Assembly: GCA_027486585.1 (NCBI GenBank) | Contig: JAIXOU010000122.1 | Location: 62,001 to 126,000 of the forward strand | Length of the DNA stretch: 64,000 nucleotides | Direction: 5' to 3' | DNA from: Verrucomicrobiaceae bacterium | GTDB taxonomy: Bacteria > Verrucomicrobiota > Verrucomicrobiia > Verrucomicrobiales > Verrucomicrobiaceae | Part shown: piece by piece, positions 1 through 64,000 of the stretch | How positions within the stretch are numbered: the first letter of the stretch is position 1 | Layout of the letters: the number at the start of each line of letters is the position of its first letter | The notes under the pieces: model-generated | What the model saw: the letters and a program-made list of their open reading frames with translations, nothing else | The model's database searches: none | Told to the model about the DNA's origin: nothing | Made by a program: the position numbers and the translations under genes

Positions 1-944
1 TGTCGCGCAGTCGCGGCATAGTCACCACCACGTTGATACATGCCTTGAGCATAGTAATAGCAGCCGTAAAAGAACCAGGGTTCATTGACTTCGGGTGGGA
101 ATTTTAACAGCCAGTTTGATGAACCAATCACTTCAGCGGTATTGTATTGACCCGCAACTTGGAGTGAGAGCAGCCCTGCGGAGGTGGTTGAAAAAGTCTG
201 CCGACCCCCATAAGGCTCATAGCTAAAAGCAGCCTCCTGCTGTTTGAAAAGGCCGTTGCTGTCACGTTCCGCGCGGTAGCTGCGCTTGATGTAGGCAATG
301 CCGTTGTCGATGGCTTCCTTCGGCACATCGATACCACTGTTCTTTGCGGCTCTTAATGACATGAGCTGCCAGACGCTCACGCTAATATCGCTATCGCTGC
401 TGCTGGGTTCATAGCGCCAGCCACCTCGATTGGCTTCACTTTTAGATACCTGCTGGGCACGGATGATGAGCTTGATGGCTTTTTCGGTCATCGTGCGCAC
501 CTTTTTATCAGTCGCTTCATCGGCTGACATGCCGAGCATCTCTGTGAGCATGAGAGTGATGATGCCGTGGCCATACATGCGGCTGCGATCGCTGCGTCCC
601 AAATAGCCGTTTTCATCGGGTTCGACATGATCGACGATGAACTTCAGTGCCCGCTCGGCGGCTTTGCCTTCGGGCGTTGGATTGCCCGGCAAATGGCCTA
701 CGGAGGCCAAGCCCATGATCGAAAGCGCCGTCATGGCTGCCGTATGGCTAGGCACATCCCCTCGACGTGGTGCTTGATTGGTTTTTTGATCGGAAAAATG
801 CCCCGCAGGCTGTTGTTGCTTCAACAGCCAAGCGACGGCTTTTTCTACCGATGCTTTGACCTGAGGAGAGATGATCTCAGGCGCTGGATTAGCCGCCTTA
901 ACATGCAGGCAAAAGCAGGGGAAGATGAAAAGAAGGCGTCTCAT
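1..944 (-). CDS. Prenyltransferase/squalene-oxidase repeat protein (partial, runs off window)
   Basis: The frame is open from an ATG at 944 to the window edge (314 codons visible, C-terminus missing). The N-terminus is a short basic stretch followed by a hydrophobic run (RRLLFIFPCFCLH), consistent with an export signal. The body shows alpha-toroid repeats of the prenyltransferase/squalene cyclase type: AVAWLLKQQ near residue 36, a GYLGRSDRSRMYGHG block near 113-127 and GGWRYEP at 174-180, a typical repeat signature. Proteins of this kind are common secreted proteins of unknown role in Planctomycetes and Verrucomicrobia; nothing visible here shows actual prenyltransferase or cyclase activity. 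It follows argA by 18 nt on the same strand and may be co-transcribed with it. Confidence 0.75.
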   Translation of the reverse strand, partial: MRRLLFIFPCFCLHVKAANPAPEIISPQVKASVEKAVAWLLKQQQPAGHFSDQKTNQAPRRGDVPSHTAAMTALSIMGLASVGHLPGNPTPEGKAAERALKFIVDHVEPDENGYLGRSDRSRMYGHGIITLMLTEMLGMSADEATDKKVRTMTEKAIKLIIRAQQVSKSEANRGGWRYEPSSSDSDISVSVWQLMSLRAAKNSGIDVPKEAIDNGIAYIKRSYRAERDSNGLFKQQEAAFSYEPYGGRQTFSTTSAGLLSLQVAGQYNTAEVIGSSNWLLKFPPEVNEPWFFYGCYYYAQGMYQRGGDYAATAR

Positions 945-962
945 GGGCTATTGTAAACGCGA

Positions 963-2279
963 TCAACGCAGACTCTTGATCAGAACCTTTGAGTTCCTGC
1001 CGCTGCGGTCATATTTTTCACGACGAGCCAGGGGCAGTGCTGAGGGATCTGTGACTAGAAAGCCCATTTTCTCTTCAAAGAATCGGAAGGCCTGAGTGCT
1101 CAGTGCTACAAGGACCTCACAGCCGCGCTGCTTGGCGGTGTCTTCAGCAAAGGCGACGAGTTTTTGTCCATGTCCCCGATTTTTGTGACTGCGCCGCACA
1201 AACAGGCAGGCCAGCTCAGCCACCTTTCTGCCTTCTTCCTCATAGCTGTGCACAGCAACGCAGCCGATCGGATTGCTATCGGTCTCAAGCACAAAGAAGT
1301 CTTTGATGCGGGACTGAATTTGTTCACGAGTCCGTGGGACCAACGCAGCGTCGTCCATGGATTGCTGCATCATGGAAAGCAGGGCCGGCACGTCTGAGGC
1401 CTGAGCTTTTCTAATTTGCTGATAGTCGTCAGCATGGATCATGGTGCCGACCCCCTCATTGCTGAAAAGCTCGGCCAACAAAGCCTCGTCCTGAGTGCCA
1501 TCCACAATGTGCACCCGCGCGACCCCTTCTTGGCAGGCCAGGGCTCCGTAGCGTAGTTTGGAGAGCAGATTCACGTCATGACGTGCCTCTTTGCGTTTAT
1601 AAATTTCCCGCGCATCTGCGATGGAGAGTTGGGCTAGGCGACTTCCATCAGGGTTTGTTAAACCTGCTTCGGAAACGAAAATCACTTTGGCTGCCTTCAG
1701 GGCCAGTGCGACTTCGATGGCAACGGCGTCCGAGTTCAGGCGTAAGGTCGCCCCTTTGCCATCGTAACCGATGGGCGAAAGGATGGGGATGATGTCCGCT
1801 TTCAGGATGACTTCCAAAGACTCAGCATCCACGCGCTCAATCCGCCCGGTGAATTCAAGGTCGGTGCCATTGATCACACCGGCAGGATGAACCACGAGAG
1901 CATTGGAAATAACCACTGGCAGTTCCAGCGCTGTCAGATCAGCCATCAGTTCACTGGATTGTCGGGTGATCGCTTCAATGGCAATGTCTAGGCTGGCTTC
2001 ATCCGTCTTACCCATGCCGTCATCACTGCTCAGGACGACCCCACGCTTTTCGGCTAAGGCGCGAATTTGGGCGCGCGCGCCAAAGACGAGGACCACTTCA
2101 ATATTCAGTGATTGCAGGACAGCCACATCCTGCAGCAGACTTGGAAAACCAGGCTGGTGCAGTAAGGCCCCATCAATGGCGATCACAAAGACACGCTGCC
2201 GGAATTGCGGCACATAGCGGAGGATGCCGCGTAAGTCTTCGAAGCGCGCGGTAGGTTTGATGAGGTCGTTTTCTGGCAC
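963..2279 (-). CDS. argA: Amino-acid N-acetyltransferase (N-acetylglutamate synthase)
   Basis: Predicted to acetylate glutamate with acetyl-CoA, the first step of arginine synthesis, in the cytoplasm. The 438 residues fit the classical ArgA architecture. Residues about 1-285 form an amino-acid-kinase-like domain (VFVIAIDGALLHQPGF near residue 31, SPIGYDGKGATLRLNSDAVA in the middle). Residues about 288-438 form a GNAT domain, with the acetyl-CoA loop RRSHKNRGHGQKLV and the C-terminal GFLVTDPSALP block. The ATG start leaves the whole kinase-like domain in frame. The kinase-like part is normally the arginine feedback site. No other arginine genes are in the window. The assignment is firm from domain order and length. 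Confidence 0.9.
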   Translation of the reverse strand: MPENDLIKPTARFEDLRGILRYVPQFRQRVFVIAIDGALLHQPGFPSLLQDVAVLQSLNIEVVLVFGARAQIRALAEKRGVVLSSDDGMGKTDEASLDIAIEAITRQSSELMADLTALELPVVISNALVVHPAGVINGTDLEFTGRIERVDAESLEVILKADIIPILSPIGYDGKGATLRLNSDAVAIEVALALKAAKVIFVSEAGLTNPDGSRLAQLSIADAREIYKRKEARHDVNLLSKLRYGALACQEGVARVHIVDGTQDEALLAELFSNEGVGTMIHADDYQQIRKAQASDVPALLSMMQQSMDDAALVPRTREQIQSRIKDFFVLETDSNPIGCVAVHSYEEEGRKVAELACLFVRRSHKNRGHGQKLVAFAEDTAKQRGCEVLVALSTQAFRFFEEKMGFLVTDPSALPLARREKYDRSGRNSKVLIKSLR

Positions 2280-2332
2280 CGCTCAGTTTCGCGCATCACT
2301 CGGCATGTGCAAGAGCATTGGACAGGCGAAAA

Positions 2333-3238
2333 CTAGACATCACAAACCATGGCGGCATGGCGTAGGGCCAGGATCGTATCCTCCCAAGTTGGGATAAACT
2401 CATGCGCCACAAAGTCATGGTAGCCGATCTCCAGCGCCGCCTGCATCACGGCGGGATAATTGATCTCCTGATGCTCATCCAGCTCGCAGCGTCCTGGATT
2501 GCCAGCCGTATGCAGATGGCCGATGGACTCTTTGTGCTGTCTCATCCTGCGGATCACATCGCCATTCATGATGCTCACATGGTAGATATCAAAGAGCAGT
2601 TTAAAGTTGGGCGAGCCCATTTGCTGGATCAGATCCACACAAAAATCCACGTCATCACCAAAGTAGCCCGGATGACCCTTCATGGGATGGGAGCTGTCTC
2701 GTGAGTTGAGGTGCTCTAAGACTAAGGTGATACCCTTTTTCTCAGCATGAGGCATCACCACTTTCCAGGTGTCGATGCAGTCTTTGATGGCTTGATCGCG
2801 GTCCATGCCTTCGAATTTCATGCCTGTGAAAGTGATCACCTTCTTGCAGCCGACCTCAGCTGCCACATCAATAGCCTCTGTCAGTTTGCTGATGACTTCG
2901 TCACGAAACTTCGGATTGCAGGGGCCATTCGAAAAGCCATGGCTACCGACCAGGGAGATGTCGAGTCCGATCTTCTTCACGTCCGCGTAGTATTTGCGAT
3001 CAATGCCTTCAATGCCGACCAGCCCGATGTCCTTGGCGTGTTGAGCTAAAACCAGCGTATCCATCGGCTTCCAGCACCATCCCATGAGGGTATGCTTGAT
3101 GCCCTTGTTTTTGATTTTATAGCCAGGATCAGCGGCTTCTTTGGCGATGCTGATCGCGGCGGCTCGGCTAGGGCTTGGGGTAAGTGTCGCTGCCGCAGTA
3201 GCGACAGCTGTTGTCTGGAAAAAGGAGCGACGATTCAT
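2333..3238 (-). CDS. Tat-exported sugar phosphate isomerase/epimerase (hydroxypyruvate isomerase-like TIM barrel)
   Basis: 301 residues from the ATG at 3238. An upstream in-frame start would add 31 residues overlapping the neighbouring gene, but MNRRSFFQTTAVATAAATL is a twin-arginine signal peptide, so the shorter start is preferred. The mature part is an AP-endonuclease-2/xylose-isomerase-like barrel: LVLEHLNSRDSSHPMKG carries a conserved Glu and LLFDIYHVSIMNGDV a conserved Asp and His, as in hydroxypyruvate isomerases. The substrate is unknown; Tat-exported members of this fold are very common in Verrucomicrobia and Planctomycetes. It lies 46 nt downstream of a sugar-binding protein gene on the same strand, so a role in carbohydrate handling is a reasonable inference. 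Confidence 0.8.
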   Translation of the reverse strand: MNRRSFFQTTAVATAAATLTPSPSRAAAISIAKEAADPGYKIKNKGIKHTLMGWCWKPMDTLVLAQHAKDIGLVGIEGIDRKYYADVKKIGLDISLVGSHGFSNGPCNPKFRDEVISKLTEAIDVAAEVGCKKVITFTGMKFEGMDRDQAIKDCIDTWKVVMPHAEKKGITLVLEHLNSRDSSHPMKGHPGYFGDDVDFCVDLIQQMGSPNFKLLFDIYHVSIMNGDVIRRMRQHKESIGHLHTAGNPGRCELDEHQEINYPAVMQAALEIGYHDFVAHEFIPTWEDTILALRHAAMVCDV

Positions 3239-3284
3239 ATGGCGGGCTGGATACAAAGAGCTAAACGCAGAGTTAGGGGTGGTC

Positions 3285-4322
3285 TTACTTACCTTGGTAA
3301 ACGTCTGCTTCTTTGCGAAAGCCATCTGCAATGATGGTCTGGCGCATGTTTTCCTGGGTCACACTGACAATATCTAGCAGCACACTCGGTACATCGATTT
3401 TGCCGTTGGGGGTTTTTGCCTTGGTATCGATCTGTTCTTTGTTCCCCAACTTGACGGCAAGCTCGGCTGCTCGCTTGGCTAACTCAGTGAGCGGTTTGTA
3501 AACAGTCATCGTTTGCGTGCCCGAAACGATTCTCTGGCAGGCTGCCAGATCGCCGTCCTGACCTGTGACGATGACTTTTCCAGCCAGACCTTCTTCGATC
3601 AAAGCCTGGATAGCACCGCCTGCTGTTCCATCATTGCTGGCGAGGATGGCATCAATGGTTTGTCCTGCTTTTGTGATGGCGGCATTGGTGATCTTTTTAG
3701 CATTTTCAGGCTTCCAATCTTCGGCCCAGTCTTCAAAGACGACTTCGATCTTCCCAGCCTCAATCAAAGGTTTCAGGATGTTGTCCTGCCCTTGTTTGAA
3801 GAGCTTGGCATTGTTGTCCGTCTTTGCGCCGTAGATGCGGATAAGCCGCAGCGGACGCCCTGAGGGGAGTCGATCTGCCAAGAACCTGGCCTGAAGTTCA
3901 CCGACCTTCACATTGTCAAAGGTGATGTAGAGATCTGTCTCTGCACCCGTGATTAAACGATCATACGAGAGCACTGGAATACCCTCCGCATGGGCCATAG
4001 CCACGGCCTTTGCCATCGCGGCCCCATCATGGGGGATGATCACCAGCGCATCGACTCCGGTGGTGATCAGGCTTTCCACATCTCTGAGCTGGCGCGTGTC
4101 ATCACTGTTGGCGGATCGCACCTCGACTTTAGCACCCAGCGCCTTTGCCTGTGCCATGAATAGATCACGATCTGAAATCCAACGCTCTTCTTTCAGCGTG
4201 TCCATGCTCAGTCCGATGGTGAGTTGTCTGCTCTGGCGGGCATTGCCATTGCGGGAAATGACCCAGCCCGTAGCGATGCTCAGGATAAAAGAAAGGATAA
4301 CGAAAGTGATGCGGCCATTCAT
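3285..4322 (-). CDS. Periplasmic sugar-binding protein, XylF-like
   Basis: 345 residues with an N-terminal export/anchor helix (ITFVILSFILSIATGWVIS). It is a type-1 periplasmic binding protein: TIGLSMDTLKEERW opens the domain, VDALVIIPHDGAAMAKAV and GIPVLSYDRLI match the XylF/RbsB core, and LASNDGTAGGAIQAL and VIVTGQDGD complete the ligand cleft, closest in style to D-xylose-binding proteins. In an ABC importer it would deliver sugar to a permease, but no ATPase or permease gene is nearby. It could serve a distant transporter or a sensory role. It probably shares a transcript with the Tat isomerase-like gene 46 nt downstream. Confidence 0.82.
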   Translation of the reverse strand: MNGRITFVILSFILSIATGWVISRNGNARQSRQLTIGLSMDTLKEERWISDRDLFMAQAKALGAKVEVRSANSDDTRQLRDVESLITTGVDALVIIPHDGAAMAKAVAMAHAEGIPVLSYDRLITGAETDLYITFDNVKVGELQARFLADRLPSGRPLRLIRIYGAKTDNNAKLFKQGQDNILKPLIEAGKIEVVFEDWAEDWKPENAKKITNAAITKAGQTIDAILASNDGTAGGAIQALIEEGLAGKVIVTGQDGDLAACQRIVSGTQTMTVYKPLTELAKRAAELAVKLGNKEQIDTKAKTPNGKIDVPSVLLDIVSVTQENMRQTIIADGFRKEADVYQGK

Positions 4323-4482
4323 GATCCTAACGGTCTAGCGACACCCAAGCTGCTTGGGAAGTAAAAAATCTGTCCAAATGAGAAGTCTAGCACTCCCAGG
4401 AAAAGTATCTTCCCAATGGCCTGCCGCCTGCCCCCGTTTTCCCCAGTTGACGTGGAAAGCCCAGGGTTTATCGCGTGGAACG

Positions 4483-4692
4483 ATGTGCCGAAGTCTAACC
4501 TTTTTATTCTGTGTCTTCTTTGCCGCTACCTTGCAGGGGCTTCCCCCAGCCATGTCCAGCCCTGAGGCATTCATGACCGAAATTGCCAGCAAGAAGTGGG
4601 AATGCTCTTACACGGCCTATCCAGAGCTTCGCTTTCTTGGGGACAAGATCGAGGCACTGTCTGCGGGGAAGATGGAGGTTCTTCGTTCTTAG
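4483..4692 (+). pseudogene. 5' fragment of a secreted protein gene, cut by a heptamer repeat
   Basis: The frame encodes 69 residues. It begins with a convincing signal peptide (CRSLTFLFCVFFAATLQG) and continues with SSPEAFMTEIASKKWECSYT. The frame then enters the GTTCTCG heptamer repeat at about 4684 and stops at once. A short mature part ending exactly where low-complexity repeat DNA begins suggests the 3' part of the gene was lost or replaced. The start at 4483 is chosen because upstream in-frame codons would precede the signal peptide with unlikely sequence. I do not recognise the family. It is divergent from the xylose-binding-like gene. Confidence 0.4.
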
Positions 4693-4745
4693 TTCCTCGT
4701 TCTTAGTTCTCGGTTCTCGGTTCTCGGTTCTCGGTTCTCGGTTCC
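4684..4745. repeat. Heptanucleotide tandem repeat (GTTCTCG/GTTCTTA)
   Basis: About nine successive 7-bp units, starting with variants (GTTCTTA, GTTCCTC) and then several near-identical GTTCTCG copies. The reverse complement (CGAGAAC) resembles the AGAACAG and AGAACGA heptamers found at 4983-5107 and 12772-12910, so one repeat family may be involved. It abuts the truncated secreted-protein frame on the left and a dispersed 110-bp repeat on the right. Confidence 0.8.
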
Positions 4746-4857
4746 GGGGCTTGGAGTCCCAACGGGACGATCCATCGCAGCCCAGGGCAGCGCCCTGGGT
4801 TATGCCAAGCAAAGACATCCGAGCCCTGAAGGGGCGGCCTATTAGCGCAGCGTCCGA
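4746..4857 (-). repeat. Dispersed ~110-bp repeat, copy A (inverted relative to copies B and C)
   Basis: The segment contains the phrases CTTGGAGTCCCAACGGGAC, CCCAGGGCAGCGCCCTGGG (a near-perfect hairpin) and GAGCCCTGAAGGGGCGGCC. The same phrases occur in reverse complement at 12425-12533 and 12589-12698. This is a dispersed, hairpin-bearing element with no convincing gene in it. Confidence 0.8.
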
Positions 4858-4982
4858 CAATCCAAGATCCGCGAAATGAGCCCTCTCGTAGAGCCACGGA
4901 ACCAGAGTTCAGAGAGATGAGAAAAGAGCGAAGGATGAGGCGTGAAAGATGAAAAAAAGAAGATGGAGGATAGCGGATAGAA

Positions 4983-5169
4983 GTCAGAGATCAGAGATCA
5001 GAGATCAGAGATCAGAGATCAGAGATCAGAGAACAGAGAACAGAGAACAGAGAACAGAGAACAAAGCACCAAGCACCAAGCACCAAGCACCAGAGATCAG
5101 AAATCAGAGATCAGCGATTAGAGATCATCCCTCCATCCCTCCATCCCTCCATCCCTCCATCCCTCCATC
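4983..5169. repeat. Compound heptamer/octamer microsatellite
   Basis: Consecutive blocks of 7-bp units: AGATCAG (about six copies), AGAACAG (about four) and CACCAAG (about four), then a degenerate AGATCAG stretch. An 8-bp block CCCTCCAT (about five copies, 5127-5169) follows. The blocks change by single-base steps, as expected from replication slippage plus drift. The octamer recurs at 5780-5816. Confidence 0.9.
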
Positions 5170-5319
5170 GGCGTATAAAATGATGGCGAGTCTACTGGCA
5201 GCCAGTTGCAGTCCGATCCTGGTCTCGTGACCTCGGTCTCACGGTTTTGGTTTGTCGGCCCGCAGAATGGGGCAGGCACCCCATGGCGCTCAGGTGCCGT
5301 CATCCTTAGATTGGGGGTC

Positions 5320-5661
5320 ATGAAAACGAACGAATATCCCCGCCACGCCCTCGACATCCCCCACCAAGCCCCTGACATGTCGCGCCTCGACCAACCGCGG
5401 CAGGCCGCCTCGGAGATCGCCCAGCAGGTCACGGATACGGTCAAAGATGCGGCCCAGCACGCCACTCAGGCCGCCAAAGACCTCTACCAATCCGCCGCCA
5501 CACGCGCCGAAGACACCTTGGTGCAGTCCAAGCAGTACGTGAGCGCCAATCCCATGGCCATCGTATTCGGTGCCTTCGCGCTCGGTCTCACCCTCGGTTG
5601 CACGCTCGGGCTGACACATCACCGCCAGGAACCCACGATTCGTGAGCGGTTCCGCTGGTAA
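5320..5661 (+). CDS. DUF883/ElaB-YqjD-like membrane-anchored protein
   Basis: 113 residues from the ATG at 5320, behind a purine-rich GGGGG. The middle is an Ala/Gln/Asp-rich amphipathic helix (ASEIAQQVTDTVKDAAQHA, then DLYQSAATRAEDTLVQ). The C-terminus carries one membrane segment (AIVFGAFALGLTLGCTLGL) followed by HHRQEP, the layout of ElaB/YqjD/DUF883 proteins, which anchor to the inner membrane and in E. coli associate with ribosomes. An in-frame upstream start exists but adds sequence that lies in repeat DNA. The gene sits between two copies of a repeat module (5127-5240 and 5780-5960). Confidence 0.7.
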   Translation: MKTNEYPRHALDIPHQAPDMSRLDQPRQAASEIAQQVTDTVKDAAQHATQAAKDLYQSAATRAEDTLVQSKQYVSANPMAIVFGAFALGLTLGCTLGLTHHRQEPTIRERFRW

Positions 5662-5779
5662 CACGCGATCCGGCTGCCCGCAGGGCGGGTCATTCGAGGC
5701 AATCCCCCGAAAGCGTCATCAAGGTAGGGAAGCCTCGTCCGATGACCCAGCTAGGAACGCGCTTCATCGCTCCATCACT

Positions 5780-5960
5780 CCATCCCTCCATCCCTCCATC
5801 CCTCCATCCCTCCATTCCACGACTTTGTCAGTTGGAAGGCAATTCCTTCGGAGACTCATTCAGCTCCTTCAACAAGGCGTCTCAGGCGTCGGCGTAGAAA
5901 ATAGTGGCGAGTCTTGGGTCAGACCGTTGCAGGTTGAATCTGGCCTCCGTGCAACCTAAC
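5780..5960. repeat. Second copy of the CCCTCCAT octamer plus its flanking module
   Basis: About five CCCTCCAT units lie at 5780-5816. About 75 bp further on, 5891-5960 (GGCGTAGAAAATAGTGGCGA...) resembles 5170-5240 (GGCGTATAAAATGATGGCGA...). The two modules flank the DUF883-like gene in direct orientation. The rest of the 5662-6029 stretch shows no gene. Confidence 0.7.
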
Positions 5961-6029
5961 CCTAGTCCCCGTGTTGTGCGAACGTTTGAGCTGACCCACG
6001 CTTACCTGAGAGCGGGCCACCGATGCAGG

Positions 6030-6752
6030 TTAATCTTCCTGATCCTTCTCATACTTTCGACTCAGAGCGGGTAGGCTATTGGTGTCCAGCGCCTTGTTCG
6101 GCAGGAGAGATTGATCGATGCCAAGAACGGACTGAAGCTCTTTTTCTAGTTCCTGCAACAAGGGAGGAACCTCTTTCCCGAGTAGGTCGTTAACCTTGCT
6201 CCAGGTGTCTCGCTCCTCCTTGGCCTTGTAGTCTCCACCTTGCTCTACCCCAAACATGAACTCTTGTGCTGCATGGCTTACTTGTCGATGAATGTTATCT
6301 ATCTTGTCAGCTGTTTCGCGAATAAAAAAGATTCGTCGTGGCCGATAATAGTCTAGGAACTCTTGATATAGCTTGCTTACAATCTTCCGACGCTCCTCCT
6401 TCGGTGGATCAGACGACCATTCAATAAACTTCACATAGTCTGCAACAGAATCCATGAACACGACCAATTTCTCATAGGTCGTAGCGATCGTATCAGCCAT
6501 TCGATCAAAAGTCTTGGCCAGTCGGATACTCTTTGAATCAGCCTCGGTCTTGAGGTCATTCTTAAGTCGCTCGAGCGTGACATCTGATTCCGCTTTCAGT
6601 TGAGTTTTGTGCGCCTCAAGCTTGTAATCGTATTCGTGCTGAATAGCAGACTTCAGCCGGGTGGATATCCACTCACGGGTGAGCCATCCCACTATCCCAA
6701 GCAACACGACGCTACTCGCGCTCGATGTTATGATGATCCAGATATCTTCCAT
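6030..6752 (-). CDS. Hypothetical membrane-anchored coiled-coil protein
   Basis: 240 residues. A single N-terminal membrane helix (IWIIITSSASSVVLLGIVGWL) is followed by a long charged helical region (KSAIQHEYDYKLEAHKTQLK, then LERLKNDLKTEAD) that should form a coiled coil. The C-terminal helical part is rich in Lys and Glu and includes YYRPRRIFFIRETADKI. The topology resembles small unnamed membrane proteins often found in accessory islands, but I recognise no family and assign no function. It is the first gene of the accessory segment that also holds restriction and toxin-antitoxin genes. Confidence 0.6.
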   Translation of the reverse strand: MEDIWIIITSSASSVVLLGIVGWLTREWISTRLKSAIQHEYDYKLEAHKTQLKAESDVTLERLKNDLKTEADSKSIRLAKTFDRMADTIATTYEKLVVFMDSVADYVKFIEWSSDPPKEERRKIVSKLYQEFLDYYRPRRIFFIRETADKIDNIHRQVSHAAQEFMFGVEQGGDYKAKEERDTWSKVNDLLGKEVPPLLQELEKELQSVLGIDQSLLPNKALDTNSLPALSRKYEKDQED

Positions 6753-7215
6753 ATTTCTTTTAGCCCAACTTGTTGATCAGTCACAGATGGTGGGCTTTGA
6801 GAGCAGCTTTAATTCCGACGGAACGCTGGGAAAAGGACGGGTTAGGCTGATCATGCGGAGGGATTTACACGCTGATGTCATAAGCAGGCAAGGATAATCT
6901 ATAATTATCCAATCATTAAAGCTTAAAATGATGGTCCAAATATGACTAACCCCGAGTTGCCTCTCTATAGGCAGCCCGTTGAACCCTGAACCCGGTCTTC
7001 CTGTTCATTCAAGAGCTACAATGATCCCTCGGTCATTTAAGCGGCAACCATGTCGTCAGCTGCGCAGACTTCTTCAAACAAAACTGACGCCAGCCATAGC
7101 ATCTGAACCAAAGAGATTCCGCAGCGTTTCTTCGGCGATCCAGAACGTCAGCAGATATACCACGGTCTTGAGACATGCGAGATAGGCGAAGATGTGCAAA
7201 GGCCTAGTTAGTGGT
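6753..7215. other. Gene-free stretch with two adjacent palindromes
   Basis: No convincing reading frame. At 6892-6910 there is a perfect palindrome, GGATAAT-CTATA-ATTATCC. At 6912-6932 there is a near-perfect one centred on AAGCTT, with ATCATT/AATGAT arms. These could be operators or a terminator; their position about 140 bp upstream of the minus-strand gene at 6752 allows a regulatory role. Confidence 0.45.
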
Positions 7216-7413
7216 CTATTTCTTTGGCTGTGCAAGATTAGGAGGATCCGCAGCCAGTGCCCAGCGAATCCGGACCATCACCGGCCCAGACAGCCTCAGA
7301 CGATGCTCCCAGATGCGAAGCACCTTCCATCCAGCTGCCCGCAGCTCACGAGTGACTTGCTGGTCAGGCTTGGCCTTTCCCTCAAGAACCGAGATCTCTA
7401 TAGGACGGCCCAC
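7216..7413 (-). pseudogene. C-terminal remnant of a Vsr-type very short patch repair endonuclease
   Basis: About 65 codons in the same frame as, and directly after, the stop of the preceding minus-strand gene. QQVTRELRAAGWKVLRIWEH closely matches the C-terminal part of Vsr proteins, where a conserved Trp lies in the GW-x-VLRIWEHxL helix-strand unit. The N-terminal two thirds, with the catalytic Asp and the zinc ligands, are absent. Vsr nicks next to T:G mismatches produced by cytosine methylation and usually accompanies a C5-methyltransferase, and none is seen here. I infer a decayed restriction-modification locus. Confidence 0.55.
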
Positions 7414-8061
7414 TCAAGCCATGACCACAGGCCTTTCGGGAAAGTCGATGCCGGGAGCGAGCTTCGTGACGAGCGACACGGCATCACGGTAGGTGGTGAA
7501 GTTGGCGATGTGCTCACGCTGGCCTTCTGTAGTGATGCCGCACAGAGTGAGCCTGGGCAACTCATAGTCCTCGTCCCAAGGGTTGTCCCCACGGATGAAG
7601 GGTTCAACTTCTCCATCGGTGCGATGAAGGCGCACGGTCTGAATGCTGAATTCGACAAAGTCAGAGCCATTAAGGGTATTCCGCGCGCTGACTTCCAACG
7701 GGATAATGAGCACGTCTCCATAATACAACGGCAACTGAAGGTGCTGAGCTATGAAAAGACAGTCCATCTCATTAAAACTCGCGAGTGCCCAAATATCTGC
7801 CACGTCCACGCAGGCATCTCCGAAACGATCCTCCATGAAGTAAGGCCAGACCTCCACGAGATGATCGAATGCAACGTGCTGAGTGGCCCACGTCTCAAAC
7901 ACAGTCGCCACACGCATGATCTCTCGCAAAAAGCCATCCATTCCGCTGTAAACATCACTCAAAGAAAGGCAGGAAGCACGAGATTGTTCCGTTGCAGCAT
8001 CTCGCAAAGAAACAGCACAGCAGAAGATTGCGGCAGGATCGGAAGTGGAATTTTCAGTCAT
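7414..8061 (-). CDS. Hypothetical protein in defence-island context
   Basis: 215 residues from the ATG at 8061 (an upstream in-frame start is possible). The composition is that of a real soluble protein: aromatic-rich helices such as VATVFETWATQHVAFDHLVE, then LPLYYGDVLIIPLEVSARN and a C-terminal NFTTYRDAVSLVTKL. The opposite-strand frame over the same DNA is less protein-like. No family is recognised. It lies between a Vsr remnant (immediately downstream) and a divergent HNH endonuclease gene, so a link to DNA restriction is possible but unproven. Confidence 0.5.
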   Translation of the reverse strand: MTENSTSDPAAIFCCAVSLRDAATEQSRASCLSLSDVYSGMDGFLREIMRVATVFETWATQHVAFDHLVEVWPYFMEDRFGDACVDVADIWALASFNEMDCLFIAQHLQLPLYYGDVLIIPLEVSARNTLNGSDFVEFSIQTVRLHRTDGEVEPFIRGDNPWDEDYELPRLTLCGITTEGQREHIANFTTYRDAVSLVTKLAPGIDFPERPVVMA

Positions 8062-8099
8062 GACTTCCCTACAACGGCCAAGTGCGTTAGTTTCCTGGC

Positions 8100-8897
8100 A
8101 TGGCAATGCGGAAAAACTGGACGCGCGATGAGCTTCTCATCGCACTCAACATCTATCACAAACTCAATTTTGGTCAGTTGCATGCGAGGCAGCCTGTGAT
8201 CGTGAATCTTGCGGAAAAAATGGGCCGTGGAGCCAATAGTTTGGCAATGAAGTTGAACAATCTGGCATCACTTGATCCAGTTTTAAAATTGCGTGGCATC
8301 CAAGGTCTGTCTGGAGCCAGCGCTTTGGATCAGTCGGTTTGGAATGAGTTTCATCTTGATCTTAACGAAACCATTCCAGCCAGTGAAGAGGCGTTGAGGC
8401 AGTTGTTTGCGGCTGGTGAATCCACAGTGGTCGAGGTGCTGCCCAAAGAGGGAGTGAAGGTGAAAAAAGCTCCACCTCATGGCCCCACTGAGTTTTTGGC
8501 ATCCACGAAGCAGCGGCGCGGGCAGGAGTTCTTCCGTGATGCGGTGCTGAATAACTTTGGCGGTCGCTGCGGGGTAACACAGCTTGCTCTACGCGAGCTT
8601 TTAGTGGCCTCGCACATCCTGCCGTGGGGCATGAATGAAAAAGAACGGCTGAATGTTCGCAATGGGCTCGCGCTGTCCCGACTGTATGACGCTGCGTTTG
8701 ATCGTGGTCTGATTGCCTTCGATGAAAATCTGAAGCTTCTTCTATCCAACCGACTGAAACTAGAGCTGCCCCAGCGAGCCGTTGCCGAGAGCTTCGCCGC
8801 CTACGCTGGGCAATGCTTGATTTTGCCCAATGATGCCACTTTACCCGATCTCGCATTTCTTTCTGAACATCGGGCAAAGATATTCAGCCAATCATAG
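8100..8897 (+). CDS. HNH endonuclease (HNH_2-type, restriction endonuclease-like)
   Basis: 265 residues. The N-terminal part (WTRDELLIALNIYHKLNFGQ, MGRGANSLAMKLNNLASLDP) is the DNA-recognition-like domain usual in this family. The C-terminal part is an HNH_2 nuclease fold: FFRDAVLNNFGGRCGVTQ, then LLVASHILPWGMNEKERLNV with the catalytic His, and NGLALSRLYDAAFDRGLIAF. Length and domain order match HNH proteins annotated as putative restriction endonucleases. It stands alone without a methyltransferase, so it could be a solitary modification-dependent enzyme or the survivor of a lost system. Confidence 0.8.
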   Translation: MAMRKNWTRDELLIALNIYHKLNFGQLHARQPVIVNLAEKMGRGANSLAMKLNNLASLDPVLKLRGIQGLSGASALDQSVWNEFHLDLNETIPASEEALRQLFAAGESTVVEVLPKEGVKVKKAPPHGPTEFLASTKQRRGQEFFRDAVLNNFGGRCGVTQLALRELLVASHILPWGMNEKERLNVRNGLALSRLYDAAFDRGLIAFDENLKLLLSNRLKLELPQRAVAESFAAYAGQCLILPNDATLPDLAFLSEHRAKIFSQS

Positions 8898-9288
8898 CTG
8901 TATGCCTCGCTGAAGAAGGCGGTTGAGCTTGGATGAAGGCGGTTGGAGGGGTTTCACTTTGGCTGCCGCTGCACTATCCAAAGGTGGATCACGTGTTAGG
9001 CGGAGAGTTTGGGGCACTGGGAGGGACTGGAGGCGATGGCGGACTTGAAATTGCCGTAGCCGATGCTGGCGGTGGTGTTGCAGGACTCGGGCTTGCTGGA
9101 TGCTTTTCGTGCCATTGAGGGAATTAAGCCTATGAGAGCGGACGGTGAGACCGATGGCATGCAAAGAGGAAGTGAAGGGTGAAAAATGGAGCGATGCCGT
9201 ATCCCTTGTTGAGACTAGGGGCCGGATTCTTGAGAATTGAGGGCTTTGTTGAGACGCGGAGGGTGGATGTTGAGATTCACCGACTGAC
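8898..9288. other. Gene-free, G-rich spacer before the 21-bp array
   Basis: No convincing gene on either strand. The DNA is G-rich on the plus strand, with short internal repetitions (AAGGCGGTTG occurs twice near 8917-8949). It connects the HNH gene to the 21-bp-period array. Confidence 0.5.
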
Positions 9289-9770
9289 ATGAGCCTAAAT
9301 CTGACGGATTTAGGCGAAAGTTAGCAGGATTTGCCCGAAAATCAGCTGGGCGGGTGCGAAGGTTCGCAGGGATTTGGGAAATGTTTGACGGGATCGCGTG
9401 AAAAGGAGATGGAACTTGGGGCAAGTTCGCTGGGAGTGAGCGGAAAACAGACGGACTCGATGAAATTCCCTGCGGTGGTGTGCCTGTGTTTATTGACTTG
9501 GCTGAGATCCCGACGGACTTGGGCGAAAGTCTGACGAACCTGCGCGTAAGTCCGTCGGATGTGGGCAGAGATCTGATGAACTTGGATAAGCATCCAGCGA
9601 CTCTGAGGGAAAATCAAATGACCGCTGCTGTGTTCCGAAGAACTTGGAACGAAATCCTGCCGACTTGCGCAAGATACTGATGGATCTGTCGCTGAATCCA
9701 GCGGTGACGGGGGAAGAGCTTACCTTGGACCCTGAGGCCTTTAATCATCGGCTGCTGAAAACGAGTCGGA
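9289..9770 (+). repeat. Degenerate tandem array with 21-bp period (about 23 units), array 1
   Basis: Cutting the DNA every 21 bases from 9289 keeps a conserved core in register (TGGGCGAAA, four to five variable bases, then TGACGGA), with two single-base shifts near units 6 and 17. Because 21 bp is seven codons, open frames on both strands read as heptads. The best plus frame gives LGESLTN, LRVSPSD, VGRDLMN, LDKHPAT in succession (about 9498-9610). The frame from the ATG at 9289 (MSLNLTDLGES) meets a TAG after 11 codons, so the array is either a decayed gene or non-coding. It is related to array 2 at 34500-34760, which runs the other way. Confidence 0.75.
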
Positions 9771-9879
9771 AACCCTTCTGAAACCAAGCCCTGGTGCAAC
9801 TCAACGATCTTCCATTCCCTTTTCTGACTAAGCGGTAGCAGTGAGCAAAACAGCAGCACTCAGCGTGCCAATGTTTGGC

Positions 9880-10120
9880 AACTCTAGTTCCCTAGACCCG
9901 CCCAGCGCGGCGTGAATGTCGGCCCATCCGCCACGTTCCCTAGCTTCGCACATGCAGCGATCTCGGCTCCAAATGCTCCATCGCCACAAACCGCTCCAAC
10001 CCCGCCTCCGCCGGCTCACAGGTCTCAGCGCAGTTCTCCACCACGTCTCCAAAGCGAACACGCTTCCAGCCTTTGCGGTCAAAGAGCGGGAGTTCCAACC
10101 AAAGAGGGTTGGGCTGGAGG
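9880..10120 (-). pseudogene. N-terminal remnant of a type I restriction specificity subunit (HsdS)
   Basis: Read on the minus strand, 10080-9943 gives RKGWKRVRFGDVVENCAETC and AGLERFVAMEHLEPRSLHVR, the signature start of an HsdS target-recognition domain. A TAG then stops the frame at 9942-9940, but a one-base shift restores LGNVADGPTFTPRWAG, which continues the HsdS homology. Everything after that is missing and replaced by unrelated DNA. HsdS would direct a type I restriction-modification complex, and no hsdM or hsdR is present. The remnant lies directly downstream of the AbiE-type pair. Confidence 0.65.
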
Positions 10121-10145
10121 TTGGTCGGTCATGTGAGTGTGGCGG

Positions 10146-10994
10146 TCATTCTTGGGCGGCTTTGAGCAGTTGGGCGGCTGCGTCCACCATGTCCTGACAA
10201 AGCGTGGTGCGGAGGAAGCGAGAGTCTTCGGATTCGCCTGATTGAGCCTGCCCGAAAACGAAGTGACTCGCCTTCACCGGACCGGGTGAGGTTTCCGTTT
10301 GGAAGTGCTCCTGCAACGTGCGCATGGCATCTGTGCAGGCGGGATTGCCCACACGGACTTCCTCTGCAAAGGCGGCAAAGGCAGCGGCGCTCCCGCCGTC
10401 GTAGTGACGCAGGGTGTAGAGGATGTCGAAGGCGTCCTTGGGCTGCTGACGGTCGCAGAAGGCGCGGAGCTTGAGCGCGAGGAAGGGGCCGACTTCGCAG
10501 ACGCGGGCCACGAGTTTTTGATCCGCTCCGTGGAGGTCCACTCCCGTTACTTCGATGGATCGGGCCGTGGCCAGGGCGCGGTTCACGCCGGGCATGATGC
10601 TCGCGGTGATGTCCTCGACCTGTGCCGATCCACTGGTGCGCGGCGGGCGCTCGACGAGGAAGTCCACGTAGATGGGGAAATCGCCGATGGTCTTTTCCAG
10701 CCGGGCCGGGTGCTTTTCACTTCTCTTGAAGCCTTGGCCCGCGAGTTCCCAAAACAGGCTTCCGTATTGCCCGGAGCCAGCGGCCAGAGCGATGCCGAGA
10801 TCGACATCGAGCGTGGCCGGACGCGGCAGACTGCGGTGCTGGGTGAGGTCTCCACAAAGATATTTGGGAACAAGGCCACCCACAAGCACGAGATCGCCAT
10901 GCCATGAGCCGAGCGTTGACCACAGGGTTAGAAAAGCGCTCTCTGCGAGGGCGGTGTAACGCGGATCGTATTCGCTGTAGGTCTCGTATTTCAT
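10146..10994 (-). CDS. AbiEii-like nucleotidyltransferase toxin (type IV toxin-antitoxin)
   Basis: 282 residues from the ATG at 10994, which overlaps the upstream gene's stop as ATGA, a strong sign of translational coupling. The N-terminal half has a minimal nucleotidyltransferase fold: LVLVGGLVPKYL supplies the GG motif and RPATLDVDLGIAL the Asp-x-Asp metal ligands, as in AbiEii/MenT-like enzymes. Such toxins transfer nucleotides to target RNAs and cause growth arrest or abortive infection. The C-terminal half is helical and unclassified. The partner gene encodes the AbiEi-like antitoxin. Mechanism and phage range are inferred only from the family. Confidence 0.72.
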   Translation of the reverse strand: MKYETYSEYDPRYTALAESAFLTLWSTLGSWHGDLVLVGGLVPKYLCGDLTQHRSLPRPATLDVDLGIALAAGSGQYGSLFWELAGQGFKRSEKHPARLEKTIGDFPIYVDFLVERPPRTSGSAQVEDITASIMPGVNRALATARSIEVTGVDLHGADQKLVARVCEVGPFLALKLRAFCDRQQPKDAFDILYTLRHYDGGSAAAFAAFAEEVRVGNPACTDAMRTLQEHFQTETSPGPVKASHFVFGQAQSGESEDSRFLRTTLCQDMVDAAAQLLKAAQE

Positions 10995-12049
10995 GGTCTG
11001 CAGAATCCCTCCCATTCCCGCAGTGCCGCGGCGGCCTCCGGTCCGCGGAGTCCGGTGCGTTTGAGGTCGAGGTAGATTTGAGCATCTGTGACGAGCGTTA
11101 GACCGCTGCGCGTCTGCGTCTCGGTCAGGATGCCCTCGTCATCCGAGACATGCAGCCAGAGTTTCCCCCCTTCGGTGACCTGACGGAGTCCAAGTTGCTC
11201 CACTGTCGCCGCGTCAGGAAGGCGTTCGACATAAGCGGAGCAGACCACCGGTTCCGTGTAGGGATGCCGGGTCCATGCGGCGGTCCACTGAGTGAAGGCG
11301 AGAGGAATTTTTTCTGCGGCAGCCCATTGTTGGAGGCGTTGCGCAATCTCCTGCGGCGGGCCGAAGTAACCAGCATAGGTCGTGGTGCGCGTGCGTTTCG
11401 GGAAATGGTCCGACTCCACCCACTCATTGAGCAACCCATGCCAGTCGCGCAGCCGGAACTCACGGGCACTGGTCTTCACCAAGAGCCCCTGACTGATGAG
11501 GTGCTGCACAATCCGTGAGACAAGGCCGGAGCTAGCCTTGGTGCGAGGCACGATTTCCGCCTGCGTCCAAGTGCGGTCCCGATCCGTGAGTAGGCACCGG
11601 ACAATGCGGGCGCTCTTACCAACGAAGATGTTTCGCGGCTCCAATTCGTAGCTGAATGAGCGGCCCGGCAGCGGACGGCGATCCACCAGCAGACCGGGAG
11701 CGCGAAGCCAACAGCGACCATTGAGGTCGATGGCAGCAATGCCATGTTCCTTGCAAGCCGCCACGATACGCGAGGACAACTCGGGAGCGACAATTAGAGG
11801 TCGCAAAGAGGAGGGAGATCCACTGAGGTTTTCCAGCCACGGCAGGCTGGGCTTGAGTTCATAGACTGGATGAAAGGCAAACCTTTGGTTATCCAGTTCC
11901 AATTCTACATGGTCGAGGCGCTGCCAGTCTCCGCCGGGCGGCAGGTGCCAGCGCAAATCAGGGTCCTCGGGCAGGAACTCCCGGAAATGGAGGGCCAGCT
12001 CGCTTTCGTGGCGGATAGTTGCGCCTTTACTGGAATCAAGCGTCTTCAT
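10991..12049 (-). CDS. AbiEi-like antitoxin/transcriptional regulator (type IV toxin-antitoxin)
   Basis: 352 residues. The central part has a winged-helix signature (DRTWTQAEIVPRTKASSGLV then SRIVQHLISQGLLVKTSARE), preceded by a domain containing IAAIDLNGRCWLRAPGLLVD. The C-terminal region (WTAAWTRHPYTEPVVCSAYV...) resembles the large AbiEi family regulators. The gene overlaps the nucleotidyltransferase gene by 4 nt, the usual antitoxin-first order. AbiEi proteins bind inverted repeats in their own promoter; a matching inverted repeat lies 21-54 nt upstream of this ATG (12070-12103). Antitoxin function is inferred from family and context. Confidence 0.7.
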   Translation of the reverse strand: MKTLDSSKGATIRHESELALHFREFLPEDPDLRWHLPPGGDWQRLDHVELELDNQRFAFHPVYELKPSLPWLENLSGSPSSLRPLIVAPELSSRIVAACKEHGIAAIDLNGRCWLRAPGLLVDRRPLPGRSFSYELEPRNIFVGKSARIVRCLLTDRDRTWTQAEIVPRTKASSGLVSRIVQHLISQGLLVKTSAREFRLRDWHGLLNEWVESDHFPKRTRTTTYAGYFGPPQEIAQRLQQWAAAEKIPLAFTQWTAAWTRHPYTEPVVCSAYVERLPDAATVEQLGLRQVTEGGKLWLHVSDDEGILTETQTRSGLTLVTDAQIYLDLKRTGLRGPEAAAALREWEGFCRP

Positions 12050-12069
12050 TGTTGGGTGAAGATGCTTTG

Positions 12070-12103
12070 TTTCAGTGAAAATGCGAGTAAATTAACACTG
12101 AAA
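12070..12103 (-). promoter_or_regulatory. Candidate AbiEi operator: 8-bp inverted repeat
   Basis: A perfect inverted repeat TTTCAGTG-N18-CACTGAAA ends 21 bp before the antitoxin start codon, within an AT-rich stretch that should hold its promoter. A second smaller inverted repeat (TTACT-ACCA-AGTAA) lies about 10-25 bp further upstream. AbiEi antitoxins are known to repress their own operon by binding inverted repeats, so autoregulation is the simplest reading. Confidence 0.5.
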
Positions 12104-12129
12104 GCCATTATTTTTACTTGGTAGTAAGA

Positions 12130-12424
12130 ATGAAGGTTTTGGGTAAACCAATTCATATTCCCAAGGCAGCAAGGGATTTTCTGGCCACTTGGCTGCTCTG
12201 AAACCACTTTGTAAGCGCCTTCGGAAGCGCCGTGGTCGCACTCTCGGTGCGGCATCCGTTTGCGCCTGCGTTTCTCCGCCGACAAACAGCGGGATGCTCA
12301 GGTTCCCTTCCTTCGCCCGGATTTCCTCAATGGGCACAAGGCGGCTAAAGCCGAAGCCACTTTCCAAGCCCCAGAGCGGCAGAACCAAGAAAAGCTCCTT
12401 CTTCGCAATAACGGCAACGCAATC
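12130..12424. other. Gene-free stretch with short hairpin repeats
   Basis: No convincing gene. It contains GGCTAAAGCCGAAGCC-type inverted sequences like those between the two dispersed repeat copies downstream; I take it as a repeat-rich spacer. Confidence 0.45.
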
Positions 12425-12752
12425 GGACGCGGCGCTATTAGGTCGCCCTTTCAGGGCTCGGATGTCTTTGCTTGGCAACCCCAGGGCGCTGCCCTGGGCT
12501 GCGATAGACCGTCCCGTTGGGACTCCAAGCCCCAGACGGCAGAACCAAGAACCTACGATGCATTTCGGCTGAAGCCGAAGCGACTTAGGGACGCGGCGCT
12601 ATTAGGTCGCCCCTTCAGGGCTCGGATGTTTTTGCTTGGCAACCCCAGGGCGCTGCCCTGGGCTGCGATAGAGCGTCCCGTTGGGACTCCAAGCCCCAGA
12701 CGGTAGAACAACGAACCTACGATGCATTTCGGCTGAAGCCGAAGCCAGTTTC
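12425..12752 (+). repeat. Dispersed repeat copies B and C as a ~164-bp tandem duplication
   Basis: Two near-identical units (12425-12588 and 12589-12752). Each has GACGCGGCGCTATTAGGTCG, a CCAGGGCGCTGCCCTGG hairpin and CGTTGGGACTCCAAGCCCC, then ACGATGCATTTCGGCTGAAG. The first ~110 bp of each match copy A at 4746-4857 in the opposite orientation. Frames through it read as low-value peptides and are not taken as genes. Confidence 0.85.
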
Positions 12753-12771
12753 TCCAACCACCGCCAACGAC

Positions 12772-12910
12772 TAAGAACAAAGCACCAAGAACAAAGAACG
12801 CTCAGCCTCTTCGCAACAACTGCAAACAACCGCCAACGATTGCAAACAACCGCCAACGACTACGAACAAAGCACCAAGAACGAAGAACGAAGAACGAAGA
12901 ACGCTCAACT
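12772..12910. repeat. Degenerate heptamer repeat (AGAACAA/AGAACGA/AACCGCC-type)
   Basis: Successive 7-bp units such as AGAACAA, AGCACCA and AGAACGA, then mixed units with CAAACAACCGCCAACGA, ending in three GAACGAA copies. It resembles the heptamer block at 4983-5107 and ends about 40 bp before the 3' end of the methyltransferase gene. Confidence 0.7.
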
Positions 12911-12950
12911 TCTTCTTTCCCCTGCTACGTGCCTGGTGAAGCGCTCTGTT

Positions 12951-14000
12951 TTACTTCCGGCGTTTCCGCTGCATTTGCACGACGGCCTTGGGTTTGCTGC
13001 CGTGGAGAACTTTGAAGCCGCCGGACTCGATCACTTTGCTGACGTGTTCAAAGGTCTCGCCCATGAGGTTCTCATAAGGGAGGTGTTTGTTGGCCACGAG
13101 CCAGAGATCACCGCCGGTGCGCAGGCCGCTGGCGGCTGAGGTGATGAATTTCAGACCGAGCATGGGGTCGGCGTCGCGACCGTCATGAAAGGGTGGGTTC
13201 ATGACGATGGTGTCATAGAGCGCTTTGCCGAGACCTGCGGTGACGTCCCGCCAGTGCAGTCGGGGACGCACGTGAGTGGGGATAAGGCCCAGATTTCGGC
13301 GGGCGCATTCCAGGCCCACGGCATCGGCTTCATAGCAGTCGAGGGTGCGAATGTTCGGGCAGTGGCGGAGCAAGTAGTCACTGAGAAAGCCCCAACTGCA
13401 GCCGAGATCGGCGATGGCACCACTGAGATTGACGGGCAGGTGCTCGGTGAGGAGCTTGGAGCCGGCGTCGATTTCGTCCCAGTGGAACAGGCCGGGTGCT
13501 GACCAGAAGCGGCCATCAATGACGCGGCGCATGGCGGCGGCTTCTTTCCAGGCGGTGAGTTGATCGGTTTTCCAGGGTTGGGTTTTGGTGGTCCAAAAGA
13601 CGCGGCTGTGATGTTTAGACACCGTCTGCACGCTGCCACAAACTTCAGCGAGTGCCTGCTCTGTGCGCTTGGCACCCCAGTCATTGTGCAGCGCCACAAT
13701 CAGGGTGCCGCCATCGGCCAGGTGATCGTAGGCGCGGGCGACATCGGCCAGGACGGTCTCGCGCTGACGATCTGGCAGCAGTAGGACGGTGTCAAAAACA
13801 CCGCTGACCTCGCGCTGAGGATTCAGCTCGGCGTTCTCAAGCGCCACTGACCGTGGTTTCCAGGTCTGCTCGCAGGTCAATCTGCCTGCGAAGCGAGCCA
13901 GTGCAGGACTGGGCTGAGCGCGAAGAAACAGCACGCTGCCGCTTTCACCGAGTTCGGGCTGAGTTTCCAGAATGTAGGAGAGGGCGTCTAAAGCGTGCAT
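12951..14000 (-). CDS. Class I SAM methyltransferase, RsmC/RlmG-like (rRNA guanine-N2)
   Basis: 349 residues from the ATG at 14000. A longer frame would add 37 residues of unlikely composition. It has the two-domain plan of RsmC and RlmG: a degenerate N-terminal methyltransferase-like half (VFDTVLLLPDRQRETVLADV) and a catalytic C-terminal half. The latter carries the SAM-binding IADLGCSWGFLSDYLL, the acidic CYEADAVGL and the catalytic motif VMNPPFHDG. NPPFH is typical of enzymes that methylate the exocyclic amine of guanine in 16S or 23S rRNA. Which rRNA position is modified cannot be read from the sequence. It is in the same direction as the following dehydrogenase gene but 73 nt away. Confidence 0.8.
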   Translation of the reverse strand: MHALDALSYILETQPELGESGSVLFLRAQPSPALARFAGRLTCEQTWKPRSVALENAELNPQREVSGVFDTVLLLPDRQRETVLADVARAYDHLADGGTLIVALHNDWGAKRTEQALAEVCGSVQTVSKHHSRVFWTTKTQPWKTDQLTAWKEAAAMRRVIDGRFWSAPGLFHWDEIDAGSKLLTEHLPVNLSGAIADLGCSWGFLSDYLLRHCPNIRTLDCYEADAVGLECARRNLGLIPTHVRPRLHWRDVTAGLGKALYDTIVMNPPFHDGRDADPMLGLKFITSAASGLRTGGDLWLVANKHLPYENLMGETFEHVSKVIESGGFKVLHGSKPKAVVQMQRKRRK

Positions 14001-14073
14001 CGGTGGGGTAGGGGAGCGGTGGCAGCCACTGGAGGCTGCCTTTGCGCAAAGGTTGCTGGAACTAGGACAGGAG

Positions 14074-15198
14074 TTACGCGACGTCGTAGGTGGCAAGAGC
14101 GGCCACATCAAAGCGGGTCATGCCGACTTCATCAGCGATCTCGTTCAGAGCTTCGACCTCGGCGGTGGTGAAGAGCAGTCCACCAGCCTTTTCCGTATGA
14201 GCCGCGTTTTGAGCTTCGGGTTGGCCGGGGAGCATGCAGCTCTCATTGCCGTGGCCTAAGATGTCGCCGATCACGGCTTTCATGTTTTCGTTAAAGCTGC
14301 GGCCTTTTGCAAACATGCCGCTGCTGATGGCATCTGGATGGATGACCTGGAAGTAGAAGCTGCTGGTGCGTTTTTCATCCGCAGGGAAGGGCTGGCTCTT
14401 CACCTCAGGATGGGCCCCCCCGCCGCGCAGGGTCGGCAGAGAGCCACCAATCATCGCACCCATGACTTCGATGAGCAGAGACAGTCCATACCCTTTGTGC
14501 GCACCGAAGGGGAGCAGCCAGGCGGCTTCGTTCGGGTCAGTGGTCGGATTGCCTGCGGCATCCACGGCTGCGCCTGGAGGTAAAGGTTTGCCTTCACGCT
14601 TCAGCACCTGAACTCGCCCCATGGCGACGGTGGAGGTGGCCCAGTCGATGACGATGGGGAAACCGCAGGCGTCTTGAGTGGGCAGACCCCAGGAGTGTGG
14701 GTTGGTGCCCAGCACGGGGAACTTACCGCCGAAAGGCACGACTTCGCCCAGAGTGGAGGTGCAATTGGTGTAGGCAATGTAGCCTTTCTTGGCGGCATCC
14801 ATCACATAGCCACCGCCCCAGAGGTAGTGGAAGGCATTGTCCACGCTGACTTGGCCGATGCCGTATTTGTCTGCCATCTCCATGCAGCGCTCCATGGCGC
14901 GGAAGGCCACGCTTTGACCGAGCTTCAGATTGCCATCCCAGGCTTCACTGGCAGCGAATTTTTTGTCGATGATCTTGATGTCCGCGCCTGGCTTGCAACC
15001 ACCGGTGGCGCTGCCAAAGAGGTGATCCAGGTGCAGGGCTTTGATGGCATTGTGCGTGCGGATGCCATGGGCGCTGGCCAATTCACAGAAACGAGCCGCG
15101 TCTTCGGCCTCGGCAGCCGTGTATCCACGGTGCAGGTAGGCAGCGCGGACGAGATCATTGTGAAGAGAGGTTGGGACGATGTGGTAGCTGGTGGCCAT
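14074..15198 (-). CDS. Malate/L-lactate dehydrogenase family oxidoreductase (Ldh2)
   Basis: 374 residues from the ATG at 15198. The sequence is a full-length member of the malate/lactate/ureidoglycolate dehydrogenase family (NAD(P)-dependent, a fold unrelated to classical lactate dehydrogenase). Signature blocks are ASAHGIRTHNAIKALHLDHL with the substrate His, VSVDNAFHYLWGGGYV, PFGGKFPVLGTNPHSWGLPT with the cofactor loop, FPIVIDWATSTVAMGRVQV and LPFGAHKGYGLSLLIEVMGA. The family reduces 2-keto acids or oxidises 2-hydroxy acids. The exact substrate is not evident and no pathway partners adjoin. It lies downstream of ogt on the same strand with a 65-nt gap. Confidence 0.85.
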   Translation of the reverse strand: MATSYHIVPTSLHNDLVRAAYLHRGYTAAEAEDAARFCELASAHGIRTHNAIKALHLDHLFGSATGGCKPGADIKIIDKKFAASEAWDGNLKLGQSVAFRAMERCMEMADKYGIGQVSVDNAFHYLWGGGYVMDAAKKGYIAYTNCTSTLGEVVPFGGKFPVLGTNPHSWGLPTQDACGFPIVIDWATSTVAMGRVQVLKREGKPLPPGAAVDAAGNPTTDPNEAAWLLPFGAHKGYGLSLLIEVMGAMIGGSLPTLRGGGAHPEVKSQPFPADEKRTSSFYFQVIHPDAISSGMFAKGRSFNENMKAVIGDILGHGNESCMLPGQPEAQNAAHTEKAGGLLFTTAEVEALNEIADEVGMTRFDVAALATYDVA

Positions 15199-15263
15199 AG
15201 CGGTTGAGACCGTCTGAATGCCGCAGGTTGGCCCGAAATGCCAGCAGGAAGTTACTGGAGAAA

Positions 15264-15782
15264 TCAAACGCTTCCAGATTCATGTGCAGAAGGCTGGAGC
15301 GCCCCCTCATGCTCTAGCAGCCAGCGTTTGCGATCGACCCCGCCTGCGTAACCAGTGAGCAGGCCGCTGCTGCCGATGACACGGTGGCAGGGGACGATGA
15401 GGGAGAGTGGATTCCTGCCGATTGCGGCACCGACCGCGCGGACGGCGTTGGGATGGCCAATTTGCTCGGAGATCTGGGCATAAGTGCGGGTCTGGCCAGA
15501 AGGGATGTTTTTGAGGGCCTCCCAGACTAGCTTATGAAACGCGGTGCCAGTTTGCAGATCGATCTCTGGGAGTACGGCCGGCGGCTGACGATCAAAGTAA
15601 CTGCTGAGCCAAGCGCGGGCGCTGTCAAAGCGTGGGCCGTCATTTTTCTGCCAAGTGTCGGAGTCCGCGGGCCAGTGCTTTTGCTCGGCAAAATAGAGTC
15701 CGCTGAGGCCTCTCTCAGTAGCGGTGAGGGTGATCAGGCCCAGGGGAGATTGGGTTTCTGTGAAGAAGAGGGGCGTTGCCAT
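15264..15782 (-). CDS. ogt: Methylated-DNA--[protein]-cysteine S-methyltransferase
   Basis: 172 residues. The enzyme removes O6-alkyl groups from guanine in DNA by transferring them to its own Cys, which inactivates it. The acceptor motif IVPCHRVIG has Cys132. The preceding [21 protein letters not shown] block with [11 protein letters not shown] is the winged-helix DNA-binding part and its arginine finger. An N-terminal ribonuclease-like domain is present in normal length. Ogt and MGMT cannot be separated cleanly by eye. It is divergent from the ABC-F gene with about 120 bp between them. Confidence 0.9.
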
Positions 15783-15902
15783 AGGTGCAGTGGGAGGCTC
15801 GATTCCGCACTGAACTCGGGGTGGGGGGCTTTACCAGAGTTAAATCTGACTGTTTCTTTGGCTTGCATCCTTGTCAGGTTCCGCGCACAGGATGCGCCCC
15901 CC

Positions 15903-17756
15903 ATGCTTTCCGTTTCCAATGTCAGTAAGACCTATGCCGGCCGCACCCTTTTTAGTGGTGTTTCCTTTCACATCAATCGTGGCGACAAGATCGGCCTGAT
16001 CGGCCCGAATGGTGCTGGTAAATCGACGCTGTTTTCCCTGCTGCTGCGGGAAACGACGCCGGATGATGGCATGGTGACGATGGAAAAGGGCCTGGATTTT
16101 GGTTTCCTGCCGCAGGAAAGCGCGCCCGTGGATGACCTGACGGTGCTGGAGCTGGCCACCAGTCACGTGCACGAGCACAGCGCCTGGGAGGCTGAGCCCA
16201 AGGCCAAACGTATTTTGAAGGGCCTAGCTTTTCGCGAAAGTGACTTTGATCGCAATGCCAGGACCCTCAGTGGCGGCTGGGTCATGCGTGCGCATTTGGC
16301 CCGTCTGCTGGTGCAGGAGCCCGATCTGCTGCTGCTGGATGAGCCGACGAATCACTTGGACCTTGAGTCCCTGATTTGGTTCCAGGAATATCTGACAAGT
16401 TATCCTGGCGCGATTCTCATGATCTCCCATGACCGTGAATTCCTCAATGCGCTGACAGATACCATTCTGGAGATTGGTCGCGGCAAGGTCACGCGCTATC
16501 GCGGGAACTACGATGCGTATCTGATCGAAAAAGCCGCCCGCGAAGATCAGTTGCAGGGAGCTTATGACAATCAGCAGAAAGAGATCCAGAAGATGCAGCA
16601 GTGGGCGGACCGCTTCAAAGCGAAGGCCAATTTTGCTTCCCGTGCTCAGGATAAGCTGAAGATGATCGGTCGTATGGAAAAGGTGGAGGCTCCCGTAGCT
16701 GCGGCCAAGACGGTGAAGTTCCGCTTTCCGCAGCCACCGCGCAGTGGTCAGCGTGTGCTGGCGCTGAAGGGACTGGACTTTTCCTATGGTGAGACGCCAG
16801 TTTATAAAGGCCTGGATTTGGAAATTCAGCGTGGCGAGCGCATGGTGCTCGTGGGTCCGAACGGTGCCGGTAAATCGACCTTGCTGAAGCTTTTGGCCGA
16901 GGCGCTGAAGCCACAGGGTGGTGTGCATGAGTTTGGTCACAATGTGAAGCCGGGCTACTTTGCCCAGTATCGTGGAGATGTGCTGAACATGCGCCACACG
17001 GTCTTGCAGTCAGCGATGGATCTGCCGAGCCGCCCAGGGGAAAACATGTGCCGCACCTTGCTCGGCAGTTTCTTGTTCCATGGAGATGATGTTTTCAAGC
17101 CCGTGGGTGTGCTTAGCGGTGGAGAAAAGTCACGTCTAGCACTGGTCCGCCTGCTGCTTGATCCGCCGAATCTGCTGCTCATGGATGAGCCGACGACGCA
17201 TCTGGACATGGGCAGCATCGATGCGCTCATCGGCGCTCTCGAAGACTATGAAGGCACACTTGTCTTCATCAGCCATGATGTGCACTTCATCCGATCCATG
17301 GCGAAAAGTGTCATGCACATCGCCGGTGGTGTCCTGACTCCGTATGCAGGAGATTATCAGTATTTCCTGGATAAAACCAAGGCCGGTTCTGCGCGCGAGG
17401 CCCTGACGGCCAGCCTGACGAACAGTCAGCCCGGCGCGTGGACCGCCCCGAAGAAGGAAGTCTCTGGACCGAAAACCAAGGAACAGAAACGCCTGGAAGC
17501 CGAAGCTCGGAATGCCAAGGGTAAAACCAAAAAGGGCGTGGAAGAGCGCATCGCTCGGATCGAGGGAGAAATCGCCACCTTAGAAAAGCGTAAGCTGGAG
17601 ATCGTGGAACTGCTGCAAGAGGGTGCCACTTATGCCGATGCGGTGAAGTTTCGATCCCTCAGTGAAGAGCTGGAAAGGATCGATCCAAGCATCGCCAAGC
17701 AGACGGCGGCCTGGGAAAAGGCCACCGAAGAGCTTGAGGCGTATGGTGAGGGCTGA
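15903..17756 (+). CDS. ABC-F family ATPase (ribosome-associated type)
   Basis: 617 residues from the ATG at 15903. The frame stays open further upstream, but that part is antisense to ogt and does not fit the family. Two ABC domains: Walker A GPNGAGKSTLFSLL near residue 36 and GPNGAGKSTLLKLL near 320, signature motifs TLSGGWVMRAHLARLL and LSGGEKSRLALVRLL, and Walker B LLLLDEPTNHLDLE and LLLMDEPTTHLDMG. No membrane segments are present. The inter-domain linker is the P-site tRNA interaction motif region of EttA/Uup-like proteins. The C-terminus is a charged coiled coil as in Uup. A role in translation is inferred from family; the subfamily is uncertain. Confidence 0.85.
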   Translation: MLSVSNVSKTYAGRTLFSGVSFHINRGDKIGLIGPNGAGKSTLFSLLLRETTPDDGMVTMEKGLDFGFLPQESAPVDDLTVLELATSHVHEHSAWEAEPKAKRILKGLAFRESDFDRNARTLSGGWVMRAHLARLLVQEPDLLLLDEPTNHLDLESLIWFQEYLTSYPGAILMISHDREFLNALTDTILEIGRGKVTRYRGNYDAYLIEKAAREDQLQGAYDNQQKEIQKMQQWADRFKAKANFASRAQDKLKMIGRMEKVEAPVAAAKTVKFRFPQPPRSGQRVLALKGLDFSYGETPVYKGLDLEIQRGERMVLVGPNGAGKSTLLKLLAEALKPQGGVHEFGHNVKPGYFAQYRGDVLNMRHTVLQSAMDLPSRPGENMCRTLLGSFLFHGDDVFKPVGVLSGGEKSRLALVRLLLDPPNLLLMDEPTTHLDMGSIDALIGALEDYEGTLVFISHDVHFIRSMAKSVMHIAGGVLTPYAGDYQYFLDKTKAGSAREALTASLTNSQPGAWTAPKKEVSGPKTKEQKRLEAEARNAKGKTKKGVEERIARIEGEIATLEKRKLEIVELLQEGATYADAVKFRSLSEELERIDPSIAKQTAAWEKATEELEAYGEG

Positions 17757-17764
17757 TTCAGCGC

Positions 17765-18025
17765 CTCATTGACCGGGTGCACCGCCGGATTGATGTCGGT
17801 TGGGAATGGTTGGCGGCAAGAAAGAACGAATGCATGCAAGCGGTCGTCAGCCAGCCTTCCAGACTTTCTTTGGAGCCGCTGACCGCGCTTGGCCTTCGAC
17901 ACCCGCAAATCCAGTCGGGAAGCTCGGCGGTGAGACCTTGGGTATCATCGGTGGGTTTTTTCGCCGAACATTCCCAACCTACGGCTGCCGAGCACCTCAT
18001 TCCTGAGGTACACCCTCATTGACCG
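17765..18025. mobile_element. Possible miniature insertion between 11-bp direct repeats
   Basis: CTCATTGACCG occurs at 17765-17775 and again at 18015-18025, bracketing about 240 bp without a gene. Inside, GGTTGGGAATG near the left end and its reverse complement CATTCCCAACC near the right end form subterminal inverted repeats. A hairpin (GCGGTC...GACCGC) lies in the middle. The right direct-repeat copy includes the stop codon of the adjacent PQQ gene. This layout fits a small non-autonomous element, but no transposase family can be named. Confidence 0.35.
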
Positions 18026-19356
18026 ACGCAGTAGAGCTTATCCTGGGTGCGGATAAACAGGCAGCCATTGGCCGCGGCGATGCTGCTGCGGCAGCTGGCG
18101 GCATCGCCATTGGGCTTGGTGCCGTCGCCCATGGCATTGACGCTGAGGAGCTCAAAGCTGCCTCCACCGGCTTTGACGACGTACACGTCACCCCAGAAGT
18201 TGGTCATGTAGATCTTGCCATCTGCCACGGTTGGGCTGCTTTCGAACTTGGATTTGCTGCCGGTCTCGCCCGTCCACAGAACCTTGCCGGTTTTTGGTTC
18301 GACTCGGCTGACGGTCTTGCGTCCGCTATCCAGCACGTAGAAGCTGCCCTCGTAAAAAGCAGGTGTCGAAACGTCGGTTGTGACGACTTTTGGATCACTG
18401 GTCCAAGCGGGCTGAATGTCTTTGCCCTTGCTGCTCATCGGCATGGCAAAGACGGGCGAGTTCTTCGGTGCGCAGACCAGCGCCATGCCGTCACCCACGA
18501 CGGGAGATGGCACGAGGCGGAAGAATTTGTTATAACCTTCACCAGCCAGATTCCAGGTCGCCAAGCGGGCTGTTTCTTCGCCGGTTGCGGCGTCATGCAA
18601 AGTCAGCGTATCGCCACCGGAGATGAGCATGACACGCTTGCCGTCTGCATCGGCAAAGACTGGGGAGCTGAAGGCCTCTAAAGACTCCACTTGAGCTGGC
18701 GTCGGGCGGAGATGCTTCCACAGATCTTTGCCTGTGGCGGGGTCCACGGCCAGAATGTAGCTGGTCATGTCTTTGCCGGGAGTGCCTTTGGCGAAGCCCT
18801 GGAACTCAAAGGTCTCATTGCGTTGCAGGACTTGAATGTAGAGCTTGCCGCCATCCAAGGCTGGGCTGCTGCCATAGGTCCACTGGGTGGCAAAGGCACC
18901 GTGGGTTTCTTTGAAATCGCGTTTCCATTGCAGCTTGCCATCCAGATCAAAGGCAGCGCAGACCGCATCGGCAAAGAGGAAGATGACTTGCTTGCCATCC
19001 GTCACGGCGGAGGGACTGGCTAGGTTGCTCTTGTTATCCCATTGCAGGCCGCCTTCGGACACGACCTGACGCCAGATTTCCTTGCCTGTTTTGGCATCGT
19101 AGCAAAGGCCCACCAACTGCTGCTTATCCATGATCGGCGCGGTCAGGAAGACTTTATCTCCCCAAACGACTGGCACAGAGGCTGAAACTGAGGGCACATC
19201 GACCGCCCATTTGACGCCTTCCGTTTTGCTGAACTTGGCTGGCAGATTCTTTTCAGGGCTAGAGCCGTCCTGATTAGGGCCGCGCCAGTTGGGCCAGTTT
19301 TCAGCTTGAGCAAAGGTGGAGGCGAGGGTGAGGGCGATGAGCGGCAGCGATTTCAT
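18016..19356 (-). CDS. Secreted PQQ-type beta-propeller (BamB-like repeat) protein
   Basis: 446 residues with a clear Sec signal peptide (KSLPLIALTLASTFAQA) followed by NWPNWRGPNQDGSSPEKNLP, a start shared by many secreted PQQ-repeat proteins of Planctomycetes and Verrucomicrobia. The body contains repeated blade motifs such as DAKTGKEIWRQ, DLDGKLQWKRDF, DPATGKDLWKHL and EPKTGKVLWTGE. The fold is a propeller of seven or eight blades. These proteins may bind PQQ or act as scaffolds; true alcohol dehydrogenase residues are not evident, so no enzymatic role is claimed. Confidence 0.8.
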   Translation of the reverse strand: MKSLPLIALTLASTFAQAENWPNWRGPNQDGSSPEKNLPAKFSKTEGVKWAVDVPSVSASVPVVWGDKVFLTAPIMDKQQLVGLCYDAKTGKEIWRQVVSEGGLQWDNKSNLASPSAVTDGKQVIFLFADAVCAAFDLDGKLQWKRDFKETHGAFATQWTYGSSPALDGGKLYIQVLQRNETFEFQGFAKGTPGKDMTSYILAVDPATGKDLWKHLRPTPAQVESLEAFSSPVFADADGKRVMLISGGDTLTLHDAATGEETARLATWNLAGEGYNKFFRLVPSPVVGDGMALVCAPKNSPVFAMPMSSKGKDIQPAWTSDPKVVTTDVSTPAFYEGSFYVLDSGRKTVSRVEPKTGKVLWTGETGSKSKFESSPTVADGKIYMTNFWGDVYVVKAGGGSFELLSVNAMGDGTKPNGDAASCRSSIAAANGCLFIRTQDKLYCVGQ

Positions 19357-19516
19357 GAAAAAGATAGAGAAACGAAAACGCTGCCGATTGTCGAGATGTT
19401 TCCACCGTGAGCTTTTTGGCTGAAGCTTTCAATGTCCGCAGAGATCACGACCTTGAGATCGTGCAAACCAGCCGACGGAATGGCGGCTTTTGAAATGGCT
19501 ATTTATTCTGCGCGCT

Positions 19517-19684
19517 CTAGATCGCCTGGGTCGTCGCAAGTTCCACTCGGCGTTTACCATTCACAAAAGCGGGCTGAAAAGGGCGCTTGTCTTGATGGAG
19601 ACGCGCTTTGATTTCTTCGCTGCGCATGCCTTGGGCCTTGAGTTGGTTGACGATTTCAAATTTGATTCGTTGGATATCGAGCAT
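19517..19684 (-). CDS. Small hypothetical protein (55 aa)
   Basis: A short frame with protein-like composition: LDIQRIKFEIVNQLKAQGMR, then EEIKARLHQDKRPFQPAFVN and a basic tail. It starts at an ATG and has an amphipathic N-terminal helix. There is no clear Shine-Dalgarno site, though few genes here have one. No homology is recognised; it could be a small regulatory or DNA-binding protein, or chance. Confidence 0.4.
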   Translation of the reverse strand: MLDIQRIKFEIVNQLKAQGMRSEEIKARLHQDKRPFQPAFVNGKRRVELATTQAI

Positions 19685-19973
19685 GGTGGTCGGGCGATTT
19701 GTTGCTCGGCACTTTGCTGCAAAGGTCGGGGTTCAGCTATTAGACCATGGTCCAATGGATTGATCATGAACGTATCATGAGGAAGGGAAGGCGCGGAAGA
19801 CCCGGGATGCTACCTGCTTACGGGTTGAAGTGTCTGGCGCGGGCTCAAAGAAACGGAGGGCGGCTAGAGTTCCTCATTTTCAGCTGCCATCAAGGCCGCG
19901 AGGCCAAGGGCCTGGCTCAAACGGCACTTCGAGTCAGTTGGCACCGCGCTCTAAATACGCCCAGCACGTCAGG
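19685..19973. other. Gene-free spacer
   Basis: No convincing gene. The frames present are short and of improbable composition. The stretch ends in the terminator of the Gfo/Idh/MocA gene. Confidence 0.5.
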
Positions 19974-19998
19974 AAAAAGAGGCTGAGGAGCAGCCTCT
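19974..19998 (-). terminator. Rho-independent terminator of the Gfo/Idh/MocA gene
   Basis: On the minus strand AGAGGCTG-CTCCT-CAGCCTCT forms a perfect 8-bp stem followed directly by TTTTT. It lies about 40 nt past the stop codon of the minus-strand oxidoreductase gene that ends at 20038. Confidence 0.8.
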
Positions 19999-20037
19999 TC
20001 TCTTTGAGTCCTTCCGAGCTGGGCCAAAGGCTGACGG

Positions 20038-21378
20038 TTACGCGCCCTTTTTCTCTTTTCCCTGATCTTCAGGTTTCTTGGGTTCTGGCAGCTGGAACTT
20101 CGTCACGCCTGGCATCGGCATTGGAGTTGGCTTGAAGCTGTCGGTCCACTTGAGGTTGTCTGGAGCCAGATCCTGAGTGCAGGCCAGCATTTGATCCCAG
20201 GTGAGGAGATTGCCAGTGTAGGCGGCTTCACGGCCCATGATGCCGACGAGGGTGCTGAGCATCATGCGGTCGCCGTCGTTGATGACTTCGCCTTTGCGGA
20301 TGGCATTGAAGAGGGCCTCGTGTTCGAGGTCGTACATGTTTTTTTCTTCGGCTTTGAAGCGCCAGCGTTTGGCACCATCAATGAATGGCGCGCCGCCTTT
20401 GCCGATGATGAGGGCCCCTTTTTCTCCGCGAATGACGTCTTGATTGTGACCCTGGCAGCCTTTGATCTGACGATTGGCTAGGTGGCAATAGATGCCGTTT
20501 TCCCACTCATAGGCAGCATGGAAGTGATCGAAGATGTTGCCATCTTCCGCTTTGATCTGGCGTCCACCGGTGGCGATGCAGCTCATGGGCGGTTTGTCAC
20601 CCATCGCCCAACAAATTTTATCCACGCTGTGCACGGCCTGTTCGACAATGCTGTCGCCGCTAAGCCAGGAAAAGTTGTACCAATTCTTAACCTGCCATTC
20701 GACATCACTCATTTCGGGTGTGCGACCACTCGCGGCAGGCATGGGTTTCACTGGGCCGGTGTGATAGGTGGCTAGGATGCTGGTGACTTTGCCGATGTCG
20801 CCATCGAGCAGGCGTTTGAAAGCTTCGATGCGTGAGGTGCTGTAGCGCCAGCAGAAGCCGGCAACTAGGTTGAGCTTCTTTTGCTTCGCTTTTTCCACAG
20901 CCGCCATGGCCATGTGATAGCCGATGGTGTCAACGGCCATGGGTTTTTCACAGAAGATGTGTTTGCCTGCATCGACTGCGGCCTGGAGGTGCAGCGGGCG
21001 GAAGCCTGGAGGGCTGGCGAGCAGGACGACATCCACACCACTGTCGAGGAGCTTCTGATAGGCATCGATCCCGATGAATTTCTTGTCGTCTTTGACATCA
21101 ATCCGGTCTGGGAACTTTTGGGAAAGACTGTTGATGCTGCCTTCGATCTGCTTGAGGTCCACGTCTGCCATGGCGACGATTTTACCGTTGTATTCAGCGG
21201 CTAGAGCCTGAGATGCCGCGCCTGTGCCACGTCCACCACAACCGACAAGACCAATCCGCAGGGTTTCATTCGAATCAGCCTTCTGCTGAGCTCGCAGAGT
21301 GGTGGCCGCAGTGATGATGGCTGCGGACCCTGTGGTCTGGGCAAAGAGGCGGCGATTATAAAGAGTAGTAGGTGACAT
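20038..21378 (-). CDS. Exported Gfo/Idh/MocA family oxidoreductase
   Basis: 446 residues. The N-terminus has NRRLFAQTTGSAAIITAATT, a Tat-type signal. A Rossmann domain follows: LRIGLVGCGGRGTGAASQAL for NAD(P) binding, VVLLASPPGFRPLHLQAAVD, then HIFCEKPMAVD with the conserved Glu-Lys-Pro. The second domain has SGDSIVEQAVHSVDKICWAM and the C-terminal DLEHEALFNAIRKGEVINDG block typical of exported planctomycete/verrucomicrobial members. The substrate is probably a sugar or inositol derivative but cannot be named. The C-terminal tail is Lys/Pro/Glu rich. A strong terminator follows. Confidence 0.85.
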   Translation of the reverse strand: MSPTTLYNRRLFAQTTGSAAIITAATTLRAQQKADSNETLRIGLVGCGGRGTGAASQALAAEYNGKIVAMADVDLKQIEGSINSLSQKFPDRIDVKDDKKFIGIDAYQKLLDSGVDVVLLASPPGFRPLHLQAAVDAGKHIFCEKPMAVDTIGYHMAMAAVEKAKQKKLNLVAGFCWRYSTSRIEAFKRLLDGDIGKVTSILATYHTGPVKPMPAASGRTPEMSDVEWQVKNWYNFSWLSGDSIVEQAVHSVDKICWAMGDKPPMSCIATGGRQIKAEDGNIFDHFHAAYEWENGIYCHLANRQIKGCQGHNQDVIRGEKGALIIGKGGAPFIDGAKRWRFKAEEKNMYDLEHEALFNAIRKGEVINDGDRMMLSTLVGIMGREAAYTGNLLTWDQMLACTQDLAPDNLKWTDSFKPTPMPMPGVTKFQLPEPKKPEDQGKEKKGA

Positions 21379-21500
21379 AAGATGGGCGGTTAATAAATCG
21401 ATGATGCGGGCGGATACCTTTCAGAGGAATCGTGGAGAGCTGGAAACTAGATGAAAATCAATTGCGTGATTCTTGGGATTCCGGTAAGTTTTTACTTATC

Positions 21501-22178
21501 ATGACATATCACCTAGCACGCGATGGCCAACAATTGGGCACTTTTTCAGAATCTGAAGTCAGCTCCAAGTATAGCTCTGGACAAATTCTTGGAACGGATC
21601 TGTGCTGGAAGGAAGGTATGGCCGATTGGCAGCCTGTGAGTGTCGCCTTCAATTCCAATGGGTTTCCGGCACCAGCGATCAATCCCTATGCTGCTCCTAG
21701 AGCGGATGTGAGTCGTCAAGTGACTACATCGAAGTCAATTGAATTGGCCTCCCGAGGGACTCGTTTAGGTGCCCATTTTTTAGATGGACTTGCCGTGCTG
21801 CCTCTTGCCATACCTATGATCATAGCTATCCCCACAATGGATCAAGAGACACAATCTCTTTCTTCGGTTGGCATGATTTGCATCGCGATCACTTGCATCT
21901 CGATACTCGCATTGATGATTTATAACCTTTATTTACTCAGCACTCAGGGGCAAACTTTGGGCAAGAAGTGGCTTGGAATTCGAATCGTCCGTTATGATGA
22001 CAATGGCACGGCTGGTTTCGTGAAGGCTTTTTTACTTCGCGCTTTTGTTAATGGTCTCTTCACGGCGTTTCCTGGTTTAGGCCCTATCTACGCTCTTATC
22101 GATATTTTATTCATCTTCTCGGATGATAAGCGCTGTCTGCATGACAAGCTTTCGGGAACGCATGTGGTGAAGGCTTGA
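21501..22178 (+). CDS. GYF_2-RDD membrane protein
   Basis: 225 residues from the ATG at 21501; a longer in-frame start at 21432 is less likely because MTYHLARDGQQLGTFSESEV begins a GYF_2 domain directly. That domain, with DLCWKEGMADWQPV, spans about residues 1-50 and may bind proline-rich peptides. A linker NPYAAPRADVSR leads to an RDD domain (about 85-225) with three or four membrane helices, RGTRLGAHFLDGLAVLPLAI at its start and GQTLGKKWLGIRIV in the loop, which gives the family its Arg-Asp-Asp name. This GYF-RDD combination is frequent in Planctomycetes and Verrucomicrobia. Its function is unknown; membrane transport has been suggested for some RDD proteins. Confidence 0.8.
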   Translation: MTYHLARDGQQLGTFSESEVSSKYSSGQILGTDLCWKEGMADWQPVSVAFNSNGFPAPAINPYAAPRADVSRQVTTSKSIELASRGTRLGAHFLDGLAVLPLAIPMIIAIPTMDQETQSLSSVGMICIAITCISILALMIYNLYLLSTQGQTLGKKWLGIRIVRYDDNGTAGFVKAFLLRAFVNGLFTAFPGLGPIYALIDILFIFSDDKRCLHDKLSGTHVVKA

Positions 22179-22245
22179 AATCTTTCAGGCCAAAGTTGAC
22201 GCTTCGATTGTCATTCAAGGAATTAGCGTCATCCTGCCTGTCTGT

Positions 22246-22680
22246 ATGATTTGGTTTCCGCGCATTCTTCACCTTCTACTCGGCGGCATTTTTGTCTATG
22301 CTGGTGTCATGAAGGCTGCACGGCCACTGGTCTTTTTAGATGATGTGCGCAGCTTTGCTCTGCTGCCGGATCCCTACGCTGCACTGCTGGCCATGTTTCT
22401 GCCTTGGTTGGAGATTTTTGCAGGAGTGGCCGTGATCACAGGCCGGATGAGGAAAGGTGGGCTGCTGCTGCTGACCGCTAGTTTGATTGTCTTTTTGATC
22501 GCGATTGGTATCGCCTGGGCTCGCGGCACGGATATCCGTTGTGGTTGTTTCGGCGGGGATGTGGAGTCGAGCAGCTATTTGACACTGATTGTTCGTGATC
22601 TCCTGCTGCTAGGATTAGCTTTGATTTGTCATTTTTGGCGACCTTCGATCAAGATGCTCTCTGACCCTTCAAATGCATGA
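22246..22680 (+). CDS. DoxX/MauE-like membrane protein
   Basis: 144 residues with four predicted membrane helices (first: ILHLLLGGIFVYAGVMKA). The motif RGTDIRCGCFGGD is typical of the MauE/DoxX-like branch, where the Cys pair is thought to take part in disulfide or redox chemistry at the membrane. Its stop overlaps the next gene's start as ATGA, so translation of the threonine aldolase is probably coupled to it. The functional link between the two is not obvious. Confidence 0.7.
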   Translation: MIWFPRILHLLLGGIFVYAGVMKAARPLVFLDDVRSFALLPDPYAALLAMFLPWLEIFAGVAVITGRMRKGGLLLLTASLIVFLIAIGIAWARGTDIRCGCFGGDVESSSYLTLIVRDLLLLGLALICHFWRPSIKMLSDPSNA

Positions 22681-23702
22681 TACCCGAGATTAAATATCAC
22701 TTTGCTTCGGATAACTGTTCGGGCATTTGCCCTGAGGCCTGGCAGGCTATGGAAAAAGCCAACGTTGGCTATCATCCGAGTTACGGTGCGGACGCAATCA
22801 CCGCAGAAGCCTGCGAGACCTTTCGTCAGTTCTTTGAGACCGACTGTGAGGTGTTCTTTGTTTTTAACGGCACAGCAGCCAATTCGCTTTCCCTGGCTTC
22901 GCTTTGCCAAAGTTATCACAGTGTCATTTGCAGTGATGTGGCACATATCGAGACCGATGAATGCGGTGCTCCTGAGTTCTTCTCCAATGGCAGCAAACTG
23001 CTGACGGCGAAGAGTTCTTTGGGAAAGCTCGACCCGCTGGATGTCGAGAGATTGATCACTCACCGCACAGACCTGCATTATCCACGACCGAAGGCGCTGA
23101 GTATCACGCAGAGCACTGAACTGGGCACAGTCTATCGCCCAGGCGAAATTGCTGGGCTGTGCTCTTTGGCGAAGCAAAACGGACTTCATGTGCACATGGA
23201 TGGAGCACGCTTTTTCAATGCCTTGGCTGGTGGCACCGCATCTCCCGCTGACATCACGTGGCGTGCGGGAGTCGATGTCCTCTGCTGTGGTGGCACCAAG
23301 CTGGGCATGGCGGTGACAGAAGCGGTGGTTTTCTTTAATCACGACTTGGCTCGTGATTTCGAATACCGCTGCAAACAGGCGGGTCAGCTCTGTTCCAAAA
23401 TGCGCTTCATTTCGGCACAGTGGCTACGAATTCTGAGCGATAACGTCTGGCAGATACATGCTGCGCGGGCCAATGGTCTGGCGCGTCAGCTAGCGGATGG
23501 ATTGGGCAAACTTTCGGGAGTACAGATTCTCTATCCTGTCGATGCGAATGCTGTCTTTGCTCGTTTGCCTGATCCTATGAAGGCCCAACTTAAAGCTCGC
23601 GGCTGGCAGTTTTACAGCTTCATCGGCGGAGGTTCACGTTTGGTTTGCTCCTGGGCTACGACTGAGGCTGATGTCCAGTCATTCTTGGCTGATGCATCTT
23701 GA
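22677..23702 (+). CDS. Low-specificity L-threonine aldolase
   Basis: 341 residues. A PLP enzyme of fold type I that cleaves L-threonine or allo-threonine to glycine and acetaldehyde. Visible signatures: FASDNCSGICPEAW at the N-terminus, FVFNGTAANSLSL for phosphate contact, VHMDGARFFNALAGG with the PLP-ring Asp near residue 175, and VLCCGGTKLGMAV with the Schiff-base lysine at 208. It starts inside the stop codon of the DoxX-like gene (ATGA). Its last 91 bp overlap the convergent lipase gene on the other strand, so both C-termini use the same DNA. The assignment is firm for the family; allo- versus L-threonine preference is unknown. Confidence 0.88.
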   Translation: MIPEIKYHFASDNCSGICPEAWQAMEKANVGYHPSYGADAITAEACETFRQFFETDCEVFFVFNGTAANSLSLASLCQSYHSVICSDVAHIETDECGAPEFFSNGSKLLTAKSSLGKLDPLDVERLITHRTDLHYPRPKALSITQSTELGTVYRPGEIAGLCSLAKQNGLHVHMDGARFFNALAGGTASPADITWRAGVDVLCCGGTKLGMAVTEAVVFFNHDLARDFEYRCKQAGQLCSKMRFISAQWLRILSDNVWQIHAARANGLARQLADGLGKLSGVQILYPVDANAVFARLPDPMKAQLKARGWQFYSFIGGGSRLVCSWATTEADVQSFLADAS

Positions 23703-24364
23703 GGCTTCGATGAAACTGATTCAGGAGAGCGCAGGATATCCAATAGCTTACGCAACACGAAGGGTCTCCACATGATCAGTGTGTGGTCTGAATCAACCGT
23801 GGAGAATCCAGCCTCTCCTTCTGCATGGCCGCCCAAGATAGTCACGATGCCATCGGACTCAGGTCCAAGCAGATGTTTGAAAAGGGGAATCAGGGAGCGT
23901 CTGCCCATGATGATGTGGGTTTCTGGCGGAACGGGGCCAAGTTGCTTTGCTGTGCTTTCTGGGCCTGTGCCGAGTTCATTAACCACAGGGCCGAAGAGCC
24001 AATAAGCCCAAGTGCGTCCTTGTAGGTGATCCATGATTTCACTGCCTTGATTCGGTGGGGCTAACATCACGGTCCGCCCGAGCGGAAAAGTCGTGTCACG
24101 CTGCTTGGCCCAGGCTCGAAAGACCAGGCCACCGAGAGAGTGGGTGACAAAATGTACTTTTTGACCTGGCTCAATCTTTAGATTTTGCAGGGCAGGGGAC
24201 AGCCATTCATCGACAGCCTGCTGAATGGTGATACGCCGTGATGGGTAGTCAACATTCAATACCTGATATCCAGCTCGGCGAAGATACCAATGCAAGCCCA
24301 ACATCGCCTTCCAGGAGCGACCAAGCCCATGGATCAATACGACATGGTCTTGCTTGTGATGCAT
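23612..24364 (-). CDS. Lipase/esterase-like alpha/beta hydrolase
   Basis: 250 residues. It opens with HVVLIHGLGRSWKAMLGLHW, the oxyanion-hole HG motif, and has the nucleophile elbow THSLGG near residue 96, as in PGAP1-like and triacylglycerol lipases. A catalytic Asp is plausible in the DGIVTILGG region and the His in VDSDHTLIMWRPFV. There is no signal peptide, so it should be cytoplasmic. Its ATG overlaps the dGTPase stop codon (TAATG), so translational coupling is likely. The 3' end overlaps the threonine aldolase gene by 91 bp. The last 35 residues are low-complexity and may be dispensable. Confidence 0.75.
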   Translation of the reverse strand: MHHKQDHVVLIHGLGRSWKAMLGLHWYLRRAGYQVLNVDYPSRRITIQQAVDEWLSPALQNLKIEPGQKVHFVTHSLGGLVFRAWAKQRDTTFPLGRTVMLAPPNQGSEIMDHLQGRTWAYWLFGPVVNELGTGPESTAKQLGPVPPETHIIMGRRSLIPLFKHLLGPESDGIVTILGGHAEGEAGFSTVDSDHTLIMWRPFVLRKLLDILRSPESVSSKPQDASAKNDWTSASVVAQEQTKREPPPMKL

Positions 24365-25629
24365 TAAACAAAGTCAGTGATGGATCCAAAATTGGCGTCG
24401 AAGAGTCGGCGGTAGGTGCGGAAAGCAAAGGAGTCGGTCATGCTGGCGACCCAGTCACAGACCAGTCGGGCGCGTGTGGCTGCATCAGGTGCTTTAGCGA
24501 TTTCGGTCTCCACGGTCGCGGGGAGTAGATGCAAATTGGAACCATCCCTTTCGATGTAGCGATCCCGTAAGACACCGAACAATTTGGTCAGGATGACGTC
24601 TGCCTTGTAATCGAGTTGTTGAAGTTGCGGGCTTCGGAAGACGAGGTCCAGAGAGATCTTTTTATTCATCTTCGACTGCGCTTTGACGGCTGGATCAATC
24701 GCTAGCCGATACTGATGTCGGCGCGTCATGGCGCTGAGAAAGGTGCTTTCTGGGACTAACTTCGTTGCTCGGATGTAATCACCAATGTGGCGGTTCAAGC
24801 GAGCTTCGACACGGCCTTCGCGGATGGCTTTGCAGAGGAAGACAACGTGTTCGGATTGCGCGGTATCGAGCGTCCTCGCCTCGGCCCAGCGTTCAAGAGT
24901 GGTCACATTGATGAAACCTGCATGGATGCCATCAGCGATGTCATTCAGGGAATAGGCGGTGTCATCTGCCCAGTCCATGATCTGGCATTCGATGCTCTTG
25001 AACTCATTGCGCACGTCTCCCGGCGTTAGTTCCACCGGGAAAGCCTGTCCACCGAGGGTGAAATCCAACCACTTTTCCTGGTTGTCATAAAGGTAGTGAT
25101 TCGGTGCCCCGCCAGCTTCGACATGCAGGGTTTTGTATTTTAAAATGGCATCCAGCAGGGCGCGGGACGGATTCATGCCATCACGGCCTTCATTAAAAAG
25201 AGTCTCTGTCAGCAGTCGCAGCGTCTGGGCATTTCCTTCAAAGCCACCGTAGGGCTGCATGAGATGATGGAGCGTTCGCTCGCCCGTATGACCGAATGGC
25301 GGATGACCGAGATCGTGGGCTAGGCAGGCGCATTCCACCAAGTCTGCATCAATGGAACAATCTTCGCCCAAAGACCCTTGCTGGGCCAACCAGCCGCAAA
25401 TCGAGCGCCCGATTTGGGCTACTTCGATGCTGTGAGTTAGCCGCGTGCGGTAGAAATCATACTCGCCGGACAAGAACACCTGGGTCTTGTTTTGGAGGCG
25501 ACGAAAGGCGCTGCTGTGGATGATCCGATCACGATCTATCTGAAAAGCGCTGCGATATTCGCCTGCATAGGCAGGGCGCGGCTTCAGAGTCTCAGAGTCA
25601 AAGGTGGAATAAAAACGGTTCGCGGACAT
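24364..25629 (-). CDS. dgt: Deoxyguanosinetriphosphate triphosphohydrolase-like protein
   Basis: 421 residues. An HD-domain enzyme that hydrolyses dNTPs to deoxynucleosides and triphosphate, which controls nucleotide pools and can limit phage. Metal-binding residues are visible in RTRLTHSIEVAQIGRSI (His66), CLAHDLGHPPFGHTGE (His105-Asp106) and a later Asp in IMDWADDTAYSLNDI. The N-terminal YRSAFQIDRDRIIHSSAFRR is characteristic. The gene precedes the lipase gene with a TAATG overlap. dGTP specificity cannot be told from the dNTPase-like paralogues by eye. Confidence 0.85.
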   Translation of the reverse strand: MSANRFYSTFDSETLKPRPAYAGEYRSAFQIDRDRIIHSSAFRRLQNKTQVFLSGEYDFYRTRLTHSIEVAQIGRSICGWLAQQGSLGEDCSIDADLVECACLAHDLGHPPFGHTGERTLHHLMQPYGGFEGNAQTLRLLTETLFNEGRDGMNPSRALLDAILKYKTLHVEAGGAPNHYLYDNQEKWLDFTLGGQAFPVELTPGDVRNEFKSIECQIMDWADDTAYSLNDIADGIHAGFINVTTLERWAEARTLDTAQSEHVVFLCKAIREGRVEARLNRHIGDYIRATKLVPESTFLSAMTRRHQYRLAIDPAVKAQSKMNKKISLDLVFRSPQLQQLDYKADVILTKLFGVLRDRYIERDGSNLHLLPATVETEIAKAPDAATRARLVCDWVASMTDSFAFRTYRRLFDANFGSITDFV

Positions 25630-25730
25630 CAGTGTCTGACGCTAGGCCGCGATTCCTCCATGGCAAGGCTGGCCATGCGCCTCTGTTTATCTCTCTTGAA
25701 TGCCTGAAACGGCGCGCCACACTCGGCATC

Positions 25731-27119
25731 GTGACTTCAGTGACCCCCAGCCTTATCTCCGCTCTCCAGTCGGCGCTTTCCCCTGACCGCGTTCTTACGC
25801 AGGCAGAGGATATTTTACCTTACAGCTTTGATGGCACGGCGGCCTTAAAAGTCAGGCCAGGAGCTGTCGTGTTTCCGCTGACTTCTGAAGAGGTCGCTGC
25901 CTGCGTGAAGCTGGCCCGCGCTGCCGAAGTGCCCGTGGTGACCCGTGGATCTGGAACTGGCCTTAGTGGCGGCAGTGTGCCGATTGCAGGTTGCCTGGTG
26001 ATTTGCCTCACACAGATGGATCAGATCATCGAGGTCGATGAAAAAAATCTCACCATTCACGCCCAAAGCGGGGTCATCACCAAGGATATCGACGATGCTG
26101 CAGGCCGAGTGGGTCTTTTTTACCCGCCTGATCCGGGCAGCATGAAGATCAGCACCATTGGTGGCAATGTGGCTGAAAATAGCGGCGGATTACGAGGCCT
26201 CAAATATGGCGTGACGCGTGATTATGTCATGGGGCTCACTGTGGTTCTGCCAGATGGCACTTTAACCACCCTGGGAAACAAATGCGTCAAAGACGTGGCT
26301 GGCTACTCCATGAAAGATGTGTTCATCGGCAGCGAAGGTACACTTGGCATCATTACGGAAGTGACTCTGAAGCTGGTTCCCAAACCGAAGGCGCGCAAGA
26401 CCATGCTAGCGCTCTATGATAGCATGGAAGCAGCGGCAGAGACAATCAGCGCTATCATCGCAGCCAAAATCATTCCCTGCACATTGGAGTTTCTGGATCG
26501 TGTGACCGTGCAGTGTGTCGAGGACTTTGCTAAAATCGGATTGCCCACGGATGTCGAGGCCGTCGTGCTCATGGAGACTGATGGACATCCAGTCGTGGTC
26601 GAAGAGGAGTCCGCCATGATGATGCAGCTAGCGCGAGAGAACGGGGCCCGTGAAGTCCGTGCAGCAGCGGATGATGCTGAGGCCTTGCGTCTGGCTACCG
26701 CACGCCGCAGCGCCTTCTCTGCCCTTGCCCGCTTGCGGCCCACGACGATTTTAGAAGATGTGACGGTGCCACGCACCGAGCTGGCTCACATGGTGAAGTT
26801 CATCCGAAAGGTTGCAGAGAAACATCGTCTGCAAGTCGGCACTTTTGGGCATCTGGGCGATGGCAATCTGCATCCGACTTTCCTCACGGACGAACGTGAT
26901 CATGAAGAGATGCACCGCGTTGAAGAAGCTCTCGAAGACATCGTCAATGAAACCATTCGCCTCGGTGGCACGGTTACAGGAGAGCACGGAGTTGGATTGG
27001 CTAAGAAGGCCTTTGTGAAACGCCAACTCGGAGAGGCCAGTTACGAACTCATGCGCAGCATCAAACGCGCCCTCGATCCTCAAGGGCTGCTCAATCCTGG
27101 GAAGATCTTTGATTTGTGA
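25731..27119 (+). CDS. FAD-linked glycolate/lactate oxidase subunit (GlcD-like)
   Basis: 462 residues from the GTG at 25731; an earlier in-frame GTG at 25632 would add 33 atypical residues. It is a vanillyl-alcohol-oxidase-type flavoprotein. VVTRGSGTGLSGGSVPIAGC is the FAD PP-loop, PPDPGSMKISTIGGNVAENS and GLKYGVTRDYVMGL follow, and FIGSEGTLGIITEVTL is typical of GlcD and D-lactate dehydrogenases. HLGDGNLHP and TGEHGVGLAKK near the C-terminus supply active-site His residues. The electron-transfer partners GlcE and GlcF are not adjacent, so it may work as a single-subunit D-2-hydroxyacid dehydrogenase. The next gene starts in its stop codon. Confidence 0.85.
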   Translation: MTSVTPSLISALQSALSPDRVLTQAEDILPYSFDGTAALKVRPGAVVFPLTSEEVAACVKLARAAEVPVVTRGSGTGLSGGSVPIAGCLVICLTQMDQIIEVDEKNLTIHAQSGVITKDIDDAAGRVGLFYPPDPGSMKISTIGGNVAENSGGLRGLKYGVTRDYVMGLTVVLPDGTLTTLGNKCVKDVAGYSMKDVFIGSEGTLGIITEVTLKLVPKPKARKTMLALYDSMEAAAETISAIIAAKIIPCTLEFLDRVTVQCVEDFAKIGLPTDVEAVVLMETDGHPVVVEEESAMMMQLARENGAREVRAAADDAEALRLATARRSAFSALARLRPTTILEDVTVPRTELAHMVKFIRKVAEKHRLQVGTFGHLGDGNLHPTFLTDERDHEEMHRVEEALEDIVNETIRLGGTVTGEHGVGLAKKAFVKRQLGEASYELMRSIKRALDPQGLLNPGKIFDL

Positions 27120-28186
27120 CTCAGCCCATGATTATCAGCGCAGAAGCTGTCTGCGCGCTAGGTTCCTCCATGCCAGAATGCCTGGAAACCTGGCGTGCAG
27201 GGCGCTCCGGCTTGTCCGTTGAGAATGATCGTCTGGTTGGTCGGATTCGAGACCGTGCTTTGATGAAAGGTCGCCGTTACGGGGCCGCTTCAAACATTGC
27301 CGTGCATGTGGCTAGGCAGGCTGTGCAGAAAGCGGGCTGGAACCATGAGCAAATCAAGAGTGCTTGGCTCTTTGCCGCCAGCAGTCGAGGCAACGCAGCC
27401 GAGCTTCTCGGTCAAAACCGTGAGCGTCGTCCTGTGAAGAGATTCAGTGCCAGCAATACGATTCACAGTGAGATTGCTGCTGCCGTGAGCATTGAACTCG
27501 GCATTCGCGGCCCTTGGCAGATGCTTTCCAGTGGCTGTTCATCAGGTTTGGACGCCCTTGGTATGGCCTGGATGGCTCTGCGCGCGGGGCTCACCCAACG
27601 GGCTATTGTACTGGCTGTTGATCTGCCTCTGGTTCCTGAGTTGGTTCGCGCCTTTCAGGAGACACATTTGCTTTCCATCAATGGCGTCAATGATCCGCTA
27701 TCGCCCATGACGACTGGTTTGCACTTGGGTGAGGCTGGCGTGGCCGTGACTCTGGAGATGTCAGACACAGGTCTCGCCGAAATGACGCATTACTCGGCCA
27801 ACAGTGACGCCTACGACTCCCTTATGATCCCTCAGGATGGCGCGCCACTGGCGGAGTTGCTTGGTGTCTATTCTCGCCCAGCTTTGATTTGTCCGCACGC
27901 CACAGGCACCTTGAATCATGCGCAGTCTGAGATGCAGGCTCTGCGCACCGCCTTTGCCGATGTGCCACCCTTGCTGTTGTTAAAACCCTTCACGGGTCAC
28001 ACTCTCGGCGCCTGTGGTCTGCTTGATGTTGCTCTGATTGCCTCTGCTTTGCCTGTGTTGCCAGGAAATCTCGCGGGTTTGACCGGTGTTAGCTCAGAGA
28101 CCTTCACTTTAAACCACGGTGACGAAATCCTCAAAATCGCCTCTGGCATGGGTGGTCATAATGCGGTTGTGACATTGAGGGTTTGA
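27116..28186 (+). CDS. Beta-ketoacyl synthase-like protein
   Basis: 356 residues from a GTG overlapping the GlcD stop (GTGA); an ATG at 27128 is also possible. It is a shorter-than-usual thiolase-fold ketosynthase (typical KAS II is about 410). All three catalytic positions appear: Cys141 in LSSGCSSGLDALG, His261 in CPHATGTLNHAQSE, and Lys290/His295 in LKPFTGHTLGACGL. It should therefore be able to condense acyl chains. The N-terminal quarter is divergent. There is no acyl carrier protein or other fatty-acid gene next to it. A role in a specialised lipid or aryl-polyene-like pathway is possible but unsupported here. Confidence 0.75.
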   Translation: MTQPMIISAEAVCALGSSMPECLETWRAGRSGLSVENDRLVGRIRDRALMKGRRYGAASNIAVHVARQAVQKAGWNHEQIKSAWLFAASSRGNAAELLGQNRERRPVKRFSASNTIHSEIAAAVSIELGIRGPWQMLSSGCSSGLDALGMAWMALRAGLTQRAIVLAVDLPLVPELVRAFQETHLLSINGVNDPLSPMTTGLHLGEAGVAVTLEMSDTGLAEMTHYSANSDAYDSLMIPQDGAPLAELLGVYSRPALICPHATGTLNHAQSEMQALRTAFADVPPLLLLKPFTGHTLGACGLLDVALIASALPVLPGNLAGLTGVSSETFTLNHGDEILKIASGMGGHNAVVTLRV

Positions 28187-28220
28187 GAAATCCTGAAGTC
28201 AGCATGATAGAAAGGATCTG

Positions 28221-29471
28221 ATGGAAACCTCTGCAACCCCACCTTGGGAAACAAAGAAGAAGACGGTCAAACGTGGCCTGCTACGGAAGCTGCTGCTTTG
28301 GGGCTTCTTTATCGGGTTGATTGGTTTTGTGGGGTATGGATTGAAACCAAAGCCGATCCCCGTAGAGACGGCGCCGGTGACTCGTGGGCCTTTGACCGTA
28401 AGTGTTCTGGAAGAAGGCAAGACTCGGATCCGAAATCGCTACGTGGTGGCTGCCCCTGTTTCGGGTCAGATGCGGCGGATTGCTTTGAAGGCTGGGGATG
28501 AAGTGAAGGCCAATGAAACGGTGCTGACGGTGATCGAGCCTGGGCTGGCGCCGCTACTGGATTCACGTAGCCAAGCGCAAGCTGAGGCTGTGATTGCTGG
28601 GGCTAATGCGGCGCGGATGCAGGCAGACCAATCTCTGGAGATGGCGCGCACCTCGGCGCAGTTTGCTCGAGCTAGCTGGGAACGCGTGAAGTCGAATGCC
28701 AGTCAGGGGAGTATATCCGTTACAGATCGGGAGGGCATTGAAAGAGAAGCACTGCTCCGTGAACGTGAGGTCAGAGCGGGAGAGTTTAAGCTGAAGGTGG
28801 CTGACTTTGAGGTGGAGCAGGCCAAGGCCGCTCTGTTGCAATTGACCACGCCATCAGGTTCAAGCGCTATCGTGGAAGTGAAGGCCCCGGTGAGTGGATG
28901 CGTTCTCAAGGTGCAGCAGGAAAGCGCGCTCATTGTGGCAGCAGGCACGGCGCTTTTAGAGATCGGTGATCCAGCCGATCTCGAGATCGAGGCTGAGATT
29001 CTTTCCCGAGATGCGGTCTCTATCCGTCAAGGCGCGGAGGTTCTAGTGGAGCAATGGGGCGGTGAATCGCCTCTCAAAGCGCGTGTCCGTCGGATCGAAC
29101 CTGCTGCTTTTACCAAAGTCTCAGCGCTCGGCGTTGAGGAGCAGCGGGTGATTGTTCTGAGTGATCTAGATTCACCTCCAGAAACCGCGCGTGCTTTAGG
29201 GGATCGCTATCGAGTCGAGGTCCGCGTTGCCATCTGGCGTGAGGCAGATGTGCTTTTAGTGCCTAGTGGTGCTCTGTTCCGTGAAGGGCGCGATTGGAAA
29301 ACGTTTAGCCTGAATGCTGGCAAAGCCGTTAAATCTATCGTCCAGACTGGACGCACCGATGGCAAATCAACGCAGGTCCTTGGCGGATTAAAAGAAGGCG
29401 ATTTGGTCTTGATGCATCCACCTGATGTCGTGACAGATGGCAGTGATGTCGTGCAGCGTGTGGTGGAGTAA
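28221..29471 (+). CDS. HlyD/MacA-type periplasmic adaptor protein
   Basis: 416 residues behind a GAAAGG ribosome-binding site. One N-terminal membrane helix (LLLWGFFIGLIGFVGYGL) anchors a periplasmic adaptor. VVAAPVSGQMRRIALKAGDE is the first half of a lipoyl-like domain, a long alpha hairpin follows (about residues 112-205), and VEVKAPVSGCVLKVQQES is the second half. A beta-barrel and membrane-proximal domain with VPSGALFREGRDWKTFSL complete the fold. Such adaptors bridge an inner-membrane ABC or RND pump to an outer-membrane channel. No pump gene is directly adjacent; the next gene encodes an unrelated secreted protein. Confidence 0.82.
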   Translation: METSATPPWETKKKTVKRGLLRKLLLWGFFIGLIGFVGYGLKPKPIPVETAPVTRGPLTVSVLEEGKTRIRNRYVVAAPVSGQMRRIALKAGDEVKANETVLTVIEPGLAPLLDSRSQAQAEAVIAGANAARMQADQSLEMARTSAQFARASWERVKSNASQGSISVTDREGIEREALLREREVRAGEFKLKVADFEVEQAKAALLQLTTPSGSSAIVEVKAPVSGCVLKVQQESALIVAAGTALLEIGDPADLEIEAEILSRDAVSIRQGAEVLVEQWGGESPLKARVRRIEPAAFTKVSALGVEEQRVIVLSDLDSPPETARALGDRYRVEVRVAIWREADVLLVPSGALFREGRDWKTFSLNAGKAVKSIVQTGRTDGKSTQVLGGLKEGDLVLMHPPDVVTDGSDVVQRVVE

Positions 29472-29532
29472 TATTTATCTGAGTGTGTTTCCTGTAACTT
29501 CTGAGCAGGGAAATCGTTGAAAGCCATTCCTC

Positions 29533-30546
29533 ATGTTTCGTTTCAGCTTTCTCTTTTTCATCGCGACGGTCAGTCTTCACGCCGTTTCCTGCGCTTGCAC
29601 GATCCCGGTTTTTCGTTATGCGCTGGATCGTTGGGAAGCGGATCCATTTCATCTCGTCCTGCCAGCAACGTCGTCTAGCGATGCCGCTCTAACGGATGCC
29701 CTGCGTCCACTGCGGGCCAATGGGAAAGCCAATCTGGAGATCACCACGGCCAAAGATGCGGCAACTGAGGCCGTGCTTTTTTCCTCCCGAGAAAGTGATA
29801 AGCCTGTCTGGACTGGTGCTCTGGACAAAGTAACTCTTGAGGCACTTCTGGACTCGCCGGGTCGTCAAAAAATCCTTCAGCAAATCCTCGCGGGTGACTC
29901 TGCCATTTGGGTGCTCGTTGAGGGGGGCACGCCCGAGGATCAGGCCGAGGTGGAGCGCATCGAAAAGCGTTTGAAGTTCCTGGAGCAGGTTGCTTCACTG
30001 CCGATTCAAGATCCCAATGATCCGGATAGCCAACTGGGACCAGGGCCAGCGCTCAAGCTCAAGTTTGCCACCCTGAGGCTGCGTCGAGACGATCCCAAAG
30101 AGAAGGTTCTTTTATCCATGTTGGCGGGTCCAAAAAATAGCTTTGATCCAGTGACGACCAGCTTTGCTGCCGCTGTGTTTGGTAAAGGCCGTGTGCTAGG
30201 CGCATGGCCCATCGAGGATCTGGATGATGCATCGTTGGAAGATGCCTGCATGTTCCTTGTCGGCCGCTGTGGCTGCCGTATTAAAAGCGGAAATCCAGGC
30301 TGGGACTTATTGTTGAATGTCGATTGGGAGGTGGCCTTGGCGAAAGCTGGAGAAACCGCGCCGCAACCTCCCGTGGCGGTAGAGCAGAAGAAGCCTGAAG
30401 CCGTGACCATCAAGGCTGAAACTAAAATGGCTGAGGCTTCATCCTCTTCTTCAGATCCACGGATGAACAGCACCTTACTCATTGGGGCGGCCGTTTTCCT
30501 TTCCACGTTGGCTCTGTTCTTCCTGCGTGGGAATGGCAAGAAATAG
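29533..30546 (+). CDS. Secreted/membrane protein of unknown function
   Basis: 337 residues. N-terminal signal FRFSFLFFIATVSLHAVSC followed by ACTIPVFRYALDRWEADPF, so the mature protein is exported. A second hydrophobic helix near the C-terminus (LLIGAAVFLSTLALFFL) with a basic end suggests anchoring in the inner membrane with the body in the periplasm. A cluster of cysteines (MFLVGRCGCRIKSGNPGWDL) precedes a Pro/Glu/Ser-rich linker. No known family is recognised. It follows the HlyD-type adaptor by 61 bp on the same strand and could work with it. Confidence 0.65.
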   Translation: MFRFSFLFFIATVSLHAVSCACTIPVFRYALDRWEADPFHLVLPATSSSDAALTDALRPLRANGKANLEITTAKDAATEAVLFSSRESDKPVWTGALDKVTLEALLDSPGRQKILQQILAGDSAIWVLVEGGTPEDQAEVERIEKRLKFLEQVASLPIQDPNDPDSQLGPGPALKLKFATLRLRRDDPKEKVLLSMLAGPKNSFDPVTTSFAAAVFGKGRVLGAWPIEDLDDASLEDACMFLVGRCGCRIKSGNPGWDLLLNVDWEVALAKAGETAPQPPVAVEQKKPEAVTIKAETKMAEASSSSSDPRMNSTLLIGAAVFLSTLALFFLRGNGKK

Positions 30547-30569
30547 TCGGCTGACTTCTCCAAACCACG

Positions 30570-30968
30570 TCAAACAAGCGACAGATCGGGCACCAGAAGT
30601 AGGCCGGGCATATCCACGAAGTGTGGATCTGGACTGATCAACGTGGCACCGATTCGGATCGCACAAGCGGCGATGGTAATGTCTGTGGCTGGCGGCCATT
30701 TACCTTTCCTGCCCAACTTCCATCCAATCTCACTTACCTTCCTCCACAGATTTGGGTCAGTGGGAATCTCTGGAACGATGTCAAAGAATTGTTCCATTTG
30801 CTCATAGCGCTGCTCTTCCTTCATGCCACGAAGAACTTCTGCTCTTACGACACCACAATTATAGAGGCGACCCGCAAGCAGATAAGGTGCTAAAACCTTT
30901 CGGGGATCTTGGCCTGCACGCATCAGGCCGATGTAGATGGCCGAGTCACAAAGGATGTCTGTGGTCAT
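30570..30968 (-). CDS. PIN-domain toxin (VapC-like)
   Basis: 132 residues. PIN ribonuclease fold with the expected acidic set: Asp8 in ILCDSAIYIGL, Glu44 in VVRAEVLRGM, Asp96 in PPATDITIAACAI and Asp114 in ISPDPHFVDM. VapC toxins cleave tRNA or rRNA to stop growth. Its ATG overlaps the antitoxin stop (ATGA), so the two are translationally coupled. The target is not predictable. Confidence 0.82.
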   Translation of the reverse strand: MTTDILCDSAIYIGLMRAGQDPRKVLAPYLLAGRLYNCGVVRAEVLRGMKEEQRYEQMEQFFDIVPEIPTDPNLWRKVSEIGWKLGRKGKWPPATDITIAACAIRIGATLISPDPHFVDMPGLLLVPDLSLV

Positions 30969-31219
30969 TTGCTGCGTGCAGGTTTGCTGTATTTGATCGG
31001 GATAGAGCTTATGTTTCTCATGGCGATCACATCGTAGCTAGGATCCACGGCTGCTTTGGCTTCCTCCATGGTCCAAGGAGTTTTTACGATTTTGTTAATG
31101 GTGGCGATTCTGAGGGCTTCGGTTAAGGCCCAATCAATGGTCTCTTTCCTGGTTTTAAAGCCGCCAGTTGCCATGACGGCGTCGAGCTTGTCTTCGTCTA
31201 TTTCTACGGTGGTTTTCAT
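30965..31219 (-). CDS. VapB-type antitoxin
   Basis: 84 residues from the ATG at 31219; a longer frame upstream lacks protein-like sequence. KTTVEIDEDKLDAVMATGGF then KTRKETIDWALTEALRIATI is the VapB/type II antitoxin DNA-binding domain (ribbon-helix-helix-like). The C-terminal part (TPWTMEEAKAAVDPSYDV) would wrap around the toxin. Antitoxin-first order, a 4-nt overlap with the PIN gene and a tandem 12-bp repeat directly upstream all support a vapBC module. Confidence 0.78.
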   Translation of the reverse strand: MKTTVEIDEDKLDAVMATGGFKTRKETIDWALTEALRIATINKIVKTPWTMEEAKAAVDPSYDVIAMRNISSIPIKYSKPARSK

Positions 31220-31223
31220 TGTG

Positions 31224-31247
31224 GCATAAATATGGGCATAAGTATGG
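31224..31247 (-). promoter_or_regulatory. Candidate vapBC operator: tandem 12-bp repeat
   Basis: GCATAAATATGG is followed directly by GCATAAGTATGG, one mismatch apart, starting 5 bp upstream of the vapB ATG and overlapping its likely promoter. VapB proteins autoregulate by binding short repeats near their own start. Confidence 0.4.
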
Positions 31248-31338
31248 CTCCGTAAAGTGCTTTCCAGAAATTTTTCAAATAAAGAGTCGTTTTGTTGAGG
31301 CGGCAATGCCTGCACCTATCCGTAAATCGTATCCAACC

Positions 31339-32865
31339 ATGCTTCGAAAAATCATTGCTCTCGTTTTAATCTCTGCCGCTGCCGCTCTGTTGGTCTTGGC
31401 GCTGCGTCAGGCTCCAAGCACTGACCGCTCGCTCATGGTTTATTGCGCGGCAGGCATGAAGCAGCCAGTGGAGCAAATCGCGCTTCAGTTTGAGAAAGAG
31501 TCGGGGACTCAGATCGAGCTTCAATTCGGTGGGACCGGAACGCTTTTGTCACAGTTACGAATTGCTAAAAAAGGGGATCTTTTTATCGCAGCAGATGAAG
31601 GTTCTCTCGAAGAAGCCAGGAAGTTGGGTGTGATCGAGGAGAGCCTCCCCTTAGCTGAGCAGCATCCCGTCATTGCTGTTGCTAAAGGCAATCCCAAAGG
31701 TGTGCAAACCTTGGCTGATCTTAGTCGGCCCGAGGTTAGGCTGGCGCTACCCAATCCAGAGGCGGCCAGTATAGGGAAGGTCGCAAAAAAACTGCTCGGC
31801 AGTCAATGGGAAGCTTTGGCGGCTAAAGCTGCTGTGATGAAACCGACGGTTACAGAGATCGCTGCCGATGTGAAGCTGGGGGCTAGCGATGCTGCTTTGG
31901 TTTGGGATAGCACCGTGCCACAATTTGAAGGGCTAGAAATGATCCAAGTGCCTGAGCTTTCGGCTCATGCTGAAAAGGTCAGCGTCGGCGTTTTAAAGTC
32001 GGCCGCGAGTTCTGTGGAGGCTTTGAAATTTGCTCGTTACCTTGCCGCGCCAGACAAGGGTGGGGCTATCTTTCAGAAGCAAGGCTTTCAGATCGTCGCA
32101 GGTGATCGCTGGGTCGAGAAGCCAGAACTCATTCTTTACAGCGGAGGTGTCAATCGTCCCGCTATCGAGGGTTTGGTTCAGGAGTTTGCCAGTCGTGAGG
32201 GTATCAGTGTTACGACCGTTTTTAATGGCTGTGGGATTCTCTGTGCCGCCATGAAGACGATGAAAGATAGCACGGCACCGAAGTTTCCAGATGTCTATTA
32301 TGCCTGTGATGTCTGCTTCGTCCCGCCAGTGGCCGAGCACTTTCCAGAGGCCATCTTACTGACAGAAGCCGAGATCGTGATTGCTGTGCCAAAGGGGAAT
32401 CCTAAAGGCATCCACACGCTAGCGGACCTGGCCCAAGCGGGCCTTCGTGTTGGCCTGTGTAATGCCGAGCAGTCCACCTTGGGATTCATGACGGCAGGTA
32501 TTTTGCGCAGCATGAATCTGTTTGATAGTGTCAGTAAAAACGCTTCCAGCCAAGTGCCAACAGGAGACTTTTTGGTCAATCAGCTCCGGACCGGTTCTCT
32601 AGATGCTGCTGTCGTCTATCGCACAAACCTCCAAAAGCAGTTGGAGCATTTTGAAGCCATCGCCCTGCCAGCCGATAAGGCCAAAGCAGTGCAACCCTTT
32701 GCTGTACGTAAGGACTCACCCAACCGTGAATTAGGCAAGCGTCTGCTCGCCTATCTCCGCGCGCACAAGGAGAGTTTTGAAAAAGCTGGATTCGTCTGGC
32801 GCGGAGATAGTGTACCCGTGAAGAGTACAGAGCTTGAGATTCCTGATTACCTCAAGCAGAAGTAA
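31339..32865 (+). CDS. Double-domain molybdate/tungstate-type substrate-binding protein (ModA-like)
   Basis: 508 residues from the ATG at 31339 (ATG 31306 is an alternative). A signal/anchor helix (KIIALVLISAAAALLVLAL) is followed by two tandem SBP_bac_11 domains. Domain 1 starts SLMVYCAAGMKQPVEQIALQ and has FGGTGTLLSQLRIAKKGDLF and VIAVAKGNPKGVQTLADL. Domain 2 starts LILYSGGVNRPAIEGLVQEF and has VIAVPKGNPKGIHTLADLAQ. Domain 2 carries four extra cysteines (NGCGILCAAM and YYACDVCFVPP). A normal ModA is one domain of about 250 residues, so this is a fusion or duplication. No modB or modC is adjacent. The ligand could be molybdate, tungstate or another oxyanion. Confidence 0.8.
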   Translation: MLRKIIALVLISAAAALLVLALRQAPSTDRSLMVYCAAGMKQPVEQIALQFEKESGTQIELQFGGTGTLLSQLRIAKKGDLFIAADEGSLEEARKLGVIEESLPLAEQHPVIAVAKGNPKGVQTLADLSRPEVRLALPNPEAASIGKVAKKLLGSQWEALAAKAAVMKPTVTEIAADVKLGASDAALVWDSTVPQFEGLEMIQVPELSAHAEKVSVGVLKSAASSVEALKFARYLAAPDKGGAIFQKQGFQIVAGDRWVEKPELILYSGGVNRPAIEGLVQEFASREGISVTTVFNGCGILCAAMKTMKDSTAPKFPDVYYACDVCFVPPVAEHFPEAILLTEAEIVIAVPKGNPKGIHTLADLAQAGLRVGLCNAEQSTLGFMTAGILRSMNLFDSVSKNASSQVPTGDFLVNQLRTGSLDAAVVYRTNLQKQLEHFEAIALPADKAKAVQPFAVRKDSPNRELGKRLLAYLRAHKESFEKAGFVWRGDSVPVKSTELEIPDYLKQK

Positions 32866-32868
32866 GTC

Positions 32869-33297
32869 ATGCGCACACTCATCCTTCTTGTTCTGGCTCT
32901 AACGCTCAATGCCTGTCGTCCGGCAGAGACTGGCGCTACAGGGATAGAGCCGCCTGATGTCCTGCCGGCATCCGTTCAAGAGCTGACTCCTGACCAGGCT
33001 CTCAGCCTGATGCAAAACACACCTGAGCTGGTGATTCTCGATGCGCGTGAACAATGGGAAATCAAACAGGATGGACGTATCGCTGGTTCTATCTACGTCG
33101 ATTATTTAAATGGCGGGCGATTTGCTGAGAACACAGCCAAGCTTGATCCGAAAAAGCCGACGCTGATTTATTGCGCCATTGGAGAGCGCTCTCGTCTCGG
33201 GGCTGCTACTCTAGTCAAGAAGGGGTTCACTCAGCTTTCGGTTTTATCTGGGGGCTTTGAGGCTTGGCTGGCTCAAGCGAAGCCGATTCAGAAGTAG
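32869..33297 (+). CDS. Rhodanese-domain lipoprotein
   Basis: 142 residues with a lipoprotein signal (LILLVLALTLNAC, lipid-accepting Cys16). The rhodanese domain has LVILDAREQWEIKQDGRIAG and the active loop YCAIGERSRLG with Cys102, so it should carry a persulfide. It starts 4 nt after the ModA-like gene and probably shares its transcript. Its 3' end overlaps the convergent NlpC/P60 gene by 71 bp. Function in the periplasm, perhaps sulfur transfer or redox, is an inference. Confidence 0.82.
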   Translation: MRTLILLVLALTLNACRPAETGATGIEPPDVLPASVQELTPDQALSLMQNTPELVILDAREQWEIKQDGRIAGSIYVDYLNGGRFAENTAKLDPKKPTLIYCAIGERSRLGAATLVKKGFTQLSVLSGGFEAWLAQAKPIQK

Positions 33298-33937
33298 CTT
33301 TAGCAGGCACCAAGCCAGGCACGCTTCCGAAGCCGTAAATGGATACTTTACCATCAGCTTTGGGCATGGTCAGATTAAAAACACTGACCCCAGTACGCTT
33401 CTGTCCCTCATAAGTGCGCCCATCGCTTGCTCCAAAGATCACCGGCTTTTGGGTCGTCTTATGCAGGCCTAAATAAAGCATCACGTGGGTGATGGGAAGC
33501 TTTCTCGGCGTGGCTTCATAGGTGCCCGACCAGAAAATGAGATCGCCGGGTTTCAATGCGTTAAAGGCTGCATGTGTCAATGAATCAGCCTTATCGGTAC
33601 GGTTCAGCGTTCCCTTGTCCTGCAGCCATTGGCCCATTTCATCGGACTGACGTGGCGTTTGCGTAAAACCTTGATTGAGGAGCAAATGATAGATCGTCCC
33701 AGAGCAGTCCATGCCACCAAGCTTGGGATCACTGGAGCTAAAAACATAAGTGAGATTTAACTTCGTCAAGGCCAAGGCTTCCCGGATCAGCTTTTTGACG
33801 GGTTCAGATTGCTGCTCAAAGTCTGAAAGTTCTGTTGTCTCTAGACTGCTAACCGCCGCTGGCTTGCGCACTTCTTCGGTGCCCCCAGCATTCAGGATGA
33901 GAGTGGCAAAGAGTGAAAAGGTGAGGGGACGAATCAT
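33227..33937 (-). CDS. NlpC/P60 family secreted peptidase
   Basis: 236 residues. N-terminal signal (PLTFSLFATLILNAGG). The catalytic domain has Cys78 in LGGMDCSGTIYHLL and His151 in PITHVMLYLGL, the NlpC/P60 dyad, with YVFSSSDPKLGG ahead of the Cys. GDLIFWSG precedes the His as in cell-wall endopeptidases. It would cut the peptide stems of peptidoglycan. The C-terminal tail is Pro/Ser/Lys rich. Its coding end overlaps the rhodanese gene by 71 bp on the opposite strand. Confidence 0.82.
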   Translation of the reverse strand: MIRPLTFSLFATLILNAGGTEEVRKPAAVSSLETTELSDFEQQSEPVKKLIREALALTKLNLTYVFSSSDPKLGGMDCSGTIYHLLLNQGFTQTPRQSDEMGQWLQDKGTLNRTDKADSLTHAAFNALKPGDLIFWSGTYEATPRKLPITHVMLYLGLHKTTQKPVIFGASDGRTYEGQKRTGVSVFNLTMPKADGKVSIYGFGSVPGLVPAKATSESASLEPAKPQSPQIKPKAE

Positions 33938-34484
33938 GGGTAAACGGCGAGGTTAGAGATATTGGAACGTGAAACCTGACACTGAGATCTAGAAAAAAGA
34001 TCAGAAAGCACTGAATACCATTTTTGCCCGCCATTTTTTGTCTGCCAAAACGGTTTGAGTGAATCGGGGGAATTAGGTGCTGAACCGCTTATTAAGTCAT
34101 TCATTGCAAACTGAATCACCACCTTCTAGAGGCTTTCAGCATCTTCAAAATGAGGTGCCCATCCATGAGCTTCTAAGAAGCCTGCTTGATATTTACCATA
34201 ACAAGTCGGTTTAAATAAATTTTCAGAAAGGACAGATTGTGTTTTGTTCTTAGTATCTCCTGGTTTGTCGTGGTTCTGCGCTTCGCTAAGGTATAGGAAC
34301 TCAGGGGATTGACTTGAGGTTCTAAAGTTTTTTCTATAGACAATTTAAAGTGATTCATCAAACGTGGGGCAACTCTGATGCTGGCCATGAAATGCGTTTT
34401 TAATCATTTGTCATCACTCGATGGTATGCGCATCGCTGAAGAGCCATCTAAATTTAACACGTGTCAGCGGTCAGATGTTTTGGA
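33938..34484. other. AT-rich gene-free stretch before array 2
   Basis: No convincing gene on either strand. The DNA is more AT-rich than its neighbours, with many short interrupted frames. It opens the second accessory region. Confidence 0.5.
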
Positions 34485-34790
34485 TCAAATTCCGTTGCAA
34501 GTCGAATGGCAGTCTTTTTTAACTCGTCTGCGGAGTGCACCACAGGGGCAGCCGAGCACGTCAGCCTGTCTGCTGACCGGACTAGCCCGGTTGCCGAGTT
34601 TGTCAGCTTTAGGGCTGAGCGATTCAGCCAGCTTGCCGATCTTATCAGCCCGTTTGCTGGATGCGCCATCTGTTTTGCCGAGCATGTCAGATGGGCTGCC
34701 GAGTGCGCCAGTCGGTTTGAAGGATAAGTTGCCAGGCTCACAGTCTTTATCACCTGCTATTTCTGATACAGTTTGTTCATTTTCAACCAT
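34485..34790 (-). CDS. Possible small heptapeptide-repeat protein (array 2 frame)
   Basis: A 101-residue frame from the ATG at 34790. It starts with VENEQTVSEIAGDKDCEPGN, then a run of degenerate seven-residue repeats of the form LGKxAD (ALGSPSD, MLGKTDG, KIGKLAE, KLGNRAS). The first 24 residues recur, with conservative and synonymous changes, at 37973-38047, which suggests the leader is or was translated. There is no obvious ribosome-binding site and no recognised family. It could equally be a repeat element read by chance, because 21-bp units keep several frames open. Confidence 0.35.
   Translation of the reverse strand: MVENEQTVSEIAGDKDCEPGNLSFKPTGALGSPSDMLGKTDGASSKRADKIGKLAESLSPKADKLGNRASPVSRQADVLGCPCGALRRRVKKDCHSTCNGI
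34500..34760 (-). repeat. Degenerate tandem array with 21-bp period (about 12 units), array 2
   Basis: On the plus strand units such as CCGAGTTTGTCAGCTTTAGG, CCGATCTTATCAGCCCGTTT and CCGAGCATGTCAGATGGGCT follow each other every 21 bp. Read on the minus strand the unit is roughly CTCGGCAAACGGGCTGACAA, which lines up with the array 1 core (TGGGCGAAA...CTGACGGA) at about half of the positions. The two arrays therefore look like one family in opposite orientation. Confidence 0.75.
34723..34790 (-). repeat. Array-2 leader segment, copy 1 (direct repeat with 37979-38047)
   Basis: ATAAGTTGCCAGGCTCACAG and CAGTTTGTTCATTTTCAA occur here and at 37979-38047 with the same spacing; over about 65 bp most bases match. 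The two copies flank the Rhs cassette in direct orientation. Confidence 0.8.
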
Positions 34791-34986
34791 GATTATGATC
34801 TGTTATCATCTGGCTAAGTCGGCGCGTTAGATCATTTGAGGCTTCCTCAACTCCATCCATGAGGGAATGTTCCACTTACTTTTTTTAACCGCTAATGAAC
34901 GCTGATTGCCGCTGATGGTTAAAGCTGAGAAACTGTCCAATCCAATCTTGATGAGGAAGGCATGAAGACAGGAAATGAGCGTTTAG

Positions 34987-36516
34987 GATCTGGGCAACGT
35001 GCTTTGGCGCAGGGAGCAGCGCTTTGAATCCCCCACCGCCAGCACGCCGCCGGTGCGGATCGAGACCTTTGGGTATGATCGGCTCAATCGCCTCAAATAC
35101 TCCCAAGTCACGGGGCAGGCTCTGCAAAGCTTTACGTTCACGGCGAATGGCAACATTGCCAGCAAGAGCGGCATTGGCAGCTACGCTTACGGGGAGCGCA
35201 ATCATGGCCCCCATGCCGTGACCAGCGTCAGCCAAGGCACCCAGGTTCAGCGCAGCTACAGCTACGATGCCAAGGGCCGCATGACCCATGAGTACAATGG
35301 TGCTGACGTGGGCACGGAAGAGGAACCTGTTCAGGCTCTACGAGAGATCGCCTACACCAGCTTTGATCAGCCGCGGTTCATTCAGCATTGGGGAGCTGCC
35401 GCGCTCAGCAGTGATCAGGGTCAGCTGGACGATGGCACCACAGCTTGGGATCAAATCTGCACCATCAACTTTTACTTCGGCCCAGGCCTGCAACGCCTCA
35501 TCCAAAAGAAGGTCAAAGGCAAGTTAGCGACCACCACCCTGAGCCTAGGCGGTTACGAGATCCGCGAAGTCACCGGCCACACCGGCACTGTGATCGAGCG
35601 TGAAGAGCGCAGCAGTTTTGGCAACGGCGTGCGGGTGATGCGCTGGCTCGGCCCCAAAGAAACCACGAGTGCCCAGACCAGCTACGAGTTCGCCGCCAAA
35701 GACCACCTTGGCAGTGACACCGCCACCTTTGACGGCCAAGGCCAACTGCGCCAACAACGCGGCCACCTTAAACCCGGCGAAGTCCAAAAAACCGAGCGCC
35801 AAAGCTACGACGCCTGGGGTGCAAGAAGAGACGGCGATACCTGGGCACCTGCCTCAGGACAACTAGGAACGGTGGCACCCTCGCCACCCCAAGGCAATCA
35901 GGCACCCCCGCCTGAGCGGGCAGGCAGCAACCTCCCCCGAGGCTACACCGGCCATGAAATGCTCGACGACGTGGGCCTCGTCCACATGAACGGCCGCCTC
36001 TACGACAGCGCCCTGGGCAGGATGTGCGCCGCTGACCCTTACGTGCAGTCCACTGAAGCGATTCAGAATTACAATCGCTACAGCTACGTCATGAACAACC
36101 CCATGAACGCCACCGACCCGAGCGGTCTGAGCTGGCTGAGCAAATGGTGGAAAGTCATCGTCGCCGTGATCATTGCCATCATCATTGCCATCGTGGCGGC
36201 TTATTTGATGGGGGCCTTGCTAAATGCTCTAGGCGGAGCGCTGGGAATAGGCGGGGCAGCTGGCGGTGCCGGAGGAACTGCAGCAGCTGCTGCTGGTGCA
36301 ACCATAGGAACTTCTGGAAAAACTGCGACAGGCTTTGGTATCATAGCAGTCGGAGCTGGAGTTCAGGCAGGGATGACCGCCTATTCGATGACCAAGGGAG
36401 GGGCCAGCTTTGGCAGCATCTTAAAAGCTGTTGTCGTCAGTGCCGCCATATCGGGAGCCACCGCTGCGATCAGTGCCAATGCCTTGCATGGTCTTGGAGA
36501 AGCCGTGGGCAGTTAG
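34987..36516 (+). pseudogene. Truncated Rhs core (C-terminal part of a YD-repeat protein), ends at an in-frame amber codon
   Basis: Rhs homology begins at DLGNVLWRREQRFESP, directly after an upstream TAG, so most of the N-terminal YD-repeat shell is missing. The longest frame with a start codon begins at the GTG at 34999. What remains includes TFGYDRLNRLKYSQVTGQAL, KDHLGSDTATFDGQGQL, the core end GYTGHEMLDDVGLVHMNGRL then YDSALGRMCAADPYVQ, and NRYSYVMNNPMNATDPSGL. The last is the cleavage-site block that normally separates the shell from the variable toxin tip. After it come a hydrophobic stretch (VIVAVIIAIIIAIVAAYLMG) and Gly/Ala-rich sequence. TAG at 36514-36516 then stops the frame, which continues without shift. 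Confidence 0.75.
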
Positions 36517-37488
36517 GGGTCGGGCGTCACCAATACTGCGTTTGCGGAGGCGGCAACCAAAGGCGGATTTGCCGTTACCGGTAATATGGTCGCAGATCGA
36601 GTGATCGGTACGATCATCCACGGAGCCGCCCACGGAGTCGTCGGTGGAGCTGCGGCAGCCGCCCAAGGCGGCAGCTTCAAGAGCGGCTTCATCTCCGCCG
36701 TTGTCAGCTTCGGCGTCGATGTCATCGGCATCCAAACTCTGGGAGGCAAAGGTGGCATTTACGACATGAGCAACAAAAGCCCCATGGCCGTGGCTGGACG
36801 CACCGCCGTTGCAGCGATTTCCGGCGGCATGGCCAGCGTCGCTACAGGAGGGAAGTTCACGCAGGCGGCATTCACGGCTGGGTTTATGCATTTGTTTAAC
36901 ACTGAGGGGGTCGAAAACGTTTTGGCGATAGCTGATAGATTTTTTTCAACGAAATCGGACCCTTATGTCAGTATTGTGCTTTACGACGGGGCTGATCCTG
37001 GATGGTCGGATGAGTTTCTTGGAGAAGGAACCACTGGAAAAGGATTTGAACATTTCGCTAATTTAATAACGGGAGGATATAAAAATCAGATGATCGATAT
37101 ATCACAAACAGGCTGGCAGTCGAAATATGATGTATCCGTGGCGAGACTGGGAGGCTATTTGAGAAGGGTAATTATTGCGGATCATGGTTCATCTGGAGCT
37201 CAGGAATTTGGTAATGTAACACTCAGTCCTTCAGGCAGTGACTGGCATCACATAACACAGGGGCTGAATCCAGCACGTGTTGTTTTAATGCTTACTGGTT
37301 GTAATGTAGCCAACGGGCCAGTTGGAGCTGCTTACCTAACAGATTTATCACGCTATGGTTCAAGATTTTCAGTTTCTTCTACAAAAGATTATCCACAAAG
37401 TTTTCAAGTTACTGGTTACACAGGTTTTGTCATGCATGGTAGAAACAGAGGTGCTGTAGGCGGCTCCTTTGTCAGTAGAAAATATTGA
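36517..37488 (+). CDS. Rhs C-terminal tip with possible clan CD (caspase-like) peptidase fold
   Basis: This is the same frame as the Rhs core, continuing past the amber codon; the first ATG is at 36586 (300 residues). The Gly/Ala-rich pretoxin linker runs to about residue 105. The tip follows, AT-richer than the core, as is usual for exchanged Rhs tips. It has VIIADHGSSGAQEFGNVTLS (His200) and VLMLTGCNVANGPVGAAYL (Cys239), a His/Cys pair in the His-Gly and Gly-Cys-Asn contexts of DUF4347/CHAT/caspase-like peptidases. I infer a protease-like toxin. It is not known to be expressed, because the amber codon separates it from the core unless read through or started internally. Confidence 0.5.
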   Translation, partial: GSGVTNTAFAEAATKGGFAVTGNMVADRVIGTIIHGAAHGVVGGAAAAAQGGSFKSGFISAVVSFGVDVIGIQTLGGKGGIYDMSNKSPMAVAGRTAVAAISGGMASVATGGKFTQAAFTAGFMHLFNTEGVENVLAIADRFFSTKSDPYVSIVLYDGADPGWSDEFLGEGTTGKGFEHFANLITGGYKNQMIDISQTGWQSKYDVSVARLGGYLRRVIIADHGSSGAQEFGNVTLSPSGSDWHHITQGLNPARVVLMLTGCNVANGPVGAAYLTDLSRYGSRFSVSSTKDYPQSFQVTGYTGFVMHGRNRGAVGGSFVSRKY

Positions 37489-37491
37489 AAA

Positions 37492-37917
37492 ATGAAATTT
37501 ATAATTCACTTGATGTTTGCTTTGATTTTCATGCAGTATGTAAATGGCCAATCCTTCAAGGATGCTTTTGGGGAAAAGGTATTGAATTCAGATTCAATAA
37601 AAATTAAAGGGAGGTTCGGCCTATACACCAATTTTGTCGGCACCGGCACGAACTCGACTATTGATATTACAATAGATGAAAAAGAAAAGGTGAATGCAAT
37701 ATGTAGTTTATTGGCATCAACTGCTTGGAAGGAGTTACATGAGAAGCCTGATATTCAAGCGTCCAGCATTGCCATAGTGGTTAAGTTTATGAGAGGCCCA
37801 CAGCTTGTAGACGAATGTAGGCTTGCTTCAGGCACGCTATACTACAATAAGAAATGGTACGCTGATGAAAGTAGTCTGTATGAAAATGCTCTTTTGAAAA
37901 TATTGGTTCAAAAGTAA
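37492..37917 (+). CDS. Candidate immunity protein for the Rhs tip
   Basis: 141 residues, starting 3 nt after the Rhs tip stop codon, where Rhs immunity genes sit. It has an N-terminal signal-like segment (FIIHLMFALIFMQYVNG), a small mixed alpha/beta body (INITIDEKEK-like charged strand, STAWKELHEKPDIQASS, then IAIVVKFMRGPQLVDE) and is markedly AT-rich like the tip. A signal peptide would place it in the periplasm. No family is recognised, so the immunity role rests on position, size and base composition. Confidence 0.55.
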   Translation: MKFIIHLMFALIFMQYVNGQSFKDAFGEKVLNSDSIKIKGRFGLYTNFVGTGTNSTIDITIDEKEKVNAICSLLASTAWKELHEKPDIQASSIAIVVKFMRGPQLVDECRLASGTLYYNKKWYADESSLYENALLKILVQK

Positions 37918-37972
37918 AATGGACCCACAAGCCAACCGATGGGATTGGCTGTGCCAACCCGCTCAAATAAAA

Positions 37973-38047
37973 TCAGATAGATAAGTTGCCAGGCTCACAG
38001 TCTGTCTCGACTGCTATTTCAGATGCAGTTTGTTCATTTTCAATCAT
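37973..38047 (-). CDS. Second copy of the array-2 leader peptide (24 aa, solo)
   Basis: The ATG at 38047 starts IENEQTASEIAVETDCEPGN, ending LSI and a TGA. It parallels the first 24 residues of the frame at 34790 (VENEQTVSEIAGDKDCEPGN). Several differences are third-position or conservative. No 21-bp repeats follow here. The segment lies 67 bp before the start of the REP-associated transposase gene, on the opposite strand. Confidence 0.35.
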   Translation of the reverse strand: MIENEQTASEIAVETDCEPGNLSI

Positions 38048-38113
38048 TAAATAAAGGGTCTGTCCCTCTATAAGAAAGTTGCTTTTCCTGGCTTTGGCTG
38101 CTTTTATCCCGCC

Positions 38114-39193
38114 ATGCGCCAACGTCGTCTCAAGGCTCCTGCTAACTCTTTTTCCGATACTGCTTTCTACCACTGCATCTCCAGGGTGGTGAACAGAGAC
38201 TTTGTTCTCGGGGATGAGGAGCGGGAGGAGTTTGTGAGGCTGATGCGGGTTTATGAGCGGCTCTGCGGGGTGCGGGTGGTGACTTATTGTGTGATGTCCA
38301 ATCACTTCCATGTTCTAGTGGGTGTACCGAAGAAACCGGAGGTGATGCCCACAAATCAGGAACTCATCGCTACGGTGAAAGCTTCGTTGGGCGATTTGGC
38401 GGCGACGAACTTGGAATATGATCTGGAGCAGGCGGCAAAGATCAAGTCGGTGCAGTGGGAGGAAGAGATCCGCGAGCGTTATCTGCGACGCATGTGGGAC
38501 GTGTCTTCTTTCATGAAGACGCTCAAGCAACGCTTCACTCAGTGGTTTAATAAGCGGCATAAGCGGAGGGGGACGCTGTGGGAAGATCGCTTTCGTAGCG
38601 TACTGGTGCAGTCAGCAGGTGAACCTGTGGCAGCCATGGCGGCTTACATTGATCTCAATCCGATCCGCGCAAGCATGGTGGAAGATCCGCAGGAATACCG
38701 CTGGAGCGGCTACGGAGCTGCGATGGGAGGCGATGCTCTTGCTGTGGAGGGATTCCGAGAGATTGATCGGATTAAACATGCGGCAATCATTGAGACGGAC
38801 TCAGGGACGGGGAACGAAACAAAACCGCAGTGGTCAGCGACAGAAGTGCTGGAGCGTTATCGGCAACTGCTCTACGGACGAGGTGAGGAACGCGGTGTGG
38901 CCGAGGATGGATCAGCTTTGAAAAAAGGCTTCACGCGGCAAAAAACTCAAGAGGTGCTGGCAGAAGGTGGGCGGCTACCAAGGAGCGCCTATCTGCGCTG
39001 CCGAGTGAGGTATTTTACCGATGGCGCAGTTATTGGCAGTAAAGACTTCGTCAACGAAGTGTTCACGAATCTCAAAGAGCGCTTTGGTCAGAAGAGGAAG
39101 ACAGGCGCGCGACTGATGCGCGGCCTAGCAAGGGATGAGCGGCTTTATTCGATGCGTGATTTGAAGGTGGATTCAGTGAATCTAGGTTCTTAA
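38114..39193 (+). CDS. REP-associated tyrosine transposase (RAYT, IS200-like Y1 fold)
   Basis: 359 residues. RAYTs are domesticated HUH-type single-strand transposases that spread REP-like palindromes. The HUH motif is present as VMSNHFHVLVG (His64, His66). The probable catalytic Tyr178 lies in AAYIDLNPIRASM. The N-terminal NSFSDTAFYHCISRVVNRDF and GTLWEDRFRSVLV are family hallmarks. The C-terminal 120 residues form an extra domain usual in the longer verrucomicrobial RAYTs. Upstream DNA carries AGGGTCTGTCCCT-type sequence. It sits beside one copy of the array-2 leader segment, so it could be linked to the spread of that element. No flanking inverted repeats were resolved. Confidence 0.82.
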   Translation: MRQRRLKAPANSFSDTAFYHCISRVVNRDFVLGDEEREEFVRLMRVYERLCGVRVVTYCVMSNHFHVLVGVPKKPEVMPTNQELIATVKASLGDLAATNLEYDLEQAAKIKSVQWEEEIRERYLRRMWDVSSFMKTLKQRFTQWFNKRHKRRGTLWEDRFRSVLVQSAGEPVAAMAAYIDLNPIRASMVEDPQEYRWSGYGAAMGGDALAVEGFREIDRIKHAAIIETDSGTGNETKPQWSATEVLERYRQLLYGRGEERGVAEDGSALKKGFTRQKTQEVLAEGGRLPRSAYLRCRVRYFTDGAVIGSKDFVNEVFTNLKERFGQKRKTGARLMRGLARDERLYSMRDLKVDSVNLGS

Positions 39194-39302
39194 ACCGTGG
39201 GCCATTCATTTCGTTGAAATGCTCCTTTAGGGTAGATGAGATACCTTCATTTTTAAGAATCAGCAGGACTTGCATAAATTGCCCGCTCATGTTTCCGCCT
39301 TC

Positions 39303-39446
39303 ATGGCTGGAAGAGCACAAGGCTGCAATCAGAGGTTAATTGCACCTGCATATTCCAAAGGAAAAGACGCGCGGCAAAATCTGAAGAAGCAAGAGGAAAT
39401 GCTGAATGAAGATGGCTGGGAGCCAGCGTTTAATGAAGTCTTATGA
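39303..39446 (+). CDS. Possible small CDS or 3' remnant upstream of the isomerase gene
   Basis: 47 codons from an ATG, ending with a TGA that overlaps the next gene's ATG (ATGA). Sequence: RAQGCNQRLIAPAYSKGKDA, then EEMLNEDGWEPAFNEVL. The same frame is open about 20 codons further upstream without a start, so it may be the tail of a gene cut by the transposon insertion. No family is recognised. Confidence 0.3.
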   Translation: MAGRAQGCNQRLIAPAYSKGKDARQNLKKQEEMLNEDGWEPAFNEVL

Positions 39447-40339
39447 ATCGCCGTCACTTCATCCAAACCTTGTCTGCTCTCGCCGCTGCGCCGGCATTAG
39501 CTAGTGAGAAAGCCTGGAAGCTCAACTACATGTTGGCTTCCTCCATGTACGGGAATTTGCCACTGGCGGAAATTTTACCTGAAGTGAAGAAAACGGGTGC
39601 TGCAGGGATCGAACTCTGGCCGATGAAGCATGGCACTCAGCGTGAGGAGTTGGATCAAATAGGGGTTGAGAAATTTGCGGCCATGCTCAAGTCGCATGAC
39701 ATCAGTTTCGGTGGCTCCACGCGTTACGATCTCGGTCCCTTTAAGCTGACGGATGAAATCAAAGTGGTGAGGCAACTTGGCGGAAATTTTATCGTCACTG
39801 GCGGCGCTGGCGATTGGAAAGATATCTCTTCAGATCAACTCAAAAGCAACGTGAAGCAATTCGTCGAAAAGATGAAGCCTCATGCCGCACTAGCTGCGGA
39901 GAATGGCATCGTCATCGCCATTGAAAATCATATCAATAACCTTATCGATACCCCAGACTCTCTGCGCTGGCTGGCTGACGATATCCGCGCCATTCCAGGA
40001 ATCGGAATAGCACTTGCCCCTTATCATCTTCCGCAAGAAAGCGCCTTGCTGGTCGATTTGATCAAGCACATGGATGCCAAAATGACCTTGTTCTATGCTT
40101 GGGAGCACGGTCTGGGCTGCATGAAAGCGATGCCCAAAGAAGAAGAACTTCAACAAATGCCGGGGCGTGGTAAGCTGGATTGGAAGCCATTGCTTTCAGC
40201 TCTTAAAGAAATCAATTTTACAGGTCCGACGGAAATCTTCATGCATCCCACCCCACGCGGCATCCCCATTCTCCCAACAGCCGCAGAAACCACCGCAGAG
40301 ATCATTCGCGCTAAGAAACATCTCGATAGCCTCATTTAA
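39443..40339 (+). CDS. Tat-exported sugar phosphate isomerase/epimerase (TIM barrel)
   Basis: 298 residues. Twin-arginine signal NRRHFIQTLSALAAAPALAS. The barrel shows AAGIELWPMKHGTQREELDQ, NGIVIAIENHINNLIDTPDS with a metal-site Glu, GIGIALAPYHLP and GPTEIFMHPTPRGIP. It belongs to the AP-endonuclease-2-like superfamily, which includes inosose dehydratases and hydroxypyruvate isomerases. It leads a plus-strand run with DJ-1/PfpI, pentahaem cytochrome c and a beta-propeller, so a role in an exported oxidative pathway for a sugar or similar compound is inferred. It is paralogous to the barrel at 2333-3238 only at superfamily level. Confidence 0.8.
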   Translation: MNRRHFIQTLSALAAAPALASEKAWKLNYMLASSMYGNLPLAEILPEVKKTGAAGIELWPMKHGTQREELDQIGVEKFAAMLKSHDISFGGSTRYDLGPFKLTDEIKVVRQLGGNFIVTGGAGDWKDISSDQLKSNVKQFVEKMKPHAALAAENGIVIAIENHINNLIDTPDSLRWLADDIRAIPGIGIALAPYHLPQESALLVDLIKHMDAKMTLFYAWEHGLGCMKAMPKEEELQQMPGRGKLDWKPLLSALKEINFTGPTEIFMHPTPRGIPILPTAAETTAEIIRAKKHLDSLI

Positions 40340-40381
40340 AATCACTTTTCTTTCTCAACCTCCTAGAACTCACAACGAAAA

Positions 40382-40954
40382 ATGAACCCACCCGTCCTCC
40401 TTATCATTGGCGATGCCACCGAAACCGTCGATACGCTTTATCCTTTTTATCGACTCATTGAAGCCGGTTATCAGCCTATTATTGCGGCTCCTGAAAAACG
40501 GAAGTACCAGATGGTGCTTCATGAAGTGAAGCCTGGCTGGACCATCACCAAGGAGTGGGAAGGCTACAGCATCAATGCCGATATCACCTTTGCCGAGATC
40601 AAGCCTGAGGAATATGTGGGCATCTTTTTCAGCGGTGGTCGTGCTCCAGAATACATTCGTGAAGATGTCGATCTTATCCGGCTCACGAAGTGGTTTTGGG
40701 AGAATAAAAAACCCTGTGCCAGTGTGTGTCATGGCGTTGAGATTCCAGCTCGTGCAGATATCGTCAAGGGACTTCGTATGGCCACTGTGGCTAAGTGCAA
40801 GTTTGACCTGGAGATCTGCGGTGGCATCTATGTCAATGAGCCTTGTGTGATCGATCAGCACATGTATTCAGGTCGCACCTACCATGATAGTGGTCACTTC
40901 GTTGGCCCTTGGATCAAAGCGCTTGATGTCGAGCGTGCAAAGATGGGTCTTTAG
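40382..40954 (+). CDS. DJ-1/PfpI family protein
   Basis: 190 residues. The class I glutamine-amidotransferase-like fold is shown by VLLIIGDATETVDTLYPFYR at the start and the nucleophile elbow CASVCHGVEIPARA, with the reactive Cys followed by His, as in PfpI and DJ-1. FFSGGRAPEYIRED precedes it. Family members act as peptidases, glyoxalase III-like enzymes or chaperones. The exact activity here is unknown. No signal peptide. It lies 42 nt after the isomerase-like gene and 24 nt before the cytochrome gene. Confidence 0.82.
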   Translation: MNPPVLLIIGDATETVDTLYPFYRLIEAGYQPIIAAPEKRKYQMVLHEVKPGWTITKEWEGYSINADITFAEIKPEEYVGIFFSGGRAPEYIREDVDLIRLTKWFWENKKPCASVCHGVEIPARADIVKGLRMATVAKCKFDLEICGGIYVNEPCVIDQHMYSGRTYHDSGHFVGPWIKALDVERAKMGL

Positions 40955-41060
40955 GAAATGACGAATCTCTAAATTCGAATGACGAAAGAATCCCCAAGTC
41001 TGAAATCCGAATCTGTCGTTGTTCGTCATTCGAGCTTCGTCATTCGTCATTGCGCGCTGC
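40952..41060. repeat. Inverted AATGACGAA/TTCGTCATT repeat overlapping the cytochrome gene start
   Basis: GAATGACGAA-type units near 40957 and 40978 and TTCGTCATTC units near 41025, 41037 and 41044 make an inverted repeat cluster. The same kind of sequence is a common intergenic repeat in related genomes, from memory of similar sequences rather than a search. Here it contributes codons to the 5' end of the cytochrome frame. Confidence 0.55.
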
Positions 41061-43126
41061 TTTGGATACTCATGATTCTGAGCGTCTCGCCAGCGCGTGC
41101 TCATCCTTTGCAGGCTGAGCCGATTAATCATGCCTATGTCTTTAATTTTGATCAGTTCTTTCTGCCAGAAGATCCAGATGAGCATGTGATTGAAGGTGGC
41201 TATCTTTTAATGGCAGAGCTGAACTGTACCGCTTGCCATAGTGTTCCTGACAGCTGGAAGGAACGCCTTTCAGCCAAGTCTGGACCTGATCTCAGTGCTG
41301 TGGGTTCAAGGTTGGACGCAGATTCACTCTGGCTGATGGTACGCAGTCCGCAGCACCGAAAGAAAGGCACACAGATGCCTGGCCTGTTTGCAGGTGAAGA
41401 TGGCGATGCGGAAAAGGTGGAGGCTCTGACGGAGTATCTCAGCTCATTAAAAAAGCCCGCTGCGACTCTGCCAAAGGGTGATTTGGCGCGTGGTAAAGAA
41501 CTTTATCACAAAGTCGGCTGTGTCGCCTGTCATGAACCTGCCACCGACTACCGACCCGAGAAAGTGTCTGCGGAAATGAGTGTTGAAAAGCCAGGGCTTG
41601 CTTCCGTGCCTATCGCTCTAGCGGATGCTTATGAACTCAATGAACTGGCGTACTTCCTTCATGATCCGCTGTCGTTTCGCCCCTCGGGTCGGATGCCGAA
41701 CATGCGTTTAACGGAGCAGGAGGCTTCAGACATTGCCAGCTATCTTCATAGCGGGCGCACTCCCGAAAAAGCCAGTGAACGCGCGGCATTAAAGATCCCA
41801 GCCCAAGGAGTCGAAAAAGGTAAGGTGCTCTTTACCCAGATGAACTGTGTGGCCTGCCATCAAACTGAGCCTAAACAAAATTTGGCCGTGGCCTCGAAGC
41901 CTGTGGCAAACTTGAAGCTCAAGAAAGGCTGCCTTTCCGAGAAGCCAACTTCCGGCATTCCGCGCTATGATCTCAATGATCTGCAAAAGCGGGCACTAAG
42001 CTTGGCGATTCGCGCTATACAGGAGCAGACAGCTCCTGTTCTAACGGCGACTGAAAAAGTGGATTGGCAGATGACCCGCTTGAATTGTTATGCCTGTCAT
42101 GATCGTGATGGCAAGGGTGGCCCTGAAGATCCTCGGGCTCAGTATTTCGGCTCCAATGACGGCAGTGCCGAATCACTCGGTGAACTGGCGCATCTGCCGC
42201 CAAACCTCGACAACGTGGGCCGTAAGTTGACGCGTGGCTGGTTGCAAAAAGTGCTCTATGGTCAGGGCGGTAGCGTGCGTCCTTATATGGACACGCGAAT
42301 GCCAAACTTCGGCCAAGCTCAGACTGAAATATTGGTCGATCTCTTGCCTAAAACCGATCAAAGAGAAACCCCCATGGCCATCGATGTTAGCGGTTTGCAG
42401 AAGCATCATCGAGCCGAAATCGGTCGTGGTCTGATGGGAGCTAAGGGACTGGCCTGCATCTCCTGTCATGGCTTGAAAGATCGCAAATCACTCGGACCTC
42501 CGGTGATCCGACTAACCCACACGGCAGACCGATTACAGCCTGAGTATTTTAAGGAGCTTCTGCTCAACCCGCAAGCCACTCAAGTCGGCACCATGATGCC
42601 GCCGATGTTCATCGGTCGGAAGAAGGCCGAACAAGAAATTGAATCCATTTGGACTTACCTGAAGGAAATTGAAGGCCAGCCCTTGCCAGAAGGATTGCTG
42701 TCAACGGAGGACTTTGAATTAAAGCCAGAAAAAGCCGGAAGACCGATCCTGTTTAGAAGTTTCATTGAAGGCGCAGGCAGTCACGCCATTGGTGTTGGTT
42801 TTCCTGAGGGTATCCATGCGGCTTTTGATTCAGTGCAGTGTCGTTGGGTATTCATTTGGAAGGGACGTTTCCTTGATGCCATGAGCAACTGGCAGAGCCG
42901 CGAGATGTTGCCAATTAAGCCGCTTGGCACTGATGTGAAAACGCTACCCGCAGCCACAGGTGTTCGTGAATTTAGCGGTTATCGTCTGAGTAAAGACGGT
43001 GTGCCGACGATGCTGTATCTGCAAGATGGGCAGCAGGTTGAAGATACATTGCAGCCTAAGGCAGGGCGATTCGAGCGCGTCACGAAAATCAATGGTCAAG
43101 AGTCTAAGGAGGTACTGTCATGGTAA
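40979..43126 (+). CDS. Secreted pentahaem cytochrome c
   Basis: 715 residues. Five CxxCH haem sites: CTACH (83), CVACH (181), CVACH (290), CYACH (370) and CISCH (493). Met ligands are likely in GTQMPGLF, GRMPNMRL, DTRMPNFG and GTMMPPMF, one after most sites. The C-terminal 150 residues are a separate beta-rich domain ending ERVTKINGQESKEV. The export signal is LLWILMILSVSPARA, preceded by about 25 residues encoded by a dispersed repeat (SSFVIRHC), so the true start is uncertain: ATG at 40979 or an internal codon. It overlaps the next gene by 7 nt. The role is electron transfer for a periplasmic dehydrogenase, probably the propeller protein that follows. Confidence 0.82.
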   Translation: MTKESPSLKSESVVVRHSSFVIRHCALLWILMILSVSPARAHPLQAEPINHAYVFNFDQFFLPEDPDEHVIEGGYLLMAELNCTACHSVPDSWKERLSAKSGPDLSAVGSRLDADSLWLMVRSPQHRKKGTQMPGLFAGEDGDAEKVEALTEYLSSLKKPAATLPKGDLARGKELYHKVGCVACHEPATDYRPEKVSAEMSVEKPGLASVPIALADAYELNELAYFLHDPLSFRPSGRMPNMRLTEQEASDIASYLHSGRTPEKASERAALKIPAQGVEKGKVLFTQMNCVACHQTEPKQNLAVASKPVANLKLKKGCLSEKPTSGIPRYDLNDLQKRALSLAIRAIQEQTAPVLTATEKVDWQMTRLNCYACHDRDGKGGPEDPRAQYFGSNDGSAESLGELAHLPPNLDNVGRKLTRGWLQKVLYGQGGSVRPYMDTRMPNFGQAQTEILVDLLPKTDQRETPMAIDVSGLQKHHRAEIGRGLMGAKGLACISCHGLKDRKSLGPPVIRLTHTADRLQPEYFKELLLNPQATQVGTMMPPMFIGRKKAEQEIESIWTYLKEIEGQPLPEGLLSTEDFELKPEKAGRPILFRSFIEGAGSHAIGVGFPEGIHAAFDSVQCRWVFIWKGRFLDAMSNWQSREMLPIKPLGTDVKTLPAATGVREFSGYRLSKDGVPTMLYLQDGQQVEDTLQPKAGRFERVTKINGQESKEVLSW

Positions 43127-44592
43127 ACAAGGTTCTCATTTTTGGAATCTTCGCTCTGGGTTATCCCCTCATTGCGCAAGATCAGTCGGAGTACTATCGC
43201 ACGGTGACTCTGGAGACCCCGCCTGCTGTCAACATGGAGGTCAGTGGGTTGGCTGTTTTGCCTGATGGTAAGCTCGCTGTTTCCACACGTAAAGGTGAAG
43301 TCTGGATCATCCAGAATCCAAGTGTTGAGCCACCGACCACTGCAAATCTTGGCTACAAACTCTTTGCTTCAGGCATGCACGAGATTCTCGGTCTAGCCTA
43401 TCATGAGGGCGACCTCTATGTCACGCAGCGCAGTGAAGTGACAAGACTGCGCGATACCGACAGTGATGGTAGCGCCGATGAATACTCTACTGCTAGCAAA
43501 GGTTGGGGCGTCTCAGGCGCCTATCATGAGTATGCCTATGGACCTGTCTTTGATCGGGATGGAAACATGCATAACACCCTGAATTGCACGATGGGTAAAA
43601 CTTGGCCTGGCGCTGGTGCTGAAGCCACACATCCCTTGTGGCGGGGATGGAGCCTGATCACTCTGAAAGGCAGCCATACGGCGACTGGCTTTAGTGCAGG
43701 CTTTCGCAGTCCTTGTGGGATCGGTCTGAATGCAGAGGGCGACATCTTTGGCACAGATCAGCAGGGCAACTGGATACCTACCAGTCCTATCATGCACATT
43801 CGAAAAGGAGCTTTCTTTGGTCATGCCGACTCTCTCGCTGACGCCAAGCGTCCAGATTCGCCAGTCAAACCTCCGGCCAAGTTGCTCGATGGCATCACTG
43901 TTGCCGAGGCTGTCACCCAGGTGCCTGGTTACTGTTTGCCTGCTGTGTGGCTGCCTTATGTGAAGTTTGGTCAAAGCACTACGGGGCTGCGCTGTGATCT
44001 CACTAGTGGAAAGTTTGGTCCCTTTACGAAACAAATGTTTGTCGGTGAGTTCGTTCTCTCCGGGGTCAATCGTGTGTTCATGGAAAAGGTCGGCGGCGAG
44101 TATCAAGGTGCCTGTTTCCCTTTTGTCAGTGGACTGCAAAGTGCCACGCTTACTCTTAACTTCCTTCAGGATGGCAGCATGATTGTTGGTCAATCTAACC
44201 GTGGTTGGAACAGTTATGGGAATCGATCCTTCGGGCTTCAGCGTCTCGTTCCTACAGGTAAGGTGCCGCTTGAGGTGAAGAAGCTCGAGGCACTTAATGA
44301 CGGCTTCAAATTCACCTTCACGCAGCCTATTCAGCCCACCAACTGGTCTCAGACGAAAGCGCAAAGTTACACCTATCTTTTGACCGCCAAGTATGGCAGC
44401 CCCGAAGTCGATCCCAAGCCGCTGCAACTTAGTGACTGGACGCTTTCAAAAGAGGGACTGAGCCTCAGCGTTAAATGCGCCAATCTGCGTGCTGGCTATG
44501 TGCACGAGTTTGAGTTGCCTGAAATCTTCAGTCAAGAAGGCCAGAAAATTTGGCATCGACTCTGTGCCTACACGCTTAACCGCATCCCTTGA
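43120..44592 (+). CDS. Secreted beta-propeller (sugar dehydrogenase-like) protein
   Basis: 490 residues with a perfect AAGGAGGT ribosome-binding site 6 nt before the ATG, and overlapping the cytochrome gene by 7 nt. Signal peptide VLIFGIFALGYPLIAQ. The propeller shows LAVLPDGKLAVSTRKGEVWI, HEILGLAYHEGDLYVTQRSE, TDSDGSADEY and GFRSPCGIGLNAEGDIFGTD, like PQQ-dependent sugar dehydrogenase and TIGR02604-type proteins. A C-terminal domain (LEVKKLEALNDGFKFTFTQP) looks like an immunoglobulin-like module. With the pentahaem cytochrome it may form an oxidising pair that passes electrons to the respiratory chain. The substrate is unknown. Confidence 0.78.
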   Translation: MVNKVLIFGIFALGYPLIAQDQSEYYRTVTLETPPAVNMEVSGLAVLPDGKLAVSTRKGEVWIIQNPSVEPPTTANLGYKLFASGMHEILGLAYHEGDLYVTQRSEVTRLRDTDSDGSADEYSTASKGWGVSGAYHEYAYGPVFDRDGNMHNTLNCTMGKTWPGAGAEATHPLWRGWSLITLKGSHTATGFSAGFRSPCGIGLNAEGDIFGTDQQGNWIPTSPIMHIRKGAFFGHADSLADAKRPDSPVKPPAKLLDGITVAEAVTQVPGYCLPAVWLPYVKFGQSTTGLRCDLTSGKFGPFTKQMFVGEFVLSGVNRVFMEKVGGEYQGACFPFVSGLQSATLTLNFLQDGSMIVGQSNRGWNSYGNRSFGLQRLVPTGKVPLEVKKLEALNDGFKFTFTQPIQPTNWSQTKAQSYTYLLTAKYGSPEVDPKPLQLSDWTLSKEGLSLSVKCANLRAGYVHEFELPEIFSQEGQKIWHRLCAYTLNRIP

Positions 44593-45508
44593 TGCCTTTT
44601 TTCTCTGACGCGTGTCTTGCATCATCCTTGCTTGCTGCGCGCTTGAGTTCTTCGATGAAGACCGACAGCACTTTGTCTTCCCTTTGATGATAAAGCAGAC
44701 CGGCTGAAATGCAGACCGGCAGAGGCTGTGGTTCTAGGCGCTTTAGCATGATGCGATCTGGGATCAGGCAGGCGATGCGCTCCACCACCATCGCCACGCC
44801 GAGTCCTGCTTCCACAGCGCTGATGAGGCTTGTCACGCCATCACATTCACAGGCGATCTTGGCATTGATCTTTTGTTGTTTGAACCAGCCCGTGATCACA
44901 TTCCAATAGTCAGGGTAGTCCCGTTGAGAATAGACTACGAGCTTTTGATCATGGAGATCCTGCGGCGCTAAGCTCTCTTTTTTCATGAGCGCATGTTGCT
45001 GAGGCACCGCCACTCGCCAAGCTTGCTGCTGCACGGTGGTCCAGGAAATATCAGTCATCTCCTTTGATGGTGTCGCTGTCACGATCACATCCAAGGTCCC
45101 CTTTTGCAGGGACTCGATCATCTCCTGTGTTGAAAGGTCCGAAAGCTCAACTTTTGCTCGTGGATGCACCTGCGTGAACGACTCCATCGCAGGAGCCAAA
45201 ATGCCCGCTGAAAGGGAAGGTGAGTAGCCCACGCGTAGAACCTGCGCCTTTGCGGTTGCTTTGACTCGTTGTTCGATGGTATCAGCCTTTTCCAACAGCC
45301 CTCGTCCTTCGCGCAGAAGCACTTCGCCAGCCGTCGTTAATGAAAAGGAGTGCGCCTTTCTATCCAATAGCGCCACGCCCAGTTCCTCCTCCAGCCCTTT
45401 GATTTGGCGGCTCAGGGCTGGCTGCGTCATGCCCAGTCTTATGGCCGCCTTGCTAATATTGCCATCTTCAGCAGCAGCGATGAATGAGCGTAGCGGTCGG
45501 AGTTCCAT
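44576..45508 (-). CDS. LysR family transcriptional regulator
   Basis: 310 residues. The N-terminal winged helix has AAEDGNISKAAIRLGMTQPA then LSRQIKGLEEELGVALLDRK, the LysR DNA-binding pattern. The rest is a periplasmic-binding-protein-like effector domain (VLRVGYSPSLSAGILAPAME, LISAVEAGLGVAMVVERIAC) as in CbbR/BenM-like regulators. It is divergent from the DUF1501 gene (138 bp between starts) and convergent with the propeller gene, overlapping its 3' end by 17 nt. It may control the DUF1501 gene, itself or the cytochrome cluster; the inducer is unknown. Confidence 0.87.
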   Translation of the reverse strand: MELRPLRSFIAAAEDGNISKAAIRLGMTQPALSRQIKGLEEELGVALLDRKAHSFSLTTAGEVLLREGRGLLEKADTIEQRVKATAKAQVLRVGYSPSLSAGILAPAMESFTQVHPRAKVELSDLSTQEMIESLQKGTLDVIVTATPSKEMTDISWTTVQQQAWRVAVPQQHALMKKESLAPQDLHDQKLVVYSQRDYPDYWNVITGWFKQQKINAKIACECDGVTSLISAVEAGLGVAMVVERIACLIPDRIMLKRLEPQPLPVCISAGLLYHQREDKVLSVFIEELKRAASKDDARHASEKKGIKGCG

Positions 45509-45609
45509 GAAAGACGCCGATCATACGACATTCTTTTCTAGCTCCAAGTGATTCATTGCAGGGGATTGGGGTGATTTTTGTGATGAATTCGAAAGGGGCT
45601 GAGCATGGA

Positions 45610-45640
45610 TTGACAAAGAGCTGGTCACATTGCGTATTGT
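45610..45640 (+). promoter_or_regulatory. Candidate promoter of the DUF1501 gene
   Basis: A perfect TTGACA at 45610-45615, a 19-bp spacer and TATTGT at 45635-45640. The predicted transcription start would fall at or within a few bases of the ATG at 45647, suggesting a leaderless or nearly leaderless message. The spacer is longer than ideal. Confidence 0.35.
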
Positions 45641-45646
45641 TTAATC

Positions 45647-47062
45647 ATGTCTCTTTTCGATCCTTCCGCACACGCACTTAGTGTCAATCGTCGCACGTTT
45701 CTTTCCCAGTCTGCTTACGGTCTGGGCGGAATGGCTTTGGCGTCACTCATGACGGAAGCGCAGGGGGGGATCGCTGGAGCCATGCTAAAACCGCATCTGC
45801 CTGTGAAAGCCAAGCGAGTGATCTTTCTCTGCATGGCAGGTGGGCCGTCACATCTTGAGACGTTTGATTGGAAGCCAAAGCTTAAGGAGTTGGATGGCAA
45901 AGCATTTCCTGAATCATTCACCAAAGGGCAGCAGCTTGCCCAGTTGCAAGGCGCTGAATTGAAAGCTCGGGGTGCCTTTTGCGGATTCAAAAAGTGGGGC
46001 CAGAGTGGCCAGGAAATTTCAGAGTTGTTCCCACATCTCGGCAGTGTGGCAGATGATCTGTGCATCATCCGATCCATGAAGACCGAACAGATCAATCATG
46101 ATACGGCTCATGCCTTCATGAATACCGGCAGCATAATCAAAGGTAGGCCCAGTATGGGCTCCTGGCTGCTGTATGGGCTTGGCTGTGAGACAAGTGATTT
46201 ACCTGGCTTTGTGGTGCTGACTTCGGCCGGGAAAACGGGTCAGCAGCCTGTGTCAGCTCGTCAGTGGTCGGCTGGGGTGCTTCCCAGCAAGTATCAGGGC
46301 ATTCAATTTCAGGCCAAAGGACAGCCAGTACATTATTTAGGTAGCCCAGATGGGGTCTGCCAAAGCACCCAAAGGCAGGTGGTGGATGAGGTGAAACGAC
46401 TGAATGGCATTTTAGCGGAAGAAAAACTGGACCCTGAGATTCAGACCCGAATCGCTCAGTATGAGATGGCTTTTAAAATGCAGTCCAGCGTGCCGGACCT
46501 CATTGATATGAAGAGTGAGCCTCAGCACATCCTGGATATGTATGGTGTGAAACAGCCGGGTGACGGCAGCTTTGCCTCCAATTGTCTGCTGGCACGCAAG
46601 ATGGCTGAGCGAGGCACCAGGATGATTCAGCTATATCATCGCGCCTGGGATCACCATGGCGGTATTGTCGATGGCATGAAATCAGCGGCGCTCGATGTCG
46701 ATCAGGCGACAGCCGCACTCATTCGTGACCTTAAACAGCGCGGAATGCTGGAAGACACCCTCATCTTATGGGGTGGCGAATTCGGACGCACTCCGATGGG
46801 TCAGGGAACTGGACGCGATCATCATATTCTTGCCTTCAATGTGTTCATGGCTGGTGGTGGTGTGAAGCCAGGCTTCAGCTATGGGGCTACGGATGAGTTA
46901 GGCTACCGCTCCGTGGAAGACATTGTCCATGTGCATGACTTGCACGCGACCATGCTGCATTTACTGGGCATTGATCACAAACGTTTGACTGTCAAATTCC
47001 AAGGGCTTGATGTACGTCTGACAGGTGTTGCGGGGAATCTAGTAAAGAAGGTGCTAGCCTAG
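45647..47062 (+). CDS. DUF1501 family Tat-exported protein (sulfatase-like fold)
   Basis: 471 residues. N-terminal NRRTFLSQSAYGLGGMALAS is a Tat signal. The body follows the DUF1501 pattern: KAKRVIFLCMAGGPSHLETF, NHDTAHAFMNTGSI, YHRAWDHHGGI, LILWGGEFGRTPMGQGTGRD and DHHILAFNVFMAGGGVKPGF. The His/Asp-rich segments imply a metal-dependent alkaline-phosphatase-superfamily-like active site. In Planctomycetes and Verrucomicrobia this gene usually stands next to a DUF1549/DUF1553 cytochrome-like gene; here it stands alone. A terminal HDLHATMLHLLGIDHKRLT block is complete, so the protein is full length. The biochemical function of the family is not established. Confidence 0.87.
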   Translation: MSLFDPSAHALSVNRRTFLSQSAYGLGGMALASLMTEAQGGIAGAMLKPHLPVKAKRVIFLCMAGGPSHLETFDWKPKLKELDGKAFPESFTKGQQLAQLQGAELKARGAFCGFKKWGQSGQEISELFPHLGSVADDLCIIRSMKTEQINHDTAHAFMNTGSIIKGRPSMGSWLLYGLGCETSDLPGFVVLTSAGKTGQQPVSARQWSAGVLPSKYQGIQFQAKGQPVHYLGSPDGVCQSTQRQVVDEVKRLNGILAEEKLDPEIQTRIAQYEMAFKMQSSVPDLIDMKSEPQHILDMYGVKQPGDGSFASNCLLARKMAERGTRMIQLYHRAWDHHGGIVDGMKSAALDVDQATAALIRDLKQRGMLEDTLILWGGEFGRTPMGQGTGRDHHILAFNVFMAGGGVKPGFSYGATDELGYRSVEDIVHVHDLHATMLHLLGIDHKRLTVKFQGLDVRLTGVAGNLVKKVLA

Positions 47063-47072
47063 TCCTTATTGC

Positions 47073-47681
47073 TCATTTTCCAGTGAAGATCGGCAGCGCC
47101 AGTCGCCAGCGCATGGCTGCTAGCCGCAGGGCTAAAATGATGGCCATGCCGATGTATCGATGTGACGGATCGGCACCTAAAGTCTTTTCTAGTAAAACAA
47201 AAACGCTGGCTCCACCAAAAATGGCGGTGGAGTAGAGATAGATTTGGGGGCGAAAGACGAGGGGTAACTCACTGCGCAATACATCTCGAATAATGCCACC
47301 AGCCACCCCGGTAATGACGCCCATGAAAATGGCCACAGACACTGGAGCCTGAAGATGTAAGGCCTTCTCGGTTCCGATAATGCCGAATAGCGCTAAACCA
47401 AAGGCATCAGCCACGCCAAGCGTACGCTCTGGAAACTTGAATCGCCGTGCTAGGATAAATGTGCCGAGGGCCGTGGCCAATGAGATGACCAAGTAATTTG
47501 GGGCGGTGATCCAGAAGACCGGTCTAATGCCAAGACATAGATCCCTGACCGTGCCGCCTCCGAGAGCCGTGACTAAGGCTAGCATGATGGCCCCAAAGAG
47601 GTCCATGTGCTTTCCATTGGCTGCCAGTACGCCCGATATTGCGCATACCGCACAGGCGGCATACTCGATCCAGAGAGGCAT
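47073..47681 (-). CDS. Trimeric intracellular cation channel (TRIC/UPF0126) family protein
   Basis: 202 residues, seven predicted membrane helices. Two related halves each carry the signature: ALVTALGGGTVRDLCLG in the first and GVITGVAGGIIRDVLRSELP in the second. These Gly-Gly and Arg-Asp motifs define bacterial TRIC homologues such as YadS. Such channels conduct monovalent cations, mainly K+, across the inner membrane. It is convergent with the DUF1501 gene. Confidence 0.85.
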   Translation of the reverse strand: MPLWIEYAACAVCAISGVLAANGKHMDLFGAIMLALVTALGGGTVRDLCLGIRPVFWITAPNYLVISLATALGTFILARRFKFPERTLGVADAFGLALFGIIGTEKALHLQAPVSVAIFMGVITGVAGGIIRDVLRSELPLVFRPQIYLYSTAIFGGASVFVLLEKTLGADPSHRYIGMAIILALRLAAMRWRLALPIFTGK

Positions 47682-47699
47682 AAGTCAGTAGCCCGTCAT

Positions 47700-47945
47700 T
47701 TAGTGGGCTGCTTCAGCCTTCTTTTCAGGAGCATGGGCGGCAGGCGCTGCGTGAGCGTCAGCTTTACCATGATCCGCTGGCTTGGCGTGGTCGTCGTGTT
47801 TCGCGTCGCCATGAGCATTTTCACCGTGGCCTTTGTGCATGCCTTCATGAAGCGCCTGAGTCTTTTCCCAGGAATGCTTACCGCACGAAGTAGCAGTGAT
47901 GATGAGAGCAGCAGTGGCAAGGGCAATAAAGGCGGTCTTTTTCAT
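47700..47945 (-). CDS. Small His-rich lipoprotein
   Basis: 81 residues from the ATG at 47945 (a longer in-frame start is unlikely). Lipoprotein signal KKTAFIALATAALIITATSC. The mature part is dominated by His, Ala, Lys and Asp (HEGMHKGHGENAHGDAKHDD), with about one residue in six being His, so metal binding is plausible. It lies 18 nt upstream of the TRIC channel gene on the same strand. No named family. Confidence 0.65.
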   Translation of the reverse strand: MKKTAFIALATAALIITATSCGKHSWEKTQALHEGMHKGHGENAHGDAKHDDHAKPADHGKADAHAAPAAHAPEKKAEAAH

Positions 47946-48101
47946 GAGGGGTAAAAGAGAAGTCCGCCACCGTAGAAGCAGAAAGCCTTCGCGCAATGGT
48001 CTTTTCATTTCAGATGCCGCCTCCAGGTGAAAAAATTTGGTTATGGCTTACGCCTCGGTTGTGCCTTTACTCGGTGAGAAATCAGCGCATCGTCGCAGAT
48101 T

Positions 48102-49133
48102 GTGGGCACGAAGAAGCAATCGGTGACAGAGAAAAAGAAAGGCGGCTGTCTGAAGACGGTCCTGCTGGCATTGCTGGCAGGGGGCCTGATCACGTGGTTT
48201 TTTGCTGAGGTTTTTTACAATGTTGGTAGCAATCTCGTGGCGGTCAGCGTCCGGGATTCCAAGGAGACTCTACAGGTATGGAACCGCAAGAGCGTGTGGC
48301 GGAAAGTCGGTACTCTGACGCCGGGAGACATGAGCCATTCTTTGATCGAGCGGCATTCAGAGCCAGGCTTGAAGTGGAGCACGCTCAAAGTCAGGCGTGA
48401 AGGCGGGGTGCTGGCGGGTCTGGCTCAGGGGATCTTTGGGGCAGAAGTGCATGTGCTGGTGATTGATCCCCTAAAGTTTGAGTTTATGACCAGCTTTAAG
48501 CCGAAGTTTGCCGTCACAACGGCAGCTGAGCGATTGGCGGCGGATCAGTTGGCTTTTTCCATTACGGCGAATTTCCGTGATCCAGCTGGCAAGCCCTTGG
48601 GGTATGTCTATCATGAGAGCAGGCAGCTGAATCCGGCCTTTAAAGAATGGAGCGGATGCTTCTTTGTAAAGGGCGGCCGCCCTTACTTCGGTCCAAAATC
48701 ATTGCTGGATGAGGTGCCAGGCCCCATGGAGGAGGCGACGCAAGGTTATCCCTCGGTGATGAAGAATCACACAGTCTTTTCCTATGTGGACCTGAAACCT
48801 GACAGCCAGTTTGATGGATCAAAGATCACTTACCGTTCGCTGGCTGGCATGAAAAAGGATGGCACGATTGTCTTTGTGCTTTCTGGCGACGGTGGCGTGA
48901 TGAACGTCAGCGAGGTGTCGGAATTGGCTCGGAAGTTGGACATTGCCCACGCCACCTTGCTGGATGGCGGGCGCGCCCTGCAATACAGCCTCATGACCGA
49001 GGATGGTCCCTGGCACTTCACGGCGCTAAACACGCGTCTGAATTTTAAACATCGTTGGTTGGAAGCTCAGAGGTCGCCTGTATACATTGGGGTGCGCCGA
49101 CGAGCACCCCAGATCATTACCGTGGGACCCTGA
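48102..49133 (+). CDS. Phosphodiester glycosidase (DUF2233/NAGPA) family protein
   Basis: 343 residues from a GTG at 48102. A basic N-terminus and one membrane helix (TVLLALLAGGLITWFFAEVF) anchor it outside the cytoplasm. The domain resembles NAGPA-type proteins: ITANFRDPAGKPLGYVYHES, SGCFFVKGGRPYFGPKSL, ITYRSLAGMKKDGTIVFVLS and HATLLDGGRALQYSL. Family members remove N-acetylglucosamine from phosphodiesters in eukaryotes; bacterial relatives act in exopolysaccharide or cell-wall metabolism. It lies 41 nt before the glycosyltransferase gene, so a shared role in surface polysaccharide is possible. Confidence 0.75.
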   Translation: MGTKKQSVTEKKKGGCLKTVLLALLAGGLITWFFAEVFYNVGSNLVAVSVRDSKETLQVWNRKSVWRKVGTLTPGDMSHSLIERHSEPGLKWSTLKVRREGGVLAGLAQGIFGAEVHVLVIDPLKFEFMTSFKPKFAVTTAAERLAADQLAFSITANFRDPAGKPLGYVYHESRQLNPAFKEWSGCFFVKGGRPYFGPKSLLDEVPGPMEEATQGYPSVMKNHTVFSYVDLKPDSQFDGSKITYRSLAGMKKDGTIVFVLSGDGGVMNVSEVSELARKLDIAHATLLDGGRALQYSLMTEDGPWHFTALNTRLNFKHRWLEAQRSPVYIGVRRRAPQIITVGP

Positions 49134-49174
49134 AACTTCCTGCTTGCCTCGGGATTCCTGCGCTGGATGGGTGT

Positions 49175-49885
49175 ATGCCTCCAAACATGCCATCTTCTCC
49201 CGCCATTTCTATTGTTGTTCCTTTGTATAATGAGGAGGACAACGTCGCCGAATTGCAGACCCAGATCTCCACGGCTCTGGAAGGCATGGATTATGAAATT
49301 GTGCTAGTTGATGACGGCAGCACGGATGCAACGGTCAGTCGCGTGGTGCGTGGGGATCGGGTTCGTCTTCTTGAATTTGAAAAAAACGCTGGTCAAAGTG
49401 CTGCCATGCATGCTGGGATCTATCAATCACGTGGCGATGTGATCGTGACTCTGGACGGTGATTTGCAGAACGATCCTCAGGACATTCCTGCGCTGATTAG
49501 CAAGCTTAACGAAGGCTACGATCTGGTCTGTGGCTACCGTGCCAAGCGCAAAGATACTCCCTTCAAACGCCTGCAAAGTCGGATCGCCAATGGTGTGCGC
49601 TCACGTTTTGTCGGTGATAATGTCCGTGATACAGGCTGCACGCTGAAAGTCATGCGTCGTGAATGTCGGGAAGCTTTGCTATTGTTTCATGGCATGCATC
49701 GTTTCATACCGGCGCTCATTGGTGGCATGGGCTGGAAGGTGACGGAAATGCCTGTCAATCACCGGGCTCGCATTCATGGAGTCAGCAAATATGGTTTCGG
49801 AAACCGCGCGCTCCGCGCTACGATGGATATGTTCGGTGTCCGCTGGCTGAATAGTCGCCGCCGCACTTATTCGATCAAAGCGTGA
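49175..49885 (+). CDS. Family 2 glycosyltransferase (dolichol-phosphate-mannose synthase-like)
   Basis: 236 residues from the ATG at 49175; the frame opens further upstream inside the preceding gene. GT-A fold: ISIVVPLYNEEDNVAELQTQ, VLVDDGSTDATV, VIVTLDGDLQNDPQDIPALI with the DxD-type metal site, and VCGYRAKRKDTPFKRLQSRI. The C-terminal VTEMPVNHRARIHGVSKYGF is the DPM1-like acceptor region. No membrane helices follow, unlike the ArnC/YfdH type. It would transfer a sugar from NDP-sugar to a polyprenyl phosphate. Substrate is not predictable. Confidence 0.87.
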   Translation: MPPNMPSSPAISIVVPLYNEEDNVAELQTQISTALEGMDYEIVLVDDGSTDATVSRVVRGDRVRLLEFEKNAGQSAAMHAGIYQSRGDVIVTLDGDLQNDPQDIPALISKLNEGYDLVCGYRAKRKDTPFKRLQSRIANGVRSRFVGDNVRDTGCTLKVMRRECREALLLFHGMHRFIPALIGGMGWKVTEMPVNHRARIHGVSKYGFGNRALRATMDMFGVRWLNSRRRTYSIKA

Positions 49886-49962
49886 TCGATTCGTGTTTTC
49901 AGTCTTGACCCTGATGGCCCGTCTCTTGCATCTTTCACCCGACAAAAGGCCCTGATATTGGC

Positions 49963-50916
49963 ATGAACCTCCGCGAACAACTCCGAAACATCCTGCCAGA
50001 CATTCTGCCGGGCGATCCTGAAGAAGCCATCAAAGGTACAGAGCTGATCCGCTTGGTGCGCTTGCGTCTCGGGGACGATTACAGTGACGCTACGCTGCGT
50101 TATCATTTTTCTATCTTATCCTATGATTCCACGTCGCCGATTGCCAAGGTGGATCAGGGGCAGGGTTACTATCAGCGTCTGAAGCGGGTGAATGTGGGGC
50201 AGAGTTCAGGACGGCTGCTCTTTGGTGGTGGCGAGATTGATGAAGATCAGATGCAGATGCGCTTTCAGCGTCTGCTAGCCATCTACGGGCGCATGTGTTC
50301 TTTGCGCTCTCAGTATCCTTTTCAGCTCAATGGCCGACAGGGAGATTTTTTAGAGATCAAAGGTCACTGGGATATTCCTGACCTGGTCACTGCGGAGTGG
50401 GATCTGGATACCAATGCTGAAGACAGCACCCGCTTTGATGAGGCGATGCTGGATCTACGTCGCCATCTCGGCGGGCCGGAGACGAGCTTGACGGGGGTTC
50501 AGCTCAAGCTGGGATTGAATTTAGACAACTATGCTGCCGAGTTTTTTCAGGCGCTGAGTGCCACACGCTGGACTCTGCAGAGTGAACTAATCATTGCAGA
50601 ACCCCTTAATGACGAGGCGTTGGTCGATGCGCTACGCAGTCTGGGGCATCAATTTGGGGTCGGTATCACCAGCCTCGGGCTAAATGTAGCGCAGTTAGAT
50701 GATCTGCCTTCTTCCCGTGAGATTCATGCCATGAGTGTGGATCAGTTTGAAAAGGTGCAGGAAAAGTTACGCCCTCAACGCATCACCATGGCGGCTCCGC
50801 GGAATCGTATCGATTGGCAGGGCTTATCGTCATTGCGGAAGAAATATGACTCTGTCGCAGACATGATTCGCTGGCTCAGTGAGTGCCTTAGCCGTGGCCA
50901 GCCTGAATGGAAGTGA
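49963..50916 (+). CDS. Hypothetical protein with N-terminal winged-helix-like domain
   Basis: 317 residues. The N-terminal 75 residues (KGTELIRLVRLRLGDDYSDA then TLRYHFSILSYDSTSPIAKV) look like a small winged helix. After a loop, residues about 90-310 have an alpha/beta body (WDIPDLVTAEWDLDTNAEDS, LDLRRHLGGPETSLTGVQLK). It resembles uncharacterised proteins that join a winged helix to a nuclease-like domain, but key catalytic residues cannot be identified by eye. It is 77 nt after the glycosyltransferase gene and 64 nt before the TM2 gene on the same strand. Confidence 0.6.
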   Translation: MNLREQLRNILPDILPGDPEEAIKGTELIRLVRLRLGDDYSDATLRYHFSILSYDSTSPIAKVDQGQGYYQRLKRVNVGQSSGRLLFGGGEIDEDQMQMRFQRLLAIYGRMCSLRSQYPFQLNGRQGDFLEIKGHWDIPDLVTAEWDLDTNAEDSTRFDEAMLDLRRHLGGPETSLTGVQLKLGLNLDNYAAEFFQALSATRWTLQSELIIAEPLNDEALVDALRSLGHQFGVGITSLGLNVAQLDDLPSSREIHAMSVDQFEKVQEKLRPQRITMAAPRNRIDWQGLSSLRKKYDSVADMIRWLSECLSRGQPEWK

Positions 50917-50980
50917 GGGTGTAAAAATAGTCTAAAGTTGGAATCGCTAATGGCGCAAATCACAGCAAAATCTAGCCGCC

Positions 50981-51391
50981 ATGCATAACTCCCCACTCCC
51001 CTCCACTCACAACACGTTGATCGGTTACCTTCTTTGGATCTTCGGATTTACAGGTGCTCACCGCTTCTATTTCGGTAAACCAAAAACAGGCATCCTCTGG
51101 TTTTTTACCGGAGGCTTCTTCCTCATCGGATGGTTTATCGACCTGTTCTTGATTCCTGGAATGGATCGCGCCGCTGACCGCCGCTTTGTGGCTGGGCCGA
51201 TCGAATACTCAGTGGCTTGGCTGCTGCTGACCTTCCTTGGCGTTTTCGGCATTCATCGTTTCTACATGGGCAAATGGGTGACCGGACTACTTTATCTTCT
51301 AACAGGTGGCGGCCTGCTGATTGGTGTTATTTATGATTTCTGCACACTGAATACGCAGATCAGTGAACTGAATGCTGAAAAGCAGTCCTAA
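50981..51391 (+). CDS. Protein with two TM2 domains
   Basis: 136 residues. Two TM2 domains in tandem: YLLWIFGFTGAHRFYFGKPK with GILWFFTGGFFLIGWFIDLF, then LLLTFLGVFGIHRFYMGKWV with GLLYLLTGGGLLIGVIYDFC. Each has the G-x-H-R-F-Y-x-G turn between two membrane helices. The function in bacteria is unknown. It meets the minus-strand gene at 51388 tail to tail with a 4-nt overlap of stop codons. Confidence 0.85.
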   Translation: MHNSPLPSTHNTLIGYLLWIFGFTGAHRFYFGKPKTGILWFFTGGFFLIGWFIDLFLIPGMDRAADRRFVAGPIEYSVAWLLLTFLGVFGIHRFYMGKWVTGLLYLLTGGGLLIGVIYDFCTLNTQISELNAEKQS

Positions 51392-52101
51392 TCTGATTTG
51401 TTTTCGGTTTCAACCTCGCCGGTGAGTTCCTCCTGGGGCTCTTCGGCGGGTTCCTGAATCTGTTCGTCTGCATCTTGCTCAGCTGTTTGCTCGGTTTGCT
51501 GCTCGGTTGCGGGAGGTGATTCGTCAGCCTTATCGGTTACCAGCTTGCCTTCTGGTGTGAAGGACATGCCAGCCATTTTAGCGGCTTCTGCGGCGGGACC
51601 TCCAAAGCCTAGGAGCATGGCGACTTCGTCCTGAAGGGCGGCCAGTTCATTTAGGCGTAGTTCTGGATCACGCACGATGAAGACTTCACCGGTCTTTTTG
51701 TTTTCGTAAAAGAGCATGCGCTGGCCATCGACTTCCTTGGTGGCCGTGTTGCTGAGGATGCGTTTCCTCTCAAGCATCAGGGCAAGGATGTAGCGGGCAT
51801 TTTCAGTGCCTGGGTCGCCTTCTTCGATAAAACGCTGCAGCAGGGCCATGGCGCTTTCTTTGCTGGTGACTTCAGGTTTTTGTTCCGTGATGGTCGGGGA
51901 ATAAAGCGTCTTCCAGTAGGCGATGGGTTTGCGCTCGCTGAGTTCTTGTTTCCAGGAGTCTAGGCCCACATCTCGCCGTAGGTAATCACCAGTTTTGGTG
52001 TCAAAATAGATGGCTGTGTGAAAAGTTTCTCCTTCGACGAAAGGACGTTCCGACAGGGCACAGTGATGTGAGCGGGAGCGGATGGACCAATTTTGAATCA
52101 T
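51388..52101 (-). CDS. Hypothetical protein (Cys/His-bearing N-terminus, acidic C-terminus)
   Basis: 237 residues. The N-terminal half opens WSIRSRSHHCALSERPFVEG and continues with TFHTAIYFDTKTGDYLRRDV, a pattern seen in uncharacterised planctomycete/verrucomicrobial proteins with conserved Cys and His. The middle (LLQRFIEEGDPGTENARYIL) is helical. The last 50 residues are Glu/Gln-rich (TEQQTEQTAEQDADEQIQEP) and probably disordered. It precedes no gene in its direction, but lies 34 nt downstream of the lptF-like gene and may share its transcript. Confidence 0.6.
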   Translation of the reverse strand: MIQNWSIRSRSHHCALSERPFVEGETFHTAIYFDTKTGDYLRRDVGLDSWKQELSERKPIAYWKTLYSPTITEQKPEVTSKESAMALLQRFIEEGDPGTENARYILALMLERKRILSNTATKEVDGQRMLFYENKKTGEVFIVRDPELRLNELAALQDEVAMLLGFGGPAAEAAKMAGMSFTPEGKLVTDKADESPPATEQQTEQTAEQDADEQIQEPAEEPQEELTGEVETENKSD

Positions 52102-52135
52102 TTGAGGGGATGATGGCTAAAACGGGAAGACGGGT

Positions 52136-53854
52136 TTAAGCGGCTTGACGATTTCTGGCACGGACGATTTTGGCCGGTTTTTTGAAGAACTTGAAAGGCG
52201 ACAAGTTTGGAAGGTCTTTATTCTGGGACCGGTGATAGAGGAGGATGATGCCCAGCGTGCAGAATAGCAGGTGCGGTATCCAGGAGCTAAACCAAGGTGC
52301 GATATGCAAGCCCTTGCCTAAATTTAGGCAGAGGTTGTTCAGGAACAGCAACACAAAGAAGATGAAGATGGAGCCCGCAATGCCGCCCACGGCACCACGG
52401 CGCGAGTAGGCAATGCCCAAGGGGGCTGCTACCAGGGTCAGGGCTAGGATCTGCCAGGGCATGGCAAAGCGGTGGTGAAAGTGTGCTGCAAAAGGTGCGA
52501 GCCTCGCAGGAGGATCTTTAGGGTGCGCTTTCATGTAGGAGATGATCTCCGGCACACCCATGAAGTCGGGCTTGAGGGCATAGCTGACCATGCTCCATGG
52601 AGTCTCTTCGAATTGGCGGATTTCGATTTGTTGGCGGCCTTCAGTCGTCGTGGGGAAGGGACGTATTTCGCTGGGTTGGCCGTCTTTGTAGAGAACTTCC
52701 TTGCCGTCAAAGAAGCGCCAGATACCACCTGGAATCCAAGTGGCCGAATCGGCATGGATCACACGTGTCGGCTGGCCCGTGGCATCTTGTTCGCGAACCT
52801 GGACGCTACGCAGGCGACTATCTCTCATGGAGAATGGGACGGAAGAGATGAACCAGGTGCGATGGGAAAGTGGGTCATGATACATGACTGCGGACTGCAT
52901 GATGCTATCCTTTTGTTTTCCTTCAAGCCCGCGCAAGACAGCTTGTTTTTGGCCTTTGGCGCGCGGTGCCCAATAAAAGTTTGCCGCCATGCTGATCGTC
53001 GCTACGAGGAGAGCAGTGATAAAGAGGGGGGAAAGGATCTCCATGATGCTGCGTCCAAAGCCAAGCATGGCCACGAGCTCATTGGACCGCGACATGCGCG
53101 TCAGAGTGTAGAGAATGGAAAGCAGAATGGCTGCCGGCATGACCTCGACAAAAATCGCGGGCAGAATGCCTACATAAAAGAGAATGACTCGCCCTAGTGA
53201 GGCCTCGGCTTCTTGGAAGTCCTTCAGATTGTCCAGCAGATCCATGATCAGCCAGAGGGAGGTGAAGGCGACAAAGCAAAAGGTCAACGGAGCTAAAAAG
53301 GTGCGCAGCGTGTAGCGATCCATGATGCCGCTGCGATGATAATAATGCAGCAAACTGGGGACACAAATACCTGCGGTGAAAAGCAGGGCGAGCTTTACCC
53401 AATATGCCGCCAGAGCCGGAGGCTCACCCATCTCCGTCATTTGCATCGGCCCTAAATGGTGGGCGATGTCTGAACAAATCAGCCACAAAGAGACCGAGAC
53501 AGCGGCAACCCAGGTCGGGAAGACGAGCTTTCGGACATTGCCCCACTGGCGCAGCAGGATGAAAATGTAAACAGCTCCACCCACCAGCATCCAGGTATCC
53601 AGATAGGGTAGCACCACTGAGACTGTTTTTAACACAGTTCCTGGGGGAGCCGCGCCTTCCTCGGCAATCAGCTTGCCGCCCTGAATTTGGTAGCCTTCTA
53701 GATCCGCTGGGTTATCCAGATGATGCCCCTGGGTGGCCAGTAGAATCATGGTGGTCAGAGCCAGCGCAAAGGTGGCTCTGCCAACATAGGGCCAAGACTG
53801 CGAGCGATCACGAAGCGCACGCAGTTTGCCAAGGAATGAAGACAACCAAATCAT
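52136..53854 (-). CDS. LptF/LptG family permease with extra N-terminal membrane domain
   Basis: 572 residues, against about 350-400 for typical LptF or LptG. The C-terminal 400 residues follow the family: YTLRTFLAPLTFCFVAFTSL, then VEVMPAAILLSILYTLTRMS, RSNELVAMLGFGRSIMEILS (coupling helix), a periplasmic jellyroll loop and final membrane helices. LptFG extracts lipopolysaccharide from the inner membrane in Gram-negative bacteria. The N-terminal ~180 residues add about four membrane helices (ATFALALTTMILLATQ, LPYLDTWMLVGGAVYIFI) not usual in the family. It lies 6 nt downstream of proS on the same strand. No lptB is in view. Confidence 0.78.
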   Translation of the reverse strand: MIWLSSFLGKLRALRDRSQSWPYVGRATFALALTTMILLATQGHHLDNPADLEGYQIQGGKLIAEEGAAPPGTVLKTVSVVLPYLDTWMLVGGAVYIFILLRQWGNVRKLVFPTWVAAVSVSLWLICSDIAHHLGPMQMTEMGEPPALAAYWVKLALLFTAGICVPSLLHYYHRSGIMDRYTLRTFLAPLTFCFVAFTSLWLIMDLLDNLKDFQEAEASLGRVILFYVGILPAIFVEVMPAAILLSILYTLTRMSRSNELVAMLGFGRSIMEILSPLFITALLVATISMAANFYWAPRAKGQKQAVLRGLEGKQKDSIMQSAVMYHDPLSHRTWFISSVPFSMRDSRLRSVQVREQDATGQPTRVIHADSATWIPGGIWRFFDGKEVLYKDGQPSEIRPFPTTTEGRQQIEIRQFEETPWSMVSYALKPDFMGVPEIISYMKAHPKDPPARLAPFAAHFHHRFAMPWQILALTLVAAPLGIAYSRRGAVGGIAGSIFIFFVLLFLNNLCLNLGKGLHIAPWFSSWIPHLLFCTLGIILLYHRSQNKDLPNLSPFKFFKKPAKIVRARNRQAA

Positions 53855-53860
53855 AAAGGA

Positions 53861-55375
53861 TCAATAGCTGCGGGCAAAGATGACCCGTCGGCTGCTTGGC
53901 TTGCCAGTAAGGAAGCAGGTGCCTTCTTCTGCGAATTCATCGCCCATGGGAATGCAGCGGATGGTGATGCGCATGTCTTTGGCAATTTTATCTTCCTCTT
54001 CGTTGCTGCCAGCCCAGTGCATCAGGGCAAAGCCGCCGGGAGCACCTTCGGCAAAGAAGGCTTTGAATTCGTCCATGGTCTCCAGTTTCTTCATGTTCGC
54101 GTCACGCAGATCGGTGGCACGCTTCAATAAGGCGTCTTGGATCTCTTGGAGGAGATCGGTGACGTTTTGAAGGAAGTCTTCTTTCGGGGTGAATTCCTTG
54201 GCTTTCGGTCCGAGATCACGACGGCAAACCGCGACGCTGCGGCTTTCGATATCGCGCGGACCCATCTCGATGCGCAGAGGCACGCCTTTTTTGATCCACT
54301 CCCAGTTTTTAGCTCCGCCTTGTAGATCACGCTTATCAACGAGGACGCGGAGAGGCTCACCGGCAAAAGTTTGGGTGCGGAGTGTTTTTGCCAATGCCTC
54401 ACAAGCGTCGATGACTTCCTGGCGGGTGTCTGGTTTAGGCGTGATCGGCAGAATGACAATCTGTTGTGGTGCCATGCGTGGTGGCAGCATGATGCCGTCA
54501 TCGTCACCATGCGCCATGATTAGGGTGCCAATGAGTCGCGTGCTGACGCCCCAGCTCGTGGTGTGAGCAAGCTGGCGTGTGTTATCGCGGCCTAGGAACT
54601 GAATGTTAGCCGCCTTGGCAAAGTTTTGTCCCAGATAATGCGAGGTGCCAGCCTGAATGGCTTTGCGGTCCTGTACCATGGCTTCGACCGTGAAGGTATT
54701 GACGGCACCAGGGAAGCGCTCATTTTCGGTCTTCTCACCAGGAATGACTGGGATGGCCAGGTGGTTGGTCAGGAAGTCCACATACACTTGGTGCATGAGC
54801 TTGGTCTCTGTCATGGCCTCTTCAGCAGTTTCGTGCGCTGTGTGGCCTTCTTGCCAGAGAAACTCCGCTGTGCGCAGAAACAAGCGTGGGCGCATTTCCC
54901 AACGCATGACATTGGCCCATTGATTGATTAAAAGAGGTAGGTCGCGGTAGCTCTGCACCCAGCGGGCAAAGGCAGCGCCGATGATGGTTTCAGAAGTCGG
55001 GCGGATAACGAAAGGTTCTTCGAGTTTCCCTGTTGGGATCATTTTCACCGTTCCATCAGGCTGCTTTTGGGCTTCGAGGCGGTGATGCGTGACCACCGCG
55101 CACTCGGTGGCGAAACCTTCGGCGTGTTGCGCTTCTTTTTCGAGATAGCTGAGAGGAATCAGGAGTGGGAAATAGGCGTTTACGTGGCCGGTTTCTTTGA
55201 ACTTGAGATCGAGTTGTTTCTGGATGTTCTCCCACAGGCCATAGCCCCAAGGTTTGATGACCATGCAGCCGCGGACCTCTGAATTTTCAGCGAGATCGGC
55301 GGCGCGGACGACTTGTTGATACCATTCTGGAAAGTCTTTTTCGCGGGTGGGGGTGATGGCAGTAGCTTGGCTCAT
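53861..55375 (-). CDS. proS: Prolyl-tRNA synthetase, archaeal/eukaryal type
   Basis: 504 residues, the length of the class II ProRS without the bacterial editing insertion, and with a C-terminal zinc-like extension ending in RVIFARSY, as in archaeal-type enzymes. Visible: FPEWYQQVVRAADLAENSEV, RGCMVIKPWGYGLWENIQKQ, EPFVIRPTSETIIGAAFARW (motif 2), FLRTAEFLWQEGHTAHETAE and the aminoacyl site GVSTRLIGTLIMAHGDDDGI (motif 3). It charges tRNA-Pro. It leads a minus-strand pair with the LptF-like gene, 6 nt apart. Confidence 0.95.
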   Translation of the reverse strand: MSQATAITPTREKDFPEWYQQVVRAADLAENSEVRGCMVIKPWGYGLWENIQKQLDLKFKETGHVNAYFPLLIPLSYLEKEAQHAEGFATECAVVTHHRLEAQKQPDGTVKMIPTGKLEEPFVIRPTSETIIGAAFARWVQSYRDLPLLINQWANVMRWEMRPRLFLRTAEFLWQEGHTAHETAEEAMTETKLMHQVYVDFLTNHLAIPVIPGEKTENERFPGAVNTFTVEAMVQDRKAIQAGTSHYLGQNFAKAANIQFLGRDNTRQLAHTTSWGVSTRLIGTLIMAHGDDDGIMLPPRMAPQQIVILPITPKPDTRQEVIDACEALAKTLRTQTFAGEPLRVLVDKRDLQGGAKNWEWIKKGVPLRIEMGPRDIESRSVAVCRRDLGPKAKEFTPKEDFLQNVTDLLQEIQDALLKRATDLRDANMKKLETMDEFKAFFAEGAPGGFALMHWAGSNEEEDKIAKDMRITIRCIPMGDEFAEEGTCFLTGKPSSRRVIFARSY

Positions 55376-55493
55376 GGACTGTCATAGTAGGGACATTCGG
55401 CAGGTGGTCAAATGCTGGGGTGTGTGCCGATGCAAGAGTCGTTGCCATGGCTTGACGCCCAGAGTCTTGGCACCCATCCTCTGCGGAAATTCC

Positions 55494-57635
55494 ATGTTTT
55501 CTCTCAACCGAGCTTCTGCCACAATTCTTTGCTGCCTGCTTCTCTACCTCAGAGGCGGGCTGCAGGGGGCTGAAAAAGAGAATCTTGGCAGAGCTTGCTT
55601 GCGTGATTTTCCTGAAATCTACTCCTTGCAAACGGAGGGGCTCAAAGCCGATGAACGCCTGATGAGAGCGCATAGTTTCTTGGCGGCCAAATGGAATGTG
55701 TTAGCAGAGGTCGTTGCCAAAGCCCTCGCAAAAGAGGCCGAATTAAAGCTTCAGGACCCCACGGCCACTAAGCTGAATCGAGCCCGCGCTCTTTTTACCC
55801 ATCGTTCCTTCGCTGAGGCTGAAAAATTAGCGATTGCCTCTGGCGATGAATCTCACCGATCCACGCCAAGGCGGGTCGATGACATGGTTGCTTCGCTCCG
55901 TTTGGCGGCCTATTCAGCGATGGAGCAACAGCTCTGGGAGCCCGCGATCAAATACCTTAGTGTGGCCGTCACCGAGGTGGATTCTCAAAAAGACCTGCCT
56001 TTATGGGCAGCATTGCAGGTGGGGATCGCCCATGCTCAGAAAAAACTTGGCATGCTCGATGAGCATGAGCGCACCCTTTGGTTCATCTTCCATGAATATG
56101 AACAGCGAGTCGGAATCTATACGGCCGAAACACTGCATCATCAAAATGAACTGGCTGCCTGCCTTTACGAGCGGGGAAAGGATGCTGAAGCTGAGAAACA
56201 AATCCGCCTGATCCTGCAGGCCACGCTGAAAGTTCGGGGCAATGACCACGCCGACACTCAAGTCACCCGCAAAAACCTGGCGCGTTTGCTTGAGGCACAA
56301 CAAAAATTTGCCGAAGCCGAACTTCTGCGCCGAGATGTCTATGACGCGCAGTATCGACAACTCGGAGGCGAGGCACTAACGACGCTGAAGAGCCGTGAGC
56401 AATTGATTCAGAATCTGATAGGTCAGAAAAAATTCACCGACGCTGAGGCCGAAGCCAATGCTCTGGTGAAAAAGGCTGAACAGGCTCTCGGCAAAGATTC
56501 CCCGATTGCCTTATCGGGCAGGGCCTTTGAAGCGGCGGCAATTGTCGCGCAGGAGAAATTTGAGCCCGCTCTTTCAATGGCTCATAGCTTAGCGTCTGAT
56601 GCCGTTCGAGTCCTCGGTGCAGAACATGCCATCACTTTGAAAGCACAGTTTTGTGAGGGAACTTCTCTGAATCAACTCAAGCGCTACCAGGAAGCTCTGC
56701 CAATCCTGACAACCGTTTTGAAGGCCAGAAAGCAGAGCTTATCCGCCAATGACGATGATCTTTTGGCGACTCATCATCAGCTCAGTATGGCCTATTTGGG
56801 ACTGGAAAAACACAAAGATGCGTTAGACCACTTGCGGATCGCTTTGACAGCCTATGAGAAGACATACGGTCCAGCGGATCTCAGGACTCAAGCAGCGAAT
56901 CAGACGGCCAATACTCTGGTCAATTCAGAGACGGGAAAACACATCCTCATCAATGAACGCCGAGAAGCCTTAGCCAAGACAACTGCCAAACTCGGGGCAA
57001 ATCATGTGCAAACGCTGGCCGAACAACACGTGATGGCCACATTCATCGCAGGCTTAGGGCTGGCAAAGGAGGCGTTAAATGAATATTCACAGGTCTTGGA
57101 AGGCCGTCGTAAAAAGCTCGGATCAGACGATCTCCAGACTCTGGAATCCCTGCGCGCCATTGCTCTATTGGAAATGGATATGCAGCAATTTGCAGATTCT
57201 GAAGTGCATCTGCGGGAATTGCTCAGCAAGCGCCAAAAGCTGCTGAGGCCCACCGATCCAGCCATTCAGGAAACTCGTTATCAACTCGGCCTCTGTCTGG
57301 GGCGCGCTGGGAAATTGGGAGAGTCTATTGCCTTGGTTGAGAGTAGCTATCTGGCCGTAAAGGATCAGGAAGGCGTGAATCAACCGTTCGTGGCTCAGAT
57401 GAAAAGTGTCTTGGACCAACTTTACGCCATCACCGCCCCCAAGCCCAAAAACTTTGATGCATTGACTGTGCCTGCACCCTTATCCGTCCAAAAAGCCCCT
57501 GCTTTAGTTCCAGAGACCTCCATGCCAGCAGTGGCCGAAGGCCTGTCAAATGCCGCCAGCGGCCCAGCCTTACCCAATCCCGCCACCCTAGTGCCCAGCG
57601 ACTCGATCCAAAAACACATCGAAGTGAAGCCTTAG
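55494..57635 (+). CDS. Secreted TPR-repeat protein
   Basis: 713 residues from the ATG at 55494, with signal FSLNRASATILCCLLLYLRG. The frame extends upstream inside proS but there is no reason to use it. The body is a string of kinesin-light-chain-like tetratricopeptide repeats, for example NELAACLYERGKDAEAEKQI, HHQLSMAYLGLEKHKDALDH and LEGRRKKLGSDDLQTLESLR, perhaps ten in all. The C-terminal 80 residues are Pro/Ala-rich (ALVPETSMPAVAEGLSNAAS). The protein probably acts as a protein-binding scaffold in the periplasm. Partners are unknown. Confidence 0.82.
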   Translation: MFSLNRASATILCCLLLYLRGGLQGAEKENLGRACLRDFPEIYSLQTEGLKADERLMRAHSFLAAKWNVLAEVVAKALAKEAELKLQDPTATKLNRARALFTHRSFAEAEKLAIASGDESHRSTPRRVDDMVASLRLAAYSAMEQQLWEPAIKYLSVAVTEVDSQKDLPLWAALQVGIAHAQKKLGMLDEHERTLWFIFHEYEQRVGIYTAETLHHQNELAACLYERGKDAEAEKQIRLILQATLKVRGNDHADTQVTRKNLARLLEAQQKFAEAELLRRDVYDAQYRQLGGEALTTLKSREQLIQNLIGQKKFTDAEAEANALVKKAEQALGKDSPIALSGRAFEAAAIVAQEKFEPALSMAHSLASDAVRVLGAEHAITLKAQFCEGTSLNQLKRYQEALPILTTVLKARKQSLSANDDDLLATHHQLSMAYLGLEKHKDALDHLRIALTAYEKTYGPADLRTQAANQTANTLVNSETGKHILINERREALAKTTAKLGANHVQTLAEQHVMATFIAGLGLAKEALNEYSQVLEGRRKKLGSDDLQTLESLRAIALLEMDMQQFADSEVHLRELLSKRQKLLRPTDPAIQETRYQLGLCLGRAGKLGESIALVESSYLAVKDQEGVNQPFVAQMKSVLDQLYAITAPKPKNFDALTVPAPLSVQKAPALVPETSMPAVAEGLSNAASGPALPNPATLVPSDSIQKHIEVKP

Positions 57636-57756
57636 TATAGGTTTCTGCGGATTTGAGGCTCCAAAACTTTATCAATATCGCACTCTATCATTGCCAGAGA
57701 GAGAGGAGCGCATGTAGTTTCGTTCTTTCCTTCCCACTGCCATCATTTAAACTCCC

Positions 57757-59778
57757 ATGAGCCAAAAGAAAGTCGCCAAACCTGCCACAAAAAAGACTGC
57801 TGCTAAAAAAGCCGCGAAAGTCACGAGCAAAACCGCTGCAAAAACGACGGCGACAGAAGATATGATTTTCAAACCCAGTGCCGAGTTCTCCAAGAAGGCT
57901 CGTATTGGTAGCATGGCAGCGTACAAAAAGATGTACGATGAGTCATTGAAGCAGCCGGATAAGTTCTTTGGACGTGAAGCCAAAGAACTGAAATGGACCA
58001 AGCTTTTCACCAAGGTGCTGGATTGGAAATGCCCAAATGCCAAATGGTTCATCGGTGGCAAACTGAATGTCAGTGAAAACTGTTTGGACCGTCATCTGGA
58101 AGGACCTCGCAAAACGAAAGCTGCGCTGATCTGGGAAGGGGAACCGGGTGAAAAACGTGTCCTGACTTATCAGCAGCTTCACCGCGAGGTATGCCGCTTT
58201 GCCAATGTGTTGAAGCGGAACAAGGTGAAGAAAGGTGACCGCGTCATTATTTATATGCCGATGATCCCTGAGGCTGCTATCGCGATGCTGGCCTGCACGC
58301 GCATCGGCGCGATGCACAGTGTGATCTTCGGTGGCTTCAGTGCTGAATCCATTAAAGATCGTGTGCTCGACTGCGGAGCCAAAATCATCCTGACCGCTGA
58401 TGGCGGTTATCGTCGCGGAGCCGTTGTGCCGCTCAAAAAGAATGTGGATGATGCCCTCAAAGGCAATGACACCCCTGTAGAAACCGTGATCGTTTACAAG
58501 CGTACGGGTCAGGAAGTCCACATCGAAGAAGGTCGTGATGTCTGGTGGAATCGTGAGCTGGAATACGTGGATGCTCACTGCGCCCCCGTGGCTATGGACT
58601 CGGAGTCGCCTCTTTTCATCCTTTACACCAGCGGCAGTACAGGAAAGCCCAAGGGAATCCTGCACACGACAGGTGGTTATTTGCTGCATGCTTACATGAC
58701 CAGCAAATATGTCTTCGATCTGCGTGACGACGATGTTTACTGGTGTACCGCAGACATCGGCTGGGTCACTGGGCACAGTTACATGGTCTATGGCCCGCTG
58801 GCCATGGGCGCTACGTCTTTGATGTTTGAGGGGGCCCCGAACTGGCCTGAGAATGATCGTTTCTGGAAAATTATCGAAGAATACGCAGTCACGGTCTTCT
58901 ACACCGCCCCTACGGCCATCCGCTCCTTCATGAAATGGGGAGATGAATGGCTCAAGAAGCACGATCTGAGCAGCCTACGCCTGCTGGGCACCGTAGGTGA
59001 GCCGATCAATCCAGAAGCTTGGATGTGGTATCACACGAAAGTCGGCGGCGGAAAATGCCCCATTGTGGATACTTGGTGGCAGACAGAAACGGGTGGTCAC
59101 ATGATCACCCCGATCCCTGGAGCCACTCCCACGAAGCCCGGTACTGCTACACTGCCATTCTTTGGTGTGGATGTGGCCATCGTCGATGATTTAGGCAAAG
59201 AAGTCGGTTTCGGCGAACAAGGCAAACTCGTGATCCGTAAACCTTGGCCATCGATGCTGCGCGGCATCTGGGGTGATAAAGCTCGCTACCAAGACGCCTA
59301 CTGGAGTGAATTTAAAGGCTGGTATTTTGCTGGTGACGGTGCCCGTAAAGACAAGGACGGAAACATTTGGATCATCGGACGCATTGATGACGTGCTGAAT
59401 GTCGCTGGGCACCGCCTTGGCACCGCCGAGGTCGAAAGCGCCCTGATTTCCCATCCAGCCGTCGCTGAATCTGCCGTCGTCGGTCGTCCAGACGAGATGA
59501 AAGGGCAGGGGGTCGTCTGTTTCGTCACCGTCAAGGAAGGTATCATCGCTGACCGTGAACTGGCCAACGATCTCAAAAAACACGTTCGTAAAGTCATCGG
59601 TCCGGTCGCTACCCCCGATGAAATCCGCTTCGCTGTTGCTCTGCCAAAGACTCGTTCCGGGAAAATCATGCGTCGTCTGCTGAAGCAGATCGCTGCAGGT
59701 GAAATCATCAAAGGTGACACCACGACCCTCGAAGACATCAACGTCATTGCCCAACTTATTGCCAGTGGGGAAAGCTGA
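57757..59778 (+). CDS. acs: Acetyl-CoA synthetase with histone H1-like N-terminal tail
   Basis: 673 residues. It activates acetate to acetyl-CoA via acetyl-AMP. Motifs: [20 protein letters not shown] (P-loop-like), [33 protein letters not shown] and, near the C-terminus, [15 protein letters not shown], whose Lys is the usual acetylation site. The first ~35 residues ([20 protein letters not shown]) are Lys/Ala/Thr-rich, like the tails of bacterial histone H1-like proteins, and are not part of the normal enzyme (about 640-650 residues). The ATG at 57757 is the first in frame. No other acetate genes are adjacent. Confidence 0.92.
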
Positions 59779-59852
59779 AGATTGAGTTTTCTTCACATTT
59801 TCCACTTTAATTTTGACATAAACATCCCAATCAGACATTCTCACTACGCGAT

Positions 59853-60623
59853 ATGAATAAATATTATCTGCTGACACTCCTCCCACTCCTTGCTTCGTGC
59901 TCATCCACGAGTTCCTCTTCAACCGCGAGTGCTCCTGCCGCTATGCCCATGACTGGCGGAAAATATTCCGCTCCGGTCGAGACGGTAGTCATGGAGGAAG
60001 AAGCTCCCCGTAAATGGTGGGCCTTCAACAAGCGTCCTTCGAAGCCTGCTTCCAAGTACTCCACACGTTACACCAACAAAGGCCTTTCCTATCCTTATCA
60101 AGTCGTTGACCAAAGCGCCGATTCATCACTGGATGTCACTGAAGACTCCTCCGATTACGTCACCGCTGTCGGCACTCGCCAGACTCGCAACTACTCCAAC
60201 ACGATCTTCCGCACCGCTCGTCGTGGTGGTAACATCGTTCGGAAAGAAGGCAATCGCGTGGCTGAAACCGTCTATGATGTCGGTGATCAAGGCACCCAAT
60301 ACGCCCACGACGAACTCTATGACACCACTGATCTGGGCCTGAATGGAGTCCAGCGCGGTATGCACATGGGCGGAACCGTTGTTTGCGGAGCCATGAAGAC
60401 CTATTCCAATGTTTGGGATCGCACCACTCAGGGCATCTTCGGTGGACTGCTCCGCTGCACTGTGCGTGACACCAAGCCATACATGGTAGGTAGCCTCAAC
60501 GATCAATACACGGATGGCAATTTCCCTGGTTCAGGCTGGCGCCGTCCAATGCCATCCATGGCAGCCGTCTCTGCACCAGTTGCAGAGACCAGCGGCAAAG
60601 GTGTGTATACCTCCTCTAAATAA
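59853..60623 (+). CDS. Lipoprotein of unknown function
   Basis: 256 residues. Lipoprotein signal NKYYLLTLLPLLASCSST with the lipid Cys after LLAS, then a Ser/Thr-rich linker. The body contains RKWWAFNKRPSKPASKYSTR and TRQTRNYSNTIFRTARRGGN, with aromatic and basic patches. A second stretch (YDTTDLGLNGVQRGMHMGGT) is Gly/Met-rich. No family is recognised. It is transcribed alone and followed by a strong terminator. Confidence 0.65.
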   Translation: MNKYYLLTLLPLLASCSSTSSSSTASAPAAMPMTGGKYSAPVETVVMEEEAPRKWWAFNKRPSKPASKYSTRYTNKGLSYPYQVVDQSADSSLDVTEDSSDYVTAVGTRQTRNYSNTIFRTARRGGNIVRKEGNRVAETVYDVGDQGTQYAHDELYDTTDLGLNGVQRGMHMGGTVVCGAMKTYSNVWDRTTQGIFGGLLRCTVRDTKPYMVGSLNDQYTDGNFPGSGWRRPMPSMAAVSAPVAETSGKGVYTSSK

Positions 60624-60649
60624 GTTTTCGGTATCCTCCTAACTTCATC

Positions 60650-60679
60650 GAAAGCGGCTCTTCGGAGCCGCTTTTTTTG
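60650..60679 (+). terminator. Rho-independent terminator
   Basis: AAAGCGGCTC-TTCG-GAGCCGC followed by TTTTTTT. A seven-pair GC-rich stem with a stable TTCG tetraloop, directly after the lipoprotein gene. Confidence 0.9.
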
Positions 60680-60733
60680 TGTCTTGGATTCGAATTCTTC
60701 ATGACTTGTGCCTGTGAGAGTCCTGGGTTCCAT

Positions 60734-60762
60734 TTGACAAAGTTGGTTCGCCGTGCGTTAAT
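60734..60762 (+). promoter_or_regulatory. Sigma-70-like promoter driving the c-di-AMP riboswitch
   Basis: TTGACA at 60734-60739, 17-bp spacer and GTTAAT at 60757-60762. The predicted start at about 60769 coincides with the 5' edge of the riboswitch aptamer. Confidence 0.5.
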
Positions 60763-60767
60763 TTTCT

Positions 60768-60922
60768 TGCAGCCGAGGCCACGACTCCTTCCTGAGTGGT
60801 GGCGCGGGGGAACCAACTTCCTAGAAAATCGCAAGAGACTTTAGGATGGGGCGCACGAGGACGGGAAACCGTCTGAGGGGTCACTTCCAAGACCTAGTCC
60901 GACAGCTAACCTCGTAGGCCTT
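60768..60922 (+). ncRNA. c-di-AMP riboswitch (ydaO-yuaA type)
   Basis: The conserved blocks of the ydaO-yuaA aptamer occur in order: GCCGAGGCC near 60772, GCGGGGGAACC at 60804-60814, GGGGCG near 60848, a GACGGGAAACCGTC hairpin, then CCGACAGCTAACC and CCTCGTAGGC to 60919. The 3' block closely matches this family. The aptamer binds cyclic di-AMP and usually turns genes off when it is high; known targets are cell-wall hydrolases and ion or osmolyte transporters. The platform probably uses the hairpin CCCGGTGC-GAGT-GCATCGGG (60943-60962). The nearest sizeable plus-strand gene is the SPFH protein at 61501. Confidence 0.75.
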
Positions 60923-61039
60923 ATTGGGAGGGCGATCCTCTGCCCGGTGCGAGTGCATCGGGACCATGGTTTCCCCAGATAGACCTACTTTTGTAGGGCG
61001 GAAGTCCGCCATGCTAAAGTCGTTAGAGAAACCACATCT

Positions 61040-61261
61040 ATGAACCTGACTGCGATCCGCAGCTCCCCAATCCGGAGTCTGCCAGATCCTTCTACCTGCG
61101 TCACCTGCCACGAGTGTGGCAGCCCCATGACAAAGGGACTTCTGCTCCAGAATAATATCTGGGTCACACCGATCCCCGCTAATCGAAGCGTCGCGCGTCG
61201 ATTGGAAATGTGGATGATGGGCGGACTTTATCAAAAGCATAAAGTCAATGCTTGGCGGTGA
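61040..61261 (+). CDS. Possible small zinc-ribbon-like protein
   Basis: A 73-codon frame between the riboswitch and the SPFH gene. The middle shows CVTCHECGSPMTKGLLLQNN, which loosely matches the CxxC-G-x-M-x-x-G pattern of DUF6487-like zinc ribbons, then VARRLEMWMMGGLYQ. No ribosome-binding site is clear and the opposite strand is also open, so it may be a repeat-derived frame. If real it would be the first gene under the riboswitch. Confidence 0.3.
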   Translation: MNLTAIRSSPIRSLPDPSTCVTCHECGSPMTKGLLLQNNIWVTPIPANRSVARRLEMWMMGGLYQKHKVNAWR

Positions 61262-61500
61262 CCGCAATGCGCGCGCATCCAACTCATCGCTCGATAAATG
61301 GAGTCAATTGTCATGAAGACACAATCCGCTCATCACGCGGCCGCGCCACCCTAGGATTTTCGGAGGAAATGCCTCCGCTAAACGCCGGTTTTGCCGGTTC
61401 GCTTATTCACTCAATCTTCGTCCGCACGGACCGCTGCGGGCCAGGGGAAATCCATGTCTGTGCGGCCACATTCAATCAACGAAAATCATTCCATTTCATC
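61262..61500 (+). other. Structured leader upstream of the SPFH gene
   Basis: No gene. Several hairpins follow in close order: CGGAGGAAATGCCTCCG, GCCGGTTTTGCCGG and a longer one with CCGCACGGAC pairing with GTCTGTGCGG. They could be a dispersed repeat or a second regulatory RNA; I match them to no known riboswitch. Confidence 0.4.
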
Positions 61501-63270
61501 ATGAACCCAATTTTAAATTTTATTCTCAATCATCCATGGTCATTCCTGACCTTGGCCTCCATCGCCGTCTTTTGTTTCGTCAGTCTTGTCCGTATTGGTG
61601 AGAACCAAGTGGGCGTGATCATCAAGCGCTTTGCCTTTAAAAACCTGAAGCCCGGTGAAATGCTGGCGCTCAATGGCGAGGCGGGTTATCAGGCCGATAC
61701 GCTACCTCCTGGGCTGCACTTTGGTTATTGGCTCTGGCAGTATGAGGTGCAGCGTGTGCCAATGCTTGTCGTTCCTCAGGGCGAGTTGGCCCTTATCGTC
61801 TCAAGGGCAGGCGCGGCCATCCCTCCTGAACGCATTCTTGGTCGTATGATCGATTGTGATCACTTTCAGGACGCACGTCGATTCCTCGTCGGTGGTGGTG
61901 AAAAGGGACGCCAGTTGGGTGTCCTCACCGCTGGGACCTACCGTATCAATCCAGCTCTGTTCACGGTCATCACTTCTCGCAATGCCGCAGATCATGGTTT
62001 GTCCCCGAACAAACTCCGCCTCCTTCATGTCTCGGCTGACCGCGTTGGCATCGTCACGACGATGGATGGTGTGCCAATTGAACAAGGTGAGATGGCCGGT
62101 GCCATGATTCCTGGACACAATAACTTCCAAGATGCGCAGGCATTCCTGAACGCTGGCGGTAGTCGTGGTCTTCAAGAGCAGATCCTGCTCAGCGGTCAGT
62201 GGAATCTCAATCCCTGGTTTGCCGATGTCGAGCAGACCGAGATGATCGAAATCCCCATTGGCCATGTGGGTGTCGTCATCTCTTATGTCGGTAAAATTCA
62301 CGAAGACGTCAGTGGCCCTGAGTTTAAGCATGGCGACCTTGTCGAAGTCGGTCACAAAGGTGTCTGGGTAAAGCCTCTGCTACCTGGTAAACATCCGATT
62401 AACTTGCGTATTCAACGTGTGGAATTGGTGCCGACAACGAACATTGTGCTGAACTGGGCCAATCGTACCGAAGCACACCACTTTGATGAAAAGCTCAGCA
62501 GCATCACCGTCCGTTCACGAGATGGCTTTGCTTTCAACCTGGATGTTTCACAGATCATCCATATCGGTGCCAATGAAGCACCGAAGGTGATCAGCCGCGC
62601 TGGTTCCTTGCAGAATCTCATTGATCACGTGCTTCAGCCGATTGTGGGGAACTACTTCCGCAATAGTGCCCAAGACTACACCGTGCTCGATTTCTTGAGC
62701 GCTCGTAGCGAGCGTCAGCATGAGGCTGCGTCTCATATTGCAGCGGCTCTGCGTGAGTATGACGTCGAGGCCATTGATACCTTGATAGGTGACATCACAC
62801 CACCTGAGACACTGATGAAGACACAGACAGATCGCAAGATCGCTGAGGAACAACGAAAGACCTATGAGATGCAAGAGGCCGCAGAGAAACAACGCCAGCA
62901 ACTCGTGCGTCAAACGTCATTGGCTGATATTCAGAATGAAATCGTCGGAGCTGAGGAAGGGGTGCGCATTGCTGAGCTTCATGCCAGTTCCTCCGTCAAA
63001 AAGAGTGAAGGTGAAGCCACAAGTACACGTCTGCGTGCCAATGGTGAAGCCGATGCTATCCGAGCCACCGGGCAGGCTAAAGCGGAAGCTCATAGTGCAG
63101 GCATCCATGCCGTGGGTCAGGATACTTATGCACTCATGCAGCTTTTCCAAATCATTGCAGAAAAGAATCTGCGCGTCGTCCCCGACGTGCTTGTCACCAG
63201 CGGTGCAGGTGGCAGCAGTGGCATGATCGAAGCCCTCATGGCTATGGTGGCGAAGAAGACTCTGAATTAA
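61501..63270 (+). CDS. SPFH/band-7 (flotillin-like) membrane protein
   Basis: 589 residues from the ATG at 61501. The frame is open further upstream, but that part is structured leader DNA. One N-terminal membrane helix (FLTLASIAVFCFVSLVRIGE) is followed by an SPFH domain (SSITVRSRDGFAFNLDVSQI, LQPIVGNYFRNSAQDYTVLD) and a long helical tail with Ala/Glu repeats (ADAIRATGQAKAEAHSAGIH) as in flotillins. An internal duplication is visible: DCDHFQDARRFLVGGGEKG and GHNNFQDAQAFLNAGGSRG, about 80 residues apart. Such proteins organise membrane microdomains. The upstream c-di-AMP riboswitch may tie it to cell-envelope or ion stress. Confidence 0.82.
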   Translation: MNPILNFILNHPWSFLTLASIAVFCFVSLVRIGENQVGVIIKRFAFKNLKPGEMLALNGEAGYQADTLPPGLHFGYWLWQYEVQRVPMLVVPQGELALIVSRAGAAIPPERILGRMIDCDHFQDARRFLVGGGEKGRQLGVLTAGTYRINPALFTVITSRNAADHGLSPNKLRLLHVSADRVGIVTTMDGVPIEQGEMAGAMIPGHNNFQDAQAFLNAGGSRGLQEQILLSGQWNLNPWFADVEQTEMIEIPIGHVGVVISYVGKIHEDVSGPEFKHGDLVEVGHKGVWVKPLLPGKHPINLRIQRVELVPTTNIVLNWANRTEAHHFDEKLSSITVRSRDGFAFNLDVSQIIHIGANEAPKVISRAGSLQNLIDHVLQPIVGNYFRNSAQDYTVLDFLSARSERQHEAASHIAAALREYDVEAIDTLIGDITPPETLMKTQTDRKIAEEQRKTYEMQEAAEKQRQQLVRQTSLADIQNEIVGAEEGVRIAELHASSSVKKSEGEATSTRLRANGEADAIRATGQAKAEAHSAGIHAVGQDTYALMQLFQIIAEKNLRVVPDVLVTSGAGGSSGMIEALMAMVAKKTLN

Positions 63271-63378
63271 CCAAACTCATTCGGAAAGGTAGAGTCGCAG
63301 CTGCCCATTTCTAGCATCTACTAGAGGTTGGCAGTTTGCTGCAATAATGGCGCAACTAACTGGGTATTGAATGGCCTG

Positions 63379-64000
63379 ATGAAATGGCTTTTCCACATCG
63401 CGGCTACATTTACTCTTCCCCTGATTGCAGTGGAATTACCGGTTGGGCTTCCAGAGTCAGCCAAGCGCCCAGTGGTTGTCACTCTGGAGGCATCTCAAGA
63501 TCAGCCTAAGCTTCCTCAGGCCACGCTGCCGGAGGGGTATTCCTTCACACTAGCTGCGGCAGCGCCGCTCGTCACTCATCCGATGATGGGATGCCTGGAT
63601 GATCGGGGACGCCTTTTTGTTGGCGATGCGGTGGGCGTCAACTGGAGCAAGCAGGAACTTGATGCCAATCCACCGAACCGTGTCCTCATGCTTGAGGATA
63701 CCAATCATGATGGTCGCTATGATAAAAGCACGATCTTTGCAGATAAGATGACTTTTCCTCAAGGTGCCTGCTGGTTGGATGGGTCCCTCTATGTGGGTTC
63801 ACCGCCATCCATCTGGAAACTCACGGATACCAATGAAGACGGCGTTGCTGACAAACGAGAAGAAATTGTGACCGGCTTTGATTACACGGGAAATGCGGCT
63901 GATATACATGGTCCGTTTTTGCATCCGAATGGCCGTCTTTATTGGTGTCATGGGCGTAAGGGGCACAAGGTCTTCCAAAAAAACGGAACTCTGGTGGATG
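63379..64000 (+). CDS. Secreted TIGR02604-like (Pirellula/Verrucomicrobium) dehydrogenase-type protein (partial)
   Basis: Starts at an ATG at 63379 with signal KWLFHIAATFTLPLIAV and stays open to the window edge (207 codons). The sequence shows LPEGYSFTLAAAAPLVTHPM, CLDDRGRLFVGDAVGVNWSK, LMLEDTNHDGRYDKSTIFAD, CWLDGSLYVGSPPSIWKLTD and GPFLHPNGRLYWCHGRKGHK, which is the N-terminal propeller domain TIGR02604 characteristic of this phylum group, with calcium-like DTNxDG loops. Such proteins often continue into HEAT repeats and a cytochrome c domain; those would lie beyond 64000. It is in the same direction as the SPFH gene but 108 nt away. Confidence 0.8.
   Translation, partial: MKWLFHIAATFTLPLIAVELPVGLPESAKRPVVVTLEASQDQPKLPQATLPEGYSFTLAAAAPLVTHPMMGCLDDRGRLFVGDAVGVNWSKQELDANPPNRVLMLEDTNHDGRYDKSTIFADKMTFPQGACWLDGSLYVGSPPSIWKLTDTNEDGVADKREEIVTGFDYTGNAADIHGPFLHPNGRLYWCHGRKGHKVFQKNGTLVD

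Follow-up and report, generated by a model that had tools for sequence, protein, structure and literature searches.

What is the degenerate 21-bp repeat array that lies between two converging genes in this Verrucomicrobiaceae genome, and was it once part of a gene? The window, by which we mean the whole 64,000-nucleotide stretch analysed, sits in the 6.5-Mb draft genome of a soil-and-water type bacterium (G000). Within it, array 1 occupies positions 9286 to 9703 of the forward strand with some 20 well-marked units of 21 bp; an iterated weight matrix of that width gives the consensus unit GACTTGGGCGAAAATCCGACG and, when weak ends are admitted (first unit 2.3 bits, last unit 4.8 bits), extends the array to 22 units from 9265 to 9724. 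Identity at lag 21 across 9289-9770 is 0.410, compared with a mean of 0.2595 (sd 0.021, maximum 0.328) in 2000 first-order Markov shuffles, and it is likewise elevated at lags 42 and 63 (0.432 and 0.391). Array 1 is thus a degenerate tandem repeat, or minisatellite, with head-to-tail units at a constant period above chance. The sequence-only reading had described a 21-bp-period degenerate array starting at 9289, and the excess at lag 21 (0.41 against 0.26 in shuffled sequence), found by the autocorrelation that it had proposed as a check, bears this out. It had also counted two single-base slips, and the weight matrix places exactly two 20-bp steps, 9475 to 9495 (forward strand, 9475-9515) and 9600 to 9620 (forward strand, 9600-9640). 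Its figure of about 23 units over 9289-9770 is somewhat too generous: there are 20-22, and the final stretch of about 45 bp (9725-9770) holds no unit, local lag-21 identity being back at background. Run by itself, Tandem Repeats Finder reports array 1 as 9512-9585 only.

Array 1 has a few relatives. A collinear copy that keeps both slips is present on another contig of the same genome (C106) and, in a longer form, in the close species G061; array 1 and its collinear relative are 63% identical over 470 columns, and a piece related to the latter is found in G003. A phylum sample of 387 genomes, which evidently excluded G061, gave a match to array 1 at 1e-5 in G000 alone. Among 48 genomes of the genus, a unit model (R1), derived from a MAFFT alignment of the kind that displaces repeat arrays by whole units, matched at E < 1e-4 in G000, G061 and G003 only; at E up to 10 every genome matches, which is noise. 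We found no further copy of array 1 at its own locus.

The gene 5' of array 1 encodes an HNH_2 protein (8100-8897, forward strand; Pfam PF13391, E 1.3e-8), and an AbiEii-like gene converges on the array from the other side (10146-11015, reverse strand); its match to Pfam PF08843 (E 6.8e-4) falls short of the curated threshold. Array 1 therefore lies between converging genes and is 5' of neither. The description of this neighbourhood as a graveyard of restriction and toxin-antitoxin genes is not clearly right, as the HNH_2 gene is a 265-aa ORF, with a likewise 265-aa ortholog in G061, and the AbiEii match is sub-threshold. At the orthologous HNH locus of G061, array 1 is absent: the two genomes match at 92% up to window position 9011, and the match resumes at 9203-9280 and then ends. 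This last segment is the terminal part of a dispersed repeat; the repeat ends shortly before array 1 and in G061 is present without the array. A second dispersed repeat of about 63 bp (9762-9825) follows just after array 1, and copies about 90% identical to it occur, several among the matches listed, in G000, G003, G024 and G061. We considered a tie between the array and toxin-antitoxin or HNH genes: array 1 is 3' of the AbiEii-like gene, and its relative adjoins a vapBC-like pair, lying 3' of the vapC-like ORF (named and read by eye). With only two such cases, and with no array at the orthologous HNH locus of G061, this tie was rejected. Elsewhere in the window, dispersed repeats at 8962-9074 and 12213-12353 have matches in several genomes of the genus, and 7-bp and 8-bp tandem arrays lie at 4678-5129 and 5760-5822, the 7-bp type being present also in the G016 and G019 samples. 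Rfam gave three matches in the window and none at array 1; a 164-bp tandem duplication at 12425-12745 carries an Acido-Lenti-1 RNA match in each copy (12480-12524 and 12644-12688), and a c-di-AMP riboswitch match (55.3 bits) lies at 60761-60935.

Does array 1 encode anything? None of its six frames is open: over 146 codons the plus frames hold 7, 10 and 4 stops and the minus frames 1, 3 and 3. The 74 differences from the G061 relative fall 28/20/26 by codon position, counted in absolute coordinates, and are thus without codon-position bias, and three ORFs of array 1 have no Pfam match. The heptads quoted from it, of the LGESLTN type, can indeed be read in one plus frame, but the frames hold stops, and for array 1 itself the suggestion of a decaying repeat protein finds no support in the stops, the even substitutions or the Pfam searches. 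That array 1 still encodes a repeat protein is very improbable; one minus frame is interrupted by only one stop over its 146 codons, as such a protein might lead one to expect, but the slips break every frame. Array 1 has no present coding function.

A second proposal was that the tandem element is under length constraint. Five comparisons between array copies, which are not independent since one copy was used three times, show 400 substitutions and hardly any indels, those few being small and for the most part self-compensating. The homologous flanks, which lie mostly outside arrays, are also poor in gaps (about 8 gap openings in roughly 346 differences), so no length constraint is claimed for the arrays. 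Array 1 might also be a live DNA element, a row of protein-binding sites or of RNA hairpins. A period of 21 bp corresponds to two helical turns, the spacing that such binding sites would have, and the consensus unit of the relative is partly palindromic (p 0.006). Against this, no compensatory change was found at any axis, including the best dyad axis (z -0.4 and -1.0), the dyad of array 1 itself is at chance (p 0.07 and 0.34), and the array is absent from the orthologous locus of the close species. We rejected array 1 as a hairpin or dyad array on these grounds and regard a live element of either kind as improbable.

Are there similar arrays elsewhere? A genome free of them had been named as grounds against the observation, and similar arrays are present. 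Array 2 (34504-34755) comprises 12 units of 21 bp and is 42 bp, or two units, longer in G061. Its 3' end (34723-34790) recurs with 90% identity at 37980-38047, just before an ORF (38114-39193) that looks by eye like a REP-type transposase. We took a census in samples of G000 (464 kb), G016 (600 kb), G049 (180 kb), G039 (220 kb) and, at 200 kb each, G018, G019, G023, G034 and G042, collecting repeats of lag 10-70 with a score of at least 22 and excluding 7- and 8-bp arrays and arrays in evident genes. The long arrays of G000 and G016 have chiefly a period of 21 or 42: in G000 these are array 1, array 2, the F1 array L047:19441-19893 and a 42/63-bp array in L046, and in G016 they are L077, L066, L069 and L072, which an automatic ORF mask scored as coding and which were taken as arrays by reading. 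Exceptions in period are L078 (22 bp), L077:10337 (52) and L074 (54), and in the samples scanned the other long non-coding periods are single cases. The two G023 arrays (48 and 64 bp) both lie within open frames, and the samples of G018, G019, G034, G039, G042 and G049 contain no 21-bp array at a score of at least 22. A CRISPR-like array with 64-66-bp spacing occurs in the G042 sample (L132:3737-4209). The units of array 1, F1, array 2, L077 and L066/L069 are mutually unrelated; only 4 of 36 pairs compared are related, all of them inside F1 or L066/L069.

Several of these arrays have a common neighbour. F1 arrays immediately precede a gene for an Fn3-like protein of about 246 aa in G000 (contig C51), G066, G061, where that gene is interrupted, and G293, which is another genus of the family; the G016 arrays L077, L069 and L072 each have a different member of a second Fn3-like family on their 3' side. 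F1-type arrays also occur without such a gene, in G000 (C139 and C134) and in G003 (C151); the C139 array is 77% identical to the gene-linked C51 array and has no Fn3-like gene within 1.5 kb on either side. A scan of the named genomes with a two-unit F1 pattern found nothing. For family 1 the Pfam fn3 match is below cut-off, and AlphaFold2, applied to nine proteins, predicts helices at 48-134 followed by an Fn3-like domain (mean pLDDT 78.6, pTM 0.60), with an Fn3 domain, 3n1f_C, as the best PDB match of the model (E 1.7e-5). The family-2 protein of L077 has no Pfam match, and family 2 was named Fn3-like from overall look alone. The predicted Fn3-like structure gives no function for the array. 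A small HTH gene (L157:829-1128; HTH_3 above cut-off) and apparent decayed copies of its start region (L146, L152 and L153) lie near F1 arrays; considered as a clue to array 1, this gene showed no tie to it.

How regular is the association? An alignment search of the named genomes with family 1 gave 14 loci, 11 of them with the 5' end of the gene (L226, L234 and L235 were left out for want of it). All 11 have a 21-bp-type array upstream; five are re-finds of loci that suggested the idea and six are new, titled Verrucomicrobia, uncultured bacterium, Verrucomicrobiaceae, Spartobacteria and, twice, Chthoniobacteraceae, although two of the new ones, L238 and L239 from one assembly, rest on only 31 and 22 matched residues. 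Over as much as 700 bp of upstream sequence the top lag is 21, 42 or 63 in every case, with scores of 30-105 against maxima of 8-11 in 20 shuffles each; downstream, L239 alone has a 21-type top lag (42, score 11.8). Family 2 is present in 20 of the 48 genus genomes, at 30 loci, 24 of which could be tested, the six without 300 bp upstream or a start being left out together with listed matches without a locus. Here 22 of 24 upstream stretches have a top lag of 21, 42 or 63 (scores 18.8-172.6; L247 and L248 do not), and no downstream stretch has a top lag of this type. The linked loci are L227-L233 and L236-L239 for family 1 and lie among L240-L269 for family 2, L240 being L077 itself. As background, 7 of 890 genes have an upstream array at a score of at least 18 over lags 15-63, a rule under which every tested array locus of either family scores above 18; genes were taken here by a simple longest-ORF rule that omitted those of L069/L070 and L072, and the seven include the L077 family-2 locus and some 7-bp arrays. 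The genome that holds array 1 has its own family-2 gene with a linked array (L252, contig C1).

In family 2 the linked arrays keep a reading frame. Counted relative to the gene, frame +1 runs through the array without a stop at 21 of 22 loci, against 11 and 9 for frames 0 and +2, and this holds for units that are mostly unrelated to one another (22 of 231 pairs related). Read from stop to stop, the +1 ORFs of the 21 loci span 89-283 codons, and in 17 of the 21, all except L260, L244, L253 and L267, an ATG or GTG in that frame precedes the array. We read the junction with the gene at 18 of the 22 loci (L251, L263, L267 and L259 were left out). At 15 of these the array ORF ends at the start of the Fn3-like gene, as ATGA in L246, L249, L252, L253, L255, L258, L262 and L269 and as TGATG in L240, L241, L242, L245, L260, L261 and L265; L257 has a 2-nt gap, and in L243 and L244 the overlap is about 25 nt. 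The junction ATG is in frame with the Fn3-like gene; in most cases it lies some 35 codons upstream of the initially assumed start, with a tryptophan-rich stretch after it. From the array to the assumed start, frame 0 is open in 9 of 22 loci, +1 in 3 and +2 in 4, a pattern that fits expectation if the true gene start lies upstream. Variability peaks at third codon positions in 13 of the 22 arrays when frame +1 is taken, in 3 for frame 0 and in 6 for frame +2. The family-2 heptapeptides themselves show no conservation.

Family 1 has a looser arrangement. Of 13 arrays, among them the slipped L216, L225 and L238, 9 are open in frame +1, 4 in frame 0 and 6 in frame +2, and the ends of the array ORFs vary (-38 to +241), with no stop/start overlap with the gene. 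Heptads like FSVAEKT recur in several groups, and cross-locus heptad similarity reaches z 10.5 in frame +1 and 9.5 in another frame; this is no independent proof, because the DNA units are related and the second frame is almost equal. The repeat-protein option, which array 1 itself does not bear out, thus has support at the level of the class, where an open frame is fixed relative to the gene in 21 of 22 family-2 loci and 9 of 13 in family 1; BLOSUM-against-column-shuffle tests gave weak results, specific to no single frame. From these frames and junctions we infer that the upstream ORFs of the linked arrays may be translated and that coupling to the Fn3-like gene may be their role.

Is array 1 a member of this class? 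It shares period, unit number and degeneracy with the Fn3-linked arrays. However, tblastn with both families found no Fn3-like gene in the window, the array 1 unit is unrelated to family-1 arrays (all p above 0.08), and comparison with 22 family-2 arrays gave weak hints only (with L265, z 2.8 for array 1 and 3.3 for its relative). Array 1 was not filed as a class member because it has no Fn3-like gene, open frame or clearly related unit. Common descent of array 1 and the F1 arrays was considered and rejected: their layout is alike, with two 1-base slips six units apart, but there is no sequence similarity, and we therefore leave the likeness as coincidence or very old. The same findings favor the main rival, by which array 1 is an ordinary intergenic minisatellite, produced by replication slippage, never coding and unconnected to the Fn3-linked arrays, since neither gene, frame nor unit similarity ties it to the class. 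Its position within a mosaic of dispersed repeats, in a genome that also has simple arrays of the 7-, 8- and 20-bp types, agrees with this account, which is distinctly possible; it leaves unexplained why unrelated non-coding arrays of the genus have a period of exactly 21 bp.

Our best reading, to which we give a probability of roughly one half, is that array 1 is a decayed orphan and a relic of the Fn3-linked kind of array, from a lineage that was not sampled. It is supported by the period, unit number and degeneracy shared with the class, by the strong tie of the class to Fn3-like genes, by the isolated occurrence of other long non-coding periods in the samples, by the existence of orphans of the class, such as the C139 array, and by the linked L252 in the same genome. 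Array 1 may, then, descend from the Fn3-linked class. We propose that it was probably the repeat part of an upstream ORF like those that precede Fn3-like genes in other members of the phylum. With a unit of exactly seven codons, gain or loss of whole units would preserve the frame, and the linked ORF would stay open while the heptapeptide drifts. Where the ORF stops at the Fn3-like start codon, as in family 2, translation of the repeats would hand ribosomes on to that gene. Array 1 would later have lost both gene and frame and remained among dispersed repeats. More tentatively, array 1 may be the fossil of a new bacterial leader type, a hypervariable ORF of seven-codon repeats that is kept open in frame and not in peptide and passes ribosomes to an Fn3-like gene by stop/start overlap, occurring in several Verrucomicrobiota groups with repeats that are mostly unrelated.

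Known systems resemble parts of this picture. Bacterial minisatellites and VNTR loci consist of degenerate head-to-tail units, as do these arrays, and the 42-bp difference in array 2 between close species is of their kind; unlike them, the arrays described here have a 21-bp period that is fixed across unrelated units, and the linked ones are fixed in place and frame in front of one type of gene. Translated leader ORFs with a stop/start overlap are a form of translational coupling, and the ATGA and TGATG junctions of family 2 are like theirs, whereas the family-2 leader is a long heptad-repeat ORF with an unconserved peptide, and array 1 has neither leader ORF nor overlap. REP and BIME elements are dispersed palindromic repeats; short dispersed repeats flank both array 1 and array 2, but array 1 is itself head-to-tail and lacks compensated hairpins. 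Finally, heptad-repeat hypothetical ORFs of Bacteroidota share the period of seven codons. Full-text searches of open-licence papers turned up no account of arrays like these or of a connection with Fn3-like genes.

Taken by itself array 1 looks like a relic, yet it points to a testable rule: two families of Fn3-like genes have in front of them arrays whose period is fixed and whose sequence is mostly unconserved, and in family 2 these arrays hold to a single reading frame with respect to the gene. If they are translated, the linked arrays would be long leader ORFs in which selection acts on openness and frame, not on the peptide, and would provide naturally occurring systems in which to study translational coupling and the instability of repeats.
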